Assembly: GCF_006442545.2 (NCBI RefSeq)
Contig: NZ_CP083952.1
Location: forward strand, 3,321,001 to 3,385,000
From: Mesorhizobium sp. B2-1-8
Lineage (GTDB): Bacteria; Pseudomonadota; Alphaproteobacteria; Rhizobiales; Rhizobiaceae
Direction of reading: 5' to 3'
Length of the DNA: 64,000 nt
The notes under the pieces were generated by a model. The model searched no databases, had not been told where the DNA came from, and saw nothing but the letters and a program-made list of their open reading frames with translations. The position numbers and the translations under genes are program-made. Of this stretch, positions 1-64,000 are shown piece after piece (positions within the stretch are counted from its first letter, which is position 1; each line of letters opens with the position of its first letter).

Positions 1-903
1 GCGCTGGGCTTGTCACACTCGCTTCACGGGGAGCGCCTGCTTCCGGTCGGAACGCTCTACGATCCCTTCATCGAGCGCGGCCTCGATGCGCTCAACTATG
101 CCTGCTACCAGGACGCCCGCTTTGTTCTGGCGGCGACGCCCTCAGGCGTGACGCTGGCGCCCGAAGGCGGAGCGCATCAGTCGATCGCCACGCCGTTGAT
201 CGGCATGGCGCAGGACGGCCTGGCGACGTTCGAGCCGGCCTATGCCGACGAGCTGGCAGTCATCCTGCGTTGGGCATTCGACTACATCCAGCGTTCGGGG
301 GAGGGCGAGCCCGACGCCCACACCTGGCTCCGTGAACAGACCGGAGGTTCGGTCTATTTGAGGCTTTCCACACGATCGATCGAACAGCCAGTCCGGCGGA
401 TGGAGGATCAGCTGGCGCGCGACATCGTCGATGGCGCCTACTGGTTGCGCAAACCTGGGCCGAACGCTGACGTGGTGATCGCCTATTCGGGGGCTGTCGC
501 GCCGGAGGCGGTACAGGCGCTGGGGTTGATGGCCGGCGACCGGCGCGATGTCGGCCTTCTGGCCGTGACCTCGGCCGATCGGCTGAACGCCGGATGGTCA
601 GCCGCGGCCCGGGCGCGCCAGTATGGCCATCCGCGCGCCTCCAGTCATGTCGAGCGCCTGTTGGCCGGTCTCCCGGCCTCATGCGTCATCGTGACGGTGT
701 TGGACGGGCACCCCGCGACTCTGGCCTGGCTGGGATCGGTGCATGGTCATCGCACGCGTGCGCTGGGCGTCGAGCATTTTGGCCAGACCGGTACGATCGC
801 GGATCTCTACCGGCATTACGGTATCGATGCGCAAGGTATCATGGCCGCGGCGCAGTCGGTTTCGGCCGGCAGGCCGCTGCGGCACCTTGGCTCCGCCGCC
901 TGA
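1..903 (+). CDS. Pyruvate dehydrogenase E1-like protein, C-terminal part (5' end outside window)
   Basis: The reading frame is open from the first base, so the gene is cut by the window edge and about 300 C-terminal residues are visible. The segment matches the C-terminal half of thiamine-diphosphate-dependent homodimeric E1 (AceE/transketolase family), with stretches such as GTLYDPFIERGLDAL and ATPSGVTLAPEGGAHQS that are typical of the transketolase C-terminal regions. Enzymes of this family decarboxylate a 2-oxo acid. No E2 or E3 gene is visible beside it; instead a small-molecule kinase and two PLP enzymes follow on the right. That suggests a dedicated 2-oxo-acid-using enzyme rather than the housekeeping complex, but this is inference. 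Substrate unknown. Confidence 0.75.
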   Translation, partial: ALGLSHSLHGERLLPVGTLYDPFIERGLDALNYACYQDARFVLAATPSGVTLAPEGGAHQSIATPLIGMAQDGLATFEPAYADELAVILRWAFDYIQRSGEGEPDAHTWLREQTGGSVYLRLSTRSIEQPVRRMEDQLARDIVDGAYWLRKPGPNADVVIAYSGAVAPEAVQALGLMAGDRRDVGLLAVTSADRLNAGWSAAARARQYGHPRASSHVERLLAGLPASCVIVTVLDGHPATLAWLGSVHGHRTRALGVEHFGQTGTIADLYRHYGIDAQGIMAAAQSVSAGRPLRHLGSAA

Positions 904-1029
904 CGATCGATCACGCATCCCCGGCCGGCTCGTTCGATAGAAGGCCGTCAATACCGGAATTCCTTGAGGGCAGATGTCAGCCGTCGGCGCCATCCTCCTC
1001 CGCTGCGAGAAAGCGTGGGGGAGATGAGG

Positions 1030-1968
1030 ATGGTTGGGGCCGGCGATCTTATGAGCCGAGAAACGCTGCGGTCGTCGGTGGGGACGGCAGCGGCGATTGC
1101 GCATCACGGCGAACTCATCCAGGGCGTCTTCAAGGATGATGGCGGGCGCCTTCATCGCGGGCTCGTCACACTGCCGATTGCCGGCTTGAAATCGGAGGCG
1201 AGCTTTTCCAGGAGCGACGGCGATGCAATCGTTGTCCAACCCGATCATAAGGTCAAGGCGTCGGCAGCCGCGCGGCTCACGCTCGATTTCTTGAACGCCA
1301 CCGGCGGTGGCGAGCTGACACTTCGAAGCTCGATTCCTGTGGGGCACGGCTACGGCTCATCGACGGCGGACGTTGTTGCTTCCATTCGCGCTGTCGCCGC
1401 AGCCCTCAAGGTCCAGTTGCGGCCCTCGAGCATCGGGCGTCTGGCCGTTGCCGCCGAGCGCGCCAGCGACGCGATCGCCTTCGACGATCACGCGGTCCTG
1501 TTCGCGCAACGCGAAGGCACGGTGATCGAGAATTTCGGAGGCTCGCTGCCGCCGCTGCTTCTGGTCGGGTTCAAGGCAAATGGCGGCGCTCCCGTCGACA
1601 CATTGCAGCTGCCGCCGGCGCGCTACGACAGTGCCGAAATCCAGGAATTCGGCGTGCTTCGGGCGCTGGTGGCGCGGGCGGTTCGTCTTCAGGATCCATA
1701 TCTTCTCGGACGCGCCGCCTCGGCCAGTGCCTTGATCAGTCAACGGCACTTGCCGAAGCAGGGTTTCGACGAGATCGCCGAAATCGCCAGGCGGGCCGGG
1801 GCGTGCGGGGTGCAAGTCGCCCATAGCGGTTCGTTGTTCGGTCTGATTTTCGATCTTTTCGCATCGAATCTGAAGCGGCGGGCAGCCCTGGTCGCGCAGC
1901 AGATAAGACGCGCCGGCTTCAAGGATGTCGAGGTCCATCTGGTCAACGCGGAGGGCTGGACATGGTGA
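1030..1968 (+). CDS. GHMP-family kinase, PduX (L-threonine kinase)-like
   Basis: A 312-residue GHMP kinase. The ATP-binding motif SIPVGHGYGSSTAD lies at about residues 101-114, and the N-terminal HHGELIQGVF resembles PduX-type L-threonine kinases, which make O-phospho-L-threonine. The start at 1030 is chosen because GGGGGAG ends six bases before it; 1024 and 1051 are alternative in-frame ATGs. The stop overlaps the start of the next gene, a cysteine-synthase-like enzyme, so the two are probably translationally coupled. A kinase activating a hydroxyl-amino acid followed by beta/gamma-replacement PLP enzymes suggests a phospho-amino acid intermediate. The exact substrate (threonine, homoserine, serine or an analogue) cannot be read from sequence. 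Confidence 0.75.
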   Translation: MVGAGDLMSRETLRSSVGTAAAIAHHGELIQGVFKDDGGRLHRGLVTLPIAGLKSEASFSRSDGDAIVVQPDHKVKASAAARLTLDFLNATGGGELTLRSSIPVGHGYGSSTADVVASIRAVAAALKVQLRPSSIGRLAVAAERASDAIAFDDHAVLFAQREGTVIENFGGSLPPLLLVGFKANGGAPVDTLQLPPARYDSAEIQEFGVLRALVARAVRLQDPYLLGRAASASALISQRHLPKQGFDEIAEIARRAGACGVQVAHSGSLFGLIFDLFASNLKRRAALVAQQIRRAGFKDVEVHLVNAEGWTW

Positions 1969-3035
1969 GCCTCGATGTGGACTATTTCAGGGACCTTGAG
2001 ACCCCGCGCCTTGCTCGACTGGCACCAAATCTCGTGGCCGCGGCTTTTCCTCTGATGAAGCTTATGCCGGCCCGCTACATTCTGGATCGGGCAGCGTCGA
2101 ATGGTGAACTGAAGGCAGGCTCCCATATTGTCGAGACGACGTCCGGCACGTTCGGCATGGCGGTGGCGCTGCTCGCGGCGGCGCGTGACTATCGCCTGAC
2201 GCTCGTCACCGCTTCAACACTGATCGATACCAAATACAAAGCTCGCCTGGAGCGTATCGGCGCCACGGTCATCGCGCTTGACGATCCGCGCGGCGACGGC
2301 AACCAGCCTGGCCGGCTCAAGCTCCTGCAGGAAATCCTGGCCAAGGAGCCGGACGGCTTCTGGACCCGCCAATACGACAGTCCCGGTAACTGGCTCGCCT
2401 ATGCGCGGCTGGCTGAACTTTTCATCCGGGCAGTGGGCAGGGTTGACTGCCTGGTCGGCTGCGTCGGTACGGGCGGCTCGCTATGCGGCACAGCATCCTT
2501 TCTGCGAACGGTGTTTCCCCATCTGACGGTATTCGCCGTCGATACCCATCGCAGCATTCTGTTCGGGCAGCCCGTCGGCAAACGCATGCTGCGGGGCTTA
2601 GGCAACAGCGTCCTGCCGAAAAACGTAAGACATGAACTTGTCGACGAGATCCATTGGGTCGGCGCCTATCCCGCGTATATGGCCGCGCACCGCTTGCTGC
2701 GCGAGCAGGGAATCTTCATGGGGCCGACCAGCGGCGCCGCCGCGTTGGTGGCGCAATGGGCTGCAACCACGCTTCCGGACGCGCAGGTCGCGGTCATCAT
2801 GCCTGACGAAGGCCATCGCCATGTCGAGACCGTCTACAATGACGATTGGCTCCGGTCCCTGCCTGGCTGGCCCTGCAAGGAACTGCCTGAGCCGAGGACG
2901 CTGACGACAATCGCACCGGCCGCGGAGACGCAATGGACACGCTTCCTTTGGTTGCGTCGCAGTCTCGACGATGTGCTGAAAGCGCAGGCACCGGATGAGG
3001 TGCCGCCGGCTATCGGCGCTGTGGAAAATCTATGA
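1962..3035 (+). CDS. Cysteine-synthase-family PLP-dependent enzyme
   Basis: A 357-residue fold-type II PLP enzyme of the cysteine synthase / cystathionine beta-synthase family. The probable PLP lysine is K33 and the phosphate/substrate loop is TTSGTFG at residues 59-65, where TSGN is more usual. The glycine-rich GCVGTGGSLCG matches the PLP phosphate-binding loop. The family replaces a beta-substituent (acetyl or phosphate) of serine-like substrates with a nucleophile. Its ATG lies within the last codons of the GHMP kinase, implying one transcript. With that kinase upstream it may use an O-phospho amino acid, as SbnA-type enzymes use O-phosphoserine. The unusual N-terminus and the TSGTF loop argue against a housekeeping CysK. 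Confidence 0.75.
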   Translation: MVSLDVDYFRDLETPRLARLAPNLVAAAFPLMKLMPARYILDRAASNGELKAGSHIVETTSGTFGMAVALLAAARDYRLTLVTASTLIDTKYKARLERIGATVIALDDPRGDGNQPGRLKLLQEILAKEPDGFWTRQYDSPGNWLAYARLAELFIRAVGRVDCLVGCVGTGGSLCGTASFLRTVFPHLTVFAVDTHRSILFGQPVGKRMLRGLGNSVLPKNVRHELVDEIHWVGAYPAYMAAHRLLREQGIFMGPTSGAAALVAQWAATTLPDAQVAVIMPDEGHRHVETVYNDDWLRSLPGWPCKELPEPRTLTTIAPAAETQWTRFLWLRRSLDDVLKAQAPDEVPPAIGAVENL

Positions 3036-4367
3036 AACGAGATCCAGCCCGCTTCTGTCGAGCCAGCGCCAGGCGTCGTCCGTCGTCTGGAAGATCTGAT
3101 CGTGTTCGTTCGATCCAGCGGACCGATCGAGGTCCTTGAGACCGCTGGCTGTCACGACGGCCACGACGCGGTCTGTGGCTGCGATGATACCTTGGTCCTT
3201 GAGCGTCGAAATGGCGATTAGCGGCGTGACCGACGCCAGTTCGGCAAAGATACCTTCGTCCCGCGCAAGCCGTTCCTGCATCGCGATCAGCCCGTGATTG
3301 TTGACGGGGACGGCGTGCCCGCCGGAGTCGCGCAGAGCCTTAAGCGCCTGAAAGGTGCTGCGCGGGGTGCCGATCGAAACGGCAAGGCTGTCGAAGGGCA
3401 TTTTGCGTTCACTCAAGGCATCGGCGCCGCTGGCGAGGGCGTCCGCCAAGGACCCGTGCACCTCTGCGGCGACGAGACGGGGCAGCCGCGTGATCGACCC
3501 TTGCGCGTACAGCTCGCAAAAGCCGGCCCACACGCCCGACAATGCATCGCCATAGCAGACCGGCAGGACGCACCAGTCCGGTGCCGTGCCATCCGATTGC
3601 TCGACGATCTCGTAGGCAATCGTCTTGTAGCCCTCGATGCCGAGTGGATGGCTGCCGACGACTGGACCGTGATAGGGCGAGGCGATGAACCAGTCGTAGC
3701 GGGCAGACGCCTGTTCCAGCATGGACCATCGGTCCATTTTGCTGACCAGGGGCAGGACCGTCGCGCCATATTTTCGGATCTGCGCCAGCATCGCGCCGGC
3801 GGAGTCCGCGAAAGTGGTGACGACGCATTTGAGCCCGGCTCTAGCCGCGTAAGCCGCCAGCGAAGCGCCGGCGTTTCCCGATGAGGCGGTCGCGACGATC
3901 TTCGCGCCGCGTGCGCGCGCCACGCTGACCGCGATGGTCGAGAAGCGGTCCTTGTGCGACCAGGTCGGGTTTCGGCCTTCATCCTTGATTGCAAGATCCG
4001 GCACGCCGAGAAACGAGCCGATACGCGGCGCCGCAAGCAAGGGTGTCAAGCCCTCGCCGAGGCTCACGGCATCCGCGGCTGTGCAAGGCAGCATGTGCGC
4101 AAAGCGCCATAGCGAGCGCGCGGCAGTGGCGCCGTCCAAAAGGGGAGGGTGCGGGGCGACGTAAACCGGCCGAAGGTTTGCCGGCGCGGTGTCTCGGCAC
4201 CGCGCGCACCCTTTGGAGTCGATGGTGACGTTGGCGGGATAGGCAGCGCCGCATCGGATGCAGGCGAACTCCAGGACCCGGCTTTTGTCCATATCGGGAC
4301 GGCTGGTCTCGCCTGAGGAGTGCGCGGACATGTCGTGCGCGAGGTCGCGAAACGGCCGGCTCGCCAT
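3030..4367 (-). CDS. Threonine-synthase-like PLP-dependent enzyme with N-terminal zinc ribbon
   Basis: A 445-residue fold-type II PLP enzyme. An N-terminal zinc ribbon has C36, C39, C54 and C57. LGEGLTPL follows, then the PLP lysine in WSHKDR (K139) and the phosphate loop SSGNAG (162-167), all typical of threonine synthase relatives acting on O-phosphohomoserine. The start at 4367 has AAGGAA upstream; an in-frame extension to 4412 lacks a good site. The gene converges with the cysteine-synthase-like gene, overlapping its end by six bases, and is transcribed away from the HTH gene. Their shared intergenic region carries two palindromes at 4447-4472. Function beyond the family is not established; a housekeeping threonine synthase would not normally sit in this context. 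Confidence 0.75.
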   Translation of the reverse strand: MASRPFRDLAHDMSAHSSGETSRPDMDKSRVLEFACIRCGAAYPANVTIDSKGCARCRDTAPANLRPVYVAPHPPLLDGATAARSLWRFAHMLPCTAADAVSLGEGLTPLLAAPRIGSFLGVPDLAIKDEGRNPTWSHKDRFSTIAVSVARARGAKIVATASSGNAGASLAAYAARAGLKCVVTTFADSAGAMLAQIRKYGATVLPLVSKMDRWSMLEQASARYDWFIASPYHGPVVGSHPLGIEGYKTIAYEIVEQSDGTAPDWCVLPVCYGDALSGVWAGFCELYAQGSITRLPRLVAAEVHGSLADALASGADALSERKMPFDSLAVSIGTPRSTFQALKALRDSGGHAVPVNNHGLIAMQERLARDEGIFAELASVTPLIAISTLKDQGIIAATDRVVAVVTASGLKDLDRSAGSNEHDQIFQTTDDAWRWLDRSGLDLVS

Positions 4368-4445
4368 GGCTATTCCTTGTCCAGGAAACGATGAATTCGC
4401 TGGTTGTTTCAAACAGCCAACAGCGCCGCTGTCAATGCGGAATGT

Positions 4446-4472
4446 GCACTATAGTGTGTCGCACCATAGTGC
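4446..4472. promoter_or_regulatory. Tandem palindromic operators in divergent promoter
   Basis: Two palindromes lie 15 bp apart centre to centre: CACTATAGTG (perfect, 4447-4456) and GCACCATAGTGC (4461-4472, one mismatched pair). The arrangement is like the paired C-boxes bound by controller proteins of restriction-modification systems. They sit 23 bp upstream of the HTH start and 80 bp upstream of the threonine-synthase-like start. TATAGT inside the first box could double as a -10 element. Autoregulation by the adjacent HTH protein is inferred. Confidence 0.6.
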
Positions 4473-4494
4473 GCGTCGTAGCATCCGTTGTTTG

Positions 4495-4761
4495 ATGAAA
4501 CTTCGTGGGGTTTTTGGCCTGAACGTGCAGCGGCTTCGGAGAGAGAGAAAACTCTCTCAGGAGCAGTTGTCTTTCGTTTCGGGCCGCACGCGAGCCTATA
4601 TCAGCAGCGTCGAAGCCGGGAGGCGCAACGCCACCCTGGATACAGTCGAAATTTTGGCCAAGGCATTGAATGTCGACCCGCAAGAGTTGGTTTCGGCAAG
4701 CCCGGCCAATAAGCGAGCTATTCGGGTGACGAAACCTGCCGCTTCAAAGACGGCCGGCTGA
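4495..4761 (+). CDS. Small XRE-family HTH regulator, controller (C-protein)-like
   Basis: An 88-residue protein that is almost entirely one helix-turn-helix domain, with LRRERKLSQEQLSFVSGRTR followed by YISSVEAGRRN and the terminal helix ILAKALNVDPQEL. This is the pattern of C proteins of restriction-modification systems and of QseC-type regulators in Mesorhizobium symbiosis islands. The ATG at 4495 is preferred over an upstream in-frame start at 4258, because the extension would read through the operators and has no family similarity. It is flanked by paired palindromes upstream and by luxR/luxI downstream. It probably represses or balances its own promoter and the divergent PLP-enzyme gene. 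Confidence 0.75.
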   Translation: MKLRGVFGLNVQRLRRERKLSQEQLSFVSGRTRAYISSVEAGRRNATLDTVEILAKALNVDPQELVSASPANKRAIRVTKPAASKTAG

Positions 4762-4805
4762 AGCCAGCCGGCATCAATGTAGTAATGATCGAATTTTCAC
4801 TTATC

Positions 4806-4824
4806 TCACCTTCGTGACAGGTGA
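4806..4824. promoter_or_regulatory. Dyad upstream of luxR, possible lux-box-like site
   Basis: TCACCT and AGGTGA form a perfect 6-bp dyad separated by 7 bp, about 100 bp upstream of the luxR start. Size and the ACCT/AGGT core resemble lux-type boxes bound by LuxR-family activators. No matching site is obvious before luxI. Assignment is inference. Confidence 0.35.
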
Positions 4825-4926
4825 TTGACTCCTTTAGTGTACATTCGATGCGTGTCCTATTGAAGATTGTATCTGAACACGCATAGGTTGTTCTGCGGGT
4901 AGGGCCTGAGTGTAGTCGAGGCTGCC

Positions 4927-5655
4927 ATGGAGAACGAAATTGTTGTTGACCTCTTTGCGGCGATCTCGAAGATCGACACTGCGCTCTCGGCTGATGCAAT
5001 CCTTCAAGAGTTCCGCTCAGCCCTGGCACGCTACGGATTGCGCAGTTTTCTGATCACCGGCCTGCCCGTGCCGCACGATACAGACTGGCAGCGGGAAATC
5101 CTGGGCGATGGCTGGCCTCTCGACTGGTATCGTCGCTACGTGTCCGAGGATCACTTTTTGCACGATCCTTGCGTTGCGCAGTGCCGGCACTCGCCAGAGC
5201 CCTTCCTGTGGCGCGAGCTTCCCGCCGCAAAGCTGTCGACACGCGCGAAGCTGGTGATGGACGAGGCAGCTGAATTCGGGATGAGAGAAGGTATCTGTGT
5301 CCCCATACACGTGCCTCTTTCGGGTCCCAGTGTCGTCACCGCGGCGAGCGACGGGATGGAAGTTGCGCCACGCGAAATGCCCGTTATCGAGACGCTTTGC
5401 GTGCACACTTTTCGGAGCCTCTCGGCGCTGGGAACGCCGGGCGATGGCGATGAGCCCATGCCTTTGACGGCGCGTGAGCGCGAACTTCTGGAGTGGAGCG
5501 CACAAGGCAAGTCCACCGACGACATCGCTTGTATCCTGGGCGTCACCAGGAACACGGTCGAAAGCCATCAGCGCAACATTCGAGGAAAGCTCGACGCGAT
5601 AAACGTGTCCCATGCCATCGTCAAGGCGCTGCGACGGCAGGAAATCCAGATTTAG
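4927..5655 (+). CDS. LuxR-family quorum-sensing transcriptional regulator
   Basis: A 242-residue LuxR-type protein. The N-terminal autoinducer-binding domain keeps the hallmark residues W67, Y71, D80-P81, W95 and the glycine near 118. The C-terminal GerE-type HTH covers about residues 178-235, starting LTARERELLEWSAQGKS with recognition region NTVESHQRNI. It should bind an acyl-homoserine lactone in the cytoplasm and control promoters with lux-type boxes. The synthase gene follows 66 bp downstream in the same direction, so the two form a cognate pair. Which genes it controls is not visible directly; the dyad at 4806-4824 may be its own operator. Confidence 0.9.
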   Translation: MENEIVVDLFAAISKIDTALSADAILQEFRSALARYGLRSFLITGLPVPHDTDWQREILGDGWPLDWYRRYVSEDHFLHDPCVAQCRHSPEPFLWRELPAAKLSTRAKLVMDEAAEFGMREGICVPIHVPLSGPSVVTAASDGMEVAPREMPVIETLCVHTFRSLSALGTPGDGDEPMPLTARERELLEWSAQGKSTDDIACILGVTRNTVESHQRNIRGKLDAINVSHAIVKALRRQEIQI

Positions 5656-5721
5656 CAATACCTGAATACCGTCATACGTACCGCAAGTCCGTTTTCCTAC
5701 GACCCTGCGCCTGGAGGCGTC

Positions 5722-6345
5722 ATGGTTCGTATGCATTTGGTCACCTGGGATAACAGGAAGCACTACAGGAAAGTTCTGGAACGCTACTTTCGCATAAGGT
5801 ACGACATTTACGTCAAGCAGAGGCGGTGGCGCGCCGTCGCCCGGCCCATCAACATCGAGATCGACGCCTTCGACAACGAGCATGCGCTTTATGTCCTGGC
5901 GCTTGACACCAACGGCAAGATCGTCGGCGGCTCCCGTCTCGTGCCGACGCTGGAGCCGCATCTGATGAGCGAGGTCTTCCCGGTTCTCGCCGGCGGCACG
6001 CCGCCGAGAGCGGCTGATATTTTCGAATGGACGCGTTTCTTCGTCGATCCATCGCTTCGCACGCACGGCGCCTCGTCGCCGATCGCCGGCTTCGTTCTCT
6101 GTGGTCTGCTCGAGACGGCTCAAAGGCTGGGGATTCGACAGATCAGCGTGGTATGCGAAACATTCTGGCCAAAACGCCTGCGCGCGCTTGGATGGACGCT
6201 CGCCGAACTCGGCGACGTTCTCGAGCATCCGGACGGCGACATTATAGCGCTGCTGATTGACGTCACGCCTGAGGCTATTGAGCAGACGCGGCGCGCTTAT
6301 GGCATAACCGGTGTTATACTTGCGGAGATACCCACCGCCAGCTGA
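5722..6345 (+). CDS. Acyl-homoserine-lactone synthase (LuxI family)
   Basis: A 207-residue autoinducer synthase that condenses S-adenosylmethionine with an acyl carrier to give an acyl-homoserine lactone. The invariant LuxI residues are present: R26, W36, D48, D51, R72, E102 and R105, in the contexts RRW, EIDAFD and FEWTRFFVD. CTGGAGG lies upstream of the ATG at a good distance. It follows luxR in the same orientation, so this is a complete luxRI module. The acyl chain cannot be predicted. The C-terminal part is of normal length, with no sign of damage. Confidence 0.92.
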   Translation: MVRMHLVTWDNRKHYRKVLERYFRIRYDIYVKQRRWRAVARPINIEIDAFDNEHALYVLALDTNGKIVGGSRLVPTLEPHLMSEVFPVLAGGTPPRAADIFEWTRFFVDPSLRTHGASSPIAGFVLCGLLETAQRLGIRQISVVCETFWPKRLRALGWTLAELGDVLEHPDGDIIALLIDVTPEAIEQTRRAYGITGVILAEIPTAS

Positions 6346-6976
6346 AGTTCCCCAGCAGTAGGCCGCCAATCGATCGCGAATTGTAGAACTATCCGACAAC
6401 CACTTTGGGGCCGTTTCCAGCCCGTCCGGTTATGGACGAGCTTGGCGATAACCTGACACTCTCCAACGGCTTTCAACGAATCTTGGAACAGCTACGGTTG
6501 GCTTCGCCGGCAGAAGCGAGTCCATTGTTTGCGCGCTATTAACGCTGGCGCAATCATCCCGTTCTAGAGAGCTTGCCGCAAGGCGTTACGGCTATCCCCT
6601 TATCTTCGCCTCCGGTATGAGCCTGGGATGGTTTTCCCACCAGTACAACGAAGCGACCTCCGGTCTGGAGGCCCTCAGACGTACCGTCCTTAGCGCCTGC
6701 CTCCACTCCACGATATGTGTAGCGAGTGCAGCCGAACTGAACGGGGGCGATGACCCTCGATACGACTTGGGTCCGGGCGGAAAGCTCTATTAGGTCACCA
6801 GCCCCTTATTCGCGCCATACGGGGCATCACGGCTACCGGGCATTCTTGACTGCTGCTGGGGCCTTCCCTGGCGCCGCTGCTAGCGATAGCCTCTAGCGCA
6901 GCAAGTAAAGCCGGACACCAATCCCACAAGTTGAAGCACCTGATGCCCTTACACCGCTTTAAAGCCGGAGGAATGA
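6346..6976. other. Intergenic stretch without recognisable gene
   Basis: About 630 bp between luxI and the interrupted Lar-like gene. The short ORFs here have no recognisable motif or convincing ribosome binding site. No terminator with a T-run or tRNA was seen. Confidence 0.5.
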
Positions 6977-7020
6977 TTGACCCCTGATGCCTGCCCATTC
7001 TGCACCAGCACAGAAGTTAG

Positions 7021-8452
7021 CACTACTTTGGCGGATTTTTAGTTCTGGGAGCGTTTTGAGGATTCCCAAGAGCGGTTTTGCGTGATTCATGAGAGGTCGG
7101 CTGTTGGAGGGCCGGCCATGAACAGGGATTGGCAAGTCGATCTGGAGCAGTGGCTTGAGCCGTTCGTCTCGGCGTTGAGGCACAAGACGCGTGCGCGGAT
7201 GTGTCCGGCCTATATTGCTGGGCTGATTGGCCTTGGGGATCGCAAGAGCATCCAACCGATGGCGGCGCGCGACGCAGGCGTCAATTATGACCAGCTGCAC
7301 CACTTCATCGCGAGCGGCGTGTGGGATGCTGCGCCGCTGGAGAAGGTGCTACTTGCGGAGGCCGACAGACAAGTTGGCGGGAACGATGCGTGGCTGATCG
7401 TGGACGACACCGCGCTCCCCAAGAAGGGGCGCCACTCGGTCGGCGTCGCGCCGCAATATGCCTCGGCGCTTGGCAAGAACGCCAACTGCCAGACGCTGGT
7501 GTCGCTGACGCTGGCCTCTGGCGAAGTGCCGGTCATGGTGGGGCTGCGGCTGTTTCTGCCCGAGAGCTGGACTTCCGATCCCGCCCGGCTCGACCGTGCC
7601 GGTGTGCCCGCGGACCATCGTGCCTACAGGACCAAGCCCGAAATCGCGCTGGCCGAGATCGACCGGGCTCGCGCAGCCGGCCTACGCTTTGGCTGCGTGC
7701 TCGCCGATGCCGGATATGGCTTGAGCGCCCCCTTCCGGCAGGCGCTCACCGAGCGCGGCCTTACCTGGGCCGTCGGTATCCCGTTCAAGCAGAAGGTCTA
7801 TCCCGCCGACGTGGCAATGATCTTTCCCCTTGCCGGACGCGGCCGTCCGCGCCAGCGGCATATCCCCGATGTGAAGTCGATGACCGCGCAGGCGATGCTG
7901 GAGACAGCCCCATGGCGTGCGGTCAGTTGGCGGCGTGGCACCAAAGGCCGCCTCTCGGCGCGCTTCGCCGCTGTCCGTGTCCGGGTTGCAGATGGCCCAC
8001 CCCAGCGCATCCGCGACATGGGCGCTCAGCATCTGCCCGGCGAGGAGGTCTGGGTGATCGGCGAGCACCGCTCGACCGGCGAGCGCAAATACTACCTCTC
8101 CAACTTGCCCGCCGACACCCCGCTCAAGCAGATCGCAGGCGCCATCAAGGCGCGCTGGGTCTGCGAACAGGCGCATCAGCAGCTCAAGGAGGAACTTGGC
8201 CTCGACCACTTCGAGGGGCGCTCATGGACGGGCCTGCACCGGCACGCGCTGATGACTATGATCGCCTACGCTTTCCTGCAATCTCGCCGTCTTAAACAAG
8301 CGGGAGGGGGAAAAAAGAATCCTTGGCCCGCCGCCCCAACCGAGCCTACCCGCCGTCAGGCAAGCCATCCTCACCGCGCTCGCGCAGCCGCCCCCAATCC
8401 GTTGTCCCCACTGCCGCAGAACCCTCTCTGCTAAAGATCTGCCAAAGTAGTG
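7021..8452 (+). mobile_element. IS701-family insertion sequence, copy 1
   Basis: A complete element of 1432 bp. Terminal inverted repeats read CACTACTTTGGCGGAT on the left and CACTACTTTGGCAGAT on the right (reverse complement). It is flanked by a 4-bp TTAG target duplication at 7017-7020 and 8453-8456. It disrupts the Lar-like gene. It is related to, but clearly diverged from, copy 2 at 19677-21117. Confidence 0.9.
7117..8434 (+). CDS. IS701-family DDE transposase (copy 1)
   Basis: Transposase with the IS701/IS4-type layout: IVDDTALPKKG holds the first catalytic aspartate, VLADAGYG the second, and the C-terminal region WVCEQAHQQLKEELGLDHFEGRSW the glutamate segment. The ATG at 7117 matches the start of the second copy; an upstream in-frame start at 7082 is less likely. 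After a GGGGG-A6 run at 8306-8316 the zero-frame tail becomes low-complexity. The +1 frame instead encodes a plausible tail (PPQPSLPAVRQAIL then a CPHC motif) ending at 8450, next to the right inverted repeat. Copy 2 shows the same offset, so a frameshifted product is possible. Confidence 0.85.
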
Positions 8453-8635
8453 TTAGGCCCCATATCAGGCGAGACATGCGTGTAGTCATTGTCTGCGATG
8501 AATGCGGAGCGTCAGGGCCGATATGCATTGATCAGGACGCCGCCGCTGAAAGCTGGAATAGCCGTCCTTGGAAAGGCAACCAGCGGCCTGCATCATCGAG
8601 CTATCGGTAGACACCAAAAACATATTTAAGTTTTA

Positions 8636-8662
8636 TTGGATTGAATGATCAGGCAATATAAT
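8636..8662 (+). promoter_or_regulatory. Putative promoter of serine recombinase
   Basis: A perfect TATAAT at 8657-8662 lies 46 bp before the recombinase start. A weak -35 (TTGGAT) sits 15 bp upstream of it. The spacing is short, so only the -10 is convincing. Confidence 0.35.
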
Positions 8663-8700
8663 ATCCCTCCTCAAACGGCGAATGTGTGTCGCATGGGGAG

Positions 8701-8712
8701 GCACTATAGTGA
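8701..8712. promoter_or_regulatory. CACTATAGTG palindrome overlapping the recombinase start codon
   Basis: The perfect 10-bp palindrome at 8702-8711 is identical to the first operator box at 4447-4456. It lies between the GGGGAGG ribosome binding site (8694-8700) and the GTG start at 8709, overlapping that codon. A protein bound here could block expression. A second shared 10-mer, GTGTGTCGCA, occurs at 8684-8693 and at 4454-4463. Confidence 0.5.
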
Positions 8713-10115
8713 CTAATGTGACGACTGAGCTTCGCGTTCCAGCGGCGCAGTACATTCGCATGTCAACAGAGCACCAGCGCTATTCTCTTGAAAACCAGAT
8801 CCCTGCCATTGCGGAGTATGCCGAGACACGGGGCTTCGCTATTGTCCAGACCTATTCCGATGCCGGTAAGAGCGGCTTGAGCTTGAAAGGGAGAGAGGGA
8901 CTCAAGCAGTTGTTGGGCGACGTGGTGACTGGCAGGCGCAGTTATTCGGCAGTTTTGGTTCTGGACGTTAGCCGGTGGGGCCGCTTTCAGGATGCTGATC
9001 AATCCGCACATTATGAGTTCCTGTGTCGAGATGCAGGGGTTGCGGTGGAATACTGCGGCGAGCCGTTCGAGAACGACGGCAGTATGGTTTCGTCAATCGT
9101 GAAGAATCTAAAGCGGGTGATGGCGGGCGAGTTCAGCCGTGAGCTCTCGGCCAAAGTCTCAAGGGCGCAGAAGCAGCAGGCCAGCCTTGGATTTAAGCAA
9201 GGCGGCCAAATGCCTTATGGAACAAGACGAATGCTCGTTAGCAAAGATCGGGAACCTCGATTTCTCCTCGGACCGGGCGAACAAAAGGGGCTAGACACCG
9301 ATCGTGTTGTCTTTGTGCCGGGCCCAGGCGAGGAGATCGGGATCGTCCGACGCATTTTCCGGATGTTCGTTGACCAAAGACGAAGCATGAGCAGCATTGC
9401 GAAAAAGCTAAACGAGGAAGGTGTGCCTTCAACAGACGGTTGGCGGTGGACATTGGGGCGGGTCAGAACCGTTCTGAAAAGCGAGTTGATGATCGGATAT
9501 TATGTCTTCAACCGAACCACAGGGCGATTGAGAGGGCCGTCTCGACCAAATCCTCCGAACCTATGGGTCAGAACACGGGTCATGGAGCCGATTGTGGACT
9601 CAAGACAGTTCGCAAAGGCCCAACGGGAGATGGGGTACAAGCGCGGGTACGGCTATGCGAAGTCTGACATGGTCAAAGGCCTTCGTCGGCTTTTGCGAGA
9701 AAAAAAGAAGCTCTCTTCGGACATCATTGACGTCTGCACCTACACGCCTTGCGCACGATCTTATGGAGAGCGTTTTGGAGGCCTACGGGCTGCCTACGCC
9801 ATCGTGGGCTACGAGTGCCGCTGGCGACCTGGGCCGCGTCGCAGATTTTCGGATGAGGAGCTCCTTGATGGCATCCGGCGGCTACACACTGCGTTCGGCC
9901 ATGTTACCATTGCGCTCATCAATGCCGACCCAGACCTACCACGGGCTTTCGTCTTCATGCGGAGATTTGGCACGATGACTAGAGCCTATGGGCTGGCAGG
10001 CTTTCCAACTACTAAGGCAGAGGCATGTTCTGCCGCGCGAAAGAGGGCTAGCCCGCGCCTTCGAGAGGGATTGCGATACGAACCGTCCAGGCCGCGCAGC
10101 GAACGAACCAGATAG
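8709..10115 (+). CDS. Large serine recombinase (site-specific integrase/resolvase family)
   Basis: About 468 residues. The N-terminal resolvase catalytic domain carries the nucleophile in YIRMST (S19), followed by the LDVSRWGR region. A Recombinase domain follows, with arginines near GGQMPYGTRR and KLNEEGVPSTDG. The C-terminus contains two segments resembling homing-endonuclease-associated repeats, each ending RFG...AY...G. The GTG at 8709 is chosen over ATG 8682 because a strong GGGGAGG precedes it. Such enzymes integrate or excise mobile DNA. The orphan hipA follows 21 bp downstream on the same strand. The start overlaps an operator-like palindrome. No attachment site pair was identified. 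Confidence 0.85.
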   Translation: MTNVTTELRVPAAQYIRMSTEHQRYSLENQIPAIAEYAETRGFAIVQTYSDAGKSGLSLKGREGLKQLLGDVVTGRRSYSAVLVLDVSRWGRFQDADQSAHYEFLCRDAGVAVEYCGEPFENDGSMVSSIVKNLKRVMAGEFSRELSAKVSRAQKQQASLGFKQGGQMPYGTRRMLVSKDREPRFLLGPGEQKGLDTDRVVFVPGPGEEIGIVRRIFRMFVDQRRSMSSIAKKLNEEGVPSTDGWRWTLGRVRTVLKSELMIGYYVFNRTTGRLRGPSRPNPPNLWVRTRVMEPIVDSRQFAKAQREMGYKRGYGYAKSDMVKGLRRLLREKKKLSSDIIDVCTYTPCARSYGERFGGLRAAYAIVGYECRWRPGPRRRFSDEELLDGIRRLHTAFGHVTIALINADPDLPRAFVFMRRFGTMTRAYGLAGFPTTKAEACSAARKRASPRLREGLRYEPSRPRSERTR

Positions 10116-10136
10116 CCCGCGAGGGTAGCAACGCCT

Positions 10137-11363
10137 GTGAACATTGATTCACCTCGGACGATACAGTCGCTAGATGTTCTTCTTGGCAAGCGGAAGATCG
10201 GCACGATTGTGCGCAGCCCCGTCTATGCCTTCAACTTTACGCAGCAATATCGGGAAGCGGGCGGTTTTCCAATTCTCAGCCTCTCGTTTAGGTCAGCAAA
10301 TGGCGAACTCGGGAAAGACCCGAAGCCGCTTGCGGGCATCCTACCCGCGTTCTTCGCCAATCTCCTGCCCGAGGGTAAGCTGCGCGAAGCAATGGAGAAG
10401 CATCACCAGGGCAGCGTAAGGCGACGCAATGACTTCGATCTCTTGGCGGTGCTTGGTGCCGATGTTTCCGGGGCAGTGCAAGCCTTGCCCAGTGATGGTC
10501 CTGTCGTGAACGAAAAGCCCAAAGCTCATTTCTCTCTGGCCGGAATGCAAATGAAGCTGTCCGTTGCCAAAAAGGGGGGAGAAGGAGGCGCCTTTACCCT
10601 GCCGAAGGACGGCGAACTGGGTCAGTACATCGCAAAATTTCCACCCGAGACGTTTCCGGGGGTTTCGGAGAATGAGTTTGCCAATCTGGCCCTTGCCGCA
10701 GCTATCGGCATGGATGTGCCTGACCGCGAGTTGGTCGAGAGGTCCGACCTGCAGAACGTTCCCGAGGAACTCAACCCCCAATCCGGGGGACCGCTTCTTC
10801 TGGTCAGACGCTTTGATCGAGGCGCGAACGGCCAAAGGATCCACATTGAGGATTTCGCTCAAGTCTTCGGCGTCCCTCCCTCGCGCAAATATGACGACGC
10901 TGCCTTTCACCAAATCGCGGCTGTCTTGAACGAGGCTGTGTCCCCTAGTGCGGCTCTCGAATTCGTCCGTCGCTTAACTTTGGCAGCTTTGACCGGCAAT
11001 GGTGACATGCATCTGAAGAATTGGTCGCTGATCTATCCTGGAGGTGGCGATAGACCGGCTCTTGCCCCGATCTACGATGTGCTATCGACCGTTCCCTACA
11101 TCCCAACCGACGCCATGGCGCTCTCCCTCGGTCGGCAGCGGTCGTTCAAGGCGCTTACGGCGTCGCGGTGGAAAGCGTTCGCAAACCGCGCCAGGCTGCC
11201 CGAGGCCGCCGTGCTTGAAGCGGTTGTTGAGACAGTCGCACTGGTCAACCAGCATTGGTGGCGTTTGCCGGAGCGCGAGATAGTCCCTGCAACGATCCTG
11301 GAACGCATCGACGAGCACATTAAGGTCATGACTCCGATTTTGACCACCCGCGACGGAAAGTGA
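10137..11363 (+). CDS. HipA-family serine/threonine kinase toxin, no adjacent HipB
   Basis: A 408-residue HipA-like protein with the N-terminal couple-hipA region (GILPAFFANLLPEG), the ATP-binding segment HFSLAGMQMKLS, the catalytic loop GNGDMHLKN (D290, N295) and the metal-binding aspartate in IYDV (D314). In HipBA modules the kinase phosphorylates a translation factor such as GltX and induces dormancy, and is held by the HTH antitoxin HipB. No HTH gene lies next to it here: upstream is a serine recombinase and downstream are unknown small ORFs. The antitoxin is therefore missing, remote, or replaced by a different protein. Start is GTG at 10137, right after the recombinase. Confidence 0.85.
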   Translation: MNIDSPRTIQSLDVLLGKRKIGTIVRSPVYAFNFTQQYREAGGFPILSLSFRSANGELGKDPKPLAGILPAFFANLLPEGKLREAMEKHHQGSVRRRNDFDLLAVLGADVSGAVQALPSDGPVVNEKPKAHFSLAGMQMKLSVAKKGGEGGAFTLPKDGELGQYIAKFPPETFPGVSENEFANLALAAAIGMDVPDRELVERSDLQNVPEELNPQSGGPLLLVRRFDRGANGQRIHIEDFAQVFGVPPSRKYDDAAFHQIAAVLNEAVSPSAALEFVRRLTLAALTGNGDMHLKNWSLIYPGGGDRPALAPIYDVLSTVPYIPTDAMALSLGRQRSFKALTASRWKAFANRARLPEAAVLEAVVETVALVNQHWWRLPEREIVPATILERIDEHIKVMTPILTTRDGK

Positions 11364-11838
11364 CTCCGATCCTGGCTAACTGCCATAGTGGCCCCGATGA
11401 GACACCCCGCGCCTGGTCGTCACAGACGGACAAGGCATCCCGGCTGTCCTCAAGGGACAAGCCGGCGGAGCGGAGGAGACTAAGAGGCAGCTAGAGGCAC
11501 CTATCATGGTCTACCCCCGGATGCCCGGCTACTCCATGTCCGGCACGTCGCCACCCACAAAGAGCGTCGTGGGCTCCCCGTATTCCCCAAGCGATGGGTT
11601 GGCCTCACGCGACCCGCAATGACGTCGCCCTCGTGTGTGGCAACAAACTTGTCGGCGATGGCATGGAGGGCGGCCTCCTGCCGGCTGTCGAGTCTGACAA
11701 TATGGTCCATGTCGTTTGCCTCCGAGAACAGTGAACAAAAACGGAACAAAATTGTCAAGGCCGAATTGACTCCGCAAGGAATGCGTTCCTATTTGGAGGG
11801 CGGTGGGGCGGTCGCTCGCTACTGAGAGGAGAGCCGCT
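11364..11838. other. Region downstream of hipA with a possible frameshifted small ORF on the minus strand
   Basis: On the minus strand, 11730 to about 11529, one frame begins MDHIVRLDSRQEAALHAI and a neighbouring frame ends SLGEYGEPTTLFVGGDVPDM. Together they look like one protein of about 60 residues split by a frameshift near 11620. No family is recognised. The rest of the stretch shows nothing clear. Confidence 0.3.
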
Positions 11839-12099
11839 ATGGGCAGACGAACGAGCCGGTATGACAGACTGTTTAAGAGCAATGCCGAGGCGATCATTCG
11901 GGATGGGCTTCGCCTCCGCGAGACAGTGCTTGCAGCGCAACTTCATCTGAAAGCGAGCGGTTCACTGTTCTGGCAATTGAATGGCCTCACCGATAAACTG
12001 CATGAGGTGCTTACCGTGATAGCTGAGCAGGAACCCGACTTCAGGGCGGCAGGGCTGGGCCTATTGCCGCTGCCCGAGGATTACTCCACCCGGAAGTGA
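11839..12099 (+). CDS. Small hypothetical protein
   Basis: An 86-residue, mostly helical protein starting MGRRTSRYDRLFKS, with GAGAGGAG upstream of the ATG at 11839. It has no recognised domain, signal peptide or membrane segment. The stop overlaps the GTG of the next small gene (12096), suggesting translational coupling and a genuine two-gene unit in the mobile zone. Confidence 0.5.
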   Translation: MGRRTSRYDRLFKSNAEAIIRDGLRLRETVLAAQLHLKASGSLFWQLNGLTDKLHEVLTVIAEQEPDFRAAGLGLLPLPEDYSTRK

Positions 12100-12401
12100 C
12101 CTCCTATGGACAGCGTTGGGCGAGCCGCAAAGCAAACCTGCTGCTCATCGTGGAGTGCGGCCACTGTTATCATGTGGGCCGCTTCCGGGCTAACGATGTG
12201 GCAAAGGTGGTGGGATGGAACAAACCGGTGGAAACCATCAACGTCAAATGCAAGCGGTGCAGCCGAAAGGACGCTACCGTGCGGACTCAGTTCAATATCA
12301 GGACCATCCGGGCCACGCAGGTTGAATCAGCGTCCCCGAGGCCCTCTGCGACACCGTACGAGACGCGCAAACGCGCGTCGCTGAAGCCAGAGAGCAGCTG
12401 A
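12096..12401 (+). CDS. Small zinc-ribbon-like hypothetical protein
   Basis: A 101-residue basic protein with two cysteine pairs, ECGHCYH near residue 20 and CKRCSRK near 52, spaced as in small zinc ribbons. The GTG start overlaps the preceding stop (GTGA), consistent with coupling to the 86-residue gene. The C-terminal third is basic and probably disordered. Possibly a small DNA- or RNA-binding protein of the mobile element; no specific family recognised. Confidence 0.5.
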   Translation: MTSYGQRWASRKANLLLIVECGHCYHVGRFRANDVAKVVGWNKPVETINVKCKRCSRKDATVRTQFNIRTIRATQVESASPRPSATPYETRKRASLKPESS

Positions 12402-12518
12402 AGAAGATTAAGGCTGGCGCGTGAGGCTTCAGACCCGGCGCGTCCGGAATGCAATGCTCGCTTGACGCCCATTCGTCGGGCGCTACATTGCCTCGCGGCG
12501 GTCCTATCGGACGCCAGC

Positions 12519-12578
12519 GGCCGGCGCTCATCAAAACCCCAAGGTCCCCCCGCCTACTGAGCGCCGGCCGATCTTTTT
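12519..12578 (+). terminator. Long-arm hairpin with T-run, terminator-like
   Basis: GGCCGGCGCTCA (12519-12530) is perfectly complementary to TGAGCGCCGGCC (12558-12569), with a 27-base loop and then CTTTTTC. It probably ends transcription from the two small genes. The loop is long for a standard terminator. Nothing else is evident between 12402 and 12739. Confidence 0.5.
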
Positions 12579-12739
12579 CGATCAGCTCCCGAGATAGGCG
12601 CGGCATATCGCGTCCCAGTCCGCGGCCGGCGGTCTGCTTGGCGAAAGGCTGCCTTTCTCGGTATCAAACCGACATTTGAATCCTTCTGAGCACCGCATTA
12701 GATTCGACTGGTTAAAATTGTAGCTATTGGGAGGTAGCT

Positions 12740-13108
12740 ATGATCGAAAGCCGTACAGACGTCGCGCGTGCGATGATAGACGCCAGCTTCGTCTCGCAGC
12801 GTCGCTCTTTAAGTGACATCGCCTCAATTCGTCGCGATCTAGACCAATCCCGCCGTGCAATCGCAGCATCACGCGACCTTCTAAAGCGGTTACGCCAGCG
12901 CAAGGCGGACGAGGCGCCCAGGGAGGCTGAGAAGCACCGAGTGTCCGCGTTCCATGCAGACATTGTCCGGTCTGTATTTCGAAATTTGGTCTCGGAAACT
13001 GACGTGCCCGAGTGTGAATGGCGCAACCTGGCTAGGAGCCTCATCTTCGAGCTCACCGGGTGCGAGTGCGTTGACGCAGTCTTGCTGGATTGGGTCATTA
13101 GAAAGTAA
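12740..13108 (+). CDS. Hypothetical helical protein
   Basis: A 122-residue soluble protein beginning MIESRTDVARAMIDASF, with GGGAGG seven bases upstream of the ATG. The first two thirds is predicted helical and rich in Arg, Asp and Ala, possibly coiled coil (SLSDIASIRRDLDQSRRAIA). No domain is recognised. The good ribosome binding site and even codon use support a real gene. It stands alone between two terminator-like hairpins. Confidence 0.5.
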   Translation: MIESRTDVARAMIDASFVSQRRSLSDIASIRRDLDQSRRAIAASRDLLKRLRQRKADEAPREAEKHRVSAFHADIVRSVFRNLVSETDVPECEWRNLARSLIFELTGCECVDAVLLDWVIRK

Positions 13109-13234
13109 CGGACGGAACAATCGCCACGCCGCTTTATTCGGGGCGCATCATTTTTGTGGTATGATTCATCCTATGGGGAAGAAGGCCAAGCACAAAGCAA
13201 AGTAGGTGACTGAAATCCCGATGGAGAGGCGAGC

Positions 13235-13447
13235 TTGAAAACGGAAGCCGCCTACTATGCTCGCAAGTGCGGTATCACGACAGATGAAGCCGCCAAGATC
13301 TTTCGGAAGCCCACGCGCCAAAGCTCACCATCGTCCCAAAAGAACGCCAGCCATCGGGGTCCACAAAGGAAAAGCCCCGGTGCTTTGGTCAGCACCGGGG
13401 CTTTTGACACGTACGAGCTACTCGGCATGTCGGCATGTACGACGTAG
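13235..13447 (+). CDS. Possible small DUF3606-like ORF running into a terminator
   Basis: The TTG start at 13235 has GGAGAGG upstream. The first 25 residues (TEAAYYARKCGITTDEAAKI) resemble small DUF3606-type proteins, but the rest is low-complexity and reads through the hairpin at 13370-13405. The frame is therefore probably truncated or frameshifted after about residue 26. Confidence 0.25.
   Translation: MKTEAAYYARKCGITTDEAAKIFRKPTRQSSPSSQKNASHRGPQRKSPGALVSTGAFDTYELLGMSACTT
13370..13405. terminator. Perfect bidirectional intrinsic terminator
   Basis: AAAAGCCCCGGTGCT and AGCACCGGGGCTTTT form a perfect 15-bp stem around a 6-base loop, flanked by A- and T-runs, so it should terminate on both strands. 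Confidence 0.85.
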
Positions 13448-13737
13448 CAGTAGGCCCGGCGGTTGAGGGGGGCTCATCGCCGAGCCTGACTGGCGGGGGG
13501 GGTAAGGGGGGACATCGCCAGCTTACACGAAGCTAGCATTGTCGTTGCTGGCGCGGCATCATTCAAACAGAGGAGGCGTCTCGGCCTGCTCAAGCACGCC
13601 TACCCTGCCGGACAGTTGCAGTGGGCCCGCTTCACTGGCGACGAAGCGGGCCGGTCAGGTCTTGGGGGACCTGACCGGCAGCAGGGGAGCTGCCGCTTTC
13701 GAACCTGCCAAGACATGCCAAGTTCCCATATAGCGCA

Positions 13738-13769
13738 CAAAAAAGCCCGCAGGCCGGAGCCAGGCGGGC
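13738..13769 (-). terminator. Minus-strand terminator of repeat unit B
   Basis: GCCCGC (13745-13750) pairs with GCGGGC (13764-13769). On the minus strand the hairpin is followed by a run of six Ts, with U-tract polarity fitting leftward transcription. Confidence 0.6.
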
Positions 13770-13960
13770 AGTTCACAGAGTGGAGGCCGCCCGGAGTAGG
13801 CGGCTGCTCCCGAACCTTTGTCTCTGACATATGTTCCAGCACCGGGCCGCTTAGGCCCGCGCTCCCACAGGAGGGCGCGAGCCGGCCAGCAGCGCGAAAA
13901 GCACCGGACCCGCTGTTCGCCGGCACTTGCGCCTAACGGGGCTGTTCCCGACCGAACACT

Positions 13961-13990
13961 AAAATGCCCACCGGCCGGAGCCAGCGGGCA
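13961..13990 (-). terminator. Minus-strand terminator-like hairpin of repeat unit A
   Basis: TGCCC (13965-13969) pairs with GGGCA (13986-13990), around a GC-rich interior like that of unit B, followed by TTTT on the minus strand. Confidence 0.45.
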
Positions 13991-14309
13991 GGCTATGCAC
14001 GGAGTAAGCGGGGCCGGCTCCCGAACTTCGGTCTCTGACACCGTTCCGGCTACCTTGAAAGCTTCCGCAATCGCGGACTTGCAGAAATTTCGCGTTAGCG
14101 GATTGTGGTCGCTTGGTGAGCCGAGGGCTCTGGGGCGCTGGCACGCTCTCCGATGAGGACCATGCGTCCGTGGCCTCGAGAAAGTTCAGGACGCTACGCA
14201 TCAAACTGACGATGGCACATCATCAAAATGGCGGACGACTTATCTCGTCGCCCGTGAAAAGCTTGTCACAACAGTTGGGAGGGGAATTGGCCGGTGAAGG
14301 ATCGAGTGA

Positions 14310-14597
14310 ATGGACCACTTCGGCATTGTTCGGACGCGCGAGATTGCTAAATGCATAGGCGTCGCAAGAGAGCCCAAGTCGCCTAAAGGGTGGCGTTCAG
14401 CGTTAGCAACGATGGAAACCGAGCGAAGCGCCAAGACGGCTATCCTCAGACAATTGCGGACATGCTCGGAATGGCTCGTTCGGGACGATCAAGCCTCGAT
14501 GTGCGATGAGATCGACTGCTCGGCTCTTCTGTTGAGGCGAAGCAGCGTTGGAGAGCCGCAACCTGATTGGACCGACCTTGATAGGTGGTTGGGATGA
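14310..14597 (+). CDS. Uncertain hypothetical ORF
   Basis: A 95-residue frame beginning MDHFGIVRTREIAKCIGV and ending in the acidic/tryptophan stretch PDWTDLDRWLG. It has no recognised domain and only a weak ribosome binding site. The surrounding 14.05-14.87 kb shows no other convincing gene. It may be a degenerate remnant. Confidence 0.25.
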   Translation: MDHFGIVRTREIAKCIGVAREPKSPKGWRSALATMETERSAKTAILRQLRTCSEWLVRDDQASMCDEIDCSALLLRRSSVGEPQPDWTDLDRWLG

Positions 14598-14873
14598 TGC
14601 TGAACCGCCGGGTCTGATTGGCGGCGGCGATTTTGGGAGCGGGATCGCCGTCAGCTAAACCAGAAATACTGCTGGGTTGCCGGATGGGGCGCCATTCCAA
14701 CAGATCGGCCGTGCAGTTTCGTTTGCCACCTGCGGAAAACCGCGCGAGCGCAAGCCGACATTCTATTGCCTGGCGGACCTATGCCGCGCATGAGCACCGC
14801 TGCCTCGTGGTTGGCTGCGTAGGAGCTGGAGCGCTTGGTAATGGATCGCAGCCAGCATCACGGCACAGTTGCA

Positions 14874-15221
14874 CTATGCTGTTGATTGCCCGGTGGCAAC
14901 TTGCGCCGGCAACCCGCCAGATGAGGCGGTTTTTATTGGCCGCAATATGCTCGCTGCTCCGGACTGCAAATTCAAATTACTGGATTGGCCAAAAGAGCGG
15001 GAGCGGCTCCCCTGTTTAGTGTCAGGCCATTCGGTACGCCATTTACCGTCGACGCCTTGGACTAGAACTTCCGCCTCGTGGCCTTGTTCGGTAGCGCGTA
15101 TCGCCGCTTTGACCGCAGCTAGAACTGCGGAGCCGTGGGACTCATAAGGATAATCCTGGCCGTCGTAACGGACGTTCCAACGGTCTGCGTTCTTCGCGAC
15201 ATGGTATTTGGCATTCGCCAT
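14874..15221 (-). CDS. DUF2188-like small protein
   Basis: Starting at ATG 15221 the protein begins MANAKYHVAKNADRWNVRYDG and continues AVKAAIRATEQGHEAEVLVQ then GVDGKWRTEW. This is the compact pattern of DUF2188 proteins (aromatic-rich strand, helix with alternating charge, then V..DG+). The frame runs 115 residues, while the family usually stops after 70-80, so the C-terminal 40 residues may be read-through or non-native. Function unknown; such genes are common in rhizobial accessory regions. Confidence 0.5.
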   Translation of the reverse strand: MANAKYHVAKNADRWNVRYDGQDYPYESHGSAVLAAVKAAIRATEQGHEAEVLVQGVDGKWRTEWPDTKQGSRSRSFGQSSNLNLQSGAASILRPIKTASSGGLPAQVATGQSTA

Positions 15222-15458
15222 AAGCGCCGTCCCCAAGGTTCGGCAGCAAGAAAGCATTAACCAACCTCCCCGGCAAGAAAAGCTTTCGCCGGCGAGGGCG
15301 CTCGCGAGACACACCCGTCGGGGCCGAGCCGCAAAGTTTCACACGAACTGAGGATTGGAGGCGAATCGCCATTCGCTATCCAACGACAGCCCACACCTTC
15401 CTCTGGGCAATCTGCATGCAGCCGCCGCCCTTTTCTGCCTTATAAGCGATAGGTCCTG

Positions 15459-15479
15459 AGCCGATTGAGATCGGCTTTT
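15459..15479 (+). terminator. Compact intrinsic terminator
   Basis: AGCCGAT and ATCGGCT form a perfect 7-bp stem around a TGAG loop, followed by TTT. It lies in the stretch 15222-15558, which otherwise holds no gene. It would act on rightward transcripts. Confidence 0.55.
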
Positions 15480-15558
15480 GTCGCAGGTGTCGTTGTGCGC
15501 ACCGATGTGCCGGCGCTCTGCCGCGATTTTCCCAGACCCTCCGCGCGACGTGCGCAGA

Positions 15559-16061
15559 CTACGACTTATCCTGGGCGCTCTGGGTTTTGACCAACCGATC
15601 AAGCACGGCGAATCCTGCAGGTCCCGATAGGGTGTAAGATCGAGGTCGGGAGGCACCTTCCTGAGCTTCTCTTGGTCTATCGGCTTCTCGTTGAGCTTCA
15701 TCAACGACTGATATCTTTGCCAGCGGACGCCTGCGGCCATGACTGCATCGCGCTCGGCACATAGCGCGATTTGATGGGCATGTAGATAGTGCAGCCTAAG
15801 TTCATCCAGCAGCGCCTTTTCGATAATTTCATGGGTCAGCAAGAAAGGGGACAGCCTCACTCTTTGACCCTTCCACGGCATCGTGCGTGGCAGGTGACGG
15901 TCAATGTAGACCGTGCGTCGATCAATGCTGTAGCCTGCAATGTAAGGGATATCGAAGTCATGGCTGATCTTGACACGACGATGGAGAGCCATGACGACGT
16001 CCCCCAACACATTGTCATCCACCTCTTCCGATCTATGGCGAATCTCGGCTTCGCGTTTCAT
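15559..16061 (-). pseudogene. Frameshifted rhizobial conserved hypothetical, metalloprotease-like motif
   Basis: From ATG 16061 (GGAGAG upstream) the frame reads MKREAEIRHRSEEVDD, then VYIDRHLPRTM and LTHEIIEKALLDELRLHY. The HExxE-like signature is reminiscent of zinc-dependent peptidases or their relatives. The main frame is coherent to YRDLQDS at about 15610, then becomes nonsense. The neighbouring frame continues naturally with VLDRLVKTQSAQDKS and stops at 15559. A single missing base near 15606-15607 explains this. The reconstructed protein is about 167 residues. The inactivation could also be a sequencing error. Confidence 0.55.
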
Positions 16062-16213
16062 GTGCTCTCCAGTCCGCGAAGGCATCTCAGCTGCCCGTTC
16101 CGTCAAGAGTTTCAACTATGTCAGGCTGCTCACATACCCACGGTCTGATCAGGTTCCAGGTGAAGGAAGGCTGCGAGCAAAACGGCCTATCAACCGGCAG
16201 CCAGCAGGAGCGG

Positions 16214-16500
16214 TCATGTCGGCACCGCCAGAAGCTTCGGCAACCGCACCAGATTGTAGGCCGCGGCAGCGAAGGTTGAGGCCCACCCGACGCGGTCACG
16301 ACCGCGCAACTTCGTCTTCTCCTGCCCGGCGACCGTCTTGATCCAGCCGAACGCCTCTTCGATCCGCTTGCGGATGCGCTGGCTGACGCCATTGCCGCCG
16401 TGCCGGGTCGTGCGGCGATCGATAGCGGAACGGCGCCCGTTCGTGTTTTGCGCCACGTGCGGCGTCACCTTCATCGAGCGCAGTAGCCAATCTGCCATCG
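16214..16500 (-). pseudogene. IS5-family transposase, C-terminal fragment
   Basis: The segment TPHVAQNTNGRRSAIDRRTT followed by SQRIRKRIEEAFGWIKTVAG and FAAAAYNLVRLPKLL is the C-terminus of an IS5-family DDE transposase, including the glutamate region. The N-terminal two thirds is absent. The frame continues upstream to 16633 with an unrelated sequence (ELVIATGAEQLRTDELAGAL), so the fragment is fused to other DNA. Confidence 0.7.
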
Positions 16501-17170
16501 CTAGTCCGCGAAGCTCTCTTGCTGCTGAAAAAATAGGGTCATTGATGACGCTTTGCGGCGTCTTTCGTTTTATTGAGACCAGCGCGCCGGCCAGTTCGTC
16601 GGTGCGGAGTTGTTCGGCGCCGGTGGCGATCACCAGTTCGCCAAGCTGCGGGGCCAGGCGAGGGCTTGGCTATCCAGAGAAGGTGATTCTGTTCGAGAAG
16701 CACTTGGCGTCATCCCAAGCCGCGCGTGTGGCGGCCCGACAGTCCGGGTTTGGGTGGGTTGGACCGCCGGGCGTGACCGGCGGGCTAAGCCCTAAGTAGG
16801 GCGCCGGGTAGCGTCGACATATCACTCGTGCCGCGCCCTGCGAACGAAGGATGTCGAAGCCGTAGAGTTGGCTATTTTTTCATGGGTCATCCATAATGAA
16901 TAAGGGCCTTCTCACCCATCTGGCGATTCTCATTCCATGGTGCACGAAGCCGTCGACCGTTGCTCCGCAGACGTATTCGAGAGGCACTAGCCCTTGCGTT
17001 TGGGTTAGATACTGCATGCCAAGCAAGTCGGTTTCATCGCTGTGGATCGGGGGTGCGAGTTCGGGCTTCCGGATAAGATCATGCCGAACTGACTAGGCCG
17101 GTCCGGCCACCGGGACATCTGAACCGACCAGGCCTATTCGCGGCCTAGTCCTGCACAGAAAGAGATCCGA
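16501..17170. other. Degenerate DNA and ugd leader with long-range inverted repeat
   Basis: The left part holds an unrecognised minus-strand coding remnant (16680-16500). The right part is the ugd leader, with GACTAGGCCG at 17091-17100 and its perfect complement CGGCCTAGTC at 17141-17150, enclosing 40 bp just upstream of the ugd ribosome binding site. No other gene is evident. Confidence 0.4.
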
Positions 17171-18502
17171 ATGAACTTGACGGTGTTTGGAATTGGCTAT
17201 GTCGGCCTCGTACAGGCGGCGGTGCTTGCCGAAGTTGGCCACCAGGTTGTCTGCGTCGATATCGACGCAAGCAAGGTGGAGCGGCTCAACCAGGGCTTTG
17301 TCCCGATCTTCGAGCCAGGCCTTGAAAGCATCGTCAGGGAGAATCACGCCGCTGGCCGCATCAAGTTCACCACCGATGCGGCGGCTGCCGTCAGGCATGG
17401 CGAAATCCAGATGATCGCGGTCGGCACGCCGCCCGGCGAGGACGGTTCGGCCGACCTCAAATATGTCCTGGCGGTCGCCGAGACCATCGGCCGCGAGATG
17501 GATACCGCCAAGATCGTCGTCGGCAAATCGACAGTGCCGGTCGGCACCTGCGAAAAGGTGAAGGCCAGGATCGCCGAGACGCTGAAGAAGCGCGGGCGCG
17601 AGGATTTGAGCTTCGACGTCGCCTCCAATCCAGAATTCCTCAAGGAGGGCTCCGCCGTCGCCGACTGCATGAAGCCGGATCGCATCATCGTCGGCACCGA
17701 CAGCGAGGACACCGAGGCGGTGATGCGCGAACTCTACGCGCCCTTCAATCGCAACCACGAGAAGATGATCGTGATGGACGTGCGCAGCGCCGAATTCACG
17801 AAATACGCCGCCAATTGCATGCTGGCGACCAAGATCAGCTTCATGAACGAGATGGCGAACCTTGCCGAGCAGCTCGGCGCGGACATCGAGGAGGTGCGCA
17901 AAGGCATCGGCAGCGATCCGCGCATCGGCTACCATTTCATCTATCCGGGTCTCGGCTATGGCGGCTCGTGCTTTCCCAAGGATGTCCGTGCCCTGATCAA
18001 GACCGCCGAGGGCGTCAAGTTCGACGCCAAGCTGCTGCGCGCCGTCGAGGAGCGCAACAATGACCAGAAATCCGTCCTGTTCGACAAGGTGCACCGCTAT
18101 TTCAAGGGCAACCTCGAGGGCAAGACCTTCGCGCTGTGGGGCTTGGCCTTCAAGCCCAACACCGACGACATGCGCGAGGCGCCCGCGCGTGTCCTGATGG
18201 AAGCGCTCTGGAACGCCGGCGCGACCGTGCAGGCCTATGACCCCGAGGCCATGCAGGAATGCCAGGCCATCTACGGGCTGCGCGACGACCTGATGCTGTG
18301 CGGCACCAAGGAAGCGGCATTGCGCGGCGCCGATGCGCTGCTGATCGCCACCGAATGGAAGAGTTTCCGCGCACCGTCCTTCGATGCACTGAAGGATGCA
18401 CTGACCACGCCGGTCATCTTCGATGGCCGCAACCTCTACGATCCCAAGGTCGTGGCGCGCCACGGCATCGAATATCACTCGATCGGCAGAATGGCGGCAT
18501 GA
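17171..18502 (+). CDS. ugd: UDP-glucose 6-dehydrogenase
   Basis: A 443-residue enzyme converting UDP-glucose to UDP-glucuronate with two NAD, in the cytoplasm. The N-terminal Rossmann motif is [13 protein letters not shown], the central helix carries [14 protein letters not shown], and the catalytic cysteine is C267 in [10 protein letters not shown]. The C-terminal UDP-binding domain has [15 protein letters not shown]. Length and motifs are complete. UDP-glucuronate supplies acidic EPS; the epimerase at 45436-46578 can convert it to UDP-galacturonate. A degenerate N-terminal copy of ugd lies at 33701-33960. The long inverted repeat in its leader might affect expression. In other rhizobia the orthologue is called rkpK. 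Confidence 0.95.
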
Positions 18503-18813
18503 CGCGACGATTGGAGTTCGGCACCTGCGACGGCCGCGTTGACATGGAGGAAATCCAGTCCTTCTTTCATGGATCTGGCAATCGGGAGTAGGATTAATCT
18601 TGGGCGTCGGCCGGTTACCACTCAGTCAGCCAAGCCTGGACAGGCCCGACGAGACCTCTCCTAAGCACTCGGGCGGCAAGGGGCGGCCCGTCAAGGCTTC
18701 GATCATTGCGGTACGTAGGCGTAACTGTTTTGTTCACGGAACGTATCGGAATCAGACACGGTGCAAACCAGATTCAAAACGGGTATCTCTGGGACTTTTT
18801 CATCAACCTGCTA
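18503..18813. other. Short intergenic stretch before IS5-family element
   Basis: A 30-codon frame overlaps the ugd stop (ATGA at 18499) but shows no similarity. Nothing else is recognisable. Confidence 0.4.
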
Positions 18814-19673
18814 GGGCGTAGTGACGATTTAACTACCTGAGCCAGATGGCGATAGCTGCAAGTTTGACAAAGCCCATGAAGTTGGCGAGCAGCTTGTCGT
18901 ATCGAGTTGCGACGCGGCGGAACTGTTTGAGTTTGTTGAAGAAACGCTCGATGATGTTGCGCTCCTTGTAGAGATCAGCGTCGTAGGGACGCTGATGCTT
19001 TCGATTGCGCTTGGGCGGGATGACGACGTCGGCGCCTATTTCTGCGATCTTTTCAAGCAAATGGTCGGCGTCATAGCCCTTGTCGGCGATCGCTGCGCCG
19101 GTCTCGAAGCCGTCGACGAGATCATGCGCGAAGGCGATGTCATTACGCTGCCCTGGGCTTGCGATCAGGCGAACCGGTAACCCAAGAGCATCGCCTGCCG
19201 CATGGATTTTGGTGCTCAGGCCGCCGCGAGACCGGCCCAGACCTTGGGCATCCGCCCCCCTTTTGACCGGCGCGCACCGGCGGGCGTGCTGATGAGCGCG
19301 CACAATGGTCGAGTCGATCATCAGCCATTCCAGATCGGCTTCGCGCGCAAGAACCATAAGCATCTCGTCGAGAACGCCCATTTCGATCCAGCGATAGTAG
19401 CGCCGCTTCACGGATCGATAGTCGCCGAGCCGCTCGGGTAGATCACGCCAGCGCCCACCCGAGCGGGCCATCCACAGCAGGGCATCGAGGAACTTCCGGT
19501 TGTCGGTGCGCGGGCCGCGCTTGCCCTTCGTACCGCCAGGCACAAAGCCCTTGATCCGTTCCCACTGATCGTCTCGAAGCGCATCGCAGTCCATCGCTGA
19601 CCTCCAAAAATCAGCGTTGAATCTGATTTGCGCTTCCTTGGGAATCCCAACCCGTTAAATCGTCACTACGTCC
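18814..19673 (-). mobile_element. IS5-family (IS427/IS1031-like) insertion sequence
   Basis: An 860-bp element. Ends read GGGCGTAGTGACGATTTAA on the left and GGACGTAGTGACGATTTAA on the right (reverse complement), flanked by TA on both sides. It appears intact. Its right terminal base is also the first base of the CTAG target used by IS701 copy 2. Confidence 0.85.
18833..19594 (-). CDS. IS5-family transposase
   Basis: A 253-residue single-ORF transposase. The N-terminal MDCDALRDDQWERIKGFVPG precedes a helix-turn-helix region. The DDE triad lies in LMIDSTIVRAHQHA (D), IADKGYDADHL (D) and ERNIIERFFNKLKQFRRVAT (E). It is full length for IS5/IS427-group enzymes made from one frame and lies between matching inverted repeats, so the element is probably active. 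Confidence 0.9.
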   Translation of the reverse strand: MDCDALRDDQWERIKGFVPGGTKGKRGPRTDNRKFLDALLWMARSGGRWRDLPERLGDYRSVKRRYYRWIEMGVLDEMLMVLAREADLEWLMIDSTIVRAHQHARRCAPVKRGADAQGLGRSRGGLSTKIHAAGDALGLPVRLIASPGQRNDIAFAHDLVDGFETGAAIADKGYDADHLLEKIAEIGADVVIPPKRNRKHQRPYDADLYKERNIIERFFNKLKQFRRVATRYDKLLANFMGFVKLAAIAIWLR

Positions 19674-19676
19674 TAG

Positions 19677-21117
19677 CACTACTTTGGCAGATTTTTAGCG
19701 GCGGCGCGTTTTTGGAATTCCCAAGAGAGAGTTTGCGTGATTCATGGGAGGTCGGCTTGTGGAGGGCCGATCAATGGATGTGGACTGGCAAGCCGATCTC
19801 GAGCACTGGCTTCAACCGTTTTTGGCAGGTCTTTCGCATCCAGCTCGGCGCCGGATGTGTCCGCTGTACATTGCTGGTCTGATCGGGCCGGGCGACCGTA
19901 AGAGCGTACAACCGATGGCCGCGCGCACTGGCGAGGTCGGCTACGATCAGCTTCATCATTTCGTCGCGGCAGGGGTTTGGGACAGCGCCCCGCTCGAGGC
20001 CGCCCTGCTGAAGGAGGCAGATCGCCTGGTCGGCGATGAGGCGGGTTTTCTCGTCATCGACGACACAGCGTTACCGAAGAAGGGACAACATTCGGTTGGT
20101 GTCGCGCCTCAATACGCTTCGTCGCTTGGCAAGACGTCCAATTGCCAGTCACTGGTGTCGGTGACCCTGGCCTCGCGCGAAGTGCCGGTGATGGTGGGCC
20201 TTCGGCTCTTCCTGCCCGACACCTGGACGAATGATCCCGAGCGGATGATGCGGGCGCGCGTCCCGAAGGATCGACAGGTCGCTCTGACAAAGCCGGAGAT
20301 CGCCATCGAAGAGATCGATCGTATCATCGCCTCCGGCGTGCGTTTCGGCTGCGTGCTTGCCGACGCGGGTTACGGGTCGAGCAGCTCTTTTCGTCAGGCT
20401 TTAAGTGAGCGCGGTCTGCTGTGGGCTGTAGGACTATCGCGACGCCAAAACGTCTATCCGGCCGATGTTGATCTGATCTTCCCGGTCGCGACCACCGGCA
20501 GGCGCCGCCAATATCATGTCCCAGACCAGCCGCCGGTCTCTGCCGAGGTGATGCTGTCTGGTGAGAGATGGCACAAGATAAGCTGGCGGCGCGGCACTAA
20601 AGGTCGGCTGACATGCCTCTTTGCGGCTCGCCGTGTCCGCGTTGCGGATGGTCATAAGCACCGGATGCTCGACAATCGCGTGCAATGCATGCCAGGCGAC
20701 GAGGTCTGGCTCGTCGGCGAACGCCGGTCGACTGGCGAGCAAAAATACTATGTGTCGAACCTACCGGCCGATGCGAGCCTCAAGATGCTCGCCGCCACGA
20801 TCAAGGCCAGGTGGGTTTGTGAGCAGGCACATCAGCAATTGAAGGAGGAACTCGGCCTCGACCACTTCGAAGGCCGATCATGGACTGGATTACATCGACA
20901 TGCCTTGATGACCATGATCGCCTACGCCTTTCTCCAAGCCCGCCGCCTCAAAGCAGCGGGACGAAAAAAAAAGAGTCGGCGGACCACCGCCACAACCGAG
21001 CATGCCAGCTGTTAGACAAGCCATTCTCGACCTCTTCACGCGATCGCCACCCCGCAGATGTCCTCACTGTCAGAAGCTGCCCGCACACGCCCTCAAACCT
21101 AAACTGCCAAAGTAGTG
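19677..21117 (+). mobile_element. IS701-family insertion sequence, copy 2
   Basis: A 1441-bp element with CACTACTTTGGCAGAT at both ends and a CTAG target duplication at 19673-19676 and 21118-21121. The left CTAG is formed by the last base of the IS5 element plus TAG, so this insertion postdates the IS5 element and abuts it exactly. Confidence 0.9.
19774..21015 (+). CDS. IS701-family DDE transposase (copy 2)
   Basis: Homologous to the transposase at 7117 along its full length, with VIDDTALPKKG, VLADAGYG and the QAHQQLKEELGLDHFEG segment all present. The ATG at 19774 is used; an in-frame start at 19744 exists. The zero frame ends soon after an A9 run (20964-20972). The +1 frame continues with PPPQPSMPAVRQAILDLF and a RCPHC motif to a stop immediately before the right inverted repeat. 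Copy 1 has the same tail and the same frame offset, so a frameshifted full-length product may be the functional transposase. Confidence 0.85.
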   Translation: MDVDWQADLEHWLQPFLAGLSHPARRRMCPLYIAGLIGPGDRKSVQPMAARTGEVGYDQLHHFVAAGVWDSAPLEAALLKEADRLVGDEAGFLVIDDTALPKKGQHSVGVAPQYASSLGKTSNCQSLVSVTLASREVPVMVGLRLFLPDTWTNDPERMMRARVPKDRQVALTKPEIAIEEIDRIIASGVRFGCVLADAGYGSSSSFRQALSERGLLWAVGLSRRQNVYPADVDLIFPVATTGRRRQYHVPDQPPVSAEVMLSGERWHKISWRRGTKGRLTCLFAARRVRVADGHKHRMLDNRVQCMPGDEVWLVGERRSTGEQKYYVSNLPADASLKMLAATIKARWVCEQAHQQLKEELGLDHFEGRSWTGLHRHALMTMIAYAFLQARRLKAAGRKKKSRRTTATTEHASC

Positions 21118-21249
21118 CTAGGAGGTAGTGGGCTTTTTCAGGAAAAGCCGCGGTCGACTTGAACTAACCCCCGAACGGTTGGACATAACCTTCGGGGCCG
21201 AGCGCGGCTCCAACCTCGGCGTGTTACGGGCGAGCACCGGCCGGCGAGC

Positions 21250-21455
21250 GCGATGCTGAAGGCGTTTTTGCTGTGCTATCTCGCGTGCTCTATGTGCAGA
21301 CCGGCTTCACCGCACTGGTCAATGCTCGTTCGAAACTGGACGAGCGCTTGCCACGCTGGCTGCTCATGTGTCACGACCGCATCCTTCACGACGATTTTTT
21401 ATATTATCCACGAGTTCATGGTGGTCATGTTGAGCGTTCGTCGGCCGGGCGTTGC
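21250..21455 (+). pseudogene. Crp/Fnr-family regulator remnant
   Basis: One frame reads VQTGFTALVNARSKLDERLP then RWLLMCHDRI. A second frame continues HEFMVVMLSVRRPGV. Both match the C-terminal effector-helix and HTH region of rhizobial Crp/Fnr proteins, joined by a frameshift near 21385. The 5' half is missing and the DNA-binding helix is incomplete, so the gene is dead. Confidence 0.6.
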
Positions 21456-21499
21456 CGCTTCCCGCACCTGCGGCTGGCCGGATCCGGGCCATCGAATGG

Positions 21500-21915
21500 G
21501 CTCAGGAAGTCATTCAACGTCGTCTGGTCTTGAATGATCTGCCGGGTCGTGATGGCAACCACGGCCGGCAATTCTGGCGCACGATTGCGGTGAAGTCACT
21601 TGGGACCTTTGCCGTGGCCGGAGCAAAGCCGCAGGCGAGAGCATCAGAATTCCCGCAAGCAAGGTCACGCACACTCGCTTCGTTGAACTCACGGACATGC
21701 CAGAACCTCCATGATAGATCCTCCTGGTCAGAACCGCACATCCGCGTGGGAAGCTCGGCCAGTGCTCCCGACCGATCGTCATCTGCGAGCATCTGTCCGC
21801 CGGCAAGACAGGCTCGCTCAGCGCCGGAACAATCTGGATTCTGCGGTGTTAGGTTCCCCGAAAAGCCGGAAGTGGGTGCACCGAATCGGGTGAACGACAC
21901 AAATGGACTGGATCG
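21500..21915. other. Intergenic region with a possible frameshifted small secreted protein (minus strand)
   Basis: On the minus strand a frame starts MSVSSTKRVCVTLLAGILML, a plausible signal peptide (about 21698). The next frame ends FAPATAKVPSDFTAIVRQNC and continues to 21514. A frameshift would join them into a protein of about 60 residues. No family recognised. Confidence 0.3.
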
Positions 21916-22995
21916 ATGAGGGTTGCCCAAGTCGCACCGTTAACAGAAAGCGTTCCCCCAAAATTCTATGGTGGTACCGAGCGGATCGTGTCGTACCTTG
22001 CCGAGGAGCTTGTCCGTCGCGGTCATGAGGTCACGCTTTTCGCAAGTGGAGATTCGCACACCTCGGCGGAGCTGATAAAATGCTGCGACCGGGCCTTGAG
22101 ACTTGATCCGACTGTCCTCGATCCCGTTCCACATCACATCATAATGCTCGATCGCGTTCGACGGGTTGCCGACGAGTTCGACGTCATTCATTTTCACACT
22201 GATCTGCTGCAGTTCCAACTGCTCAATACCATCCAAACTCCTGCGCTCACGACGCTGCATGGGCGTCTTGATCTTCCTGACCTGCATCCGTTCTATCAAA
22301 GCTTTCCCGACGTGCCGCTCGTGTCGATATCGGAAGAACAACGTCGCCCGATGCCGCCCGTCAACTGGCTCGGGACCGTCTATAATGGGCTACCGCGCGA
22401 TCTACTGCCGATGACACCGGATCCCTCGGGCGATTATCTGGCGTTTCTCGGCCGTATTTCTCCGGAAAAAGGTCCGGAGACAGCGATCGAGATCGCCACG
22501 CGCGCTGGCATGACATTGAAGATCGCGGCCAAAATCGACAAGCAGGACAGGCTATTTTGGGAGAACGAAATCTCGCCCATGATCGCCACACATCCCAACG
22601 TGGAATTCCTCGGCGAAATAGATGAACATCATAAGGCTGATTTCCTTGGCAACGCCCGAGCATTGCTTTTTCCAATAAATTGGCCCGAGCCCTTTGGGTT
22701 GGTGATGATCGAAGCCATGGCATGCGGCACCCCCGTAATTGCGTTTGATCGAGGCGCGGTATCCGAGGTGATTGACCATGGGGTCTCGGGGTTTGTCGTA
22801 ACAACAGTCGAGGAGGGAATTGAGGCGATAAGGTCGGCCGGCAATTTGGATCGGCGACGGATCCGGGCTGTTTTCGAAGAACGGTTCTCGGCCGAGCGTA
22901 TGGCATTCGACTATGTGTCGATTTATAATCGTCTTGTCGCGCTATCATCAGGCGCTGCGATGGCTCGCGCCAGACGCGCTCAAGTGTCAGCTTGA
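21916..22995 (+). CDS. Family 4 glycosyltransferase
   Basis: A 359-residue GT-B enzyme. The N-terminal PKFYGGTERIVSYLAEELVR is the acceptor-domain glycine loop of GT4 proteins. The C-terminal donor site contains FLGRISPEKGPETAIEIA, then LFPINWPEPFGLVMIEAMAC with the E-x7-E motif. It transfers a sugar from a nucleotide donor in the cytoplasm. The amylo-1,6-glucosidase follows 16 bp downstream on the same strand; such pairs occur in stress and osmolyte gene clusters. Donor and acceptor are unknown. Confidence 0.85.
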   Translation: MRVAQVAPLTESVPPKFYGGTERIVSYLAEELVRRGHEVTLFASGDSHTSAELIKCCDRALRLDPTVLDPVPHHIIMLDRVRRVADEFDVIHFHTDLLQFQLLNTIQTPALTTLHGRLDLPDLHPFYQSFPDVPLVSISEEQRRPMPPVNWLGTVYNGLPRDLLPMTPDPSGDYLAFLGRISPEKGPETAIEIATRAGMTLKIAAKIDKQDRLFWENEISPMIATHPNVEFLGEIDEHHKADFLGNARALLFPINWPEPFGLVMIEAMACGTPVIAFDRGAVSEVIDHGVSGFVVTTVEEGIEAIRSAGNLDRRRIRAVFEERFSAERMAFDYVSIYNRLVALSSGAAMARARRAQVSA

Positions 22996-23011
22996 AGTAG
23001 AGGTCTCAGCG

Positions 23012-25222
23012 ATGCAATCCGTGAGTGCTGAAGCGATCTCCCATGCACCTTTTCCCGGGGGATCCGGCGTTACCCATCTTGCCCAGCTTTTCGTCCCCTC
23101 TCTGCAGGAGCGCCGGCCCCGAACACTCAAGCATGACGACATTTTCGGCGTCTTCGACCGTAACGGCGACGTCCTCTCTGGTCCTGGTAGCCCAGACGGG
23201 ATTTACTATCGCGACACACGCTATCTTTCGCATCTTGGTCTGACGATCAATGGCGCCAGGCCTATGCTGCTCAGTTCGACATTGCGTGACGACAATGCCA
23301 CCTTGACTTGCGATTTAACCAATCCAGACATTTTCGATGCCGAAGGCGTTCGCGTGCTGAAGCACGACTTAATTCATCTCCGGCGGTCCCGATTATTGTG
23401 GGGCGCCCGATGCTTCGAGCGGCTGGCTGTGCGAAATTTCGATGAATTTCCGCATCGTCTCCAGCTTGAACTGGTTTTCGCATCCGATTTTGCGGATCTT
23501 TTCGAGGTGCGGGGCACGCCGCGGCCTCAGCGAGGAGAGGATTGTCAACCGGACGTGGCCGGTAACCGGGTTACGCTCGCTTACATGGGCTTGGATGGCA
23601 TGCGACGCGCTACCATTTTGTCCTTCGATCCCGTGCCGGCGACGCTCACCGGCGAACAGGCGAGGTTTGTGATCGAACTCGCACCTCACGAAACCCGTTC
23701 GCTTTTCGTCGATGTCGGCTGTGACCAGCGGGAAATCGGCGACCAGTCGCCTCGGCGCACCTTTTTCATTGCACTTCGCGATGCGCGGCGGGCGCTGCGT
23801 TATTCCACATCGAAGGCCGCCGCCATAACGACCTCCAACGAAATCTTTGATGAGGCGGTGCACCGAAGTGTGTCGGACCTCTACATGCTGATCACACAAA
23901 CACCTGAGGGACCCTATCCCTATGCTGGCATTCCATGGTTCAGCACCGTGTTCGGGCGTGACGCTCTCATCACTGCCATGGAGATGCTTTGGCTCGACCC
24001 CTCGATAGCACGCGGCGTACTCCTTTATCTCGCAGCCAATCAGGCAACCGAGCTGGATCATGTGTCGGACGCGGAACCTGGGAAGATCCTTCACGAATTG
24101 CGGCGTGGCGAAATGGCGGTGCTTCGGGAGGTGCCGTTCCGCCGGTACTATGGCAGCGTCGACTCCACCCCCCTCTTTATCATGTTGGCAGGTGCTTATC
24201 TGGAGAGGACAAGCGATCTCGAAACATTGCAGCGTCTGATGCCCAATATCGAAGCTGCTCTCGCTTGGATCGGCGATTACGGTGACCGCGACAAGGACGG
24301 TTTCGTTGAGTACCAGCGATTGACGCCAGATGGTTTGGTAAACCAGGGTTGGAAGGACAGCAGCGATTCTGTTTTTCACGCAGACGGAACGCTCGCGAAG
24401 GGATCGATCGCACTCGCCGAGGTGCAGGCATACGTCTATGGAGCATGGTGCGCGGCCGCTGCCATCTCTCGTCGGCTCGGCAATTCGGCGCGAGCCAACA
24501 AGCTCGAAGCCAAGGCATCGGACCTCCGCGATCGCTTCGACGTCTGTTTTTTCGACGAGCAGCTCGGCACATATGTGCTTGCGCTCGACGGAGACAAGCG
24601 CCCCTGCAGGGTACGTTCGTCAAATGCCGGTCATGCACTTTTCACCGGTCTCGCGCGTGCCGAGCGAGCAAAGTCTGTGGTTCAGAGTCTCACGGAGCGC
24701 GCCTTTTTTACGGGCTGGGGTATCAGAACCATTGCTGCGACAGAGGCCCGCTACAATCCAATGAGCTATCATAATGGCTCTGTCTGGCCACATGACAACG
24801 CGTTGATCGCCGCCGGCTTCGCTCGCTATGGCTTCCGACACCAAGCTGCAAAGATATTCGAAGGTCTGTTCGCCGCTTCGACATATCTCGATCTGCGTCG
24901 CTTGCCAGAACTATTCTGCGGCTTCCCGCGCCAAAGTGCCCAAGCACCGACATTCTATCCGGTCGCATGCAATCCCCAGGCGTGGGCGGCCGCTGCGCCA
25001 TTGCTTTTCGTGCAAGCTTGCCTCGGCCTCGAATTTGATCCGAATTCTCAGTTTGTCATTTTTGACGCCCCTGTCTTGCCGAGCTTCCTGGATCAAATCG
25101 TCCTGAGACGGCTTTCTCTGGGTGCCGGATCGGTGGACGTGGCGCTCCGTCGTACCGGCTCTCAGGTGGTCGTTGACGTTCTTGGCCGCACTGGATCGAT
25201 CAGAGTCGTTGCGAAGAGCTGA
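23012..25222 (+). CDS. Amylo-alpha-1,6-glucosidase-type glycoside hydrolase
   Basis: About 736 residues with the two-domain layout of bacterial glycogen-debranching-like proteins. The N-terminal beta-rich domain (HDDIFGVFDRNGDVL, GIYYRDTRYLSHL) precedes a C-terminal (alpha/alpha)6 barrel with GIPWFSTVFGRDALITA, NQGWKDSSDSVFHADG and YHNGSVWPHDNALIA, which hold the likely acid/base residues. ATG 23012 is chosen; the frame is open upstream to 22913 within the GT gene. It probably trims alpha-1,6 branches of glycogen or a related glucan. Its stop is followed directly by remnants of an hsp20 gene on the other strand. Confidence 0.85.
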   Translation: MQSVSAEAISHAPFPGGSGVTHLAQLFVPSLQERRPRTLKHDDIFGVFDRNGDVLSGPGSPDGIYYRDTRYLSHLGLTINGARPMLLSSTLRDDNATLTCDLTNPDIFDAEGVRVLKHDLIHLRRSRLLWGARCFERLAVRNFDEFPHRLQLELVFASDFADLFEVRGTPRPQRGEDCQPDVAGNRVTLAYMGLDGMRRATILSFDPVPATLTGEQARFVIELAPHETRSLFVDVGCDQREIGDQSPRRTFFIALRDARRALRYSTSKAAAITTSNEIFDEAVHRSVSDLYMLITQTPEGPYPYAGIPWFSTVFGRDALITAMEMLWLDPSIARGVLLYLAANQATELDHVSDAEPGKILHELRRGEMAVLREVPFRRYYGSVDSTPLFIMLAGAYLERTSDLETLQRLMPNIEAALAWIGDYGDRDKDGFVEYQRLTPDGLVNQGWKDSSDSVFHADGTLAKGSIALAEVQAYVYGAWCAAAAISRRLGNSARANKLEAKASDLRDRFDVCFFDEQLGTYVLALDGDKRPCRVRSSNAGHALFTGLARAERAKSVVQSLTERAFFTGWGIRTIAATEARYNPMSYHNGSVWPHDNALIAAGFARYGFRHQAAKIFEGLFAASTYLDLRRLPELFCGFPRQSAQAPTFYPVACNPQAWAAAAPLLFVQACLGLEFDPNSQFVIFDAPVLPSFLDQIVLRRLSLGAGSVDVALRRTGSQVVVDVLGRTGSIRVVAKS

Positions 25223-25229
25223 TCGACCG

Positions 25230-25377
25230 GCTTTTCGTCAGCCCTCCTCAACCGCTCAGAATTCCGGAACAGCCTGTTTGGCATCGACAGGAACGGGTCG
25301 CGCTCACCGTCACGGAAAAGGCTGGCGGCCTGGTCGCCATTGTCGCGGCCCCAAGGTATCAGATCACGGATACTCAT
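25230..25377 (-). pseudogene. Hsp20-family small heat-shock gene, N-terminal fragment
   Basis: From ATG 25377, with AAGGAG upstream, the frame reads MSIRDLIPWGRDNGDQAASL then RDPFLSMPNRLFRNSERLRR. This is the characteristic N-terminus of rhizobial Hsp20 proteins (SVRDLIPWGR...DPF..LHREMNRLF). Similarity then ends and the alpha-crystallin domain is missing. It lies directly downstream of the other hsp20, as in the usual hsp20 pair. Confidence 0.6.
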
Positions 25378-25443
25378 GATTTTTCTCCTTTCGGCCGTTG
25401 GGTGTGAGGGTGCCGGGCAATGCCCGGCACCCTTGCGGAGATC

Positions 25444-25863
25444 TCAGGCGGCCTTCTTCTCGCCCTCGATCTGCTTCATCGCGCCCTTCGGCAGCGTCGT
25501 GTCGGCTGCGACCTCGATCTTGCGCGGCTTCATCTCTTCGGGAATCTCGCGCTTCAGATCGATTGTCAGCAGACCATTGACAAGGGCAGCGCCAACGACC
25601 TTGACGTGGTCGGCCAGTTCGAAGCGGCGCTGGAAGGCGCGCCCGGCGATGCCGCGATGCAGGTACTGACTCTTGTCATCGCTCTCGTCGTCGCCAGTCT
25701 TCTGACCAGATACCACGAGCATGTTCTGCTCCTGCGTGAGGGTCAGTTCGGCCTGCCAGAAGCCGGCCACCGCCATGGTGATGCGGTAATCGTCGTCGCT
25801 TGTCTTGGCGATGTTATAGGGAGGCCAGTTGTCGATCGTTTCGATGCGGCTGGTACGCTCGAG
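25444..25863 (-). pseudogene. Hsp20-family (IbpA-like) chaperone, 5'-truncated
   Basis: The minus-strand frame contains IETIDNWPPYNIAKT followed by YRITMAVAGFWQAELTLTQE, RGIAGRAFQRRFELADHVKV and a GLLTIDLKREIPEEMKP tail. That is an essentially complete alpha-crystallin domain of an IbpA-type small heat-shock protein. The natural N-terminus (about 25 residues) is gone: just upstream the frame hits a stop at the junction with ku DNA near 25862. An internal ATG (25776) would give only 110 residues. It was probably the first gene of an hsp20 pair. Confidence 0.75.
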
Positions 25864-26400
25864 GTCGATTCATTCGTCGCAATCGAAGATGTCGACACCC
25901 GATATCTGGAAAAGCCTTACTACCTCATCCCGGCGGACGAAGCTTCCCTCGAAGCCTGTTCCATCCTACGCGACGCGATGGCGAACAAGCGGGTGGCTGC
26001 ACGGTCTTGCGTGGTGCTCTACCAGCGCGGGCGCGAGGTGCTGATCCAACCCTTCCAAAACGGGATGCTGCTGACCGAATTGCGCACTCACAACGAGATG
26101 ACGTCGGAAAAGACCGTGTTCAGTGGCTTGCAAAGCCCCAAATACGACGAAGACCTTCTTGAGATCGCCGGGCTGTTGATCGACAAGAAAGTCACCAAGT
26201 TCGATCCGTCGAAGTTCGAAGACACATACGAGGATGCGTTGATCGCGATGATCGACGCCAAGCGCAAAGGCAAAGCACCGCCCAAGCCGGCGCCGGCGCC
26301 AAAAGAGAACGTCATCGACTTAGCCTCAGTGCTTCACAAGAGCCTTGCCAAGGAAGGCATCAAGGGCGGCGCCAAATCCAAGGGCCGAAAGTCGGCATAG
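25861..26400 (+). pseudogene. Ku (NHEJ) protein, 5'-truncated
   Basis: The plus-strand frame carries VDSFVAIEDVDTRYLEKPYY, then AARSCVVLYQRGREVLIQPF and the C-terminal region ending KGGAKSKGRKSA. This is the second half of a bacterial Ku, the homodimer that binds DNA ends and recruits LigD. The first part of the Ku beta-barrel is replaced by antisense hsp20 sequence at about 25860. The frame is open leftward to 25420 only because it reads hsp20 backwards. No own start or ribosome binding site is present. Confidence 0.75.
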
Positions 26401-26441
26401 TGATGCTGCGTAATCCCCTTTCCAGGTATTTGCTCTGTTGG

Positions 26442-26705
26442 GAACGCTGACACGATCGAGAGAGCCGGAGTGACGAGAGGCGTCCACATCGCCCTGTTGT
26501 GAAAATTGCCGCGGTAATGCTCCATCGCGCTGTCAATCAGCACCGATGCGGCGATCATACCTGCCGCCCGGCTGAGATGCCGGGCAGCCGTGATCACCGC
26601 GCTCGGGGCGATGTCCTCCCGCCGCGATGAATGTGCCGGGACCGGCATGTTCACGACTGACTCCGGCTCAAGTGGATCGCGCCGCCGCTCACGTGTGCCG
26701 AACAT
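26442..26705 (-). pseudogene. Truncated hypothetical membrane-associated protein gene
   Basis: The ATG at 26705 lies 3 bp after the pyruvate-oxidase stop, so it was the next gene of that operon. The 88 coherent residues (MFGTRERRRDPLEPESVVNM, ITAARHLSRAAGMIAASVLI, FHNRAMWTPLVTPALSIVSA) contain a hydrophobic helix. After SIVSAF near 26441 the frame reads into ku-flanking DNA, so the rest is lost by rearrangement. No family name is known to me. Confidence 0.5.
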
Positions 26706-26708
26706 GGC

Positions 26709-28490
26709 TCACTCGTTGCCCGGCAAAACGCCGGCCAGCATCTGCTTCGCGCTATTCTTGATGACGCTGGCGAGTTCGGGCTCGTCAGCCATCATCGTCA
26801 TGAAATTCTTGGCATCCTTGAGGGTGATGTGCGGCGGCAGCGGCGGCACGTTCGGATCGGCCTTCATGTTCATGATGACAGGGCGATCGGAAGCCAGCGC
26901 CTCGTCCCATGCCGCACCGATCTGTTCGGGATCATCGCAGTAGATGCCCTTGAATCCGAGCAGTTCGGCATACTTGTGATAGGCAAAGTCGGGGATTGTC
27001 TGGGTTAGCGGCGTCTTGCCATCGCCAAGTTGCACGCGCTCCTCCCAGGTCACCTGGTTCAGGTCCTGGTTGTTGAGAACCATCACGACGAACCGCGGAT
27101 CGGACCAGCTCCGCCAATATTTGCTCGCCGTGATCATCACGTTGAGCCCGTTCATCTGCATGGCGCCGTCGCCAATGAAGCCGATCACGGGCCGATCGGG
27201 ATAGGCCATCTTGGCGGCGAGCGCATACGGCGTCGCGGCCCCCAACGAAGCGAGGCCTCCCGAAAGCGAACCCATCATGCCGCGCCTCATCCGGATGTCG
27301 CGCGCATACCAGTTAGCGACTGAACCTGAATCGCCTGTCATGATGACGTCGTCCGGAAGCCGCGCAGAAAGTTCGTGGAAAATGCGCTGGGGATTGACTG
27401 GATCGGCAGGCTCCATGGCGCGATCCTTGAGCGTCTCCCACCATTCAGAGACGTTTTTCTCGATCCCACGGCGCCAGGTCTCGTTCTTGTTCTGCTCGAG
27501 CAGCTGCAGGAGGGCGGCCATGGTCTGCTTGCTGTCGCCGATGAGGCTGTATTCCATTGGATAGCGCAGCGAGAGGTTGGCGCCGTCAATATCAATCTGG
27601 ACGCCGCGCGCACTACCCGGCTTGGGCAGGAATTCGCTGTAAGGGAAGGCCGACCCCACCATCAAAAAAGTGTCGCACTGCTTCATCAGGTCCCAACTCG
27701 GCTTGGTGCCGAGCAGGCCGAGAGAACCGGTGACGAACGGCAGGTCGTCGGGCAATGCCGCCTTGCCAAGCAGTGCCTTAGCGACGCCGGCATTGAGTCG
27801 GTTGGCCACTGCCATGACCTCGTCGGTCGCATGCAGCGCGCCCGCACCGACCAGGATCGCGACCTTCTTGCCGCTGTTGAGGATCTCGGCCGCCTTCTTG
27901 ATATCTTCGATGTCCGGGACCGTCGCGGCGCCGGGAAAACCGATGCCTGTGTGCGTAGCGCCATGAGCCATCGGCGCATCCTCGTATTCGAGCTCCTGCA
28001 GATCATTGGGAATGATGACGCAGGTGACCGCGCGCTTGGCCTGCGCGATCCGCACGGCGCGATCGATGCAGGTGCGAACCTGCGTGGGAACCACTGCGGT
28101 CACCACATACTCGGTGACGTCGGCGAAGAGGTTCTGCAGATCGACCTCCTGCTGGTAATTCGCGCCCAATGCCGAACGCGCCTGCTGTCCGACGATCGCG
28201 ACAACCGGCACGTGATCCATCTTGGCATCGTAAAGGCCGTTCAGGAGATGAATGGCGCCCGGCCCCGAGGTTGCAAAGCAGAGGCCTACCTGCCCCGTGA
28301 ACTTGGCATGCGCGGAAGCCATGAAGGCAGCCATTTCCTCGTGGCGGACCTGAACGTAATCCATATAACTCTTGGCCTTTTCGAGAGCGACGTCCAGCCC
28401 GCCAACGCCATCGCCGGGATATCCATAGACCCGCGACAGGCGCCACTCGTTGAGGCGCTTCCAGACGAATTCTGCAACATTCTGAGACAT
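26709..28490 (-). CDS. Thiamine-diphosphate-dependent pyruvate oxidase/dehydrogenase (PoxB-like)
   Basis: A 593-residue ThDP enzyme with three classical domains. The N-terminal Pyr domain has the catalytic glutamate in VRHEEMAAFMASAHAK. The central FAD/DHS-type domain spans roughly 190-330. The C-terminal PP domain has GDGAMQMNGLNVMI then LNNQDLNQVTWEER for Mg-ThDP binding. The family converts pyruvate to acetate and CO2 at the membrane (PoxB) or makes related products. The SDR gene lies 26 bp upstream on the same strand and the truncated membrane ORF 3 bp downstream, so the three form an operon. Substrate not proven. Confidence 0.85.
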   Translation of the reverse strand: MSQNVAEFVWKRLNEWRLSRVYGYPGDGVGGLDVALEKAKSYMDYVQVRHEEMAAFMASAHAKFTGQVGLCFATSGPGAIHLLNGLYDAKMDHVPVVAIVGQQARSALGANYQQEVDLQNLFADVTEYVVTAVVPTQVRTCIDRAVRIAQAKRAVTCVIIPNDLQELEYEDAPMAHGATHTGIGFPGAATVPDIEDIKKAAEILNSGKKVAILVGAGALHATDEVMAVANRLNAGVAKALLGKAALPDDLPFVTGSLGLLGTKPSWDLMKQCDTFLMVGSAFPYSEFLPKPGSARGVQIDIDGANLSLRYPMEYSLIGDSKQTMAALLQLLEQNKNETWRRGIEKNVSEWWETLKDRAMEPADPVNPQRIFHELSARLPDDVIMTGDSGSVANWYARDIRMRRGMMGSLSGGLASLGAATPYALAAKMAYPDRPVIGFIGDGAMQMNGLNVMITASKYWRSWSDPRFVVMVLNNQDLNQVTWEERVQLGDGKTPLTQTIPDFAYHKYAELLGFKGIYCDDPEQIGAAWDEALASDRPVIMNMKADPNVPPLPPHITLKDAKNFMTMMADEPELASVIKNSAKQMLAGVLPGNE

Positions 28491-28516
28491 GGGATCTTCC
28501 TCGGCGGATAAAGTCG

Positions 28517-29554
28517 TCAGCGGCCTCCCCGTCCTGTCCTGGGCCTATCCGAGTTATGCTTCCAAGCATCCAGGCGTTTCGCGGCCCGAAGCGCCACGAC
28601 AGCCAGTCCAATCGCGGTGACCGCGATGACCGATGCCTTGTGGCGATCCGTAAACATTTCCCAGCTTCGGTCGCGTGACTGGGCGTCAAAGCGGCCATGC
28701 GCCGAATAGTCACCCGACACCGGCTTGAACAGGTTCGCTGGAGCGTTCGGAGCGGTAGGGCGATCGGCAAGTTGTCCGCAATAGCCAGCCTTGGCGAGAT
28801 AGCGGTCGATCAACCCCGGCGCGATGCGGTTGGCGAGGATCGCCTTGACTGTCGACCAGCCAACCCAGACGTCACGTCGCTTGTGCGTGGCGGCGAAGAA
28901 AATCGCGCGTGCCGGCACTTCGGGTTCGAAGATCGGGGCGACCGGCTTGGCCTTGCGACCCATCTTGTTGAGCGCCCAGTCGAATTGCGGCGTATTCACC
29001 GCAGGCAGGTCGACCATCGTCAGGTGTACATCGAGCTTGTCGTGGATGATCTCGGAACGCAGACTGTCGGTAAACCCCCTGATCGCTGCTTTGGCGCCGC
29101 AGTAAACCGATTGCAGCGGCACGGAACGATAGGCCAGCGCCGACCCGACGTTGACGATGGTTCCGCGATTGCGCACGCGCATTCTCTTCAGCGCCGCCAT
29201 CATACCATGTACCTGTCCGAGGTAAGTCACCTTGGTGCCGCGCTCGACCTCTTCGGCAGTCAGCTTGGCGACGGGGGAAAATATCGTCGCCATCGCGACA
29301 TTGACCCAAATGTCGATTGGACCGAGCTCCGCTTCGACCCGATCCGCGGCCGCCTCAACCGCGGCAGGATCGGCGACATCCGTCGGAATCGGCAGCGCGT
29401 TTACGCCGTACCGCCGCACATCATTGGCTGCCCGCTCAAGCCGCGCGGCATCACGCGAAAGCAGGCCGACATCGAAGCCCTCTCGAGCAAACTCCTCGAC
29501 GGTGGCGCGACCGACGCCCGCGCCGGCACCTGTGATCACCACCACCTTGGCCAT
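28517..29554 (-). CDS. Short-chain dehydrogenase/reductase with C-terminal hydrophobic segment
   Basis: From ATG 29554 (AGGAGAAG upstream) the protein starts MAKVVVITGAGAGVGRATVE with the NAD(P)-binding TGxxxGxG motif. The catalytic serine lies in NVGSALAYRS and the YxxxK pair in VYCGAKAAIRG. After the SDR core (about 250 residues) an extension ends with VIAVTAIGLAVVALRAAKRL, a likely membrane helix or anchor. Substrate unknown. It is the first gene of a minus-strand operon with the pyruvate-oxidase-like gene, a pairing seen in rhizobial stress-related accessory clusters. Confidence 0.85.
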   Translation of the reverse strand: MAKVVVITGAGAGVGRATVEEFAREGFDVGLLSRDAARLERAANDVRRYGVNALPIPTDVADPAAVEAAADRVEAELGPIDIWVNVAMATIFSPVAKLTAEEVERGTKVTYLGQVHGMMAALKRMRVRNRGTIVNVGSALAYRSVPLQSVYCGAKAAIRGFTDSLRSEIIHDKLDVHLTMVDLPAVNTPQFDWALNKMGRKAKPVAPIFEPEVPARAIFFAATHKRRDVWVGWSTVKAILANRIAPGLIDRYLAKAGYCGQLADRPTAPNAPANLFKPVSGDYSAHGRFDAQSRDRSWEMFTDRHKASVIAVTAIGLAVVALRAAKRLDAWKHNSDRPRTGRGGR

Positions 29555-30359
29555 ACATCTTCTCCTGGATATGGCCATCTAACGACGGGTTCGGAGTGTT
29601 GTTCCGGGCCGAATGGCGAAAATGGGCCACGGCGGAAACATTGGCGTCGTGCGCCGTTTAGGGATGGACAGCGCTGAGCGCCGCCTTGCCGCCGGGAGGA
29701 TGGGTTGCTTGAACACTATCATTTGATCGCCATCGGCAGCTGCCTAGGCTGTGCTTCGTTCGCCTATGCGCCCGCGCCAACCGGAAAGCGCCTGATCCTC
29801 GAACGATTACCTACCGGGCGAGGAGGCTGACTGGAGCGCGCAGGCTGCCTTGGTCGACGGCAGGTACCAAGTCGGCCCACGCGCAGGTAATCTACATCGA
29901 TCCAATGCTGGTGAAAACACGACAATGTGAAGCTGGTGACCAATGCCGACGGCCAAGAGGAACCCTGCCTCCCTGCAAAATTGGCGCGCCCCCGGCCGGA
30001 ATGGCTCGTTCTGGACCGCGCTCCTGGTTTGAGCACGCTGAAACCACCGGCAAAAGCCATGCCGTGTGCGCAATGGCGAAGGATGCACCTGCTCGGCGGG
30101 GGGGCCGGAACGGAGGAGAGGGGACGGTTGTTCGGGTTGGAGCGGTGCCTGCACAAGTGCGGCGGGCCTGCGCCTAATCCTCGCCGTTCGCGGTTGACGT
30201 GAGGTATTCCTGAGCGGGGACGGGCCGCTTTCCCGAGGCCGCGCCAAGTCGCACGACAATTCGTTGCGCTAGCGCCACGGGACGTCCTTATCGCTGAAGG
30301 TGTTGAACTCGCCAGCAGATTGACCGTTCGATGACGTTCGCCGGGAATGGCGGGCTCAG
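29555..30359. other. Gene-poor region
   Basis: About 800 bp with long but unconvincing frames on both strands (for example 29927-30202 plus). No domain, good ribosome binding site or RNA structure was recognised. It probably holds decayed coding DNA. Confidence 0.4.
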
Positions 30360-30764
30360 CTATTTCTTCAACTGTCCACCAACGCGTGCGACGTAGCAAC
30401 CCCCGTGAGCGAGAGCAGGACCTTCAATTTCGTTGCGGTCGATCTGCTGCACCTTGCCGCGGACTATCGCAAGCTCGGCCGGGACGTGGCCTGCCTCTTT
30501 TCTGGTCGCGGTGTCGACGGCAATCAGCCGCTTTAGTGATCGCAGAACCTCGCCGCGCGTCCAGCCGACCAAAAGCATGGAATCAACGAGTGCATGAAAG
30601 CCTGGTTGAATCGCCCCTTGGCATTCGATCCAACGATCGGGATGGTCTTCTGTTCGTCTCGGCGGATTGATGCTGCCTTGAGCACTGGAAATCTGGGGGC
30701 CGCCTTGTACATCCCCTGGAGAGTCTTTCATCTCGCCATCAGGCGCGAATTGCAGTCTCAGCAT
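30360..30764 (-). CDS. Hypothetical protein, possibly coupled to upstream small ORF
   Basis: A 134-residue frame. The middle (AIQPGFHALVDSMLLVGWTR then GEVLRSLKRLIAVDTATRKE) looks like a conserved helical domain. The start ATG at 30764 overlaps the stop of an upstream 50-codon frame (ATGCTGA), as in translationally coupled pairs. The N-terminal 40 residues are polar and disordered. Function unknown; it could be a remnant since the flanks are degenerate. Confidence 0.4.
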   Translation of the reverse strand: MLRLQFAPDGEMKDSPGDVQGGPQISSAQGSINPPRRTEDHPDRWIECQGAIQPGFHALVDSMLLVGWTRGEVLRSLKRLIAVDTATRKEAGHVPAELAIVRGKVQQIDRNEIEGPALAHGGCYVARVGGQLKK

Positions 30765-30911
30765 TTGCCATATCCAATAATATGTCGGTCTATCGCCGCC
30801 ATTTGGGCGACAGGCTTAGCCATAAAGTAGGTCTGTTCGTTGATCTTGATGATCTTGTGGGTCGCGGGGTTCACAACGACCGGGCGGTTGTCGGGCAGGA
30901 TATTTGACATT
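30758..30911 (-). CDS. Small hypothetical ORF
   Basis: About 50 residues from ATG 30911: MSNILPDNRPVVVNPATHKI then INEQTYFMAKPVAQMAAIDR. There is no clear ribosome binding site. The stop overlaps the start of the 134-residue ORF by a few bases, which supports coding. No family recognised. Confidence 0.3.
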
Positions 30912-31179
30912 GGGAACTTCATGAATTCCGACGGCGTCGGCCAGCGCAATGCCGGCGTTGACTTCGACCCCTCGGGTTTCTGAAGCAAGTGGATGCTTCA
31001 TGGCACACTCGCAGGACACCTGTTTCCTTTTCATTTTTCTCCCAACAGCCCCGATCATCAATGTAGTCAGCGCGCTGCCAACTTTGGGAGAACGCAAATG
31101 TTCCAACGGTGGGGCTTCGGTCGGGCATGCGCTGGACCTAAGTCTGATCGAATTGCGCAGTGGTGGCTTAGGTGGGGCT

Positions 31180-32383
31180 TAGGTCGTGTCCCATCAAGTG
31201 GTGTAGCTGGCGGTTACGAAGCCGCTCGCGAGCGCGCCGTTAGTAGCGCTGTAGCGAGTGAGCGGGGTGTCGGTGGTCATCGGCGTTTTCCGGTAGGGTT
31301 TGGTTGTTGACGCCAACCCCATTTCGGAAGGACCACCGATGACCGACGACATGATGAACCTGCGCACGCTCGTGGAGAAGACCCCGGATGCCGATCTGCT
31401 GCGCGAGATGATCGGCTTTGCCGCCGAGCGGCTGACGGAAATGGAGGTGGGCGCGGCCACCGGCGCCGGCTATGGCGAGAAGAACCCGCTGCGGCTCGCC
31501 CAGCGCAACGGCTACCGCGACCGGGACTGGGAGACGCGGGCCGGCACGGTCGAGCTGCGCATCCCGAAGCTCAGGAAGGGAAGCTACTTCCCGGGTTTCC
31601 TCGAACCGCGCCGCATGGCCGAGAAGGCGCTGACCGCCGTCATCCAGGAAGCTTATGTGCAAGGCATCTCGACCCGGTCGGTTGACGACCTGGTCAAGGC
31701 CATGGGGATGAGTGGCATCTCCAAGAGCCAGGTCTCGCGGCTGTGCGAGGAGATCGACGGTAAGGTGAAGGCCTTCCTCGAGCGGCCGATCGAGGGCGAT
31801 TGGCCATACCTGTGGATCGATGCCACTTACCTGAAGGTGCGCCGCGGTGGGCGGATCGTTTCGGTCGCCGTCATCATCGCCGTCGGCGTCAACGCGGACG
31901 GCCGGCGCGAGGTCCTGGGCATGGAGATTGGCACCTCGGAGGCCGAGCCGATCTGGACGGAGTTCCTGCGCAAGCTGACACGTCGCGGCCTGCGCGGCGT
32001 CAAGCTCGTCGTCTCCGACGCGCACGAAGGCCTCAAGAGCGCCGTCACCAAGGTGCTGTGCGCGACATGGCAGAGGTGCCGCGTCCACTTCATGAGGAAC
32101 GTGCTGGCCCATGTCGGCAAGAGCGGCCGCAGGGTCGTCTCAGCCTTCATCGCCACCGCGTTTGCCCAAGAGACCTCGGAAGCCGCCAGCGCCCAATGGC
32201 GCGCCGTCGCCAACCAGATCCGGCCTAAGGTGCCGAAGCTGGCGACAATCATGGACGACGCCGAGCCCGACGTGCTGGCCTACATGACCTTCCCGAAGGA
32301 ACATCGCGCCAAGCTCCACTCGACGAATACGATCGAGCGCCTCAACGGCGAGATCAAGCGGCGCACCGAGGTCGTCGGAATCC
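31180..32383 (+). mobile_element. IS256-family element, 3'-truncated
   Basis: The left flank around 31180-31220 resembles an IS256-type end, and the transposase gene follows. The element stops abruptly inside the transposase at about 32383, where sequence of an unrelated IS begins, so no right inverted repeat is present. The left boundary is approximate. Confidence 0.65.
31339..32383 (+). pseudogene. IS256-family transposase, C-terminally truncated
   Basis: The frame from ATG 31339 encodes a typical IS256 (mutator-like) transposase. It has [20 protein letters not shown], then [20 protein letters not shown] with the first aspartate, [13 protein letters not shown] with the second, and [20 protein letters not shown] with the catalytic glutamate. 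All three DDE residues are kept, but about 50 C-terminal residues are lost after EVVGI. The frame continues into foreign DNA to 32568 as nonsense. The protein is probably inactive. Confidence 0.8.
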
Positions 32384-32420
32384 ATACCGCGCATGAGGTT
32401 GGCGTTTCGCCAGCATCGCA

Positions 32421-32510
32421 GGCGATCGCAAGGGCCAGTCCGACAGCCGCGGCGTCGGCTGGGAATTCATCCATGTCGCCATCAACGACGCCTCGCGCAT
32501 CGCGTTTCTC
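32421..32510 (+). pseudogene. IS481-like transposase fragment
   Basis: In a different frame from the IS256 remnant, the DNA encodes [20 protein letters not shown] and then INDASRIAF. This is the integrase-core region around the first catalytic aspartate of IS481-type transposases. Only about 30 residues remain. Confidence 0.55.
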
Positions 32511-32679
32511 CTTTGCGTGGTGCCATTTTCCGCGAGTAAGCGCCTCCAGACGCTTGCTTCCTTCCTGACAGATAGGTGTCCAGCGTAGAATTCAGTCGTC
32601 CAGATGCAGATCGGACCAGGTGTGTTGGAACCTAACCCATTAGCCGGCGTTGAAATTGGTCACGGTTGGGGGGCTTCTG

Positions 32680-32907
32680 ATGCCCGTTTATCTGGTTGAG
32701 GAAATGCGGGGGAAACGTGCTGTGCGGGCCAGCAGGATTGAGGCTTCTACACCGCGCGCCGCGGCGTCCACCTTGAGCGGTCGACGCTTCACTGTGCGAA
32801 AATGGGGACGGGAATGGATTCAGGTGACCGATGAGCTATCGGGCAATGTATTTGTGTACTGCTTTGCCGAAGATGAAGAGTATAGGAAAGATACGGCGCT
32901 CGGCTAA
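32680..32907 (+). CDS. Small hypothetical protein
   Basis: 75 residues from ATG 32680: MPVYLVEEMRGKRAVRASRI, then FTVRKWGREWIQVTDELSGN and VFVYCFAEDEE. A purine-rich GGGGGG lies upstream of the start. The compact alternating pattern suggests a small beta-sheet protein. No family recognised, but the composition is protein-like and a promoter could lie in the 170 bp upstream. Confidence 0.45.
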   Translation: MPVYLVEEMRGKRAVRASRIEASTPRAAASTLSGRRFTVRKWGREWIQVTDELSGNVFVYCFAEDEEYRKDTALG

Positions 32908-32979
32908 TAAGGTTATCCGGCAAATGAAATAAATAGGGATGATTGCCTCTCTCGCACGTCACTTTCGGTTTTGTTCAGC

Positions 32980-33700
32980 CTATTCCACCGTCACCGATTT
33001 CGCCAGATTGCGCGGCTGATCGACGTCGGTGCCCATGAACACGGCGGCGAAATAGGCGAGCATCTGGATCGGCAGCGCGTAGATGATCGGCGAGATGATT
33101 TCCGGCACATCCGGAAGCACGATGGTCTCCATCGTCTTCACGCTCACCTGTGCCGCGCCCTTGGCGTCGGTGATCAGGATGATCTTGCCGCCGCGAGCCG
33201 CTACTTCCTGCATGTTGGACACGGTTTTCTCGAAGATGCGATCGTGCGGCGCAATCACGATCACCGGCATGTTCTCGTCGATCAGCGCGATCGGCCCGTG
33301 CTTCAACTCGCCCGCGGCATAGCCCTCGGCATGGATGTAGGAGATTTCCTTGAGTTTTAGCGCGCCTTCCATGGCCAGCGGGAAATTGGTGTCGCGGCCG
33401 AGGTAGAGCACATCGGAGTAGCGCGATATCTCACGCGCGACCCGCTCGATCTGCTCTTCGAGCTTCAGCACCTGGTTGGCATAGCGCGGCGCTTCGGAGA
33501 GCTCCCGCACCAGGATTTTCTCCTGCTCTTTCGAGATCGTGCCGCGTGCCACGCCCGCCTGCACGGCGAGCCAGGCCAGTACTGAGAGCTGGCAAGTAAA
33601 AGCCTTGGTCGAGGCGACGCCGATCTCAGGCCCCGCCAGCGTCGGCAGCACGATGTCGGATTCGCGCGTCATGGTCGATTCGCGCATGTTGACGACGGCC
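32980..33700 (-). pseudogene. GlmS (glutamine-fructose-6-phosphate aminotransferase) C-terminal fragment
   Basis: The minus-strand frame encodes AVVNMRESTMTRESD, GPEIGVASTKAFTCQLSVLA, HAEGYAAGELKHGPIALIDE and the terminal QPRNLAKSVTVE. This is the C-terminal part of the two SIS (isomerase) domains of GlmS/NodM, ending with the canonical LAKSVTVE. About 240 of roughly 608 residues remain; the glutaminase domain and the first part of the first SIS domain are missing. The frame continues upstream into an antisense-free ugd fragment in another frame. No ammonia transfer is possible. Confidence 0.8.
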
Positions 33701-33964
33701 ATCCGTGGTGAAGTTGACGCGGTCGGCTGCGTGATTCTGCCTCGCGATGCTTTCAAGGCCCGGTTCCAAGATCGGGAGGAAGCCCGGATTGAGCCGCTCC
33801 ACCTTCCTTGTGTCGATGTCGAGGCAGAGCATCCTGGTAACCACCTCGGCAAGCATTGCCGCCTGGACATAGCCAATTCCAAACACGTCAAGTCCATTCG
33901 TTCCGTCGGGCACGTCGAGTCGTTTTCGGGCCGGGCGGTTCAAAGGATTTGGTGCCATACGCAT
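33701..33964 (-). pseudogene. Degenerate N-terminal fragment of UDP-glucose dehydrogenase
   Basis: The frame contains DVFGIGYVQAAMLAEV, then CLDIDTRKVERLNPGFLPIL and EPGLESIARQNHAADRVNFT. This parallels residues 3-75 of the intact ugd at 17171, with a three-residue gap in the glycine motif (GLV missing) and many substitutions. It ends exactly where glmS sequence begins. The fragment is an old, diverged copy rather than a recent duplication. Confidence 0.75.
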
Positions 33965-34143
33965 TTGGCTAGAAACGTTGGATGCATTCTCATCAACTCA
34001 AGCGGCGCACCATCAACTTTCGACGATTCCATGGCGATGCTGATCAAGGATTCTATCAGGCAGAGGTGCTATTTGATTTTGCCCTAACGTTTCGGTTCTT
34101 GTAGGCAGGTGTCGGGCGCTATCAAATCAGATGAGGGAATCAG

Positions 34144-35580
34144 ATGCCTATTCTTCATTATACATCGGGTGGGTCGGGCGCCGACATTGCCGCCGCCGGG
34201 TTCAACCTCGCTGACGTTCAATCGGTTGCCCAAGTCAATGCCCTGCCTACCGGCATGAAGGGCCTAGTTTGGCTGAATGAGGCAGGCGGGACAACAACGT
34301 CTTTTATCGACAAAGTCACTCCGTTCATAGGCAACTCCAAGGTGTTTGGATTCTTCCTGCTTGATGAACCCGACCCCACGGGCAAATGGCATACATACGC
34401 GAGCGCGGCGAACCTGAAAGCCGAATCAGACTGGATCCACTCCCATTTTCCGGGCGCCAAGACCTTCATCACAATGATGAACATGGGATCGTCGGCAAAT
34501 CCGGACTTTTCGAACACCTACAACCCAGCCAACACCCACATCGACTATTACGGATTATCACCCTATCCGGTTCGGACGGGAACAAGCACGACCGATTACA
34601 ATATGATCGATAAAACGGTCGCTGCGGCGGAGGCTGCAGGCATCCCGGCGAGTAAAATCGTTCCGGTCTATCAGACATTTGGGGGCGGCACTTGGATCAC
34701 CGACACCGATGGGAAATATGTGCTTCCGTCGGCCTCCCAGGAGCAGACCATGATGGACCACTGGGCGAAGTTGGTTCCCTCACCAGCCTTCGACTATGCC
34801 TATGCTTGGGGTTCTCAGCAAGGCGACACAGCTTTGGGAGCCTCGCCAGCGCTGAGGGCTTTTTTCCTGCAGCATAATCAAAGTGTCGACGCGGTGGCGA
34901 CGCAGCCTGATGGTGTCGCCATACAGCCTGCCGTTCACACATTCAAAGGCACTGGCAGATCGGATGTCTTTCATGGGACGACTGGCGCCGACACTATGAT
35001 CGGGCAGGGAGGCAATGACACATATCATGTCAACAATGCAGGCGACCGGGCGATCGAGGTGGCGCGCGGCGGTAACGATACAGTGCTGGCCTCTGTGAGT
35101 TATGCGTTGTCGGCAGGATCGCAAATCGAGCACCTCGCAACGACGAATGCGGCCGGCAAAGGGGCGATCAACCTCACGGGCAACGCGTTCGGCCAGACCA
35201 TCCAGGGCAATGCCGGTGACAACATCATCAGCGGCGCCGGAGGCCGGGATGTCTTGACAGGGCACGGCGGCGCGGACGTTTTCGTTTTCAATTCCGCCCT
35301 CGGCGCAGCCAATGTCGCGAAGGTTACTGACTTCAATGTAGCACGCGACAAGATCCAGCTCGACCATGCGGTGTTTGCCGGATTGCATGCGGGCGCCCTG
35401 CCTCCGGCGGCATTCCACATCGGCACAGGTGCGCATAGCAGCGCCGAGCACGTCATTTACAACAGCACGACTGGCGCGCTTTCGTACGACAGCGATGGAG
35501 TTGGCAGCGCACATCAAGTCCAGTTCGCTACGGTTTCTCCCCATATGTCGCTCTCGGCATCATCTTTCTTGGTACTGTAG
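34144..35580 (+). CDS. RTX-repeat secreted protein with N-terminal glycoside-hydrolase-like domain
   Basis: 478 residues. Positions 1-260 look like a TIM-barrel glycoside-hydrolase-like domain, with FGFFLLDEPDPTGKWHTY holding a candidate catalytic acid, FITMMNMGSS, and HIDYYGLSPYPV. The C-terminal part has calcium-binding RTX nonapeptides near 279-298 (GADTMIGQGGNDTYHV) and 355-385 (GDNIISGAGGRDVLTGHGG), then the usual hydrophobic end. There is no N-terminal signal peptide, which fits type I secretion via the ABC/HlyD system at 57877-60971. By analogy with rhizobial PlyA/ExsH enzymes it may cleave EPS, but the catalytic domain is not the same family and substrate is unknown. Confidence 0.75.
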   Translation: MPILHYTSGGSGADIAAAGFNLADVQSVAQVNALPTGMKGLVWLNEAGGTTTSFIDKVTPFIGNSKVFGFFLLDEPDPTGKWHTYASAANLKAESDWIHSHFPGAKTFITMMNMGSSANPDFSNTYNPANTHIDYYGLSPYPVRTGTSTTDYNMIDKTVAAAEAAGIPASKIVPVYQTFGGGTWITDTDGKYVLPSASQEQTMMDHWAKLVPSPAFDYAYAWGSQQGDTALGASPALRAFFLQHNQSVDAVATQPDGVAIQPAVHTFKGTGRSDVFHGTTGADTMIGQGGNDTYHVNNAGDRAIEVARGGNDTVLASVSYALSAGSQIEHLATTNAAGKGAINLTGNAFGQTIQGNAGDNIISGAGGRDVLTGHGGADVFVFNSALGAANVAKVTDFNVARDKIQLDHAVFAGLHAGALPPAAFHIGTGAHSSAEHVIYNSTTGALSYDSDGVGSAHQVQFATVSPHMSLSASSFLVL

Positions 35581-35590
35581 AGAGCCTCTG

Positions 35591-35610
35591 GCCTTGCCTC
35601 CTGGCAAGGC
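35591..35610 (+). terminator. Hairpin after RTX gene
   Basis: GCCTTGCC and GGCAAGGC form a perfect 8-bp stem with a TCCT loop, 10 bp after the stop at 35580. There is no strong T-run, so termination may be weak or the hairpin may stabilise the 3' end. Confidence 0.5.
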
Positions 35611-36262
35611 TTACGCTCCCTGTCATGTCCTCCAGCGGCAGCTCTGCCGGTCGACTTTCATAGAATTTCAAGCAAGTCCACGGCTTCTCGGTGTTTGGGT
35701 GTATTCGAAGTAAGTGTCGTGCGACGCTTGGCCGAGGTACCTTTGTGCGTCCGGTCGCATCAATTTGTAGGACACTTAAACCAGCCCCCCATCCACCACG
35801 AACCTTCCAGCCGAAGCGGCGTGAAGTGCCGGCGGCGCAGATTTCGCAAATTTAGTCCATCAATATGGACGTAAGCCAAGATTGTAGGTAGCGGCGAGGC
35901 GTTGCTTGCTCCTCGGGACCTGTGTCTTGGTCAAATAGGATTCCGGCCCTCATTTTCCACCGCGGCGTGCCGGCCGAGCAAGATCGCTTTCGCCTCGGTA
36001 GCGAGGTGGCGACTCTCATCGATTCCATTTGTCCTGCTCCAGCGGTTGGTATTGCTGGCATCATCAAAGTGGCATCGTTTTGCATGCCGTGTCCTGCGGA
36101 CGCAATGTGCTTCATTCAAACAGACGAGGACATTGGGACGGCCTGCCCCTAGCGTGGGGTTGGGTGCTAGCCGATGAAAGCGATCAAGCGGGCGATGAGG
36201 ACAAATCCAAACGGGCATCACATCGTATGCTTGAACCGTCGCGCACGCGCGGGAGAGGCAGG
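35611..36262. other. Intergenic region upstream of EPS glycosyltransferase
   Basis: About 650 bp. Frames on both strands (for example 35922-36152 plus, 35852-36115 minus) look partly protein-like but have no recognised domain or clear start. The EPS operon promoter is expected here but no clear -35/-10 pair was identified. Confidence 0.35.
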
Positions 36263-37483
36263 ATGAAGCCGCATCTGGCGTGTGTGGGTGGCGAGGATCA
36301 CCCCCTGAGAATCCCGTTCCTATTGGCAGTGCGCGAACGGGGCTTCCGCGTCACTGCCGTTTCCAGTGACGATGGGAACGCGTTTGTGCCGCATGGGATT
36401 CCGCATCGTCGATTGTCTTTCGACCGCTTTGCCAAAGGCAGCGGGGAATTGGGTGAAATGAAAGCAATTCGCAAATTGCTGATCGAACTGCGGCCAGACA
36501 TTATCCAGAGTTTCGACACCAAGCCCAACCTGTTGACGCCGCTAGCCGTACGCGGGCAGGTTCCCGTCATTCGCACGATCAATGGGCTTGGTTGGACATT
36601 CTCCTCACGCGAACCCAGGGCGCTCGCGCTGCGTCCCGTCTTTTGCGGTCTTCAAGGTCTCGCCTCGTTTTGGACTGCCGCAACCGTGTTTCAAAACCGG
36701 GATGACCAGGTCTTCTTCGAGCGCTACCGGCTGCTTGGACGCGGCGAGGGAAGGCTGATCCGAAGTTCTGGCATCGATGTAGAAGGATTCGCAACGGCAA
36801 GGCACCGCGGTCCTTCGGCCGCCACGATGCGAGAGAAGCTTGGCCTTGAGTCGGCGGAAATTGTCATATTTGTCGGCCGTCTGACCCGTCACAAGGGAAT
36901 TCCAACGCTCCTTGAAGCCATCCCGCGTATCCTGACACAAAGGCCGAAAGCGCGTTTCGTGCTTGTCGGTCCGCGGGATTCCGAGGGCCCATTCGCAGTC
37001 AGGAAGTCAGATATTGACCGCTGCGCTCCTCACGTAATCGCCTTGGGCGCAAGGCGGGACGTTCCGGCGCTTCTTGGCATGGCGGATGTGTTCGCATTTC
37101 CCACGCAATATCGGGAAGGGGTTCCGCGCGTCTTGCTGGAAGCGGGATTGGCAGGATTGCCGGTCGTGGCCTCACGGATGCCAGGCTGCAATGACGTGAT
37201 AGAAGACGGATGGAACGGCTATCTCGTTCCACCACGCGACGTGAATGCACTTGCGTCCAGGATAATCGACATTCTGTCCGATCCCGACCGCGGCAGACTC
37301 ATGGGTAGTCGTTCCGTGGATTTTGTCAGGGAGCGGTTCGCACTCGCGGGGGTCGTCGATCAGTATTGCGATCTGTACAAAAACGTGCTCGCAAGCGCGC
37401 ACGGCACTCTTTCGCGGTCAACTCCCACTGTTTTGCTGGCAAAGGCTTCGGGAAGCCGTCAACTGGACGGGGCTCGACAATGA
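36263..37483 (+). CDS. Family 4 glycosyltransferase (EPS assembly)
   Basis: A 406-residue GT-B enzyme. ATG 36263 is preceded by GGGAGAGG; the frame is open from 36029 but without similarity. N-terminal part: PFLLAVRERGFRVTAVSSDD, then IIQSFDTKPNLLTPLAV, typical of lipid-linked-sugar GT4 proteins such as the WbpH/PglA-like group. Donor domain: FVGRLTRHKGIPTLLEAIPR, then FPTQYREGVPRVLLEAGLAG with the E-x7-E motif. It probably adds a sugar to the undecaprenyl-linked repeat unit at the inner membrane face. The stop overlaps the start of the polymerase gene (ATGA at 37480-37483). Confidence 0.85.
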   Translation: MKPHLACVGGEDHPLRIPFLLAVRERGFRVTAVSSDDGNAFVPHGIPHRRLSFDRFAKGSGELGEMKAIRKLLIELRPDIIQSFDTKPNLLTPLAVRGQVPVIRTINGLGWTFSSREPRALALRPVFCGLQGLASFWTAATVFQNRDDQVFFERYRLLGRGEGRLIRSSGIDVEGFATARHRGPSAATMREKLGLESAEIVIFVGRLTRHKGIPTLLEAIPRILTQRPKARFVLVGPRDSEGPFAVRKSDIDRCAPHVIALGARRDVPALLGMADVFAFPTQYREGVPRVLLEAGLAGLPVVASRMPGCNDVIEDGWNGYLVPPRDVNALASRIIDILSDPDRGRLMGSRSVDFVRERFALAGVVDQYCDLYKNVLASAHGTLSRSTPTVLLAKASGSRQLDGARQ

Positions 37484-38754
37484 TCCGCGACGCCATCCTA
37501 GCCTGCGGCATTGTCATGTCATATGCCACGCAGCTTGTCATTCCTGGTTTGTCGACGGGCTACGCCGAATTGTTCCTAACGCTTTGGATCGCGCTTTCGG
37601 TAGGTCGACTTCTCGCAGGTGGACGCTTGGAAAGCTCCCCTGCGCTGACCCGGTTCACGATATTCTGGCTGATCCTGGCACTCGCTGTGGGTATAGGCGC
37701 CATTGTCGGTTATTTCACGACGGTGCTGGTGCTGGATCCGCTGCTGCACGATACGTTCGCATACATTCTGTTGATCGCCATCACATGCCTCACCGTTGCG
37801 GAACCGGACGCGGCGCAACGTCTGCGCCGCATTGGCTGGTGGGTCGTGGCAATCGCGACTGCGGGTTTTATCTGGCAAGTAGGGCTTGCGTGGGGTTGGG
37901 TTCACCAGTTTGGCATCGATCCATGGTACTGGGATCGCTTTTGCGGTTGGTCCGACAACCCGAACCAACTCGCGCTGTATTGCGCATTATTTGGCCCGCT
38001 CGCGCTACATCTGGCAATGACCACCGACGGTCGATGGGGTCGTTTACTTGGGCTCTGCAGTCTGATCCCGACCTTCTATCTTGGAAGGCTCACCAAAAGC
38101 GACACGTACCTTTATGCAACAATCCTGACCTGTTTGATATTTCTTGGCCTGAGGGGCCGGAACTGGCTTATGTCCAAGGGCGAAAAGCCCAGACTTTCGC
38201 GGCAGATCGGTCTCGTTTTCTTGATAGGCTGTGTGCCCTTGGCGATGGCGATGACACCTTATGCTCTGACTGAAGTCAGCAGCGCCGCGGAGTTCGCCAA
38301 GAGCCTCACCAAGGATAAGGGCGGAGATGCGACCGCCGAAACCGCAGCGCTGCGTCTGTTCCTCTGGAGCGAGGCCTTGGACAAGGGCGTGAGATCGGGA
38401 TCGCTGGGCCTTGGCCCTGGACCACATCTGGAACGCCCGCCAATTACGGATTTGCAGTTCCTGCCGCGACCCTTCGAGGCCCACAGCACCATCCTGGACC
38501 TTTACACGCAGGGCGGCCTTGTCGCGGTCCTGGCCTTGGCGTGGATTGTCACCTGCGCAGCCCTGGCGGCGTGGCGAGCGAGATCCGATGCTCTGGTCGC
38601 TCTAGCGGTGTCTATCGTGGTCTTCGGAATTCCGCATCTCATCATCCGCCATCCCATCGTCTGGTTCGCGCTCTCTCTTTGCCTTGTCGCTCGAACGCCT
38701 CAGGCGGCTCGGCTGCATCACCTCAGCGAGGACACTACCCTATGTGTGCGATAG
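37480..38754 (+). CDS. Wzy-like polysaccharide polymerase / O-antigen ligase family membrane protein
   Basis: A 424-residue integral membrane protein with roughly ten to twelve hydrophobic segments (for example FTIFWLILALAVGIGAIVGY, ILLIAITCLTV, GLVFLIGCVPLAMAMTPYAL). A large periplasmic region near residues 260-340 ends AHSTILDLYTQGGL, the conserved H..yL...y/eyGl signature of the O-antigen ligase/polymerase (Wzy_C) family. It should polymerise repeat units in the periplasm. ATG 37480 overlaps the upstream stop. The downstream asnB-like gene starts 13 bp inside its 3' end. Confidence 0.8.
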   Translation: MIRDAILACGIVMSYATQLVIPGLSTGYAELFLTLWIALSVGRLLAGGRLESSPALTRFTIFWLILALAVGIGAIVGYFTTVLVLDPLLHDTFAYILLIAITCLTVAEPDAAQRLRRIGWWVVAIATAGFIWQVGLAWGWVHQFGIDPWYWDRFCGWSDNPNQLALYCALFGPLALHLAMTTDGRWGRLLGLCSLIPTFYLGRLTKSDTYLYATILTCLIFLGLRGRNWLMSKGEKPRLSRQIGLVFLIGCVPLAMAMTPYALTEVSSAAEFAKSLTKDKGGDATAETAALRLFLWSEALDKGVRSGSLGLGPGPHLERPPITDLQFLPRPFEAHSTILDLYTQGGLVAVLALAWIVTCAALAAWRARSDALVALAVSIVVFGIPHLIIRHPIVWFALSLCLVARTPQAARLHHLSEDTTLCVR

Positions 38755-40736
38755 CCGGAATTCTCCTCGCGTCAGATGCCGCCGATGCGAGATCGCTCAG
38801 GGAGATAAGGCAAATGACCACGGCCCTTCGCCATCGTGGGCCCGATGGCGAGGGTTTATGGATGGACCGGGACGGCGGAATCGCCTTCGGTCACCGACGA
38901 CTGGCCATTGTCGACCTTTCGGATGCAGGGCGCCAGCCAATGCAATCCGCGACTGAACGGTATGTCATTACGTTCAACGGCGAGATCTACAATTTTCGTG
39001 ACCTGCGGCGTGTTTTGGAAAGTGCGGGCCACTGTTTCCGCGGCTCCAGCGATACCGAAGTGATGCTGTGTGCGATCGAGACGTGGGGCCTCGAAGCGGC
39101 CCTTGCACGCTTTGTCGGGATGTTCGCATTGGGCCTTTGGGATCGACAGACGCGCACCCTGCACCTTGCTCGTGACCGAATGGGTAAGAAGCCACTCTAC
39201 ATCGCACAGACGCACGATGCCTTGATCTTCGCGTCCGAGTTGAAGGCGATCAAATGTTTCCCCGGCTTCTCGCTCGAACTCGATGTCGGCGCGGCCACGG
39301 CCATGCTGTCAAAGGGATGGGTGCCCGATGACAGTTGCATCTGGCGCGGGGTGTTCAAGCTGTCCCCCGGCGCGATCCTATCCGTGTCTGCGGCAGATGT
39401 TGTCGAATGCCGCAGCGTCGGCTCTCTGGAAGGACGCGTCCGCCGCTGGTGGTCGTTGGCCGAAGTCGCGGTGACCGCGCGGCGGGAGCCGATCGCCGGC
39501 CCCGATGAGGAATTGACAACGGAACTGGATCAACTGCTCCGCGTTGCGGTGCGCGAACGTATGGTCGCCGACGTGCCGCTAGGCGCCTTCCTTTCGGGCG
39601 GAATAGATAGCTCAACCGTCGTCGCCCTGATGCAGGCGCAGTCTTCCAGGCCCGTCCGCACGTTCACGATTGCTTTCGACGAGAGCGGATTTGACGAGGC
39701 TCCCCATGCCGCCGCGGTTGCCCGGTATCTCGGCACGGATCATGCAGAACTTCACCTTTCGCCTGCTGCCATGCGTGACGTCATTCCGGAACTGCCGCGA
39801 GTCTGGGACGAACCGTTCGCGGATGAATCCCAAATTGCAACGCTTCTGGTGTCACGGCTGGCACGCCAACATGTCACGGTGGCGCTATCAGGGGACGGTG
39901 GCGACGAATGCTTCGCAGGTTATTCGAGGCACTTCCTGGCGGGACGGCTCAAAAGACAGCAAAACTTGCCACGTCCAGTGCGTTGGATGTTGGCGGCCGG
40001 GGCGGGATTCCTCGCCGGTGCCGCCGGCCAGGACTTCATCCGCGCCTTGCCACTCCCGACTGATGTGGGGCATGCGTTGCGAAGTGATCGGCTTCATCGC
40101 CTTTCCCGTTTGCTGGGAGCGTCCAGCGAGAGTGAATTGATTTGGCGGCTCACGGAATCGTCCACCGGAACACTTCTCCGGCGTGACCGATCCGCCTCGC
40201 ATCTCGCCGCACCACAGCTCGACGACTTGCTGTCACGTCTCCTGTTCAACGACACGACCGGCTATCTGCCGGGCGATATACTGGTGAAGCTCGACCGCGC
40301 CAGCATGGCCTGCGGTCTAGAGGGACGATGCCCCATTCTCGATCATCGCGTCGTCGAATTCGCCTGGCGGCTCCCCAACAAGGCGAAGGTTCGCCACGGC
40401 AGAGGCAAGTGGATCCTTCGCCAGCTGCTGGGCCGATATGTGCCGCAGCGTTTGACCGACAGGCCGAAGCAAGGATTTGACGTTCCGATCAGCGCTTGGC
40501 TCAAAGGGCCTCTGCGGGCTTGGGCCTCTGATCTACTCGCCGACGCCCGCGTCCATGATGATGGAATCCTTGATCTGGCACGGGTGGACGCAACGTGGTG
40601 CGCCCACCTCAATGGACATCAGGATCATGCTCGCGACTTGTGGCCGGTATTGATGTTCCAGGCTTGGCGCCAAGAGGCCTTCAGGCCGGCGCCCATATCG
40701 CGCCTGTCTCACGAAATTGAACTTACAGGGGTATGA
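38742..40736 (+). CDS. Asparagine synthetase (glutamine-hydrolysing)-like amidotransferase
   Basis: 664 residues. The nucleophile Cys2 is exposed by the start MCAIAGILLAS, and the class II glutaminase features RHRGPDGEG and FNGEIYNFRDLR follow. The synthetase domain has the PP-loop SGGIDSS at 285-291 and the later GDGGDECFAGYSRH. It transfers glutamine ammonia to an adenylated carboxylate. In EPS and LPS clusters AsnB-like proteins often amidate uronic acids rather than aspartate, which fits nearby uronate genes, but this is inference. The start lies inside the end of the polymerase gene, so the two are coupled. Confidence 0.85.
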   Translation: MCAIAGILLASDAADARSLREIRQMTTALRHRGPDGEGLWMDRDGGIAFGHRRLAIVDLSDAGRQPMQSATERYVITFNGEIYNFRDLRRVLESAGHCFRGSSDTEVMLCAIETWGLEAALARFVGMFALGLWDRQTRTLHLARDRMGKKPLYIAQTHDALIFASELKAIKCFPGFSLELDVGAATAMLSKGWVPDDSCIWRGVFKLSPGAILSVSAADVVECRSVGSLEGRVRRWWSLAEVAVTARREPIAGPDEELTTELDQLLRVAVRERMVADVPLGAFLSGGIDSSTVVALMQAQSSRPVRTFTIAFDESGFDEAPHAAAVARYLGTDHAELHLSPAAMRDVIPELPRVWDEPFADESQIATLLVSRLARQHVTVALSGDGGDECFAGYSRHFLAGRLKRQQNLPRPVRWMLAAGAGFLAGAAGQDFIRALPLPTDVGHALRSDRLHRLSRLLGASSESELIWRLTESSTGTLLRRDRSASHLAAPQLDDLLSRLLFNDTTGYLPGDILVKLDRASMACGLEGRCPILDHRVVEFAWRLPNKAKVRHGRGKWILRQLLGRYVPQRLTDRPKQGFDVPISAWLKGPLRAWASDLLADARVHDDGILDLARVDATWCAHLNGHQDHARDLWPVLMFQAWRQEAFRPAPISRLSHEIELTGV

Positions 40737-40737
40737 G

Positions 40738-42927
40738 ATGGAAGGTTCTGTAGCCAACCGGATTGTGCGAGCCAAGCAGATCGCTCTGCCTGCAAGCGAC
40801 ACGAACACGCTCAGGAGGCGCAAGCTGCGTGAGCGCATCGATACGCCAACCCCGTTCCATCAACTCGTCACTGTCATCGCCAGAAGAAAGTGGTTCGTGC
40901 TCGCCATAGCCATTTTCGGCGGCGTCATGGCGGGACTCGCGGGCATTGCTCGTCCCATGCAGTTCGAGGGAACGACGCAGGTCATCATTGACGCTCCAAA
41001 CAGGAATGCAGCTGCTGGCGCAACACAGTCGGTTCAAGATTTGCTGGATTCGAGCATTGATGATCATCTGACCATGCTATCCTCACAAGCCAATTTACGC
41101 CACGTACTGGCGGCGCTCGGCAAAACGGCGGCCGCCAACGGCGCTGGAAAGTCCGGTTTTGATCCGCTGCTGCCCGACCAGCATCACTCGAGTGGGTTTC
41201 TAAGCGACATGATGAACAGGCTTTGGCCGCGCACCAGCAGCGGCCCGAATAACCCGGAGGCGTTGGATGCTCCAAAACTGGAAGCCCTGCGTAATCGAAT
41301 GAGGGTCGGTCAAGAGTTGCATTCGCGAGTCATTAGCATTGGTTACACCGACACCGACCCCGTACGGGCCGCAATTGTCGCAAACACGATCGCACAAGTC
41401 TATATACAAGATCTCGTTCAGCAACATCGCGCGTCGGATCAACAAGAACTCGACTCGATAGTCGCCAGTCTGCCACGCCTGCAAAAAGACCTGGTTGACG
41501 CAACCGATCGTCTGGAGACATACCGGCTTACCCACGGTGGTGTCGATCAAGCTGCGGCGAACAACGCGGCCGATGAGACAGCGGAACTCAGCAGGCAGAT
41601 TGCTCTCTCGAAAGCCAATTTCTCCGCTACCCAAACGCGTCTTCATCACATCCAGGATCTGCAGAAGGCTGGGGCGTCGGCCTCGACGGTAGCGGCCGAA
41701 CTTGGGTCGCCGGTATTGAACGACCTGATCAACGGCAAAGCCGACCCAACCGCTATTGATGGTCAGATCGAACAAGAAACCGCTCGTCTTGATTCGGACA
41801 CGAATGTTTATAGCGCCCAGATCGCAGCCCTGGAGGCGCGCAAGGCCGTTCTCGATGCGGTCGTTGCCGATACCGCTAGCCGGCTTTCCGGCTTGCGAGC
41901 ACTCGAGCCTCAGGTCGCAATCGCAACCCAACACTACAACGATCTCTTGGGCCGGCAGCAGGATTTGATACACCGCATCGCAGCGCCATCGCCTGGAGTC
42001 GCGATCCTCTCGGCGGCATGGCCACCGTCGGCGCCGAAAACACTCCCGCCGATTTTCCTGATCCCCCCCGGAATGATTGTGTTCGGTCTGCTGGGAGCGG
42101 TCTTCGTTCTGGCACGCAATCACTTCAACAAGACTCTGCGCAGCGAAGCCGAGGCCGAAATGGCGCTCGACATTCCATGCGTGGGGCTTCTTCCTAAAGT
42201 ACGCAGAATGCATGCAAGGGAATTGCGCGACATGGTTCTTGGTCAACAGAGCTCGGCGCTTAGTCGCGCTGTCATGTCCCTTCTCGTCACCGTAGTGCCG
42301 ACTCAAGGGAGAGGCCGCCCACCGCATTTGCTCCTCGTCACCTCCAGCATCCGGGGGGATGAAAAGACCGAACTTGCCTGGAGTCTGGCGCTGGCCGCGA
42401 CGCGTCTGGGAGGCAGGGTGCTCTTGCTGGACCTTGAGCGCAAGAACACACGGCTCACGACCGAGTTCCGCGAGGAATTCAAGAATGTGGATGCCAGTGG
42501 TTCTTTTGGGGACTATGTGAGTGGGCGCTGCACCTTGCAGGATGCAATCGCAAAAATCCCGGCGCTTGGTGTTGACCTGATAGTCGCACCGCGAGTTGGG
42601 GATGACCTGTTGGCTCAGCTGTCGACAGCCGATAGTTGTCAATTCGCCGATGAACTCCGCTCGATTTACGCCGCCATCATTGTGAATGGGCCATTGGACC
42701 TTGGTGGCCCGGAAACAAGACTTCTAACGCATTGGGCAGACACTGTTCTGCTGACTGTTCGTTGGGCCAAGACACCGCGAAGTCTCGCGCGCGCTGTTGT
42801 GGATCTCCTCCAGAGCGGCGCGGCTGCGTCCGTTCCGATGGGAAGCGTCCTCACCCAGGTCAATCTCAAGAAGCATGCGCGTTATCGGTTTGAGGACGGC
42901 GCCGATCTCCTCGTCGAGAAGACATGA
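40738..42927 (+). CDS. Wzz/Wzc-like EPS chain-length and export protein with degenerate ATPase domain
   Basis: 729 residues. N-terminal Wzz domain with a membrane helix near 50-75 (WFVLAIAIFGGVMAGLAGIA), a large periplasmic coiled region (about 190-400), a second helix at FLIPPGMIVFGLLGAVFVLA, then a cytoplasmic CpsD-like domain. The nucleotide site is altered: the P-loop reads SSIRGDEKTE instead of GEGKTT, and Walker A' reads LLLDLERK instead of LLIDADLR. The C-terminus lacks a tyrosine cluster. It is therefore probably not an active tyrosine autokinase but may still set chain length. ATG 40738 is used, 2 bp after the asnB-like stop. Confidence 0.85.
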   Translation: MEGSVANRIVRAKQIALPASDTNTLRRRKLRERIDTPTPFHQLVTVIARRKWFVLAIAIFGGVMAGLAGIARPMQFEGTTQVIIDAPNRNAAAGATQSVQDLLDSSIDDHLTMLSSQANLRHVLAALGKTAAANGAGKSGFDPLLPDQHHSSGFLSDMMNRLWPRTSSGPNNPEALDAPKLEALRNRMRVGQELHSRVISIGYTDTDPVRAAIVANTIAQVYIQDLVQQHRASDQQELDSIVASLPRLQKDLVDATDRLETYRLTHGGVDQAAANNAADETAELSRQIALSKANFSATQTRLHHIQDLQKAGASASTVAAELGSPVLNDLINGKADPTAIDGQIEQETARLDSDTNVYSAQIAALEARKAVLDAVVADTASRLSGLRALEPQVAIATQHYNDLLGRQQDLIHRIAAPSPGVAILSAAWPPSAPKTLPPIFLIPPGMIVFGLLGAVFVLARNHFNKTLRSEAEAEMALDIPCVGLLPKVRRMHARELRDMVLGQQSSALSRAVMSLLVTVVPTQGRGRPPHLLLVTSSIRGDEKTELAWSLALAATRLGGRVLLLDLERKNTRLTTEFREEFKNVDASGSFGDYVSGRCTLQDAIAKIPALGVDLIVAPRVGDDLLAQLSTADSCQFADELRSIYAAIIVNGPLDLGGPETRLLTHWADTVLLTVRWAKTPRSLARAVVDLLQSGAAASVPMGSVLTQVNLKKHARYRFEDGADLLVEKT

Positions 42928-43005
42928 TGTGCCTCGCCAACATCCCCTGCCAGCACTGTCTTGGAATCCGTGGAAGCGTATCGTCAGATTGGGTTTGATC
43001 CACAC

Positions 43006-45249
43006 ATGATCATTGAAATCTTCGGACCTCCAGGATCGGGCAAAACGACGTTCGCTCACGCGCTTGCTCGCCGGCTGCGTCATTCGGGATATCGAGCAAA
43101 CGTAACGCTCAGCTATAGACCCAGCGAAGCGGCGGGCAATTCGTACTTCCTGGGGGCACGCTTGTTTGTCTTCCGTGTGTTGGCCGCGATGGTCTCCACA
43201 GCAAGGATATTGGCGTCGTCCAAGGGAAGAAAGGAAGACCTTGCTACGGCCTCATCGATGGTGAGGTTGATCCCGCCTGGAAACCGGTTCTGGCGTGCTC
43301 GTCTATGGCAATACATATTGCACCTGTCGCGTAGCTGGCGCCAGGCAAGGCAGGCGCCTGATATAGTAATATTCGATCAAGGCTACGTGCAGGCGGTCGG
43401 CTCTTTGGCGATGTTCAACGGAGCCGCCGACAGCACATTGCTTGCCAAGGTGCTCAGTCTAACGCCGCCTGCCGATCTCACAATCAGGATCGCCATGCCT
43501 TATGAGGTGGTTGAGACGCGTTTGCGCCAAAGAATCACCCGCGAACTGCCCGCGGAGCGCGTATTCGAAGCAGACCCTGAAATTAACATGCGCTCTTTCG
43601 GCGTTTTCCAAGCGATAGACAGCATTCTTCTGGCGTCCGGTCGAAAGGTAGTTTCAGTTGACACTCTCAACGACCAAGCCACGGCGGAAGGTTTCCGCCG
43701 CGTCGAGCAGGAAATCCTTTCAGCAATTCCGCGAACAGACAGCATCGCAGCGGTAGCAGGCCCGAAAAAGGAGGCACCCGACCTCGCGGCCAGCAGCCTT
43801 GCTCGCGATGCACATGCGACGTCAGCGTCAGCTGTCGTTGCAGGTTCACAACACCCGCGATCCAATGCAGCCGATCGCGTAAAGGCGGTTTTGCTTCCCA
43901 AGCAAGACGTTGGTTGGCACCTTGCCCAGGCGAGCCTCTTTGCCCTGTTGATCTATATCGCCGGGGCCGGCCTCACCAGCGTGGCGCAATTATTGATTGC
44001 GCGGCTCATCGGCCCTCGCAATTACGGCATTTATTCGTACGTGCTGGCGTGGACCTCGGTGCTGGCCTATCTGGCAACGCTTGGGTTCAACGTTTCATTG
44101 TTGCGTTTTGTGCCAGCTTATCGGGCCAACGGGCGGCTTGATCTGGCAAAAGGTGTAATCGCCTTCGCCCTGCGATGGTCGCTGACGACGGCGACGCTGC
44201 TTGGTCTGCTCGGCGCCACGTTGATATTCTTCTATTCGGATCACTCGCAGAAAGGTCTGGTAGTTAGCAACTTCTTGGGGATGGCAGCGGTGCCGCTGAT
44301 TACCGCCTATGCGTTGGGGGCTACCCTGGTAAGGGCCCATGGCGGCGTTGTATCGGCCCTGCTGCCCGAACGGATCGTGCGCGACGGTCTCCTGGTCATA
44401 CTGGTCGGGATTGCCGCCAAGTCCGGACTTCGCGCTGTGGACGCGCCCCTCGTGATGTTGACGGTAGTGATGAGCTCAGTGATGACGGTCGCACTAGTGT
44501 TTCTTACGGCTGCCAGGATTCAGCCGCCTGGTTTGCGCCTCGCACACGCCAGCTATGCCGCCAAGGAGTGGTGGTCCTCGGTCCCGCCGCTGACGCTCAT
44601 TACCGGGCTTGACGTATTTGTTAGCAGAGCTGGAGTGATGGTGCTGGGTTGGACCGATCACATCCGCGAAGCTGGGGTTTTCGCCTTGGCCTTGAACGTT
44701 GCACTCCTTGTGGGCCTCTCGCGTATCGCCGTCGGTACGATGTTTTCGCCCACCGCAGCCGATCTGTTTGCTCGCCGCGATCGACAAGGACTGCAACAGC
44801 TCTTTGCGCGCGCTACCCTGCTTTCCCTCGGGGGCGCCATTGTAGTGGCAATTCCTCTGCTCGTAATAGTAAAGCCTTTGTTGGGCTTCTTCGGAGAGGG
44901 GTTCGTGGCTGGCGCCCCGATCGCGCGCGTGCTGATTTTTGGCTACTTCTTCGTGGCGCTATGCGGACCTCAGCAGAATCTGCTCACGATGACGGGAAAC
45001 GAGTGGGCTGCCGCTTCCACCATGATCGCTGGTGCGACAGCCAACGTCATAGCCTGTGCTGTGGGCGTGGCGATATATGGTCCAATCGGAGCGGCAGTGG
45101 GTGTCGCAGTTGCCCTGGCCGTGTGGAACACGGCCATGGCTATCTACATTAGCAAGCGGCTGAAGATCCTGCCTGGGCTCGTGTTTGCGCTGACATCGCT
45201 CAAGCCAGACGGGCTCGGTAAGCTGGTGCGGTATCGTTTCTTGCGCTGA
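43006..45249 (+). CDS. Fusion: P-loop kinase-like domain + Wzx-type polysaccharide flippase
   Basis: 747 residues from ATG 43006; a start at 42961 is also possible. Residues 1-235 form a P-loop NTPase of the thymidylate-kinase-like/AAA type, with IFGPPGSGKTT at 5-15, IVIFDQGYVQAVGSL as a Walker B-like segment and RLRQRI as a possible lid. An Ala/Ser-rich linker (about 240-295) follows. From about 300 to the end is a MATE/MVF-superfamily flippase with some 12-14 membrane helices, beginning LLIYIAGAGLTSVAQLLIAR and with IGPRNYGIYSYV. The flippase should move lipid-linked repeat units. The role of the fused kinase is unknown. Confidence 0.85.
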   Translation: MIIEIFGPPGSGKTTFAHALARRLRHSGYRANVTLSYRPSEAAGNSYFLGARLFVFRVLAAMVSTARILASSKGRKEDLATASSMVRLIPPGNRFWRARLWQYILHLSRSWRQARQAPDIVIFDQGYVQAVGSLAMFNGAADSTLLAKVLSLTPPADLTIRIAMPYEVVETRLRQRITRELPAERVFEADPEINMRSFGVFQAIDSILLASGRKVVSVDTLNDQATAEGFRRVEQEILSAIPRTDSIAAVAGPKKEAPDLAASSLARDAHATSASAVVAGSQHPRSNAADRVKAVLLPKQDVGWHLAQASLFALLIYIAGAGLTSVAQLLIARLIGPRNYGIYSYVLAWTSVLAYLATLGFNVSLLRFVPAYRANGRLDLAKGVIAFALRWSLTTATLLGLLGATLIFFYSDHSQKGLVVSNFLGMAAVPLITAYALGATLVRAHGGVVSALLPERIVRDGLLVILVGIAAKSGLRAVDAPLVMLTVVMSSVMTVALVFLTAARIQPPGLRLAHASYAAKEWWSSVPPLTLITGLDVFVSRAGVMVLGWTDHIREAGVFALALNVALLVGLSRIAVGTMFSPTAADLFARRDRQGLQQLFARATLLSLGGAIVVAIPLLVIVKPLLGFFGEGFVAGAPIARVLIFGYFFVALCGPQQNLLTMTGNEWAAASTMIAGATANVIACAVGVAIYGPIGAAVGVAVALAVWNTAMAIYISKRLKILPGLVFALTSLKPDGLGKLVRYRFLR

Positions 45250-45435
45250 CAAGACAACTTAAAGAGCAACTGTAGACCGCAGCATGGGCGTGATGAAGCG
45301 CGTCACGTTGCCCTGACCTTGCCTAGGCTCGCCATAATAGCAACCATGCAAAAGCTTGTCGTTCAAACGCGCTCATCAGGGACGACCGAAAATGGGCGGC
45401 AGACATTCCTTGACCAAGACTGATACTCTAGCCTA
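45250..45435. other. Convergent intergenic region
   Basis: 186 bp between the flippase fusion (plus) and the epimerase (minus). No clear hairpin with a T-run was seen. Confidence 0.4.
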
Positions 45436-46578
45436 TCAGGCCGCGCAAGTTTCATGGAATTCGTGATACCATTTGACGAAGTGGGACACTCCGTCAACTA
45501 GCGTTGTCGAGGGTGCGAAACCGACAGCGCGGCGGAGATCGCTGACATCGGCACGCGTTTCCAAAACGTCGCCGGCAGGCAGTGGCACGTCGACGCGTAG
45601 CGCCCGGCGTCCAAGGGCGGCCTCGATTATGGCGATCAGCCGATTGATCTCCTCGGGTCGGTCGTTGCCAATGTTGTAGACCCGATATGGCGCCGAACTG
45701 GTGGCGGCGTCAGGTTCGCAGCTATCCCAATTCAAATTGGGGGATGGCGGCGCCGCAAGCACTCGAATCACGCCTTCGACGATGTCGTCAATGTAGGTAA
45801 AGTCCCGCCAGGCGCGTCCCGCATTCGCTACGTCGATCGTTCGACCCTGTGCAATGGCATGCGTGAATGCATAAACAGCCATGTCGGGCCTCCCCCAAGG
45901 GCCGTAGACCGTGAAGAAACGCAGTCCCGTGACCGGCAAACCGAACAGATGGCTGTATGAATGCGCCATGCACTCATTTGAACGTTTGGTTGCGGCATAA
46001 AGGCTCAAGGGATGATTGGCGCCGTGATGTTCGGAAAACGGAATCGTACGATTGGCGCCGTAAACTGAGCTCGACGATGCGTAGACCAGATGTTCGATAC
46101 CAGCATGCCTGCAGCCCTCCAAAACGTTTAGGAAGGCCACAACGTTCGACTGGACATAGGCATGGGGATCGACGAGTGAATGACGAACGCCAGCTTGGGC
46201 GGCGAGGTGCACGACGTGAGAGGGACGAAAATCGGAAAACAGCGATTCAACACGTCCACGGTCGGACAGATCGATCCGAACCGCGCTAAACCCAGGCTCG
46301 GCACTAAGAAGTTCGAAACGCGCTTCCTTCAGCCGTGGATCGTAATATGGGTTGAAGTTGTCAACGCCTATAACATTGACGCCATGGTGCAAGAGCCGTC
46401 GGGCGGCATGAAAGCCAATGAAACCTGCAGCCCCTGTGACGACAATCGGGCCGGCGCGCGCAAGGCCGAGCAGAGCTTGGTCCGAACGCGCTCGGGCAAA
46501 CCCCTCGATTGCGGAAAGAGACGCCACATCGGGTAAATTCTCGGCAGCCTCTTGACCTGCGGAATTTGGCTCGATCAT
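45436..46578 (-). CDS. NAD-dependent UDP-glucuronate 4-epimerase-like enzyme
   Basis: A 380-residue extended SDR. The Rossmann motif VVTGAAGFIGFH sits at 46-57, later than usual because of a 44-residue N-terminal extension. Catalytic YxxxK is Y194/K198 (SLYAATKRS), and VDNFNPYYDPRLKEAR is diagnostic of the uronate 4-epimerase (LpsL/CapI) group. It converts UDP-glucuronate, made by ugd at 17171, to UDP-galacturonate. It is transcribed away from the EPS genes, after a LuxR-type regulator gene on the same strand, 78 bp upstream. The polar extension may be an annotation artefact; an internal start is possible. Confidence 0.85.
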   Translation of the reverse strand: MIEPNSAGQEAAENLPDVASLSAIEGFARARSDQALLGLARAGPIVVTGAAGFIGFHAARRLLHHGVNVIGVDNFNPYYDPRLKEARFELLSAEPGFSAVRIDLSDRGRVESLFSDFRPSHVVHLAAQAGVRHSLVDPHAYVQSNVVAFLNVLEGCRHAGIEHLVYASSSSVYGANRTIPFSEHHGANHPLSLYAATKRSNECMAHSYSHLFGLPVTGLRFFTVYGPWGRPDMAVYAFTHAIAQGRTIDVANAGRAWRDFTYIDDIVEGVIRVLAAPPSPNLNWDSCEPDAATSSAPYRVYNIGNDRPEEINRLIAIIEAALGRRALRVDVPLPAGDVLETRADVSDLRRAVGFAPSTTLVDGVSHFVKWYHEFHETCAA

Positions 46579-46656
46579 CTCGAATGTCCCTTTGGCGATC
46601 TGCGTTGACCAAATCGCAATCTATGCCCCTTGGATCGGAGACGACGCCGGCGATTA

Positions 46657-47199
46657 TCAGGGCAAAACCGAAATGCGAGAAAGAAGAGCCACCAATTCCC
46701 CTTGTCGGCTCGTCTCGGTTTTGGCGAACAATGACGCGAGTTGAGACCGAATTGTAGTCCGGCTTAGACGCCAACTGCGGGCGATCTCCAAAGGCGCATC
46801 GCCTTGAGCCAAGCGAAGCGCAAGTTGCGTTTCGGCGCTTGTCAGTCCGAACATCCTTTGCAAGGTTTGAGGATTGGCCACCGACCTGTACCCACGATCC
46901 ATTAAGGCGACGATACTCGTTCCGTCCGGCGCGACAGCGCCTCCTTCGTTAAGTATCACCGGCCGGTCGCCCCGAGAGTGAATAACTACCCACGACAATG
47001 AACCCGGAAGCAAGCGGATCGGAACTCCGGCAACGAGCCGCTTGAGCGCGGCGGCAAGCTCAGTGGCGGTAGCGGCTGCCTCACCTTGCCGCTCGAAGGT
47101 ATCTTGCGCGGCGGCGTTCCATTCGACTACCTTCTTCTGGCCGTCGAGCAGGAGATAACCACAGCCGATCCGGTCAAGCATACCGGCAATTGATTCCAT
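46657..47199 (-). CDS. LuxR-type HTH regulator with PAS-like N-terminal domain
   Basis: 180 residues from ATG 47199. The N-terminal region (CGYLLLDGQKKVVEWNAAAQ) resembles a PAS-like sensory fold. The C-terminal GerE-type HTH begins FGLTSAETQLALRLAQGDAP and contains LEIARSWRLSRTTIRSQLAS. It lacks the autoinducer-binding hallmarks of the LuxR at 4927, so it is not expected to sense acyl-homoserine lactones. It is divergent from the histidine kinase gene, sharing the 409-bp region with direct repeats at 47529-47559. It may control the epimerase just downstream on the same strand. Confidence 0.8.
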   Translation of the reverse strand: MESIAGMLDRIGCGYLLLDGQKKVVEWNAAAQDTFERQGEAAATATELAAALKRLVAGVPIRLLPGSLSWVVIHSRGDRPVILNEGGAVAPDGTSIVALMDRGYRSVANPQTLQRMFGLTSAETQLALRLAQGDAPLEIARSWRLSRTTIRSQLASLFAKTETSRQGELVALLSRISVLP

Positions 47200-47528
47200 G
47201 CTTCTTCGCTTGCTTTCGTTGATTTTTCCTTCCGGTCGATCGAAGGCGGATGCTGCGGGACGGTGCGGTATATAGGCGTTGCGAGCATGTTGGTTCCTCC
47301 ACGGAATGGTTCGAAGGCTCACAACGGGATCGTTCCGTCTGTCAACGAGCGTCATTTTCCTGCCCCAACTAACTTGCCTAATGAAGTAGGCACATCACAG
47401 ATCACTCGAACTCTCTTCGATAGCGCGATGTTTTTTCAGTTTCGAAGCCGAGCCTCGGGAACTCTGCGCCACATTCAATGGATGCAGCGTTCTTAACTCT
47501 TCCGATTGATTCTAGCCGGGTATCAAGG

Positions 47529-47559
47529 CTAGGCAATCCAGCATTGGCACTAGGCAATC
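47529..47559. promoter_or_regulatory. Direct repeat operator candidate, CTAGGCAATC x2
   Basis: CTAGGCAATC occurs at 47529-47538 and again at 47550-47559, a 21-bp period equal to two helical turns, 50 bp upstream of the kinase start. This spacing suits a dimeric LuxR-type or response-regulator protein. The rest of the 47200-47608 stretch shows no gene. Confidence 0.45.
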
Positions 47560-47608
47560 ATTTGTGGCTTAGTCTGAACGATCTAGTCAGAAGGACGTAG
47601 TCTGGCCT

Positions 47609-49354
47609 ATGAATTGGCATCAGCGCACTGCGAATCCGAACGGGGCTCGCTCGCCGCTGACTCACTTAGCTTCTCTAGCGGTGCTGGTTACTTCGATAAC
47701 AGTCGAAGTAACGGGCGCAGCAAAAGTGGGTCAAGACGCCACATTTATCGCCTTTATTCCGGCCATTATTATCATCGTTTATCTTGAAGGTCGCGCAGCG
47801 GCACTCGTTGCGACACTTTTGATGGCGGCCGCCGGTATGTCGGCTCGCGGGCTTCTGGTCGGCCAAATCCCGGCAGCCGATTGGACTCGGGCGATTCTGC
47901 TTCTGTTGTCGGGTTGGACAACCGTGCTTACATTCCACCGCCTAAGCCAGGACTTGCACGCGGCGGTTGAAGTTGCGGAGGCACGCCTCGCGGCGGTCGA
48001 GGCGGTGGAGAGCCGCTATCGTTGGGCTTTTCAGCACGCCGCTATGGGCTTCGCAAACACCAATCAAAGCGGTGAGTTACTGCAATCCAACCCGCGCCTA
48101 TGCGAAATGACCGGCTACAGCGAGGGAGAGCTTGCACGATTGCGGCTCAGCGAACTGGTCCATCCTGACGATAGAGATGCCTTCGGAGCGACATTGGAGC
48201 GCTTAGATGCAGATGGGTCTTCATCAAGTTCGGAGGTCCGTTTGTCAAAAAAAGACGGAACGACATTCTGGACCCGGCTCACTCTGTCTTCGGCCGCGTC
48301 CGATGGTGTTCCTTCGAGAAGCGTATTCGTGGTTGTCGACGACATATCGGAACGAAGGTCCGCACGAGAAGCCCTTCGGGCTCAGAAGGAATGGCTTGAT
48401 CTCGCCCTCTCTGCCGGACGTCTTGGCACGTGGCGGATTGATCGCCAAGACGCGACGGTGACCGGTTCGGCCAAATTCTGGGACATCTTGGGCATGCCGC
48501 CAGGCGCCGTTCGTCGCCTGGAGGAGCTTGCCGGGGTCGTACATCCGGCAGACTGGCCAAAACTCGCATCCTCGACGAGGCACGCGACAAGCATGAATTA
48601 TGACGCCGAGATTCGCGTTCGACGGGCAGAGGACGGGAATATGCGCTGGATTGCTCTGCGTGGGCGAGAGGAAATACAGGATTCACGTGCCGTGCGAGTC
48701 GGGGTTGCTGCCGATTTAACCGAGCGTCGGCAAACCACGCTTTTGCGCGCCGCCGCAAAAAAAAGGGAGCGTCTGATGCTCGAGCAGCGTCATCGGCTCA
48801 GCAATCTGTTCCCTGTCATCATGGCCCTGGTGAAGATCGTCAAGGCGCCTGGCAACGATGTTGCTCTATACAAGCAGACCCTCCTCGATCGGATCCGCGC
48901 ACTTGAGGTGACGCATCTACTCCTTTCACGCCATGCCGGTTCGTCGGCGCTGCTCCATGATTTCGTCACGCAGGAATTGCGGCCTTACATGGACACGCAC
49001 GACATCAAGATCACCGGTCCAGCGGTTATGATGCCAGCAGGACCGGCCGAGAGCTTTGCAATGATCCTTCATGAGCTTTCGACCAATTCCGTCAAATACG
49101 GCGCGCTGGGCGGTTCACGGGGTCAACTTGAGGTCCAATGGGCTTATGAGTCCGAAGACGCTTCGAGCGACATTGTTTTCAACTGGTTTGAATCCGGACA
49201 ACGGCAAACGTCAACCGCCGTGCGTCGCGGTTTCGGTTCCATGATAATCGGCTTGGACGGGGCGCCTCTTGTAGGTCACTCGCCAAAGTTGGAAATATTG
49301 GAGCGAGGCCTGCGATATTCGCTGCGGCTTTCACGCAAGGAAATCGAATCCTAA
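47609..49354 (+). CDS. PAS-domain HWE-type sensor histidine kinase
   Basis: 581 residues. Two or three N-terminal membrane helices (LASLAVLVTSITVEV, FIAFIPAIIIIVYLEG, AILLLLSGWTTVLTF) precede two PAS/PAC modules (about 135-265 and 265-380, each ending in a DISERR/DLTERR signature). The dimerisation/phosphoacceptor region is LEQRHRLSNLFPVIMALV with H395. The ATPase N-box HELSTNSVKYGALG (N493) is typical of HWE kinases. It senses an unknown signal and phosphorylates a response regulator, most likely the one encoded convergently at 49351-50013. Confidence 0.85.
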   Translation: MNWHQRTANPNGARSPLTHLASLAVLVTSITVEVTGAAKVGQDATFIAFIPAIIIIVYLEGRAAALVATLLMAAAGMSARGLLVGQIPAADWTRAILLLLSGWTTVLTFHRLSQDLHAAVEVAEARLAAVEAVESRYRWAFQHAAMGFANTNQSGELLQSNPRLCEMTGYSEGELARLRLSELVHPDDRDAFGATLERLDADGSSSSSEVRLSKKDGTTFWTRLTLSSAASDGVPSRSVFVVVDDISERRSAREALRAQKEWLDLALSAGRLGTWRIDRQDATVTGSAKFWDILGMPPGAVRRLEELAGVVHPADWPKLASSTRHATSMNYDAEIRVRRAEDGNMRWIALRGREEIQDSRAVRVGVAADLTERRQTTLLRAAAKKRERLMLEQRHRLSNLFPVIMALVKIVKAPGNDVALYKQTLLDRIRALEVTHLLLSRHAGSSALLHDFVTQELRPYMDTHDIKITGPAVMMPAGPAESFAMILHELSTNSVKYGALGGSRGQLEVQWAYESEDASSDIVFNWFESGQRQTSTAVRRGFGSMIIGLDGAPLVGHSPKLEILERGLRYSLRLSRKEIES

Positions 49355-50013
49355 CTCACGTTCTTCGACAGCCAGGTTTGGAGCATGAGGGCCGCTTCTG
49401 TCCGATTTCGCGCTCCCAGTTCGCGCAGGACAGCGCCGGCATGGATTTTGGTCGTCGCTTCGGCAATTTCCAAATGGCGAGCAATCTCCTTGTTCGAATA
49501 TCCTTCCGCCATCAGCTTCAACACCTCCTTCTGTCGGGCGGTCAGCCTGGCCAGATTATCGGCGTTCGTGCGTTTCTCCGATGATTGGAGTGGCAGCGGC
49601 GCAGGCCCGGCAGATGTTCGAGACAGCAGCGCTGGAACATATATTCGGCCGGCCAGGATCTCATTAACGGCGAGCACGACTTCCTCGTCGTTTAGGGATT
49701 TGACGATGTAGCCATGAAGACCGATCGACAAAGCGGTGAGGATCTCGGCGCGTGAATCATTGCCGGACACAATTGCAAAGCGTGTGTCAGGGTGGGCAAC
49801 GAGAACGTCGCCAAGCACTTCCTGGTTGAATAGGCCAGGCATGTTCAGGTCCAGGATCGCAAGATCGATGGATGCTTGCTCTTCCAGCAACCTGACAACT
49901 GCGTCAAAGCATGCTGCCTCGAAAATCTCGACACCCGGAATGCCTGCCATCAGAGCGAGCCTCAGCCCGCGGCGATACAGGCCGTGATCATCGGCGATAA
50001 CGATTCGATACAT
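49351..50013 (-). CDS. NarL/FixJ-family response regulator
   Basis: 220 residues from ATG 50013. The receiver domain has the acidic pair in IADDHG, the phosphoacceptor D55 in LAILDLNMPG and the conserved lysine in YIVKSLNDEE. The C-terminal LuxR-type HTH has LTARQKEVLKLMAEGYSNKE then IARHLEIAEATTKIHAGAVL. Its 3' end overlaps the histidine kinase gene by 4 bp tail to tail, and the two probably form a two-component pair. It may regulate EPS genes by binding sites such as the direct repeats at 47529-47559, but this is not demonstrated. Confidence 0.9.
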   Translation of the reverse strand: MYRIVIADDHGLYRRGLRLALMAGIPGVEIFEAACFDAVVRLLEEQASIDLAILDLNMPGLFNQEVLGDVLVAHPDTRFAIVSGNDSRAEILTALSIGLHGYIVKSLNDEEVVLAVNEILAGRIYVPALLSRTSAGPAPLPLQSSEKRTNADNLARLTARQKEVLKLMAEGYSNKEIARHLEIAEATTKIHAGAVLRELGARNRTEAALMLQTWLSKNVS

Positions 50014-50476
50014 TCGACTATCCCAACGCTTACTCGGCTCTCGCAATCTCACTTCCCACAGAGCTACGCCGATCGGTGACGAGCCTTGAAGCGACCCCAC
50101 TCATCGATCTACTTCAAACCGCAGCGCCCCATTGCTGCACATTCCACCCCTCCATATTTTAGCATGTGATTGGAAAATGCCCTGGTTTTTTTCGCACCTC
50201 CTTATGGGTTCGTTCCGGCGTCGGCCGAGGTGACGCCTTTTGCCGGCTCATTCAACACCAGAACCGTTGCCTCGGTACCATTCAAATGCACGACGACATC
50301 TACCCGACGATCACGATAGCGTTCCCCCACGATGTTCTGGATTGGCGCGGGTGAGGATCACAGAAGCCTCACCGGACCTTAAATTCCTAACGGAATAGAA
50401 GGCGCGATTCCTGGACGCTAGCGTAAAGAACGACCCGTGGCGATGGCGTTCGGGCGTATGATTTAGGGAGGTTCGG
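50014..50476. other. Regulatory intergenic region before the second EPS operon
   Basis: 463 bp. On the minus strand a frame ending near 50202 reads VVVHLNGTEATVLVLNEPAK then GVTSADAGTNP, protein-like but lacking a good start, so possibly a short gene or a remnant. The promoter for the nucleotidyltransferase operon should lie here. Confidence 0.35.
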
Positions 50477-51199
50477 ATGAAAGCGGTAATTCAATGCGGT
50501 GGAATGGGAACCCGTCTTCGGCCCTTCACGTCGGTCTTGCCGAAGCCGCTCATGCCGATCGGTGCCCGGCCCGTTCTTGAGTTGCTTTTGAAATGGCTAC
50601 GGCGCAATGGCATTGAAGAAATCTATATCACGACTGGCTATCTCGGCCATTTGATCCGAAGCGTTTGCGGTGATGGCTCACAATGGAATCTTAAGATCAA
50701 GTACACCCAGGAAATGGAGCCGCTCGGCACCATTGGGCCTCTGTCCTTGATTAGAGATGAACTTACCGAACCGTTTGTCGTGCTCAACGGCGATGTCCTC
50801 ACCGATTTGAGCCTGAGCCGGTTTGTTGCAGCGCATCGGATGCACAAGGACCCGGTGACAATCGCCACCGCATGCCGCCTGCACAAGATGGACTTCGGCG
50901 TCATTGACGAAGTCGACAATACCGTAAAGGTATTCCGTGAGAAGCCGACCCTTTCGCACTTGGTTAGCATGGGTATTTACTGCATGAATCCGGATGTGTT
51001 GATGTTTATACCATCAGGAATACCATTCGGTTTTGACGATCTAATGCTGCAAATGATGCAAAAGGGTACGGTCGTCCATGTCTACAAACATGATGGCGTT
51101 TGGCTTGATATCGGCCGCGTCGACGACTTCCAGAATGCTCAAGCAATTTCGTGGGAAGAGCAGCCATCCTCGATAGAGGTTGCCGCAGCCGCAGCATAA
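50477..51199 (+). CDS. Sugar-1-phosphate nucleotidyltransferase
   Basis: A 240-residue NTP-transferase. The N-terminal signature GGMGTRLRPFTSVLPKPLMP binds nucleotide and metal, and LNGDVLTDL carries the catalytic aspartate. Length and motif resemble mannose-1-phosphate guanylyltransferase-like and LegF/PtmE-type enzymes. It activates a sugar phosphate for the operon. GGGAGG precedes the start. The aminotransferase, sugar transferase and LegB-like dehydratase follow, so its product is probably the nucleotide sugar converted by those enzymes. Confidence 0.85.
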   Translation: MKAVIQCGGMGTRLRPFTSVLPKPLMPIGARPVLELLLKWLRRNGIEEIYITTGYLGHLIRSVCGDGSQWNLKIKYTQEMEPLGTIGPLSLIRDELTEPFVVLNGDVLTDLSLSRFVAAHRMHKDPVTIATACRLHKMDFGVIDEVDNTVKVFREKPTLSHLVSMGIYCMNPDVLMFIPSGIPFGFDDLMLQMMQKGTVVHVYKHDGVWLDIGRVDDFQNAQAISWEEQPSSIEVAAAAA

Positions 51200-51225
51200 C
51201 GACCACAAAGATCCGGGAGGTAATG

Positions 51226-52362
51226 ATGCTTTTGGTGAGTGCCCCTATTCTGGGCTTGCCGGAGAAGAATGCGCTCACAAAGGTAATTGATAGCAGCTGG
51301 CTGACTATGGGCGAGCGGGTGCAGGCTTTCGAAGAGGCATTTGCCAGAATGCACAACGCGGAAGATTGCGTTGCGGTCAGTTCCTGCACCGCAGCCCTTC
51401 ATCTGATACTGCACGGACTCGGGATTGGCCCGGGCGACGAAGTGCTTGTACCGTCGCTTACCTTCGTAGCGACTGCGAATGCGGTCCTCTATGTGGGCGC
51501 CACGCCAGTCTTCGTCGACATCGAATCCGTCGACGTCCCATTGATGTCTATGGTGGAAGCGGAAGCGCGGTGCACGTCACGCACTAAGGCAGTGGTGCTC
51601 GTTCACTTTGCGGGCTACCTCGCCAACCGGGAAGATTGGCAGACATTCGCCCGCGCTCGGGGATTACATATAATAGAGGATGCCGCGCATGCGCCCGGCC
51701 TGAAAGAAGTTGGCACGTTTGGCGCTGCTGCCGCTTTCAGCTTCTATGGCAACAAGAACATGACAACGGCAGAAGGAGGCGCTGTCATTGCTCAAGATCC
51801 GGCCCTGCGGGCACGGATTCGACAAGCCCGCGGCCACGGGATGACAACCGGGACACATCAGCGGCTGAACAGCCGCACGGCACAGTATGATGTCACCATG
51901 CTCGGATTCAACTACCGCATGGACGAACTGCGGGCCGCCATAGGACTGGTTCAATTGGAGAACTTGCGGGAATGGAACGAAATTAGGCGCATCCTCGTCG
52001 TCCTCTACCGGCGCCTGGTTGCCATGCATTGTCCCGGCGTGACCATTCCATTCAGTGAACCGCGGACGTCGGCTTACCATATCATGCCAATTCTTCTGCC
52101 GCGCGACGTTAACCGGCAAGACGTCGTCGACGAATTGCGGGACCAGGAGATACAGACCACCGTCCACTATCCGCCGGTGCATCAGATGAGTTTCTATCGA
52201 GAGCTCTCTCCTGGAACGCATTTGCCCCGAACAGAGGACTTTGCACACCGAGAGTTGACACTTCCCCTGCATCCCCAGATCACCGCCCCCGTCATAGAAA
52301 CGGTTGTGGGCACGCTGGCACGCGTGGTCAACCGCTGCGCACAAACGGGTACCGCCGCATGA
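51226..52362 (+). CDS. DegT/DnrJ/EryC1/StrS-family sugar aminotransferase
   Basis: About 378 residues. PLP lysine K177 in SFYGNKNMTTAEGG; substrate region SSCTAALHLILHGLGIGPGD; and the DAAHAPG motif, all typical of sugar aminotransferases of the StrS family, which aminate 4-keto-6-deoxy (or 3-keto) nucleotide sugars. ATG 51226 (GGGAGG five bases upstream) is preferred to the ATG directly before it. The stop overlaps the next start as ATGA at 52359-52362. With the LegB-like dehydratase two genes later it should make a 4-amino-4,6-dideoxyhexose. Confidence 0.85.
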   Translation: MLLVSAPILGLPEKNALTKVIDSSWLTMGERVQAFEEAFARMHNAEDCVAVSSCTAALHLILHGLGIGPGDEVLVPSLTFVATANAVLYVGATPVFVDIESVDVPLMSMVEAEARCTSRTKAVVLVHFAGYLANREDWQTFARARGLHIIEDAAHAPGLKEVGTFGAAAAFSFYGNKNMTTAEGGAVIAQDPALRARIRQARGHGMTTGTHQRLNSRTAQYDVTMLGFNYRMDELRAAIGLVQLENLREWNEIRRILVVLYRRLVAMHCPGVTIPFSEPRTSAYHIMPILLPRDVNRQDVVDELRDQEIQTTVHYPPVHQMSFYRELSPGTHLPRTEDFAHRELTLPLHPQITAPVIETVVGTLARVVNRCAQTGTAA

Positions 52363-53087
52363 ACGCCTCGGTTCGATCCTTTCATGGGCGCTTGGTCCCA
52401 AGCTACGCGCATGGGTTCGGTAGGCGCGCGATCGATCTCGTTGTGGCAAGCGTTGCAGGCACCATGCTGGCGCCGCTGATGATGCTAGTCGCTTTAGGAA
52501 TCCTGCTCGAAGGCGGTCGACCCATCTTGTTTGTGCAGATCCGCATTGGCGCCGGGGGACGGCCCTTTCGCATGTACAAATTTCGCAAATTCGCTGCCAA
52601 ATGCAGCGCTCAGGGCTTGGCATTGACCATGGCGGGTGACAGCCGCATGACGCCTCTAGGTCGGCTGCTCGCCGCAACAAAATTCGACGAGTTACCGCAA
52701 TTGTGGAACGTTTTGAGAGGCGAGATGGCGATAGTCGGACCGCGTCCAGAAAGTCTGGCTTTCGCTGACTGTTTCCAGGGCGAGCTTAAGGCCATTCTCC
52801 AATACAAACCGGGGTTGCTGGGTCCAACCCAAGTCCTGTTCCGCCACGAGGCCCGTTTCTATCCTCTCTCGGCGGAGCCGCTGCTGTTTTACCGGGAAGT
52901 CCTCTTTCCTGCCAAGGCAAAGATCGACCTCGCGTATTATTCGCAGCGCACGATCGCTTCGGACATCGTCTGGATTGTGCGCGGCTGCCTGGCCGTTCTC
53001 GGCCGGGTGCCGTCGCCGCCGGCTCACATAATGAATGCTAACGAAAAGACAGCGTCTCACGTCGGACGAGGAAATGCTTGGTCATGA
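52359..53087 (+). CDS. Bacterial sugar transferase (undecaprenyl-phosphate priming glycosyltransferase)
   Basis: 242 residues with one N-terminal membrane segment (DLVVASVAGTMLAPLMMLVA) and the conserved cytoplasmic catalytic domain. This includes RPFRMYKFRKF, TPLGRLLAATKFDELPQLWN and VLRGEMAIVGPRPE, the signature of the polyisoprenyl-phosphate hexose-1-phosphate transferase family. It attaches the first sugar phosphate to the lipid carrier. The start overlaps the aminotransferase stop and its own stop overlaps the dehydratase start (ATGA), so translation is coupled. The amino sugar made by neighbouring enzymes is a plausible substrate. Confidence 0.85.
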   Translation: MNASVRSFHGRLVPSYAHGFGRRAIDLVVASVAGTMLAPLMMLVALGILLEGGRPILFVQIRIGAGGRPFRMYKFRKFAAKCSAQGLALTMAGDSRMTPLGRLLAATKFDELPQLWNVLRGEMAIVGPRPESLAFADCFQGELKAILQYKPGLLGPTQVLFRHEARFYPLSAEPLLFYREVLFPAKAKIDLAYYSQRTIASDIVWIVRGCLAVLGRVPSPPAHIMNANEKTASHVGRGNAWS

Positions 53088-54088
53088 GCTACAAGGGCAA
53101 GAAGGTTCTGGTGACAGGTGCGGATGGATTTATCGGGTCTCATCTTACCGAGGCACTCGTACGCAACGGCGCGGATGTCACTGCCCTTGCGCTATACAAT
53201 TCCTTTGACAGTCACGGGTGGTTGGATGATTTGCCCGACACAGTTCGAAGCCAGCTGAAGCTCGTGCGTGGCGACGTTCGCGACAGCGCTTTCCTGAACC
53301 GGATCATGCGAGGTCAGTCGATTGTTTTTCATCTGGCCGCGCTCATTGCTATTCCATATTCTTACGCAGCCGCTCAGTCATATGTGGAAAATAACATCCT
53401 GGGCACGGTGAACGTACTTGAGGCGGCTCGCCAGTGGGAGACGGAACGCGTCGTTCACACCTCGACTAGCGAGGTCTACGGCACCGCCTTGACGATGCCA
53501 ATCGGCGAAACGCATCCGCTGCAGGGACAGTCGCCTTATTCGGCATCGAAGATCGGCGCCGACATGATGGCCCAGTCCTACGCCAGGTCTTTCGATGTTC
53601 CTGTCGTGATCATGCGGCCCTTTAACACATACGGGCCACGTCAGAGTGAACGGGCGATCGTGCCGACCATCATCCGCCAGGCCTTGGACCCAAATTGCCC
53701 GGCAATCATGGTCGGCGATACAAGTCCGGTCCGCGACCTCACCTTTGTCGAAGACACAGCGGCGGCATTCCTTACGGCAGGGTTGTCTGGTCTCGAATTC
53801 GGCAATGCCTACAATGCCGGGAGCCAGCGCGCCGTGACTGTTTCGGACGTACTGGATCTCGTTCTTGAGTTGAGCGGCTCCAAAAAGGCCGTTCATCGAG
53901 ACGAAAGTCGTCTCCGGCCGCAAAACTCAGAAGTTCGCGCCTTGCTGGCTGATTCCACGCGTCTTGAAAGCGAGACTGGTTGGCGGGCGCAGACCAGCCT
54001 TCGCGATGGCTTGGGGCGAACAATTGATTGGTGGCGGTCGCGTCTCAGCGAAGGTCGGGTACGTCGCGAAATGGGCTACATGACATGA
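53084..54088 (+). CDS. NAD-dependent 4,6-dehydratase, LegB-like
   Basis: 334 residues from ATG 53084. The Rossmann motif is VLVTGADGFIGSHLTE, and the LegB-type stretch YNSFDSHGWLDDLP follows. The active site has SEVYGTA, then YSASKIGADMMAQSY with Y152 and K156. LegB enzymes are 4,6-dehydratases acting on GlcNAc-type nucleotide sugars in legionaminic-acid and related pathways. Here the partner is the StrS-family aminotransferase, giving a 4-amino-4,6-dideoxy sugar. The stop overlaps the next start (ATGA at 54085-54088). Confidence 0.8.
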   Translation: MSYKGKKVLVTGADGFIGSHLTEALVRNGADVTALALYNSFDSHGWLDDLPDTVRSQLKLVRGDVRDSAFLNRIMRGQSIVFHLAALIAIPYSYAAAQSYVENNILGTVNVLEAARQWETERVVHTSTSEVYGTALTMPIGETHPLQGQSPYSASKIGADMMAQSYARSFDVPVVIMRPFNTYGPRQSERAIVPTIIRQALDPNCPAIMVGDTSPVRDLTFVEDTAAAFLTAGLSGLEFGNAYNAGSQRAVTVSDVLDLVLELSGSKKAVHRDESRLRPQNSEVRALLADSTRLESETGWRAQTSLRDGLGRTIDWWRSRLSEGRVRREMGYMT

Positions 54089-55356
54089 CTTTCGGCCACC
54101 GTTACGCATCGGCTCTGATGTTAATTGCAGCGGCCTTACCCATCGATCTACACGTCGCGATCGGGTCGCAAAACGTCATTCCACCGACAGTGTCGTTGCC
54201 GGCAGACCTGCCGGGCTATCTCCAGTCAACGCAAGATCCGGCATCGGGCAACAGCTTCACGCGCGTTACCAAACCCGGAAACCTTGGCAATGGAGTCGTG
54301 TGTGGAAGGAAGTATTGCAGTCATCGCTATTCGAGCGCCCAAGCCTGGAGCGCTGACCAAAGCCTTCTTGTCATCAGCAACGGCTGCGGTGGCATGTGCT
54401 TCCTCGACGGACACACCTACGCCCCGCTCTTCCACCGGGACCGATCGGGCGGATGCGAGTGGAACCCGCAGGAACCGAGCCAGATGATCTGCGTCCAGGG
54501 CAGGGCAATCTCCAGGTGGACGCCGCGCACCAATCGTGAGGAAGTGATTTTTCACGCGACGAACTATAGCAATCTTCAGTTCGGCCCTAACAAAGGCAAC
54601 CCTAGCCGGGATGGCAATCGCATAGTCGTGCGCGCGGTTCGAGCGGACGGCAAAATGGTGGCCTTCGCCTACGATCTCAAGCAGCAGCGAAAGTTCCAGG
54701 ATATCGATCTTGCTCAACTTGCTGGGGCCAACCGCGCCTGCTCGATCTCTCCGCTAGGCACCAACGTTCTTTGCTTTCAGAACCTTGAAGACGGGACGGA
54801 CCAGATCATGATCTTCTCCGTCGACGGTGTCTTGCGCCAGAAATGGGCGGAGCATCATCGGCCTGGTCACGGCGATATGACCGTCGATGCCGATGGCAGC
54901 GAAATTTATGTGGGCATCAGCAAATCGGAACCGGACAAGTATCAAGTCATCAAGCGGCGGATCTCGGATGGGGCGGTCACCTCACTGATGAAATACGGCG
55001 AAGCCCAGCACGCGTCTCTACGGGCCTTGAATAGGCCGGGCTGGGTATTCTTGAGCTACGCCGGCGATCCGGCGGAAGTGTCAAACCATCCCGATTGGGC
55101 GCCTTACGCAAGGGAAGTGATCGCGCTGCGCACTGATGGCAGTGGATATGTTCGTCGCATCGCGGAGACGCGAAATGTCGTCTTCGACTACTGGAGCGAG
55201 ACACACGCCTCGCCCTCCCCAGACGGCTCGCAGGTTGTCTGGTCAAGCAATTGGGGCGCGCCGGGCGGCCCGGTCCACGATTTTGTCACCCGTGTCGATT
55301 GGTCAGTGTCGGGCACGTCGAGCCAGAAGGAGATTGTGGCAAATGGGCTTCGATAA
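54085..55356 (+). CDS. Secreted beta-propeller (PD40/WD40-like) protein of unknown function
   Basis: 423 residues. The N-terminus MTFGHRYASALMLIAAALPI is a signal peptide. The rest is rich in propeller-like strands: CGGMCFLDGHTYAPLFHRDR, SRDGNRIVVRAVRADGKM, HGDMTVDADGSEIYVGIS, and a C-terminal ETHASPSPDGSQVVWSSNWG. This is the tandem pattern of PD40/TolB-like blades, and it also resembles oligogalacturonate-lyase-type propellers. Six cysteines near the N-terminal third suggest disulfides in the periplasm. It is coupled to both neighbours by overlaps, so it likely acts in EPS modification or assembly. No catalytic residues can be named. Confidence 0.75.
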   Translation: MTFGHRYASALMLIAAALPIDLHVAIGSQNVIPPTVSLPADLPGYLQSTQDPASGNSFTRVTKPGNLGNGVVCGRKYCSHRYSSAQAWSADQSLLVISNGCGGMCFLDGHTYAPLFHRDRSGGCEWNPQEPSQMICVQGRAISRWTPRTNREEVIFHATNYSNLQFGPNKGNPSRDGNRIVVRAVRADGKMVAFAYDLKQQRKFQDIDLAQLAGANRACSISPLGTNVLCFQNLEDGTDQIMIFSVDGVLRQKWAEHHRPGHGDMTVDADGSEIYVGISKSEPDKYQVIKRRISDGAVTSLMKYGEAQHASLRALNRPGWVFLSYAGDPAEVSNHPDWAPYAREVIALRTDGSGYVRRIAETRNVVFDYWSETHASPSPDGSQVVWSSNWGAPGGPVHDFVTRVDWSVSGTSSQKEIVANGLR

Positions 55357-56605
55357 GCGAATTCTACTCGCCGCGCTCGTCGCGGTATCAGCCGCCCAAA
55401 AGGTCGCTGCGGCAGACGCCCCGCTTGTCTATCAATTGTCTCCAGGAGATGTCGTCGAAATAGGAATTGCTTCGATTCCTGAGCGAATTCAGCGTGCCGT
55501 GGTCCAGATGGACGGCACGATCGCGCTTCCCGAAGTTGGCGTGGTATCGGTTGCCGGCCTTACTCCGACTCAACTGCAGACGCGCATGGAAACAATCTTG
55601 CCGACAAAGATTTTTCGCGCGCGGCTGCAGGACGGGCGAGAGCAAATGATTATCATCAAGCCAAGCGACGTGACCGCGGTAATCGCGGAATATCGGCCAA
55701 TCTATGTCACCGGCGATGTCCTTACTCCGGGGCAGCAGCCGTATCGCCCGCTGATGACAGTTCGACAGGCGATAGCCGTTTCCGGTGGATTAAGCCTTTT
55801 GCGTTCAAGAGCAGGCCAAGCGGGACCCGATCCGGTTGATCTGCGCCGCGACTATGAATCGCTTTGGGGCGAGTATATCAAGGACTACTTTCACGGCGCT
55901 CGAATTCGCGCCGAACTGCAAGGTGAGGCGAGCTTTGACCAACACCTGCCGCAGGGATCGCCGTTGCCTGCCAGTGTCGGTACCGCAATAGCGCGGGCTG
56001 AAGCGGAGGCCTTGAAGATTTCAATCAGCGATTTTCAGGCGGAGCAGAGCTATCTCGAAAAAGGCGAGAAAGACACGGCAGATCAGATCGACGTTCTGCT
56101 CAAGCGTCAACAGGTCGAAAACGACGGCGTCAAGGCAGACCAAGACGATCTGGCTAGGGTTACGAAGGTCTTTGAATCGGGCAACCTCACCAACAACAGG
56201 CTCGCCGACGTTCGGCGAGCTTTGCTTCTGTCGTCAAGCGGTGCTCTTCAGACGTCAGTTGAACTGATGAGGGCGCGTCGCCAGGAAGATGACTATGCAA
56301 GGCAGCTGCAACGCGCTGAGAACCAACGGAAAATTGGTCTTCTGACCGAATTGAAGGACACAGATGGGCGTTTGGCGGACAACACCGCAAAACTTCACGC
56401 CGCAAGCCAGAAACTGCAGCCATCCGGAGCGTCGGCCCGACCCTTGCCTATGGCTGGGGAAACAATCCGCGCCAAGGTGTTGATCATTCGCAAGGTCGAC
56501 CAGGAATGGCGAAAGCTGGCTGCCGACGAGGATACCGTCGTTGCGCCCGGAGATACCATCGAGGCGACCTTCAGCAGTGACCTCGAAGGCGTGGCCATCC
56601 AGTAA
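55343..56605 (+). CDS. Polysaccharide export protein (Wza/ExoF-like)
   Basis: 420 residues from ATG 55343 with AAGGAG upstream. A signal-like N-terminus (ILLAALVAVSAAQKVAAADA) leads to the PES domain YQLSPGDVVEIGIASIPERI, then a SLBB-type segment (RPIYVTGDVLTPGQQPYRPL) and a long helical region (about 200-370, many Glu/Asp/Lys/Gln). This is the order seen in rhizobial ExoF-type export proteins rather than classical lipoprotein Wza, as no lipobox is evident. It probably forms the periplasmic/outer-membrane export path with the Wzz-like protein. The 5' end overlaps the propeller gene by 14 bp. Confidence 0.8.
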   Translation: MGFDKRILLAALVAVSAAQKVAAADAPLVYQLSPGDVVEIGIASIPERIQRAVVQMDGTIALPEVGVVSVAGLTPTQLQTRMETILPTKIFRARLQDGREQMIIIKPSDVTAVIAEYRPIYVTGDVLTPGQQPYRPLMTVRQAIAVSGGLSLLRSRAGQAGPDPVDLRRDYESLWGEYIKDYFHGARIRAELQGEASFDQHLPQGSPLPASVGTAIARAEAEALKISISDFQAEQSYLEKGEKDTADQIDVLLKRQQVENDGVKADQDDLARVTKVFESGNLTNNRLADVRRALLLSSSGALQTSVELMRARRQEDDYARQLQRAENQRKIGLLTELKDTDGRLADNTAKLHAASQKLQPSGASARPLPMAGETIRAKVLIIRKVDQEWRKLAADEDTVVAPGDTIEATFSSDLEGVAIQ

Positions 56606-56681
56606 GCAAGTGTGTCGGACTCGCGTGGGGAGGCCGCTGGCTCAAAGTTCGACCGTCAACCAAAATGGAACGGAGGGTTTC

Positions 56682-57584
56682 GTGAAGATCCAGTCCAAGC
56701 CAAGCGCCTCTCCAATGCAGTCAACTGAAGTCGCACCAGCGGCCGGCCCGGCAATCTGCACGTTTGAGACACCTGTCTTGAAAGTTCCTCAGACGAGCCC
56801 CCGAGCTGTTGAGGCCAGAGTGTGGCAGAATCGGCGGGCTGATCGGGAAGGGGATGAAGTCTCGGATAATTATCGCATTAGCCACTGTGCCCGGGGTTAT
56901 GGTGAGCACTACAACAAGACACACGAGTCCGGCTACTATGGCGCCCTGTGGACAAAAATTGAGAAGCCCCTTCTCGTTGACGTTCTCGGTCCCATGGGTG
57001 GTGCCGGCCGAAAGTGCCTCGACTTCGCGTGCGGCACCGGCCGCATCACCAACATAGCCGCCGAACTGTTTGACGAGGTGGTGGGGGTCGATGTCTCCGG
57101 GGCTATGCTCGCCTGTGCACGGGTCCCAGACAATGTGAAACTGCGGCACATCGATATGACAGTCGACCCGCTCGGCGAAACGTTCGACGTTGTAACCGCA
57201 TTTCGTTTCTTCCTGAATGCCGAGGATTCTCTGCGACGAGAGGCCCTGACCGCGATACACGACCAACTGAACGACCAAGGCAGGCTTGTGGCCAACGTAC
57301 ACATGAACGCAACCTCGCCAGTTGGCGTAGCTTGCCGGATGCTAAATCAGGTTTTTGGACGCACACTCCGCAACACGCTGAGCGCCAGTCGATTTAACGA
57401 ATTGCTCGTATCGTCTGGTTTCATCGTTGAGCACCTGATCCCCTACGGTTATCTGCCTCGGCCAGGCCACTTTTTGCCTGGCCTTTGCCAGGCATTGATC
57501 GAGCCAGTGGAGAAGGCATCAAAAACGCTCAAGCTGCCTGGCTCCCTTGCGCAACACTTTTTGGTGGTTGCAAACAAACGATAG
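56682..57584 (+). CDS. Class I SAM-dependent methyltransferase
   Basis: 300 residues from GTG 56682 (GGAGGG five bases upstream). An N-terminal polar extension (about 75 residues) precedes the methyltransferase fold: CLDFACGTGRITNIAAELFD is motif I, VVGVDVSGAML motif II, and FDVVTAFRFFLNAEDSLRRE motif III. It could methylate the EPS or a sugar intermediate and is the last gene before a terminator at 57611-57634. No specific substrate can be assigned. The frame is open upstream to 56541 but overlaps the export gene. Confidence 0.8.
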   Translation: MKIQSKPSASPMQSTEVAPAAGPAICTFETPVLKVPQTSPRAVEARVWQNRRADREGDEVSDNYRISHCARGYGEHYNKTHESGYYGALWTKIEKPLLVDVLGPMGGAGRKCLDFACGTGRITNIAAELFDEVVGVDVSGAMLACARVPDNVKLRHIDMTVDPLGETFDVVTAFRFFLNAEDSLRREALTAIHDQLNDQGRLVANVHMNATSPVGVACRMLNQVFGRTLRNTLSASRFNELLVSSGFIVEHLIPYGYLPRPGHFLPGLCQALIEPVEKASKTLKLPGSLAQHFLVVANKR

Positions 57585-57610
57585 GCTGGTCGCACCGCCG
57601 GGTCGCAATC

Positions 57611-57634
57611 ACACGGGTCTAAAAACCGTGTTTT
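57611..57634 (+). terminator. Intrinsic terminator of the EPS operon
   Basis: ACACGG and CCGTGT enclose GTCTAAAAA and are followed by TTTT, 27 bp after the methyltransferase stop. The stretch 57635-57876 holds the start region of the ABC gene and no other gene. Confidence 0.7.
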
Positions 57635-57876
57635 GACTTCGGCGGCGCTGTCGCTGCAAACTTTCCCACCCCCCGCTATCTTATCCACCGCTTTTGGCAA
57701 GGAAGCCTTGGGTTTCTCGGAAAAGCGTCACGATTTTGCTACATTTTTACCGAAGGCAGATACCTTAGCAACGCTTAATGCTTTCGGTGCGGGACAGGGC
57801 TAGCAAGGAAGAGGGTGTTTACAATCGGCAGGACAAGCGAGTCCATGCGGCCATTTCTCGTAGAGGGTCGCGCACC

Positions 57877-59628
57877 ATGAAGCGATGGAACGGGCCTTCG
57901 ATGGATTTGCGTTCGGCTTTTTCAGGCTGTGTTCCTGGGCTGGCCGGTGTCGGTCTGTTCTCAGCGGTCATCAACATTCTGTCTTTGACAGGATCCATCT
58001 ATATGCTGCAGATCTACGATCGCGTTCTGCCTTCACAGAGCATTCCGACGCTTGTCGGATTCACTATTGGGATGCTTGGTCTGTATGCGGTCTATGGAGT
58101 GCTCGATTTCATACGGCTTCGCCTCTTGGTGCGGATTGGCAGTCGGCTCCATAGAACTCTGCAGCAAAGGGTCTTCGCCATCTCACTGTCCCTGCCGCTC
58201 ATTGCCGGAGAGGACGCAAGCAGGACTCATCCGCTTCGCGATCTGGATCAACTCCGCGGCTTTCTTTCCGGGTTGGGACCGACAGTCGTCTTCGACGCCC
58301 CCTGGATACCATTTTATCTGGTGATCATCTATCTTCTGCACCCTTCGCTTGGAATACTAGCCACAGCAGGCGCGGCTGTTGTCATTACCCTGACAGTGGT
58401 GGCGGAAATTTTTGCGCGCGGACCGGCGATGCACGCGTCCGAAGCACTTTTATCGCAACGCGTTCTTGCCGATTCCGGGCGTCGCAACGCCGAAGTTGTG
58501 CACGCTATGGGTCTTTCCAACCGGATTGGCCATCGCTGGAGCGAAGCGACCCGAGCCTATCTGGCGTACCAGGAGCGGCTTTCCGACGTCGTAGGCGCAG
58601 CCGGCTCGCTAACCAAGGCACTTCGCATGGCGTTACAATCCTCGGTTTTAGGGCTCGGCGCTTATCTTGTTATTGGCGGCGAAGCATCCCCTGGCGTGAT
58701 TATCGCGTCATCCATATTGCTGGGCCGCGCGCTGGCCCCTGTTGATATTGCGATCGCAAACTGGAAGGGTTTCCTGGCTGCTAGGCGCAGCTTCTCCCAG
58801 TTGGCGGCCGTGCTCAGCACTTTTGACGATCACAACGAGCCCATGGAATTGCCCCGCCCGCAGGCACTTCTTGCGGTTGAAGACCTGACGATCGCGCCGC
58901 CGGGCGTGTCGAGGCCGACCGTCTTAAACGTGACTTTCCAATTGCCGAAAGGCTCCGGCATGGCCGTTATCGGCCCGAGCGGCTCTGGCAAGACGACGCT
59001 CGTTCGCGCCCTGGTCGGTGCGTGGAAGCCGCTTCGCGGAACGGTCAGGTTAGACGGAGCCTCGCTCGAGCAATGGAGTTCGGAGCGGGTTGGCGCTCAT
59101 GTTGGTTACCTGCCGCAAGACGTTGAACTGTTTGATGGTACAGTCGCGGACAACATCTCGAGGTTTGGCGGCCAAGGCGATCCCAAAGGCGTTATGGCTG
59201 CCGCCAGGGCGGCGGGTATCGACAAGATGATCATGCGACTTCCAGACGGTTTTCAAACGCGCGTGGGGGAAGGGGGCACTGCTTTGTCGGCGGGGCAGCG
59301 GCAGCTCGTGGGACTGGCCAGGGCACTTTATGGCGAACCATTTCTTGTCGTTCTTGACGAGCCTAATTCAAATCTCGACGTCAGTGGCGATGCTGCGCTG
59401 GCCGGTGCGATCCTGAGCGTTCGTCAGCGTGGTGGGATTGTCATCATTGTGGCTCATCGTCCGTCGGCTCTCACCAACATCGATCGGGTTCTCGTCATGT
59501 CCAATGGCATGCTCCATTCCTTTGGCTCGCGCGAGGATGTGCTGGCGAACGTGGTCCGACCCTTTCCAGCTGCAGAGCGTCCAAGTCCGGTGGTGCCCCT
59601 TCACAAGGGCGTCAGCGGGCATGCCTGA
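57877..59628 (+). CDS. Type I secretion ABC transporter permease/ATPase (PrtD/PrsD-like)
   Basis: About 583 residues from ATG 57877; the frame extends to 57778. The N-terminal membrane domain has several helices (GLFSAVINILSLTGSIYMLQ with the IYDRVLPSQS signature). The C-terminal nucleotide-binding domain has Walker A GPSGSGKTTLVRAL, the ABC signature LSAGQRQLVGLARAL, Walker B FLVVLDEPNSNLD and the H-loop VAHRPSAL. This is the compact PrtD/PrsD class without a peptidase domain, which exports RTX proteins with C-terminal signals. The HlyD-type adaptor follows 11 bp downstream. The RTX protein at 34144 is the obvious local candidate substrate. Confidence 0.9.
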   Translation: MKRWNGPSMDLRSAFSGCVPGLAGVGLFSAVINILSLTGSIYMLQIYDRVLPSQSIPTLVGFTIGMLGLYAVYGVLDFIRLRLLVRIGSRLHRTLQQRVFAISLSLPLIAGEDASRTHPLRDLDQLRGFLSGLGPTVVFDAPWIPFYLVIIYLLHPSLGILATAGAAVVITLTVVAEIFARGPAMHASEALLSQRVLADSGRRNAEVVHAMGLSNRIGHRWSEATRAYLAYQERLSDVVGAAGSLTKALRMALQSSVLGLGAYLVIGGEASPGVIIASSILLGRALAPVDIAIANWKGFLAARRSFSQLAAVLSTFDDHNEPMELPRPQALLAVEDLTIAPPGVSRPTVLNVTFQLPKGSGMAVIGPSGSGKTTLVRALVGAWKPLRGTVRLDGASLEQWSSERVGAHVGYLPQDVELFDGTVADNISRFGGQGDPKGVMAAARAAGIDKMIMRLPDGFQTRVGEGGTALSAGQRQLVGLARALYGEPFLVVLDEPNSNLDVSGDAALAGAILSVRQRGGIVIIVAHRPSALTNIDRVLVMSNGMLHSFGSREDVLANVVRPFPAAERPSPVVPLHKGVSGHA

Positions 59629-59639
59629 GATTCTTCCAA

Positions 59640-60971
59640 GTGTCTGATACGATCACGGCGCCATATGCCACCGGGGAGGATGTGCTCGGATTGCAAGACG
59701 GCGTTCGCGCCAATCTGATGCTAGGTCTTGCAACGACTTTTCTAGTAGTCTTGGGCTGCGGGCTGTGGGTCGGCTTGACCAAGATCGCCGGCGCGGTGAT
59801 TGCGCCAGCCACAGTGGTGGTAGAGACCAACATCAAGAAAGTTCAGCATCTCACGGGTGGTACGATCGGTGCTATCTTCGCCCAGGACGGAGATCATGTT
59901 CAAGCCGGCGACGTGCTGGTCAAGCTGGATGACACATTGACGAGGGCTAATCTGCAAATAATTAGCGAGGATCTCGATCGCGCGACTATCCGCCTTGCCC
60001 GGCTGGAGGCGGAACGGCAAAGCCTTCCGGAAATCCAGGTCCCGCGAGCTGTCCAGGCCAGGATGAGCAACCCTGAGCTGGCGGCTCTTGTCAGTGGTGA
60101 ACGCGCCTTGTTCGACAGCCGTGCGGCGGCACTCAAAGGTCAGAAGGCTCAATTGCAAAGTCGCACAAGACAACTCGAACGTCAGATCGACGGCCTCAAA
60201 TCAGAGCAAGCGGCGGAAGATGAAGCGGTGGCTTTGCTGGATCACGACCTCACGGATGTCGAAGCGTTGTATTCTAAGAAATTGGTTTCAAAGGAAAGAT
60301 TGAGCAAGGCGAGATTGGATAGCACGCGAGCTCACGGAGAATCGGGACGTCTGGCCGCTGCAGTCGCCGAAGCGGAGGCTCGGGTTAGCGAAACTGCGCT
60401 GCAAATTCTCCAACTCGACGAACAAAAGCGCGCCGATGTCACAAGCGAGCTTCGCCAGACCGAAGCCAAGAGCACCGAGCTGAAGGAGCGCAAGATAGTA
60501 GCTCAGGATGAGCTGAGCAAAAGTACGGTCAGGGCTCCGCAGTCTGGAACAATTCAAGAATCATCGATCCACACGGTAGGCGGTGTCGTCGGCCCCGGAG
60601 AAGTGCTCATGATGATTGTGCCGGATACGGACAATCTCGTAGTCGACGCCCTAATCCCGCCGTCGCGTGTAGATGACATTCGCGCCGGCCAACCAGTATC
60701 AATTCGTTTTCCTGCGTTCGACGCCGGTACTACACCCGCCTGCCAAGGGTGGGTTCAGCGCATATCCGCCGATTTGATCAAGGACCAACAGCGTCAGTTG
60801 TCGTATTTTTCAGCGCGTATCAAGGTTGAAAACAAGTCGGACTGCTTAACGGAAGCCAAGGTCCTGAAGCCAGGCATGCCTGCCGAAGTCCACATCAGCA
60901 CAGACGAACGAACTGTATGGTCGTACTTGCTGAAACCGTTCGCTGACCAGATGTCCAGGGCTTTCCGTTAG
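59640..60971 (+). CDS. HlyD-family membrane fusion protein (PrsE-like)
   Basis: 443 residues from GTG 59640. One N-terminal membrane helix (LMLGLATTFLVVLGCGLWVG) anchors the protein, followed by a lipoyl-like segment (KVQHLTGGTIGAIFAQDGDH) and a long coiled coil (about 100-290, rich in Leu/Glu/Gln/Arg). The C-terminal beta domain has STVRAPQSGTIQESSIHTVG and VLMMIVPDTDNLVVDALI. It bridges the ABC transporter to an outer-membrane TolC-type channel, which is not encoded here. A second, broken hlyD lies downstream. Confidence 0.9.
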   Translation: MSDTITAPYATGEDVLGLQDGVRANLMLGLATTFLVVLGCGLWVGLTKIAGAVIAPATVVVETNIKKVQHLTGGTIGAIFAQDGDHVQAGDVLVKLDDTLTRANLQIISEDLDRATIRLARLEAERQSLPEIQVPRAVQARMSNPELAALVSGERALFDSRAAALKGQKAQLQSRTRQLERQIDGLKSEQAAEDEAVALLDHDLTDVEALYSKKLVSKERLSKARLDSTRAHGESGRLAAAVAEAEARVSETALQILQLDEQKRADVTSELRQTEAKSTELKERKIVAQDELSKSTVRAPQSGTIQESSIHTVGGVVGPGEVLMMIVPDTDNLVVDALIPPSRVDDIRAGQPVSIRFPAFDAGTTPACQGWVQRISADLIKDQQRQLSYFSARIKVENKSDCLTEAKVLKPGMPAEVHISTDERTVWSYLLKPFADQMSRAFR

Positions 60972-61734
60972 GCGACAACAGCGCCACCCGACAACGGCAT
61001 ACCGAGGCGAATTTGTGGGGTGGCATTAATAGGATATGGGCGAACCCTTGGACCTGCGTGCCGTGGCGGACACCCCTGTATGATCAAGCTGACCGGAGCG
61101 ATCTGACGAGGATTTTCATCGAAGTCGGCGATCAGCTTGTCGAGCTCATCCTGGGTAGGTCGCGATCGCGCTGGTGCCTTTGCCAACGAGGCCGAGTCTC
61201 TTCAGGGCGATACGCGCCAGCTCTATCTGTTCGATCTTGACCGGAGGCGTCGTCACGCCGGCGCAGTCGCTCGCGGTCGTCGTGCCGGCCGACGCTGCCC
61301 TCGAGATCGAGGCCATGGTGTCGAACAGCGATATCGGGTTTGTTTCTCCCGGGCAGGAGGCGGAGATCAAAATACCTTCAATTTCACGCGCTACGGGCTC
61401 TTGCACGGGCGCGTGCTCGGCGTCTCGCACGACGCCGTCAACAATGAAAAACGCGACGTGCCTCAGGCGAGCCACGATCCGCAGCAGAGAGTTCGACGAC
61501 CGAGACGCGGGGGCAGGGGCTCGCCTAAGTAGCGCGCGTCTCGCTCGACCGCACCCAGATGCGGATCGAGGGCAGATCCGCCGATCTGTCACCCGGCATG
61601 TCGGTCACGGTCGAGATCAAGACCGGCTCACGCCGCATCATCGTAAGCGGTGTTCTCAGGCCACGGCCCTGAGTTCAGAGGCGCGGATGTAAGGCGGGTC
61701 GCCGCCATTCCATGGTCGGTCATCGCGGGCTGCC

Positions 61735-62531
61735 GCGGCCCGGATCGAGCACCGGCGCCTTCGTCTCGTCGGCGAAGAGTTTTGGTGAGGACCTCAGCTT
61801 TCCAAGCAGCCGCTCGTGCACCGGACGTAGATGCCAGGCGGCACGGCCGACCCAGTCGGCGAGCGTCGACCGGTCGAGATTGATGCCCTGCCGGGCGTAG
61901 ATCTGCGCCTGACGATAGAGTGGCAGGTGGTCAGCATATTTGGAGACTAGGACCTGGGCGATCGTTGCCTCGGTCGGAAGGCCGCCTTCGATCAGCCGGG
62001 CGGGTGCCGGAGCCTGAACGACAACGTCCTCGCAGGCGCGGCAGGCATATTTGGGCCGGCGCACGACGATCACACGCAGCCGCGCCGGCACGATGTCGAG
62101 CCGCTCGCTCACGTCTTCGCCGATCCGATGCAGGCCGTTGCGGCAACACGGGCAGGCATGGTCCTCGATGTCGACGACCATCTCCGTGCGCGGCAGATGG
62201 GGTGGCAACGCGCCGCGGTTCGCCCGACGCTTGGCGACACGCGCCTGTCGCTCCGTGGGAGCAGCCTGTTCGTTCTCCTCCTGCCGGCCGCCTCGATCTG
62301 CTCGGCTTCCTCAAGTCCCAGCAGCAGTTGGTCTTCCGGCAGCGTCTCAGCACGACGGCCGAAGCGATGGCGCTGCAATTCCTTAGTGATCTGGACCAGA
62401 CGGGAATTCTCGATGTCGCGCGCCAGGACCATCGCCCTCAGCGCATCCGGATCGTCGGGAAGCTGGTCAGCCGTCATCGCCATGAGCCGATCAGACCATA
62501 TTGGCCGACGGCCCGCGACAGCGGAATCCAC
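61735..62531 (-). pseudogene. IS66 transposase (TnpC), N-terminal half
   Basis: Several frames together give TKELQRHRFGRRAETLPEDQ, LPRTEMVVDIEDHACPCCRN, RPKYACRACEDVVVQAPAPA and LPLYRQAQIYARQGINLDRS, ending at FADETKAPVLDPGRG. This is the first half of an IS66 transposase, including the zinc finger. The catalytic C-terminal half is deleted and at least one frameshift is present. Confidence 0.7.
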
Positions 62532-62552
62532 GCTGATTCACTTCGTCGCGGG

Positions 62553-62909
62553 TCAGCCCGCCTGAACTGGAATGCGGGTCCGGCGCGGCTCGTGGACTCG
62601 CCGCCAATCGAGGCCTTCGAGCAACGCCGAGAGCTGTGCAGCCGTCAACCGCATCACGCCGTCATGCACTTTCGGCCAGCGGAACTCGCCATCCTCCAGA
62701 CGCTTTGCATAAGGCAGACCCCGGTGCCGTCCCAGAAGATCAGCTTGATCCAGTCGGTGCGCTTGGCGCGGAAGACGTAAACGGCGCCGCTGAACGGATC
62801 GGCGCCCATCGTCTCGCGCACCAGGGCGGCCAAGCCTCAGCACCCTTGCGGAAGTCCACTGGCTTCGTCGCTACCATCACCTTGACCGCACCCGTCGGCC
62901 CAATCACGT
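62553..62909 (-). pseudogene. IS66 accessory protein TnpB, frameshifted
   Basis: The start region (GAVKVMVATKPVDFRKGAEA), middle (ADPFSGAVYVFRAKRTDWIK) and end (YAKRLEDGEFRWPKVHDGVM) of TnpB are each present, but in different frames. At least two indels have therefore inactivated it. Confidence 0.65.
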
Positions 62910-63338
62910 CGTCCCCTTCAGCGCGCGGATTACAGCGGCCACTGTCTTGGTATCGGCGCCACGGCCAACGCGCATGGCGATGCCGTCGATCTCAAGCTCA
63001 ATCACGCTGGCGTCTCGGGTGGCTTTCGGGTTCCGCTGCTTCGGTGGATGCCTGGCTATGGGTTCCGGCGCCCCCACCACCGCCGGCACGAAGGCGGGAG
63101 AATCTTGCTACACCGAAACGGTCTGTTTGCGCGCTTCGCGACGCCAGGCGAAGACCTGTTGCGGCCTCAGACCATACCGGCGGGCGACCTCGGAAATGAT
63201 TGCGTTCGGCTCCAGAGTCTCCTCAATGATCCGGGCTTTGTCATCCACCGACCACTGACGCCGGCCGCCAGCACCGTTGATCACCTCGAAACGTCGAGGC
63301 TGTCGCTCAGGGTCAAGCGTAAGGTCAAGTCCAGACAC
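62904..63338 (-). pseudogene. IS66 accessory protein TnpA, frameshifted
   Basis: The N-terminal part is GGRRQWSVDDKARIIEETLE then ISEVARRYGLRPQQVFAWRR, the TnpA helix-turn-helix. The C-terminal part SVIELEIDGIAMRVGRGADT then VAAVIRALKGT lies in another frame. One indel near 63095 separates them. Confidence 0.65.
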
Positions 63339-63485
63339 AAGCCGATCTCCGATCCCAATGCAGAACCGGCAACCTCACAGATTGCGGCCACTCCCGAAAG
63401 GTGGCCCGGAAACACCGAACGTATCATCAGCTACCTTCTTTCGCCGCTCATGCGATACAAGCAGGAGGTCCTGCGCGAGCGGTGA

Positions 63486-63940
63486 GAAGCAGAGGTGCCG
63501 ATCCATCGCGTTGATATGGCTGCGCGGCCCGGTTGTGGTAGGCTTGGCAAACCCCCATAGAGCGCCTCAGCGCGTGTCGAACAGGCGCTAGTCCATGTAT
63601 GGCAGAATCCATCTGTACGGATGTCCGCTTTTAAAGGCGATCGCGGGAAGCTTGCCGGTTGGTAGCCGGAGCCGGGAAAGGACGCAGAGCGATGTTGCCA
63701 AGCATTGGGAGTCCGCAGTCAAGCTGGTCGCGGCCCTGGAAGAGGAAGGCGCGGCGGAGCACCGTGGCGATGTTGCGGTCTTGTGACTCGACCACACTTG
63801 GCGCCTGCAGCCCGTCTGAGAGCGTGGCGGCAGCCAGGCGCGATCAATCGCTGAAAGCGGCGTGGAAACTCAGCCTAGCCAACTCACCAATTCGGCCCCG
63901 TGGATATCTCCACGAAAAAGTTCAAAAACTTGAGAAAGCG
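63486..63940. other. Leader region upstream of rRNA-type promoter
   Basis: About 455 bp with no convincing gene; short frames lack similarity. It is presumably upstream DNA of an rRNA operon. Confidence 0.4.
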
Positions 63941-63943
63941 GTG

Positions 63944-63973
63944 TTGACAGTTTGTCGGGGTGGCGACTATATA
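63944..63973 (+). promoter_or_regulatory. Strong sigma-70 promoter, rRNA-operon type
   Basis: A perfect TTGACA at 63944-63949 is followed, after 17-18 bp, by CTATATA (63967-63973). A G/C-rich start region (CGCCTCACGAACGAGGGCG) follows. The sequence style matches promoters preceding 16S rRNA in rhizobia; the rRNA gene itself would lie beyond the window. Confidence 0.65.
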
Positions 63974-64000
63974 CGCCTCACGAACGAGGGCGGTGCGCCG

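Follow-up and report, generated by a model that had tools for sequence, protein, structure and literature searches.

The window, a stretch of 64,000 nucleotides from Mesorhizobium sp. B2-1-8, begins with a group of metabolic and regulatory genes and candidate sites, listed in Table 1. All the named genes were found in place as intact open reading frames, and only the E1-like gene begins outside the window. The families given to these genes in the initial annotation (E1, kinase, two PLP enzymes, HTH regulator, luxR and luxI) were confirmed by open reading frames and family models. In LuxI, the catalytic residues R, W, D, D, R, E and R were invariant in 40/40 aligned sequences. The alignments contained, with the window included, 72 PLP enzyme, 50 ThrC-like, 21 E1 and 40 luxI rows, all stop-free and above the coverage limit. 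The module is part of a larger unit. Immediately upstream are genes for an Lrp and an EhuB-like protein; EhuACD, together with trbB onward, is situated about 67 kb downstream, past an insertion starting near 6413.

Table 1. Genes and candidate sites at the beginning of the window.
Feature	Position	Strand	Remarks
E1-like ThDP enzyme (AceE/transketolase-like), C-terminal part	1..903	+	793 aa whole; start L006:2522, 1479 bases upstream of window
Candidate lux-box-like dyad ATACCGGAATTCCTTGAG 5' of kinase	951..968	+	matrix score 12.0; core matched exactly
PduX-like GHMP kinase	1030..1968	+	start 1030 or 1051; GHMP_kinases_N 43.1 bits
SbnA/cysteine-synthase-like PLP enzyme	1962..3035	+	overlaps kinase stop; SbnA model TIGR03945 195.5 bits
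ThrC-like (threonine-synthase-like) PLP enzyme	3030..4367	-	TIGR00260 136.1 bits
Paired dyads CACTATAGTG-N5-CACCATAGTG, candidate C-box-type operator	4447..4471		between ThrC-like gene and HTH gene
Small HTH (C-protein/Xre-like) regulator	4495..4761	+	family models + operator
luxR, LuxR-family acyl-homoserine-lactone receptor	4927..5655	+	Autoind_bind 90.8, GerE 56.6 bits
Candidate lux-box-like dyad ATACCTGAATACCGTCAT 5' of luxI	5658..5675	+	dyad search + matrix
luxI, LuxI-family acyl-homoserine-lactone synthase	5722..6345	+	Autoind_synth 76.1 bits, over 24

Conservation was surveyed in the best 80 of 186 confirmed kinase loci; the two locus sets of the survey overlap, and their counts were kept separate and never summed. 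Kinase, SbnA-like PLP enzyme, ThrC-like enzyme, HTH gene, luxR and luxI formed a recurrent set, and several genera, including Mesorhizobium, Aminobacter, Bosea and Stappia, had the luxRI set, whether on plasmids or in the genome. Among these best 80 of 186 loci the kinase was tied to the PLP enzyme in 73, with a spacing of -18 to 156 bp in the 76 measurable ones. luxI was found in 41, every one among the 52 loci with a ThrC-like gene, and no locus possessed luxI without it. When the kinases were clustered at 75% identity (n=43), luxI occurred in 17 clusters and the ThrC-like gene in 17/17 of them (Fisher p 2.4e-7); the association of these genes is more than chance. luxI was absent from 39 of the best 80 loci and kinase-PLP pairs occur there too, which shows that the pathway does not by its nature require quorum control. 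The initial annotation had proposed a dedicated pathway linked to quorum sensing, and this is supported by conservation with luxRI in several genera and by the dyads upstream of luxI and the kinase. The neighbourhood is kept outside strain B2-1-8. In the phylogeny the module PLP enzymes formed a clade with 100/100 support and the ThrC-like enzymes one with 99/99, separate from the CysK-like proteins and long-type ThrC of the B2-1-8 genome. The findings named in the initial annotation as making a dedicated pathway unlikely were thus not obtained. No description of such a quorum-linked pathway was found in the literature searched.

The kinase showed 33% identity to annotated PduX over 183 aa (61.6 bits) and shares the SSTAD and AHSGS motifs with it; only one other GHMP kinase is present in the B2-1-8 genome. 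Some annotation sources call relatives threonine kinase, and one calls them mevalonate kinase. On this relationship, it probably O-phosphorylates L-threonine or a relative, and serine or homoserine may be alternative substrates. It differs from the PduX L-threonine kinase in its linkage to the PLP enzyme (73 of the best 80 of 186 loci), and no propanediol-utilisation genes were noticed among the annotated neighbours of the module.

The PLP enzyme has a CysK-like fold and its closest relative of solved structure is SbnA (137 bits), the score of 195.5 bits against the SbnA model being under the cut-off of 349.95. The catalytic lysine K33 and the residues R118 and Y138 were each conserved in 72/72 sequences. 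The latter two correspond to R132 and Y152 of SbnA, which we take to be its phospho-substrate residues. Where SbnA has S185, the module enzymes carry Gly in 72/72. The enzyme probably performs beta-replacement on a phospho-amino acid, as judged from these residues. SbnA, of staphyloferrin B, is described as producing L-Dap (PMC3179956). The module enzyme is like it in the catalytic lysine and the R132/Y152 positions, and differs in the Gly and the score below the family cut-off, as well as in its surroundings, since no siderophore genes were noticed among the annotated neighbours of luxI plasmid loci. A siderophore precursor was set aside for this reason.

The ThrC-like enzyme also scored under the cut-off of its model (136.1 against 167.1 bits). 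Its PLP lysine K123 is kept in 50/50 sequences. N154, S155, R160 and N188 of Thermus thermophilus threonine synthase, presumably the O-phosphohomoserine phosphate site, are V221, G222, G227 and Y256 in the window, and the original residue was missing at each of the four positions in 50/50. The enzyme is probably catabolic, of elimination or ammonia-lyase type. The initial annotation had assigned both PLP enzymes to families able to use O-phospho or O-acyl amino acids, with the kinase as a potential supplier; the arginine and tyrosine partly uphold use of kinase-made phospho-amino acids by the SbnA-like enzyme, while the replaced phosphate-site positions speak against such use by the ThrC-like one. 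Pairing of a threonine synthase with a homoserine kinase, or recycling of AHL homoserine, was dropped as the main reading because of these replacements and the PduX-like nature of the kinase.

Of the two product types suggested initially, a diamino acid is favoured over a thio amino acid. DabC, the third partner of the DabABC set, we take to be a GHMP kinase; the module has a CysK-like PLP enzyme with a GHMP kinase in 73 of the best 80 of 186 loci, a pairing that may correspond to it. For friulimicin, laspartomycin and mureidomycin, threonine-derived beta-replacement by the CysK-like PLP enzyme of DabABC is described (PMC4052310). A sister set in Azospirillum and others brings kinase, PLP, ATP-grasp and argH genes together and resembles this threonine-derived 2,3-diaminobutyrate route through DabA/DabB (PMC4052310). 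The module differs from DabABC in that it is lux-linked and paired with uptake and catabolic genes, no peptide synthetase was noticed among its annotated neighbours, and its luxI loci lack an argH-type partner. A search for a nitrogen-donor partner of the argH type gave 0/41 luxI loci and 0/52 ThrC-bearing loci among the best 80 of 186.

To locate quorum control, a lux-box matrix trained on luxI-upstream sites only was applied at 95% and 99% levels. Regions upstream of the kinase exceeded the 95% level in 38/42 loci and 14/17 lineages, with sites over the 99% level in only 10/42. GNAT upstream regions passed 95% in 8/12. Other genes rarely did so (E1 0/18, ThrC 1/42, luxR 1/42, EhuB 0/21, M24 0/13), although HTH (4/42) and IclR (3/14) upstream regions also passed 95%, which weighs against the specificity of the match. 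An earlier matrix pass with 300-bp stretches and luxI sites unmasked in the background gave 30/42 kinase regions at 95% and none at 99%. With a plain dyad search, no more than 3 loci had sites in common because the kinase sites are lopsided, as is the 12.0-bit dyad of the window, and the matrix was used instead. As the luxI-type dyad recurs upstream of the kinase and rarely at ThrC or E1, the kinase and SbnA-like enzyme look to be under direct quorum control. The initial placing of E1 and the ThrC-like enzyme in the quorum-controlled biosynthesis was not supported; in relatives, both lie within transporter/hydrolase operons. In the window E1 is directly upstream of the kinase on the same strand, like in other type I loci, and transcription of E1 may therefore continue into the kinase. 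Positions 880-6500 gave no match when scanned for sigma-70 promoters.

C-protein controllers, which QseC resembles, are small HTH proteins with a paired-dyad operator upstream of their own gene. Controller-type paired dyads were present in 46/46 regions upstream of the module HTH gene at 8 or fewer mismatches of 25, compared to 12/2000 random ones, giving it a C-protein-like candidate operator. It differs from these controllers in that no adjacent restriction-modification genes were found within the annotated stretches of relatives. Quorum sensing governs ICE transfer in Mesorhizobium (PMC8627217). With the TraR/TraI-QseC/QseM system described there the module shares luxRI, a small HTH regulator and related conjugative elements, while its luxI matches the TraI model poorly (61.3 of 292 bits) and the candidate dyad lies here at a metabolic operon.

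In relatives, the candidate genes for uptake and breakdown are arranged together. L117 and L118 have M24-ThrC-Tct-E1 all on the same strand, L132 has ThrC-Tct-E1, and L058/L124 have Ehu-E1. The GDAE and DYN parts of the E1 ThDP motif are invariant (21/21). The E1 alignment begins at AceE residue 76, past a region we presume to bind E2, and the counterpart of H407, which we take to be a functional position, is Gly in 21/21; the final step of E1 is uncertain as it is devoid of this N-terminus and H407. A DoeB-like deacetylase accompanies GNAT in 10/11 loci (best 80 of 186) and 7/7 clusters (p 1e-5), and in Cupriavidus and Mesorhizobium L-2-11 a single reading frame covers both PLP and GNAT. The GNAT predicted model has a pLDDT of 90.5, but amine and other GNATs match it at similar Z; so no substrate follows from the fold, and its assignment from there was dropped. 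Next to the module of the window no GNAT, DoeB-like or M24 gene was found, and a search of the B2-1-8 genome that had no positive control gave no GNAT relative. The luxI loci yielded no exporter. EhuB of the window's locus passes its model (206.3 over 190.9 bits), and DoeB-like, M24 and Lrp/AsnC genes recur across loci. This is similar to ectoine uptake and degradation, which involves EhuABCD, DoeA/EutD, DoeB/EutE and an AsnC regulator (PMC5924519). The difference is that the DoeB-like and M24 proteins of relatives fall under the ectoine models (L034, 265.2 of 402.7 bits; DoeA/M24 L036, 71.2 of 613 bits).

Taken together, we see an even chance that the locus is a mobile, quorum-controlled module which makes and reclaims an unusual amino acid. 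The enzymatic steps, together with substrate, nitrogen donor and product, we infer from the sequences. LuxI would produce an acyl-homoserine lactone, and LuxR with this AHL would, as the sites suggest, bind the dyads upstream of luxI and the kinase and turn on the kinase and SbnA-like enzyme jointly. The kinase would give an O-phospho-amino acid, most likely O-phospho-L-threonine from L-threonine, and the SbnA-like enzyme would displace the phosphate by beta-replacement, with a nucleophile that is most likely nitrogen, yielding a diamino acid of 2,3-diaminobutyrate type, which GNAT may N-acetylate in many relatives. In a second arm, devoid of lux boxes, the compound would enter through either a tripartite transporter or an ABC transporter of ectoine type, and a DoeB-like deacetylase or M24 hydrolase would release the amino acid. 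Its elimination by the ThrC-like enzyme would yield a 2-oxo acid, which the E1-like enzyme would process. The C-protein-like regulator would act at the operator between its own gene and the recovery operon, giving two linked halves, lux-boxed biosynthesis and C-boxed recovery. Such a module would explain the luxRI set on plasmids and genomes of several soil and root-nodule genera and provide AHL signalling in these bacteria with a concrete metabolic output. It would point to a diamino-acid-type metabolite with its own uptake and breakdown, possibly an unrecognised chemical resource or signal passed between bacteria and made at high density. A possible though doubtful extension is that carriers of the plasmid or ICE make an N-acetylated or cyclised 2,3-diaminobutyrate, resembling ectoine, at high density under their own AHL and then can reclaim and consume it as an auto-opine; the element would thereby enforce a nutrient or solute economy that is private to its carriers, opine-like but bacterium-made.

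By the same logic serine could be the kinase substrate and a 2,3-diaminopropionate derivative the product, as with SbnA. This is unlikely: SbnA, which makes L-Dap (PMC3179956), is the closest solved relative, but its model score is far under the cut-off, its S185 position is Gly throughout, the kinase is PduX-like with the mixed threonine and mevalonate kinase names given above, and a dedicated E1 would hardly be necessary for pyruvate. We also consider it improbable that the SbnA-like enzyme uses a thiol or carbon nucleophile to form a beta-substituted aminobutyrate antimetabolite, with the ThrC-like enzyme and hydrolases as self-protection. The CysK-like fold and the luxI loci devoid of an argH-type partner would suit it, but argH is present in the sister loci, and GNAT (with a fold near amine acetyltransferases among others), DoeB-like deacetylase and ectoine-type uptake fit an amine or amide.

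That luxRI merely times conjugation, with the metabolic genes as passive cargo of a mobile element, would agree with the position of the module between traG and trbB in Mesorhizobium elements, with quorum-controlled ICE transfer in that genus (PMC8627217) and with a Paracoccus plasmid locus (L037) where luxI adjoins trb genes without a ThrC-like gene. We regard it as quite improbable in view of the candidate lux box at the kinase and because, among the best 80 of 186 loci, luxI never occurred without a ThrC-like gene; moreover, several luxI loci, such as L096, L120 and L129, gave no match to the traG, relaxase and trb queries used. A plasmid-borne duplicate of ordinary threonine or cysteine metabolism is suggested by the public annotation of relatives as cysteine synthase and threonine synthase, but it is extremely improbable; such housekeeping roles were rejected in view of the separate tree clades and the replaced phosphate-site residues, and the linkage to lux genes speaks against them as well.

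The first gene of the module encodes an E1-like ThDP enzyme (793 aa); it is cut by the window start, and the gene begins 1.48 kb upstream. It is followed downstream by the PduX-like kinase gene (kin) and the SbnA/CysK-like PLP-enzyme gene (PLP), which overlaps the kin stop. The ThrC-like gene is convergent to PLP, and a small HTH gene, luxR and luxI are situated beyond it. An Lrp/AsnC-family gene and a gene for an EhuB-like solute-binding protein are immediately upstream of E1 and divergent from it, with traG and relaxase genes farther upstream, and EhuACD and trbB onward are located near C1:3396000. By sequence comparison the kinase is a distant relative of PduX, and this genome possesses only one other GHMP kinase.

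The module is an accessory trait. Of 297 genomes of the family, 21 have the kinase, a figure that counts this genome itself and three weak matches near E 1e-3; of 397 in the order, 5, again with this genome, have PLP at E<=1e-60. The order Lrp-E1-kin-PLP-ThrC-HTH-luxR-luxI is present on plasmids of Mesorhizobium 113-3-3, B2-1-1 and MAFF303099 (pMLb), and kin-PLP-ThrC-HTH-luxR-luxI on plasmids of Aminobacter MSH1, A. aminovorans and Bosea Tri-49. Plasmids of Agrobacterium pusense, Bradyrhizobium elkanii and Mesorhizobium B1-1-8 carry the kin-PLP pair without nearby lux genes. A reduced Lrp-E1-kinase-luxI set adjoining trb genes was found in Paracoccus saliphilus (L037:9888-10840), where the matches to PLP and luxR cover 40% and 71%, respectively, and a ThrC-like gene was not seen.

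A kinase-alignment scan with one genome per species gave 186 confirmed places, and the best 80 were used, gene presence being scored at 30-35% identity thresholds over 35% of the query. Among these best 80 of 186 loci, PLP was present in 73, the ThrC-like gene in 52, HTH in 46, luxR in 42 and luxI in 41, along with Lrp (25), E1 (21), M24 hydrolase (20), GNAT acetyltransferase (19), argH (12) and DoeB-like (11) genes. In the same set, luxI occurs in 41 of 52 loci having the ThrC-like gene against 0 of 28 without it, argH never co-occurs with luxI or the ThrC-like gene, GNAT is found in 10 of the 11 DoeB-like loci, and no locus has both M24 and a DoeB-like gene. Collapsing the best 80 at 75% kinase identity left 43 clusters. 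Co-occurrence with luxRI in other genomes, which the initial annotation had named as a check, was borne out: luxI is present in 17 of these clusters, each of which also has the ThrC-like gene (p 2.4e-7). DoeB-like genes are in 7 of the 43, all with GNAT (p 1e-5), and IclR accompanies M24 in 9 of 10; the M24/DoeB-like exclusion, taken alone, is not significant (p 0.17).

Five arrangements of the kinase loci
Type	Arrangement	Occurrence or remark
I (window)	Lrp / E1-kin-PLP < ThrC / HTH-luxR-luxI	mostly with Ehu transporter
II	kin-PLP < ThrC / HTH-luxR-luxI-GNAT < DoeB-like, EhuACDB	Aminobacter, Bosea, some Mesorhizobium
III	kin-PLP < transporter, ThrC, M24, IclR / HTH-luxR-luxI	
IV	kinase, PLP, ATP-grasp, argH, order variable, lux genes absent	Azospirillum, Amycolatopsis, Ktedonobacteraceae, a Woesearchaeote, others
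V	kin-PLP-GNAT	Cupriavidus, Paraburkholderia, some Mesorhizobium

PLP and GNAT share one reading frame in two type V loci (L040 and L043). In the related loci L117 and L118, M24, ThrC, the tripartite transporter (Tct) and E1 are all on the same strand; L132 has ThrC-Tct-E1 on one strand, and L058/L124 have EhuBCDA together with E1. These layouts group ThrC and E1 with uptake and breakdown in the relatives concerned. Type I differs, with E1 directly upstream of the kinase on the same strand. A distinct set, with GHMP kinase, NTP transferase, CDP-alcohol phosphatidyltransferase and asparagine-synthase-like genes, was seen on the Rhizobium leguminosarum plasmid pRL23b2 (L156:5127-9618).

A dedicated pathway had been set against clustering of the genes with housekeeping orthologues. 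In a tree to which 14 further PALP proteins from the genome were added, the module PLP enzymes formed one clade (100/100) and the ThrC-like enzymes a separate one (99/99). Both clades stood away from four CysK-like proteins and L173, a protein which by sequence resembles long-type housekeeping threonine synthase; several branches are long and the deep joins unsure. The tree favors the dedicated pathway, and housekeeping identity of both enzymes was rejected on these separate clades. Three clusters of PALP and DoeB-like proteins elsewhere in the genome (C2:323097-327959, C2:485055-486961 and C1:5662563-5668955), two with amino-acid permeases, are probably ordinary ectoine-type degradation sets.

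Two kinds of dyads are split between the genes. Of 42 loci, this genome's counted, 41 have an 18-bp lux-box-like dyad of at least 14.3 bits in the 110 bp before luxI, 54-71 bp ahead of the match start; only L109 showed no clear dyad in the 110 bp examined. A matrix was built solely from these sites, which were then masked, and the cut-off was the 95% level that random 200-bp stretches from those loci gave. Since related loci are non-independent, counts are reported also per cluster. For the kinase, 38 of 42 upstream regions exceeded this level (14 of 17 clusters; the 99% level in 10 of 42), as did 8 of 12 for GNAT. Other regions gave E1 0/18, Lrp 1/18, ThrC 1/42, HTH 4/42, luxR 1/42, DoeB-like 0/8, EhuA 1/25, EhuB 0/21, M24 0/13, TctA 0/6, IclR 3/14 and response regulator 0/11. 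By eye, the kin-site core tends to match the luxI-site core within a locus (AATT-type or AGATCT-type). Each of the 46 loci with an HTH gene has paired dyads, CACTATAGTG-N5-CACTATAGTG, ahead of that gene (<=8 mismatches of 25, median 2), and all 19 IclR genes examined have them <=200 bp upstream. In the 200 bp before the match start they were found for ThrC in 15/51 and luxR in 6/47, and for kin in 0/80, luxI 0/41, E1 0/23 and M24 0/20, against 12/2000 random stretches. LuxR and the HTH protein would presumably bind the respective sites. We take the paired arrangement to be the layout of restriction-modification controller proteins; the dyads here are placed in the stretch common to the HTH gene and the recovery operon.

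Both PLP enzymes had been assigned to families able to use O-phospho or O-acyl amino acids; for phospho substrates, residue conservation agrees in part for the SbnA-like enzyme and not for the ThrC-like one. All 72 sequences of the former keep the PLP lysine and the residues equivalent to SbnA R132 and Y152, and all 72 have Gly at the S185 position. Y152 and S185 are mutated among PDB variants of SbnA, and all three residues presumably have a role in O-phosphoserine use. ThrC-like enzymes keep the PLP lysine (50/50) and four N-terminal cysteines (the first two in 47/50, with three gaps). In the window enzyme, V, G, G and Y replace N154, S155, R160 and N188 of T. thermophilus threonine synthase, which we take to be phosphate-binding, and the original residue occurs in 0 of 50 sequences (G222 50, G227 48, Y256 49); because of these replacements the ThrC-like enzyme is unlikely to be a threonine synthase. 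The ThDP motif is present in 21 of 21 E1-like enzymes. Their alignment to AceE begins at residue 76 and the H407 position is an invariant Gly; as both features presumably have roles tied to the standard E2, acyl transfer to such an E2 is doubtful. All 40 LuxI sequences share the residues R, W, D, D, R, E, R. DoeA is an M24-type enzyme, and module-linked M24 proteins match DoeA models weakly.

Most likely, the quorum-induced kinase and SbnA-like enzyme would convert L-threonine through O-phosphothreonine to a 2,3-diamino acid or close relative, which GNAT, where present, would acetylate, and a reclaim arm would carry out uptake, hydrolysis, elimination and then 2-oxo acid handling. The identity of the genes, their conservation, the division between lux boxes and paired dyads, and the residue patterns are observed; substrate, nucleophile and product are putative, as is the role of E1. 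DabA/DabB are a precedent for threonine-to-diaminobutyrate conversion (PMC4052310), and ectoine degradation (PMC5924519) employs EhuABCD, DoeA/EutD as hydrolase and DoeB/EutE as deacetylase, frequently together with an AsnC regulator. No description of the module was found among the matches listed from an open-licence literature library. The main text of a survey of luxR-linked clusters does not mention rhizobia, Mesorhizobium or pyridoxal (PMC5872303), and a Mesorhizobium ICE survey names pMLb and mentions neither cysteine synthase nor threonine synthase (PMC8627217).

Homology to two Mesorhizobium sp. plasmids, those of strains 113-3-3 and B2-1-1 (L032, L045), ends near window 6413 and returns about 67 kb on; an insertion has therefore divided an element whose module stood between traG and trbB. 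Compared with these plasmids, the inserted segment (window 6414 to about C1:3394818, L073:9818) breaks up the conjugation region, separating luxI from the response regulator/EhuACD/trbB block. Two ORFs within it (window 7082-8434 and 19744-21015) have similar predicted transposase-like proteins, and a further exact CACTATAGTG palindrome is situated at window 8702-8711, within the start of a recombinase-like ORF (8682-10115). On the plasmids, a short additional traG fragment beside EhuB (L032:5346-5684, L045:9397-9615) is possibly a scar of cargo entry into the element.
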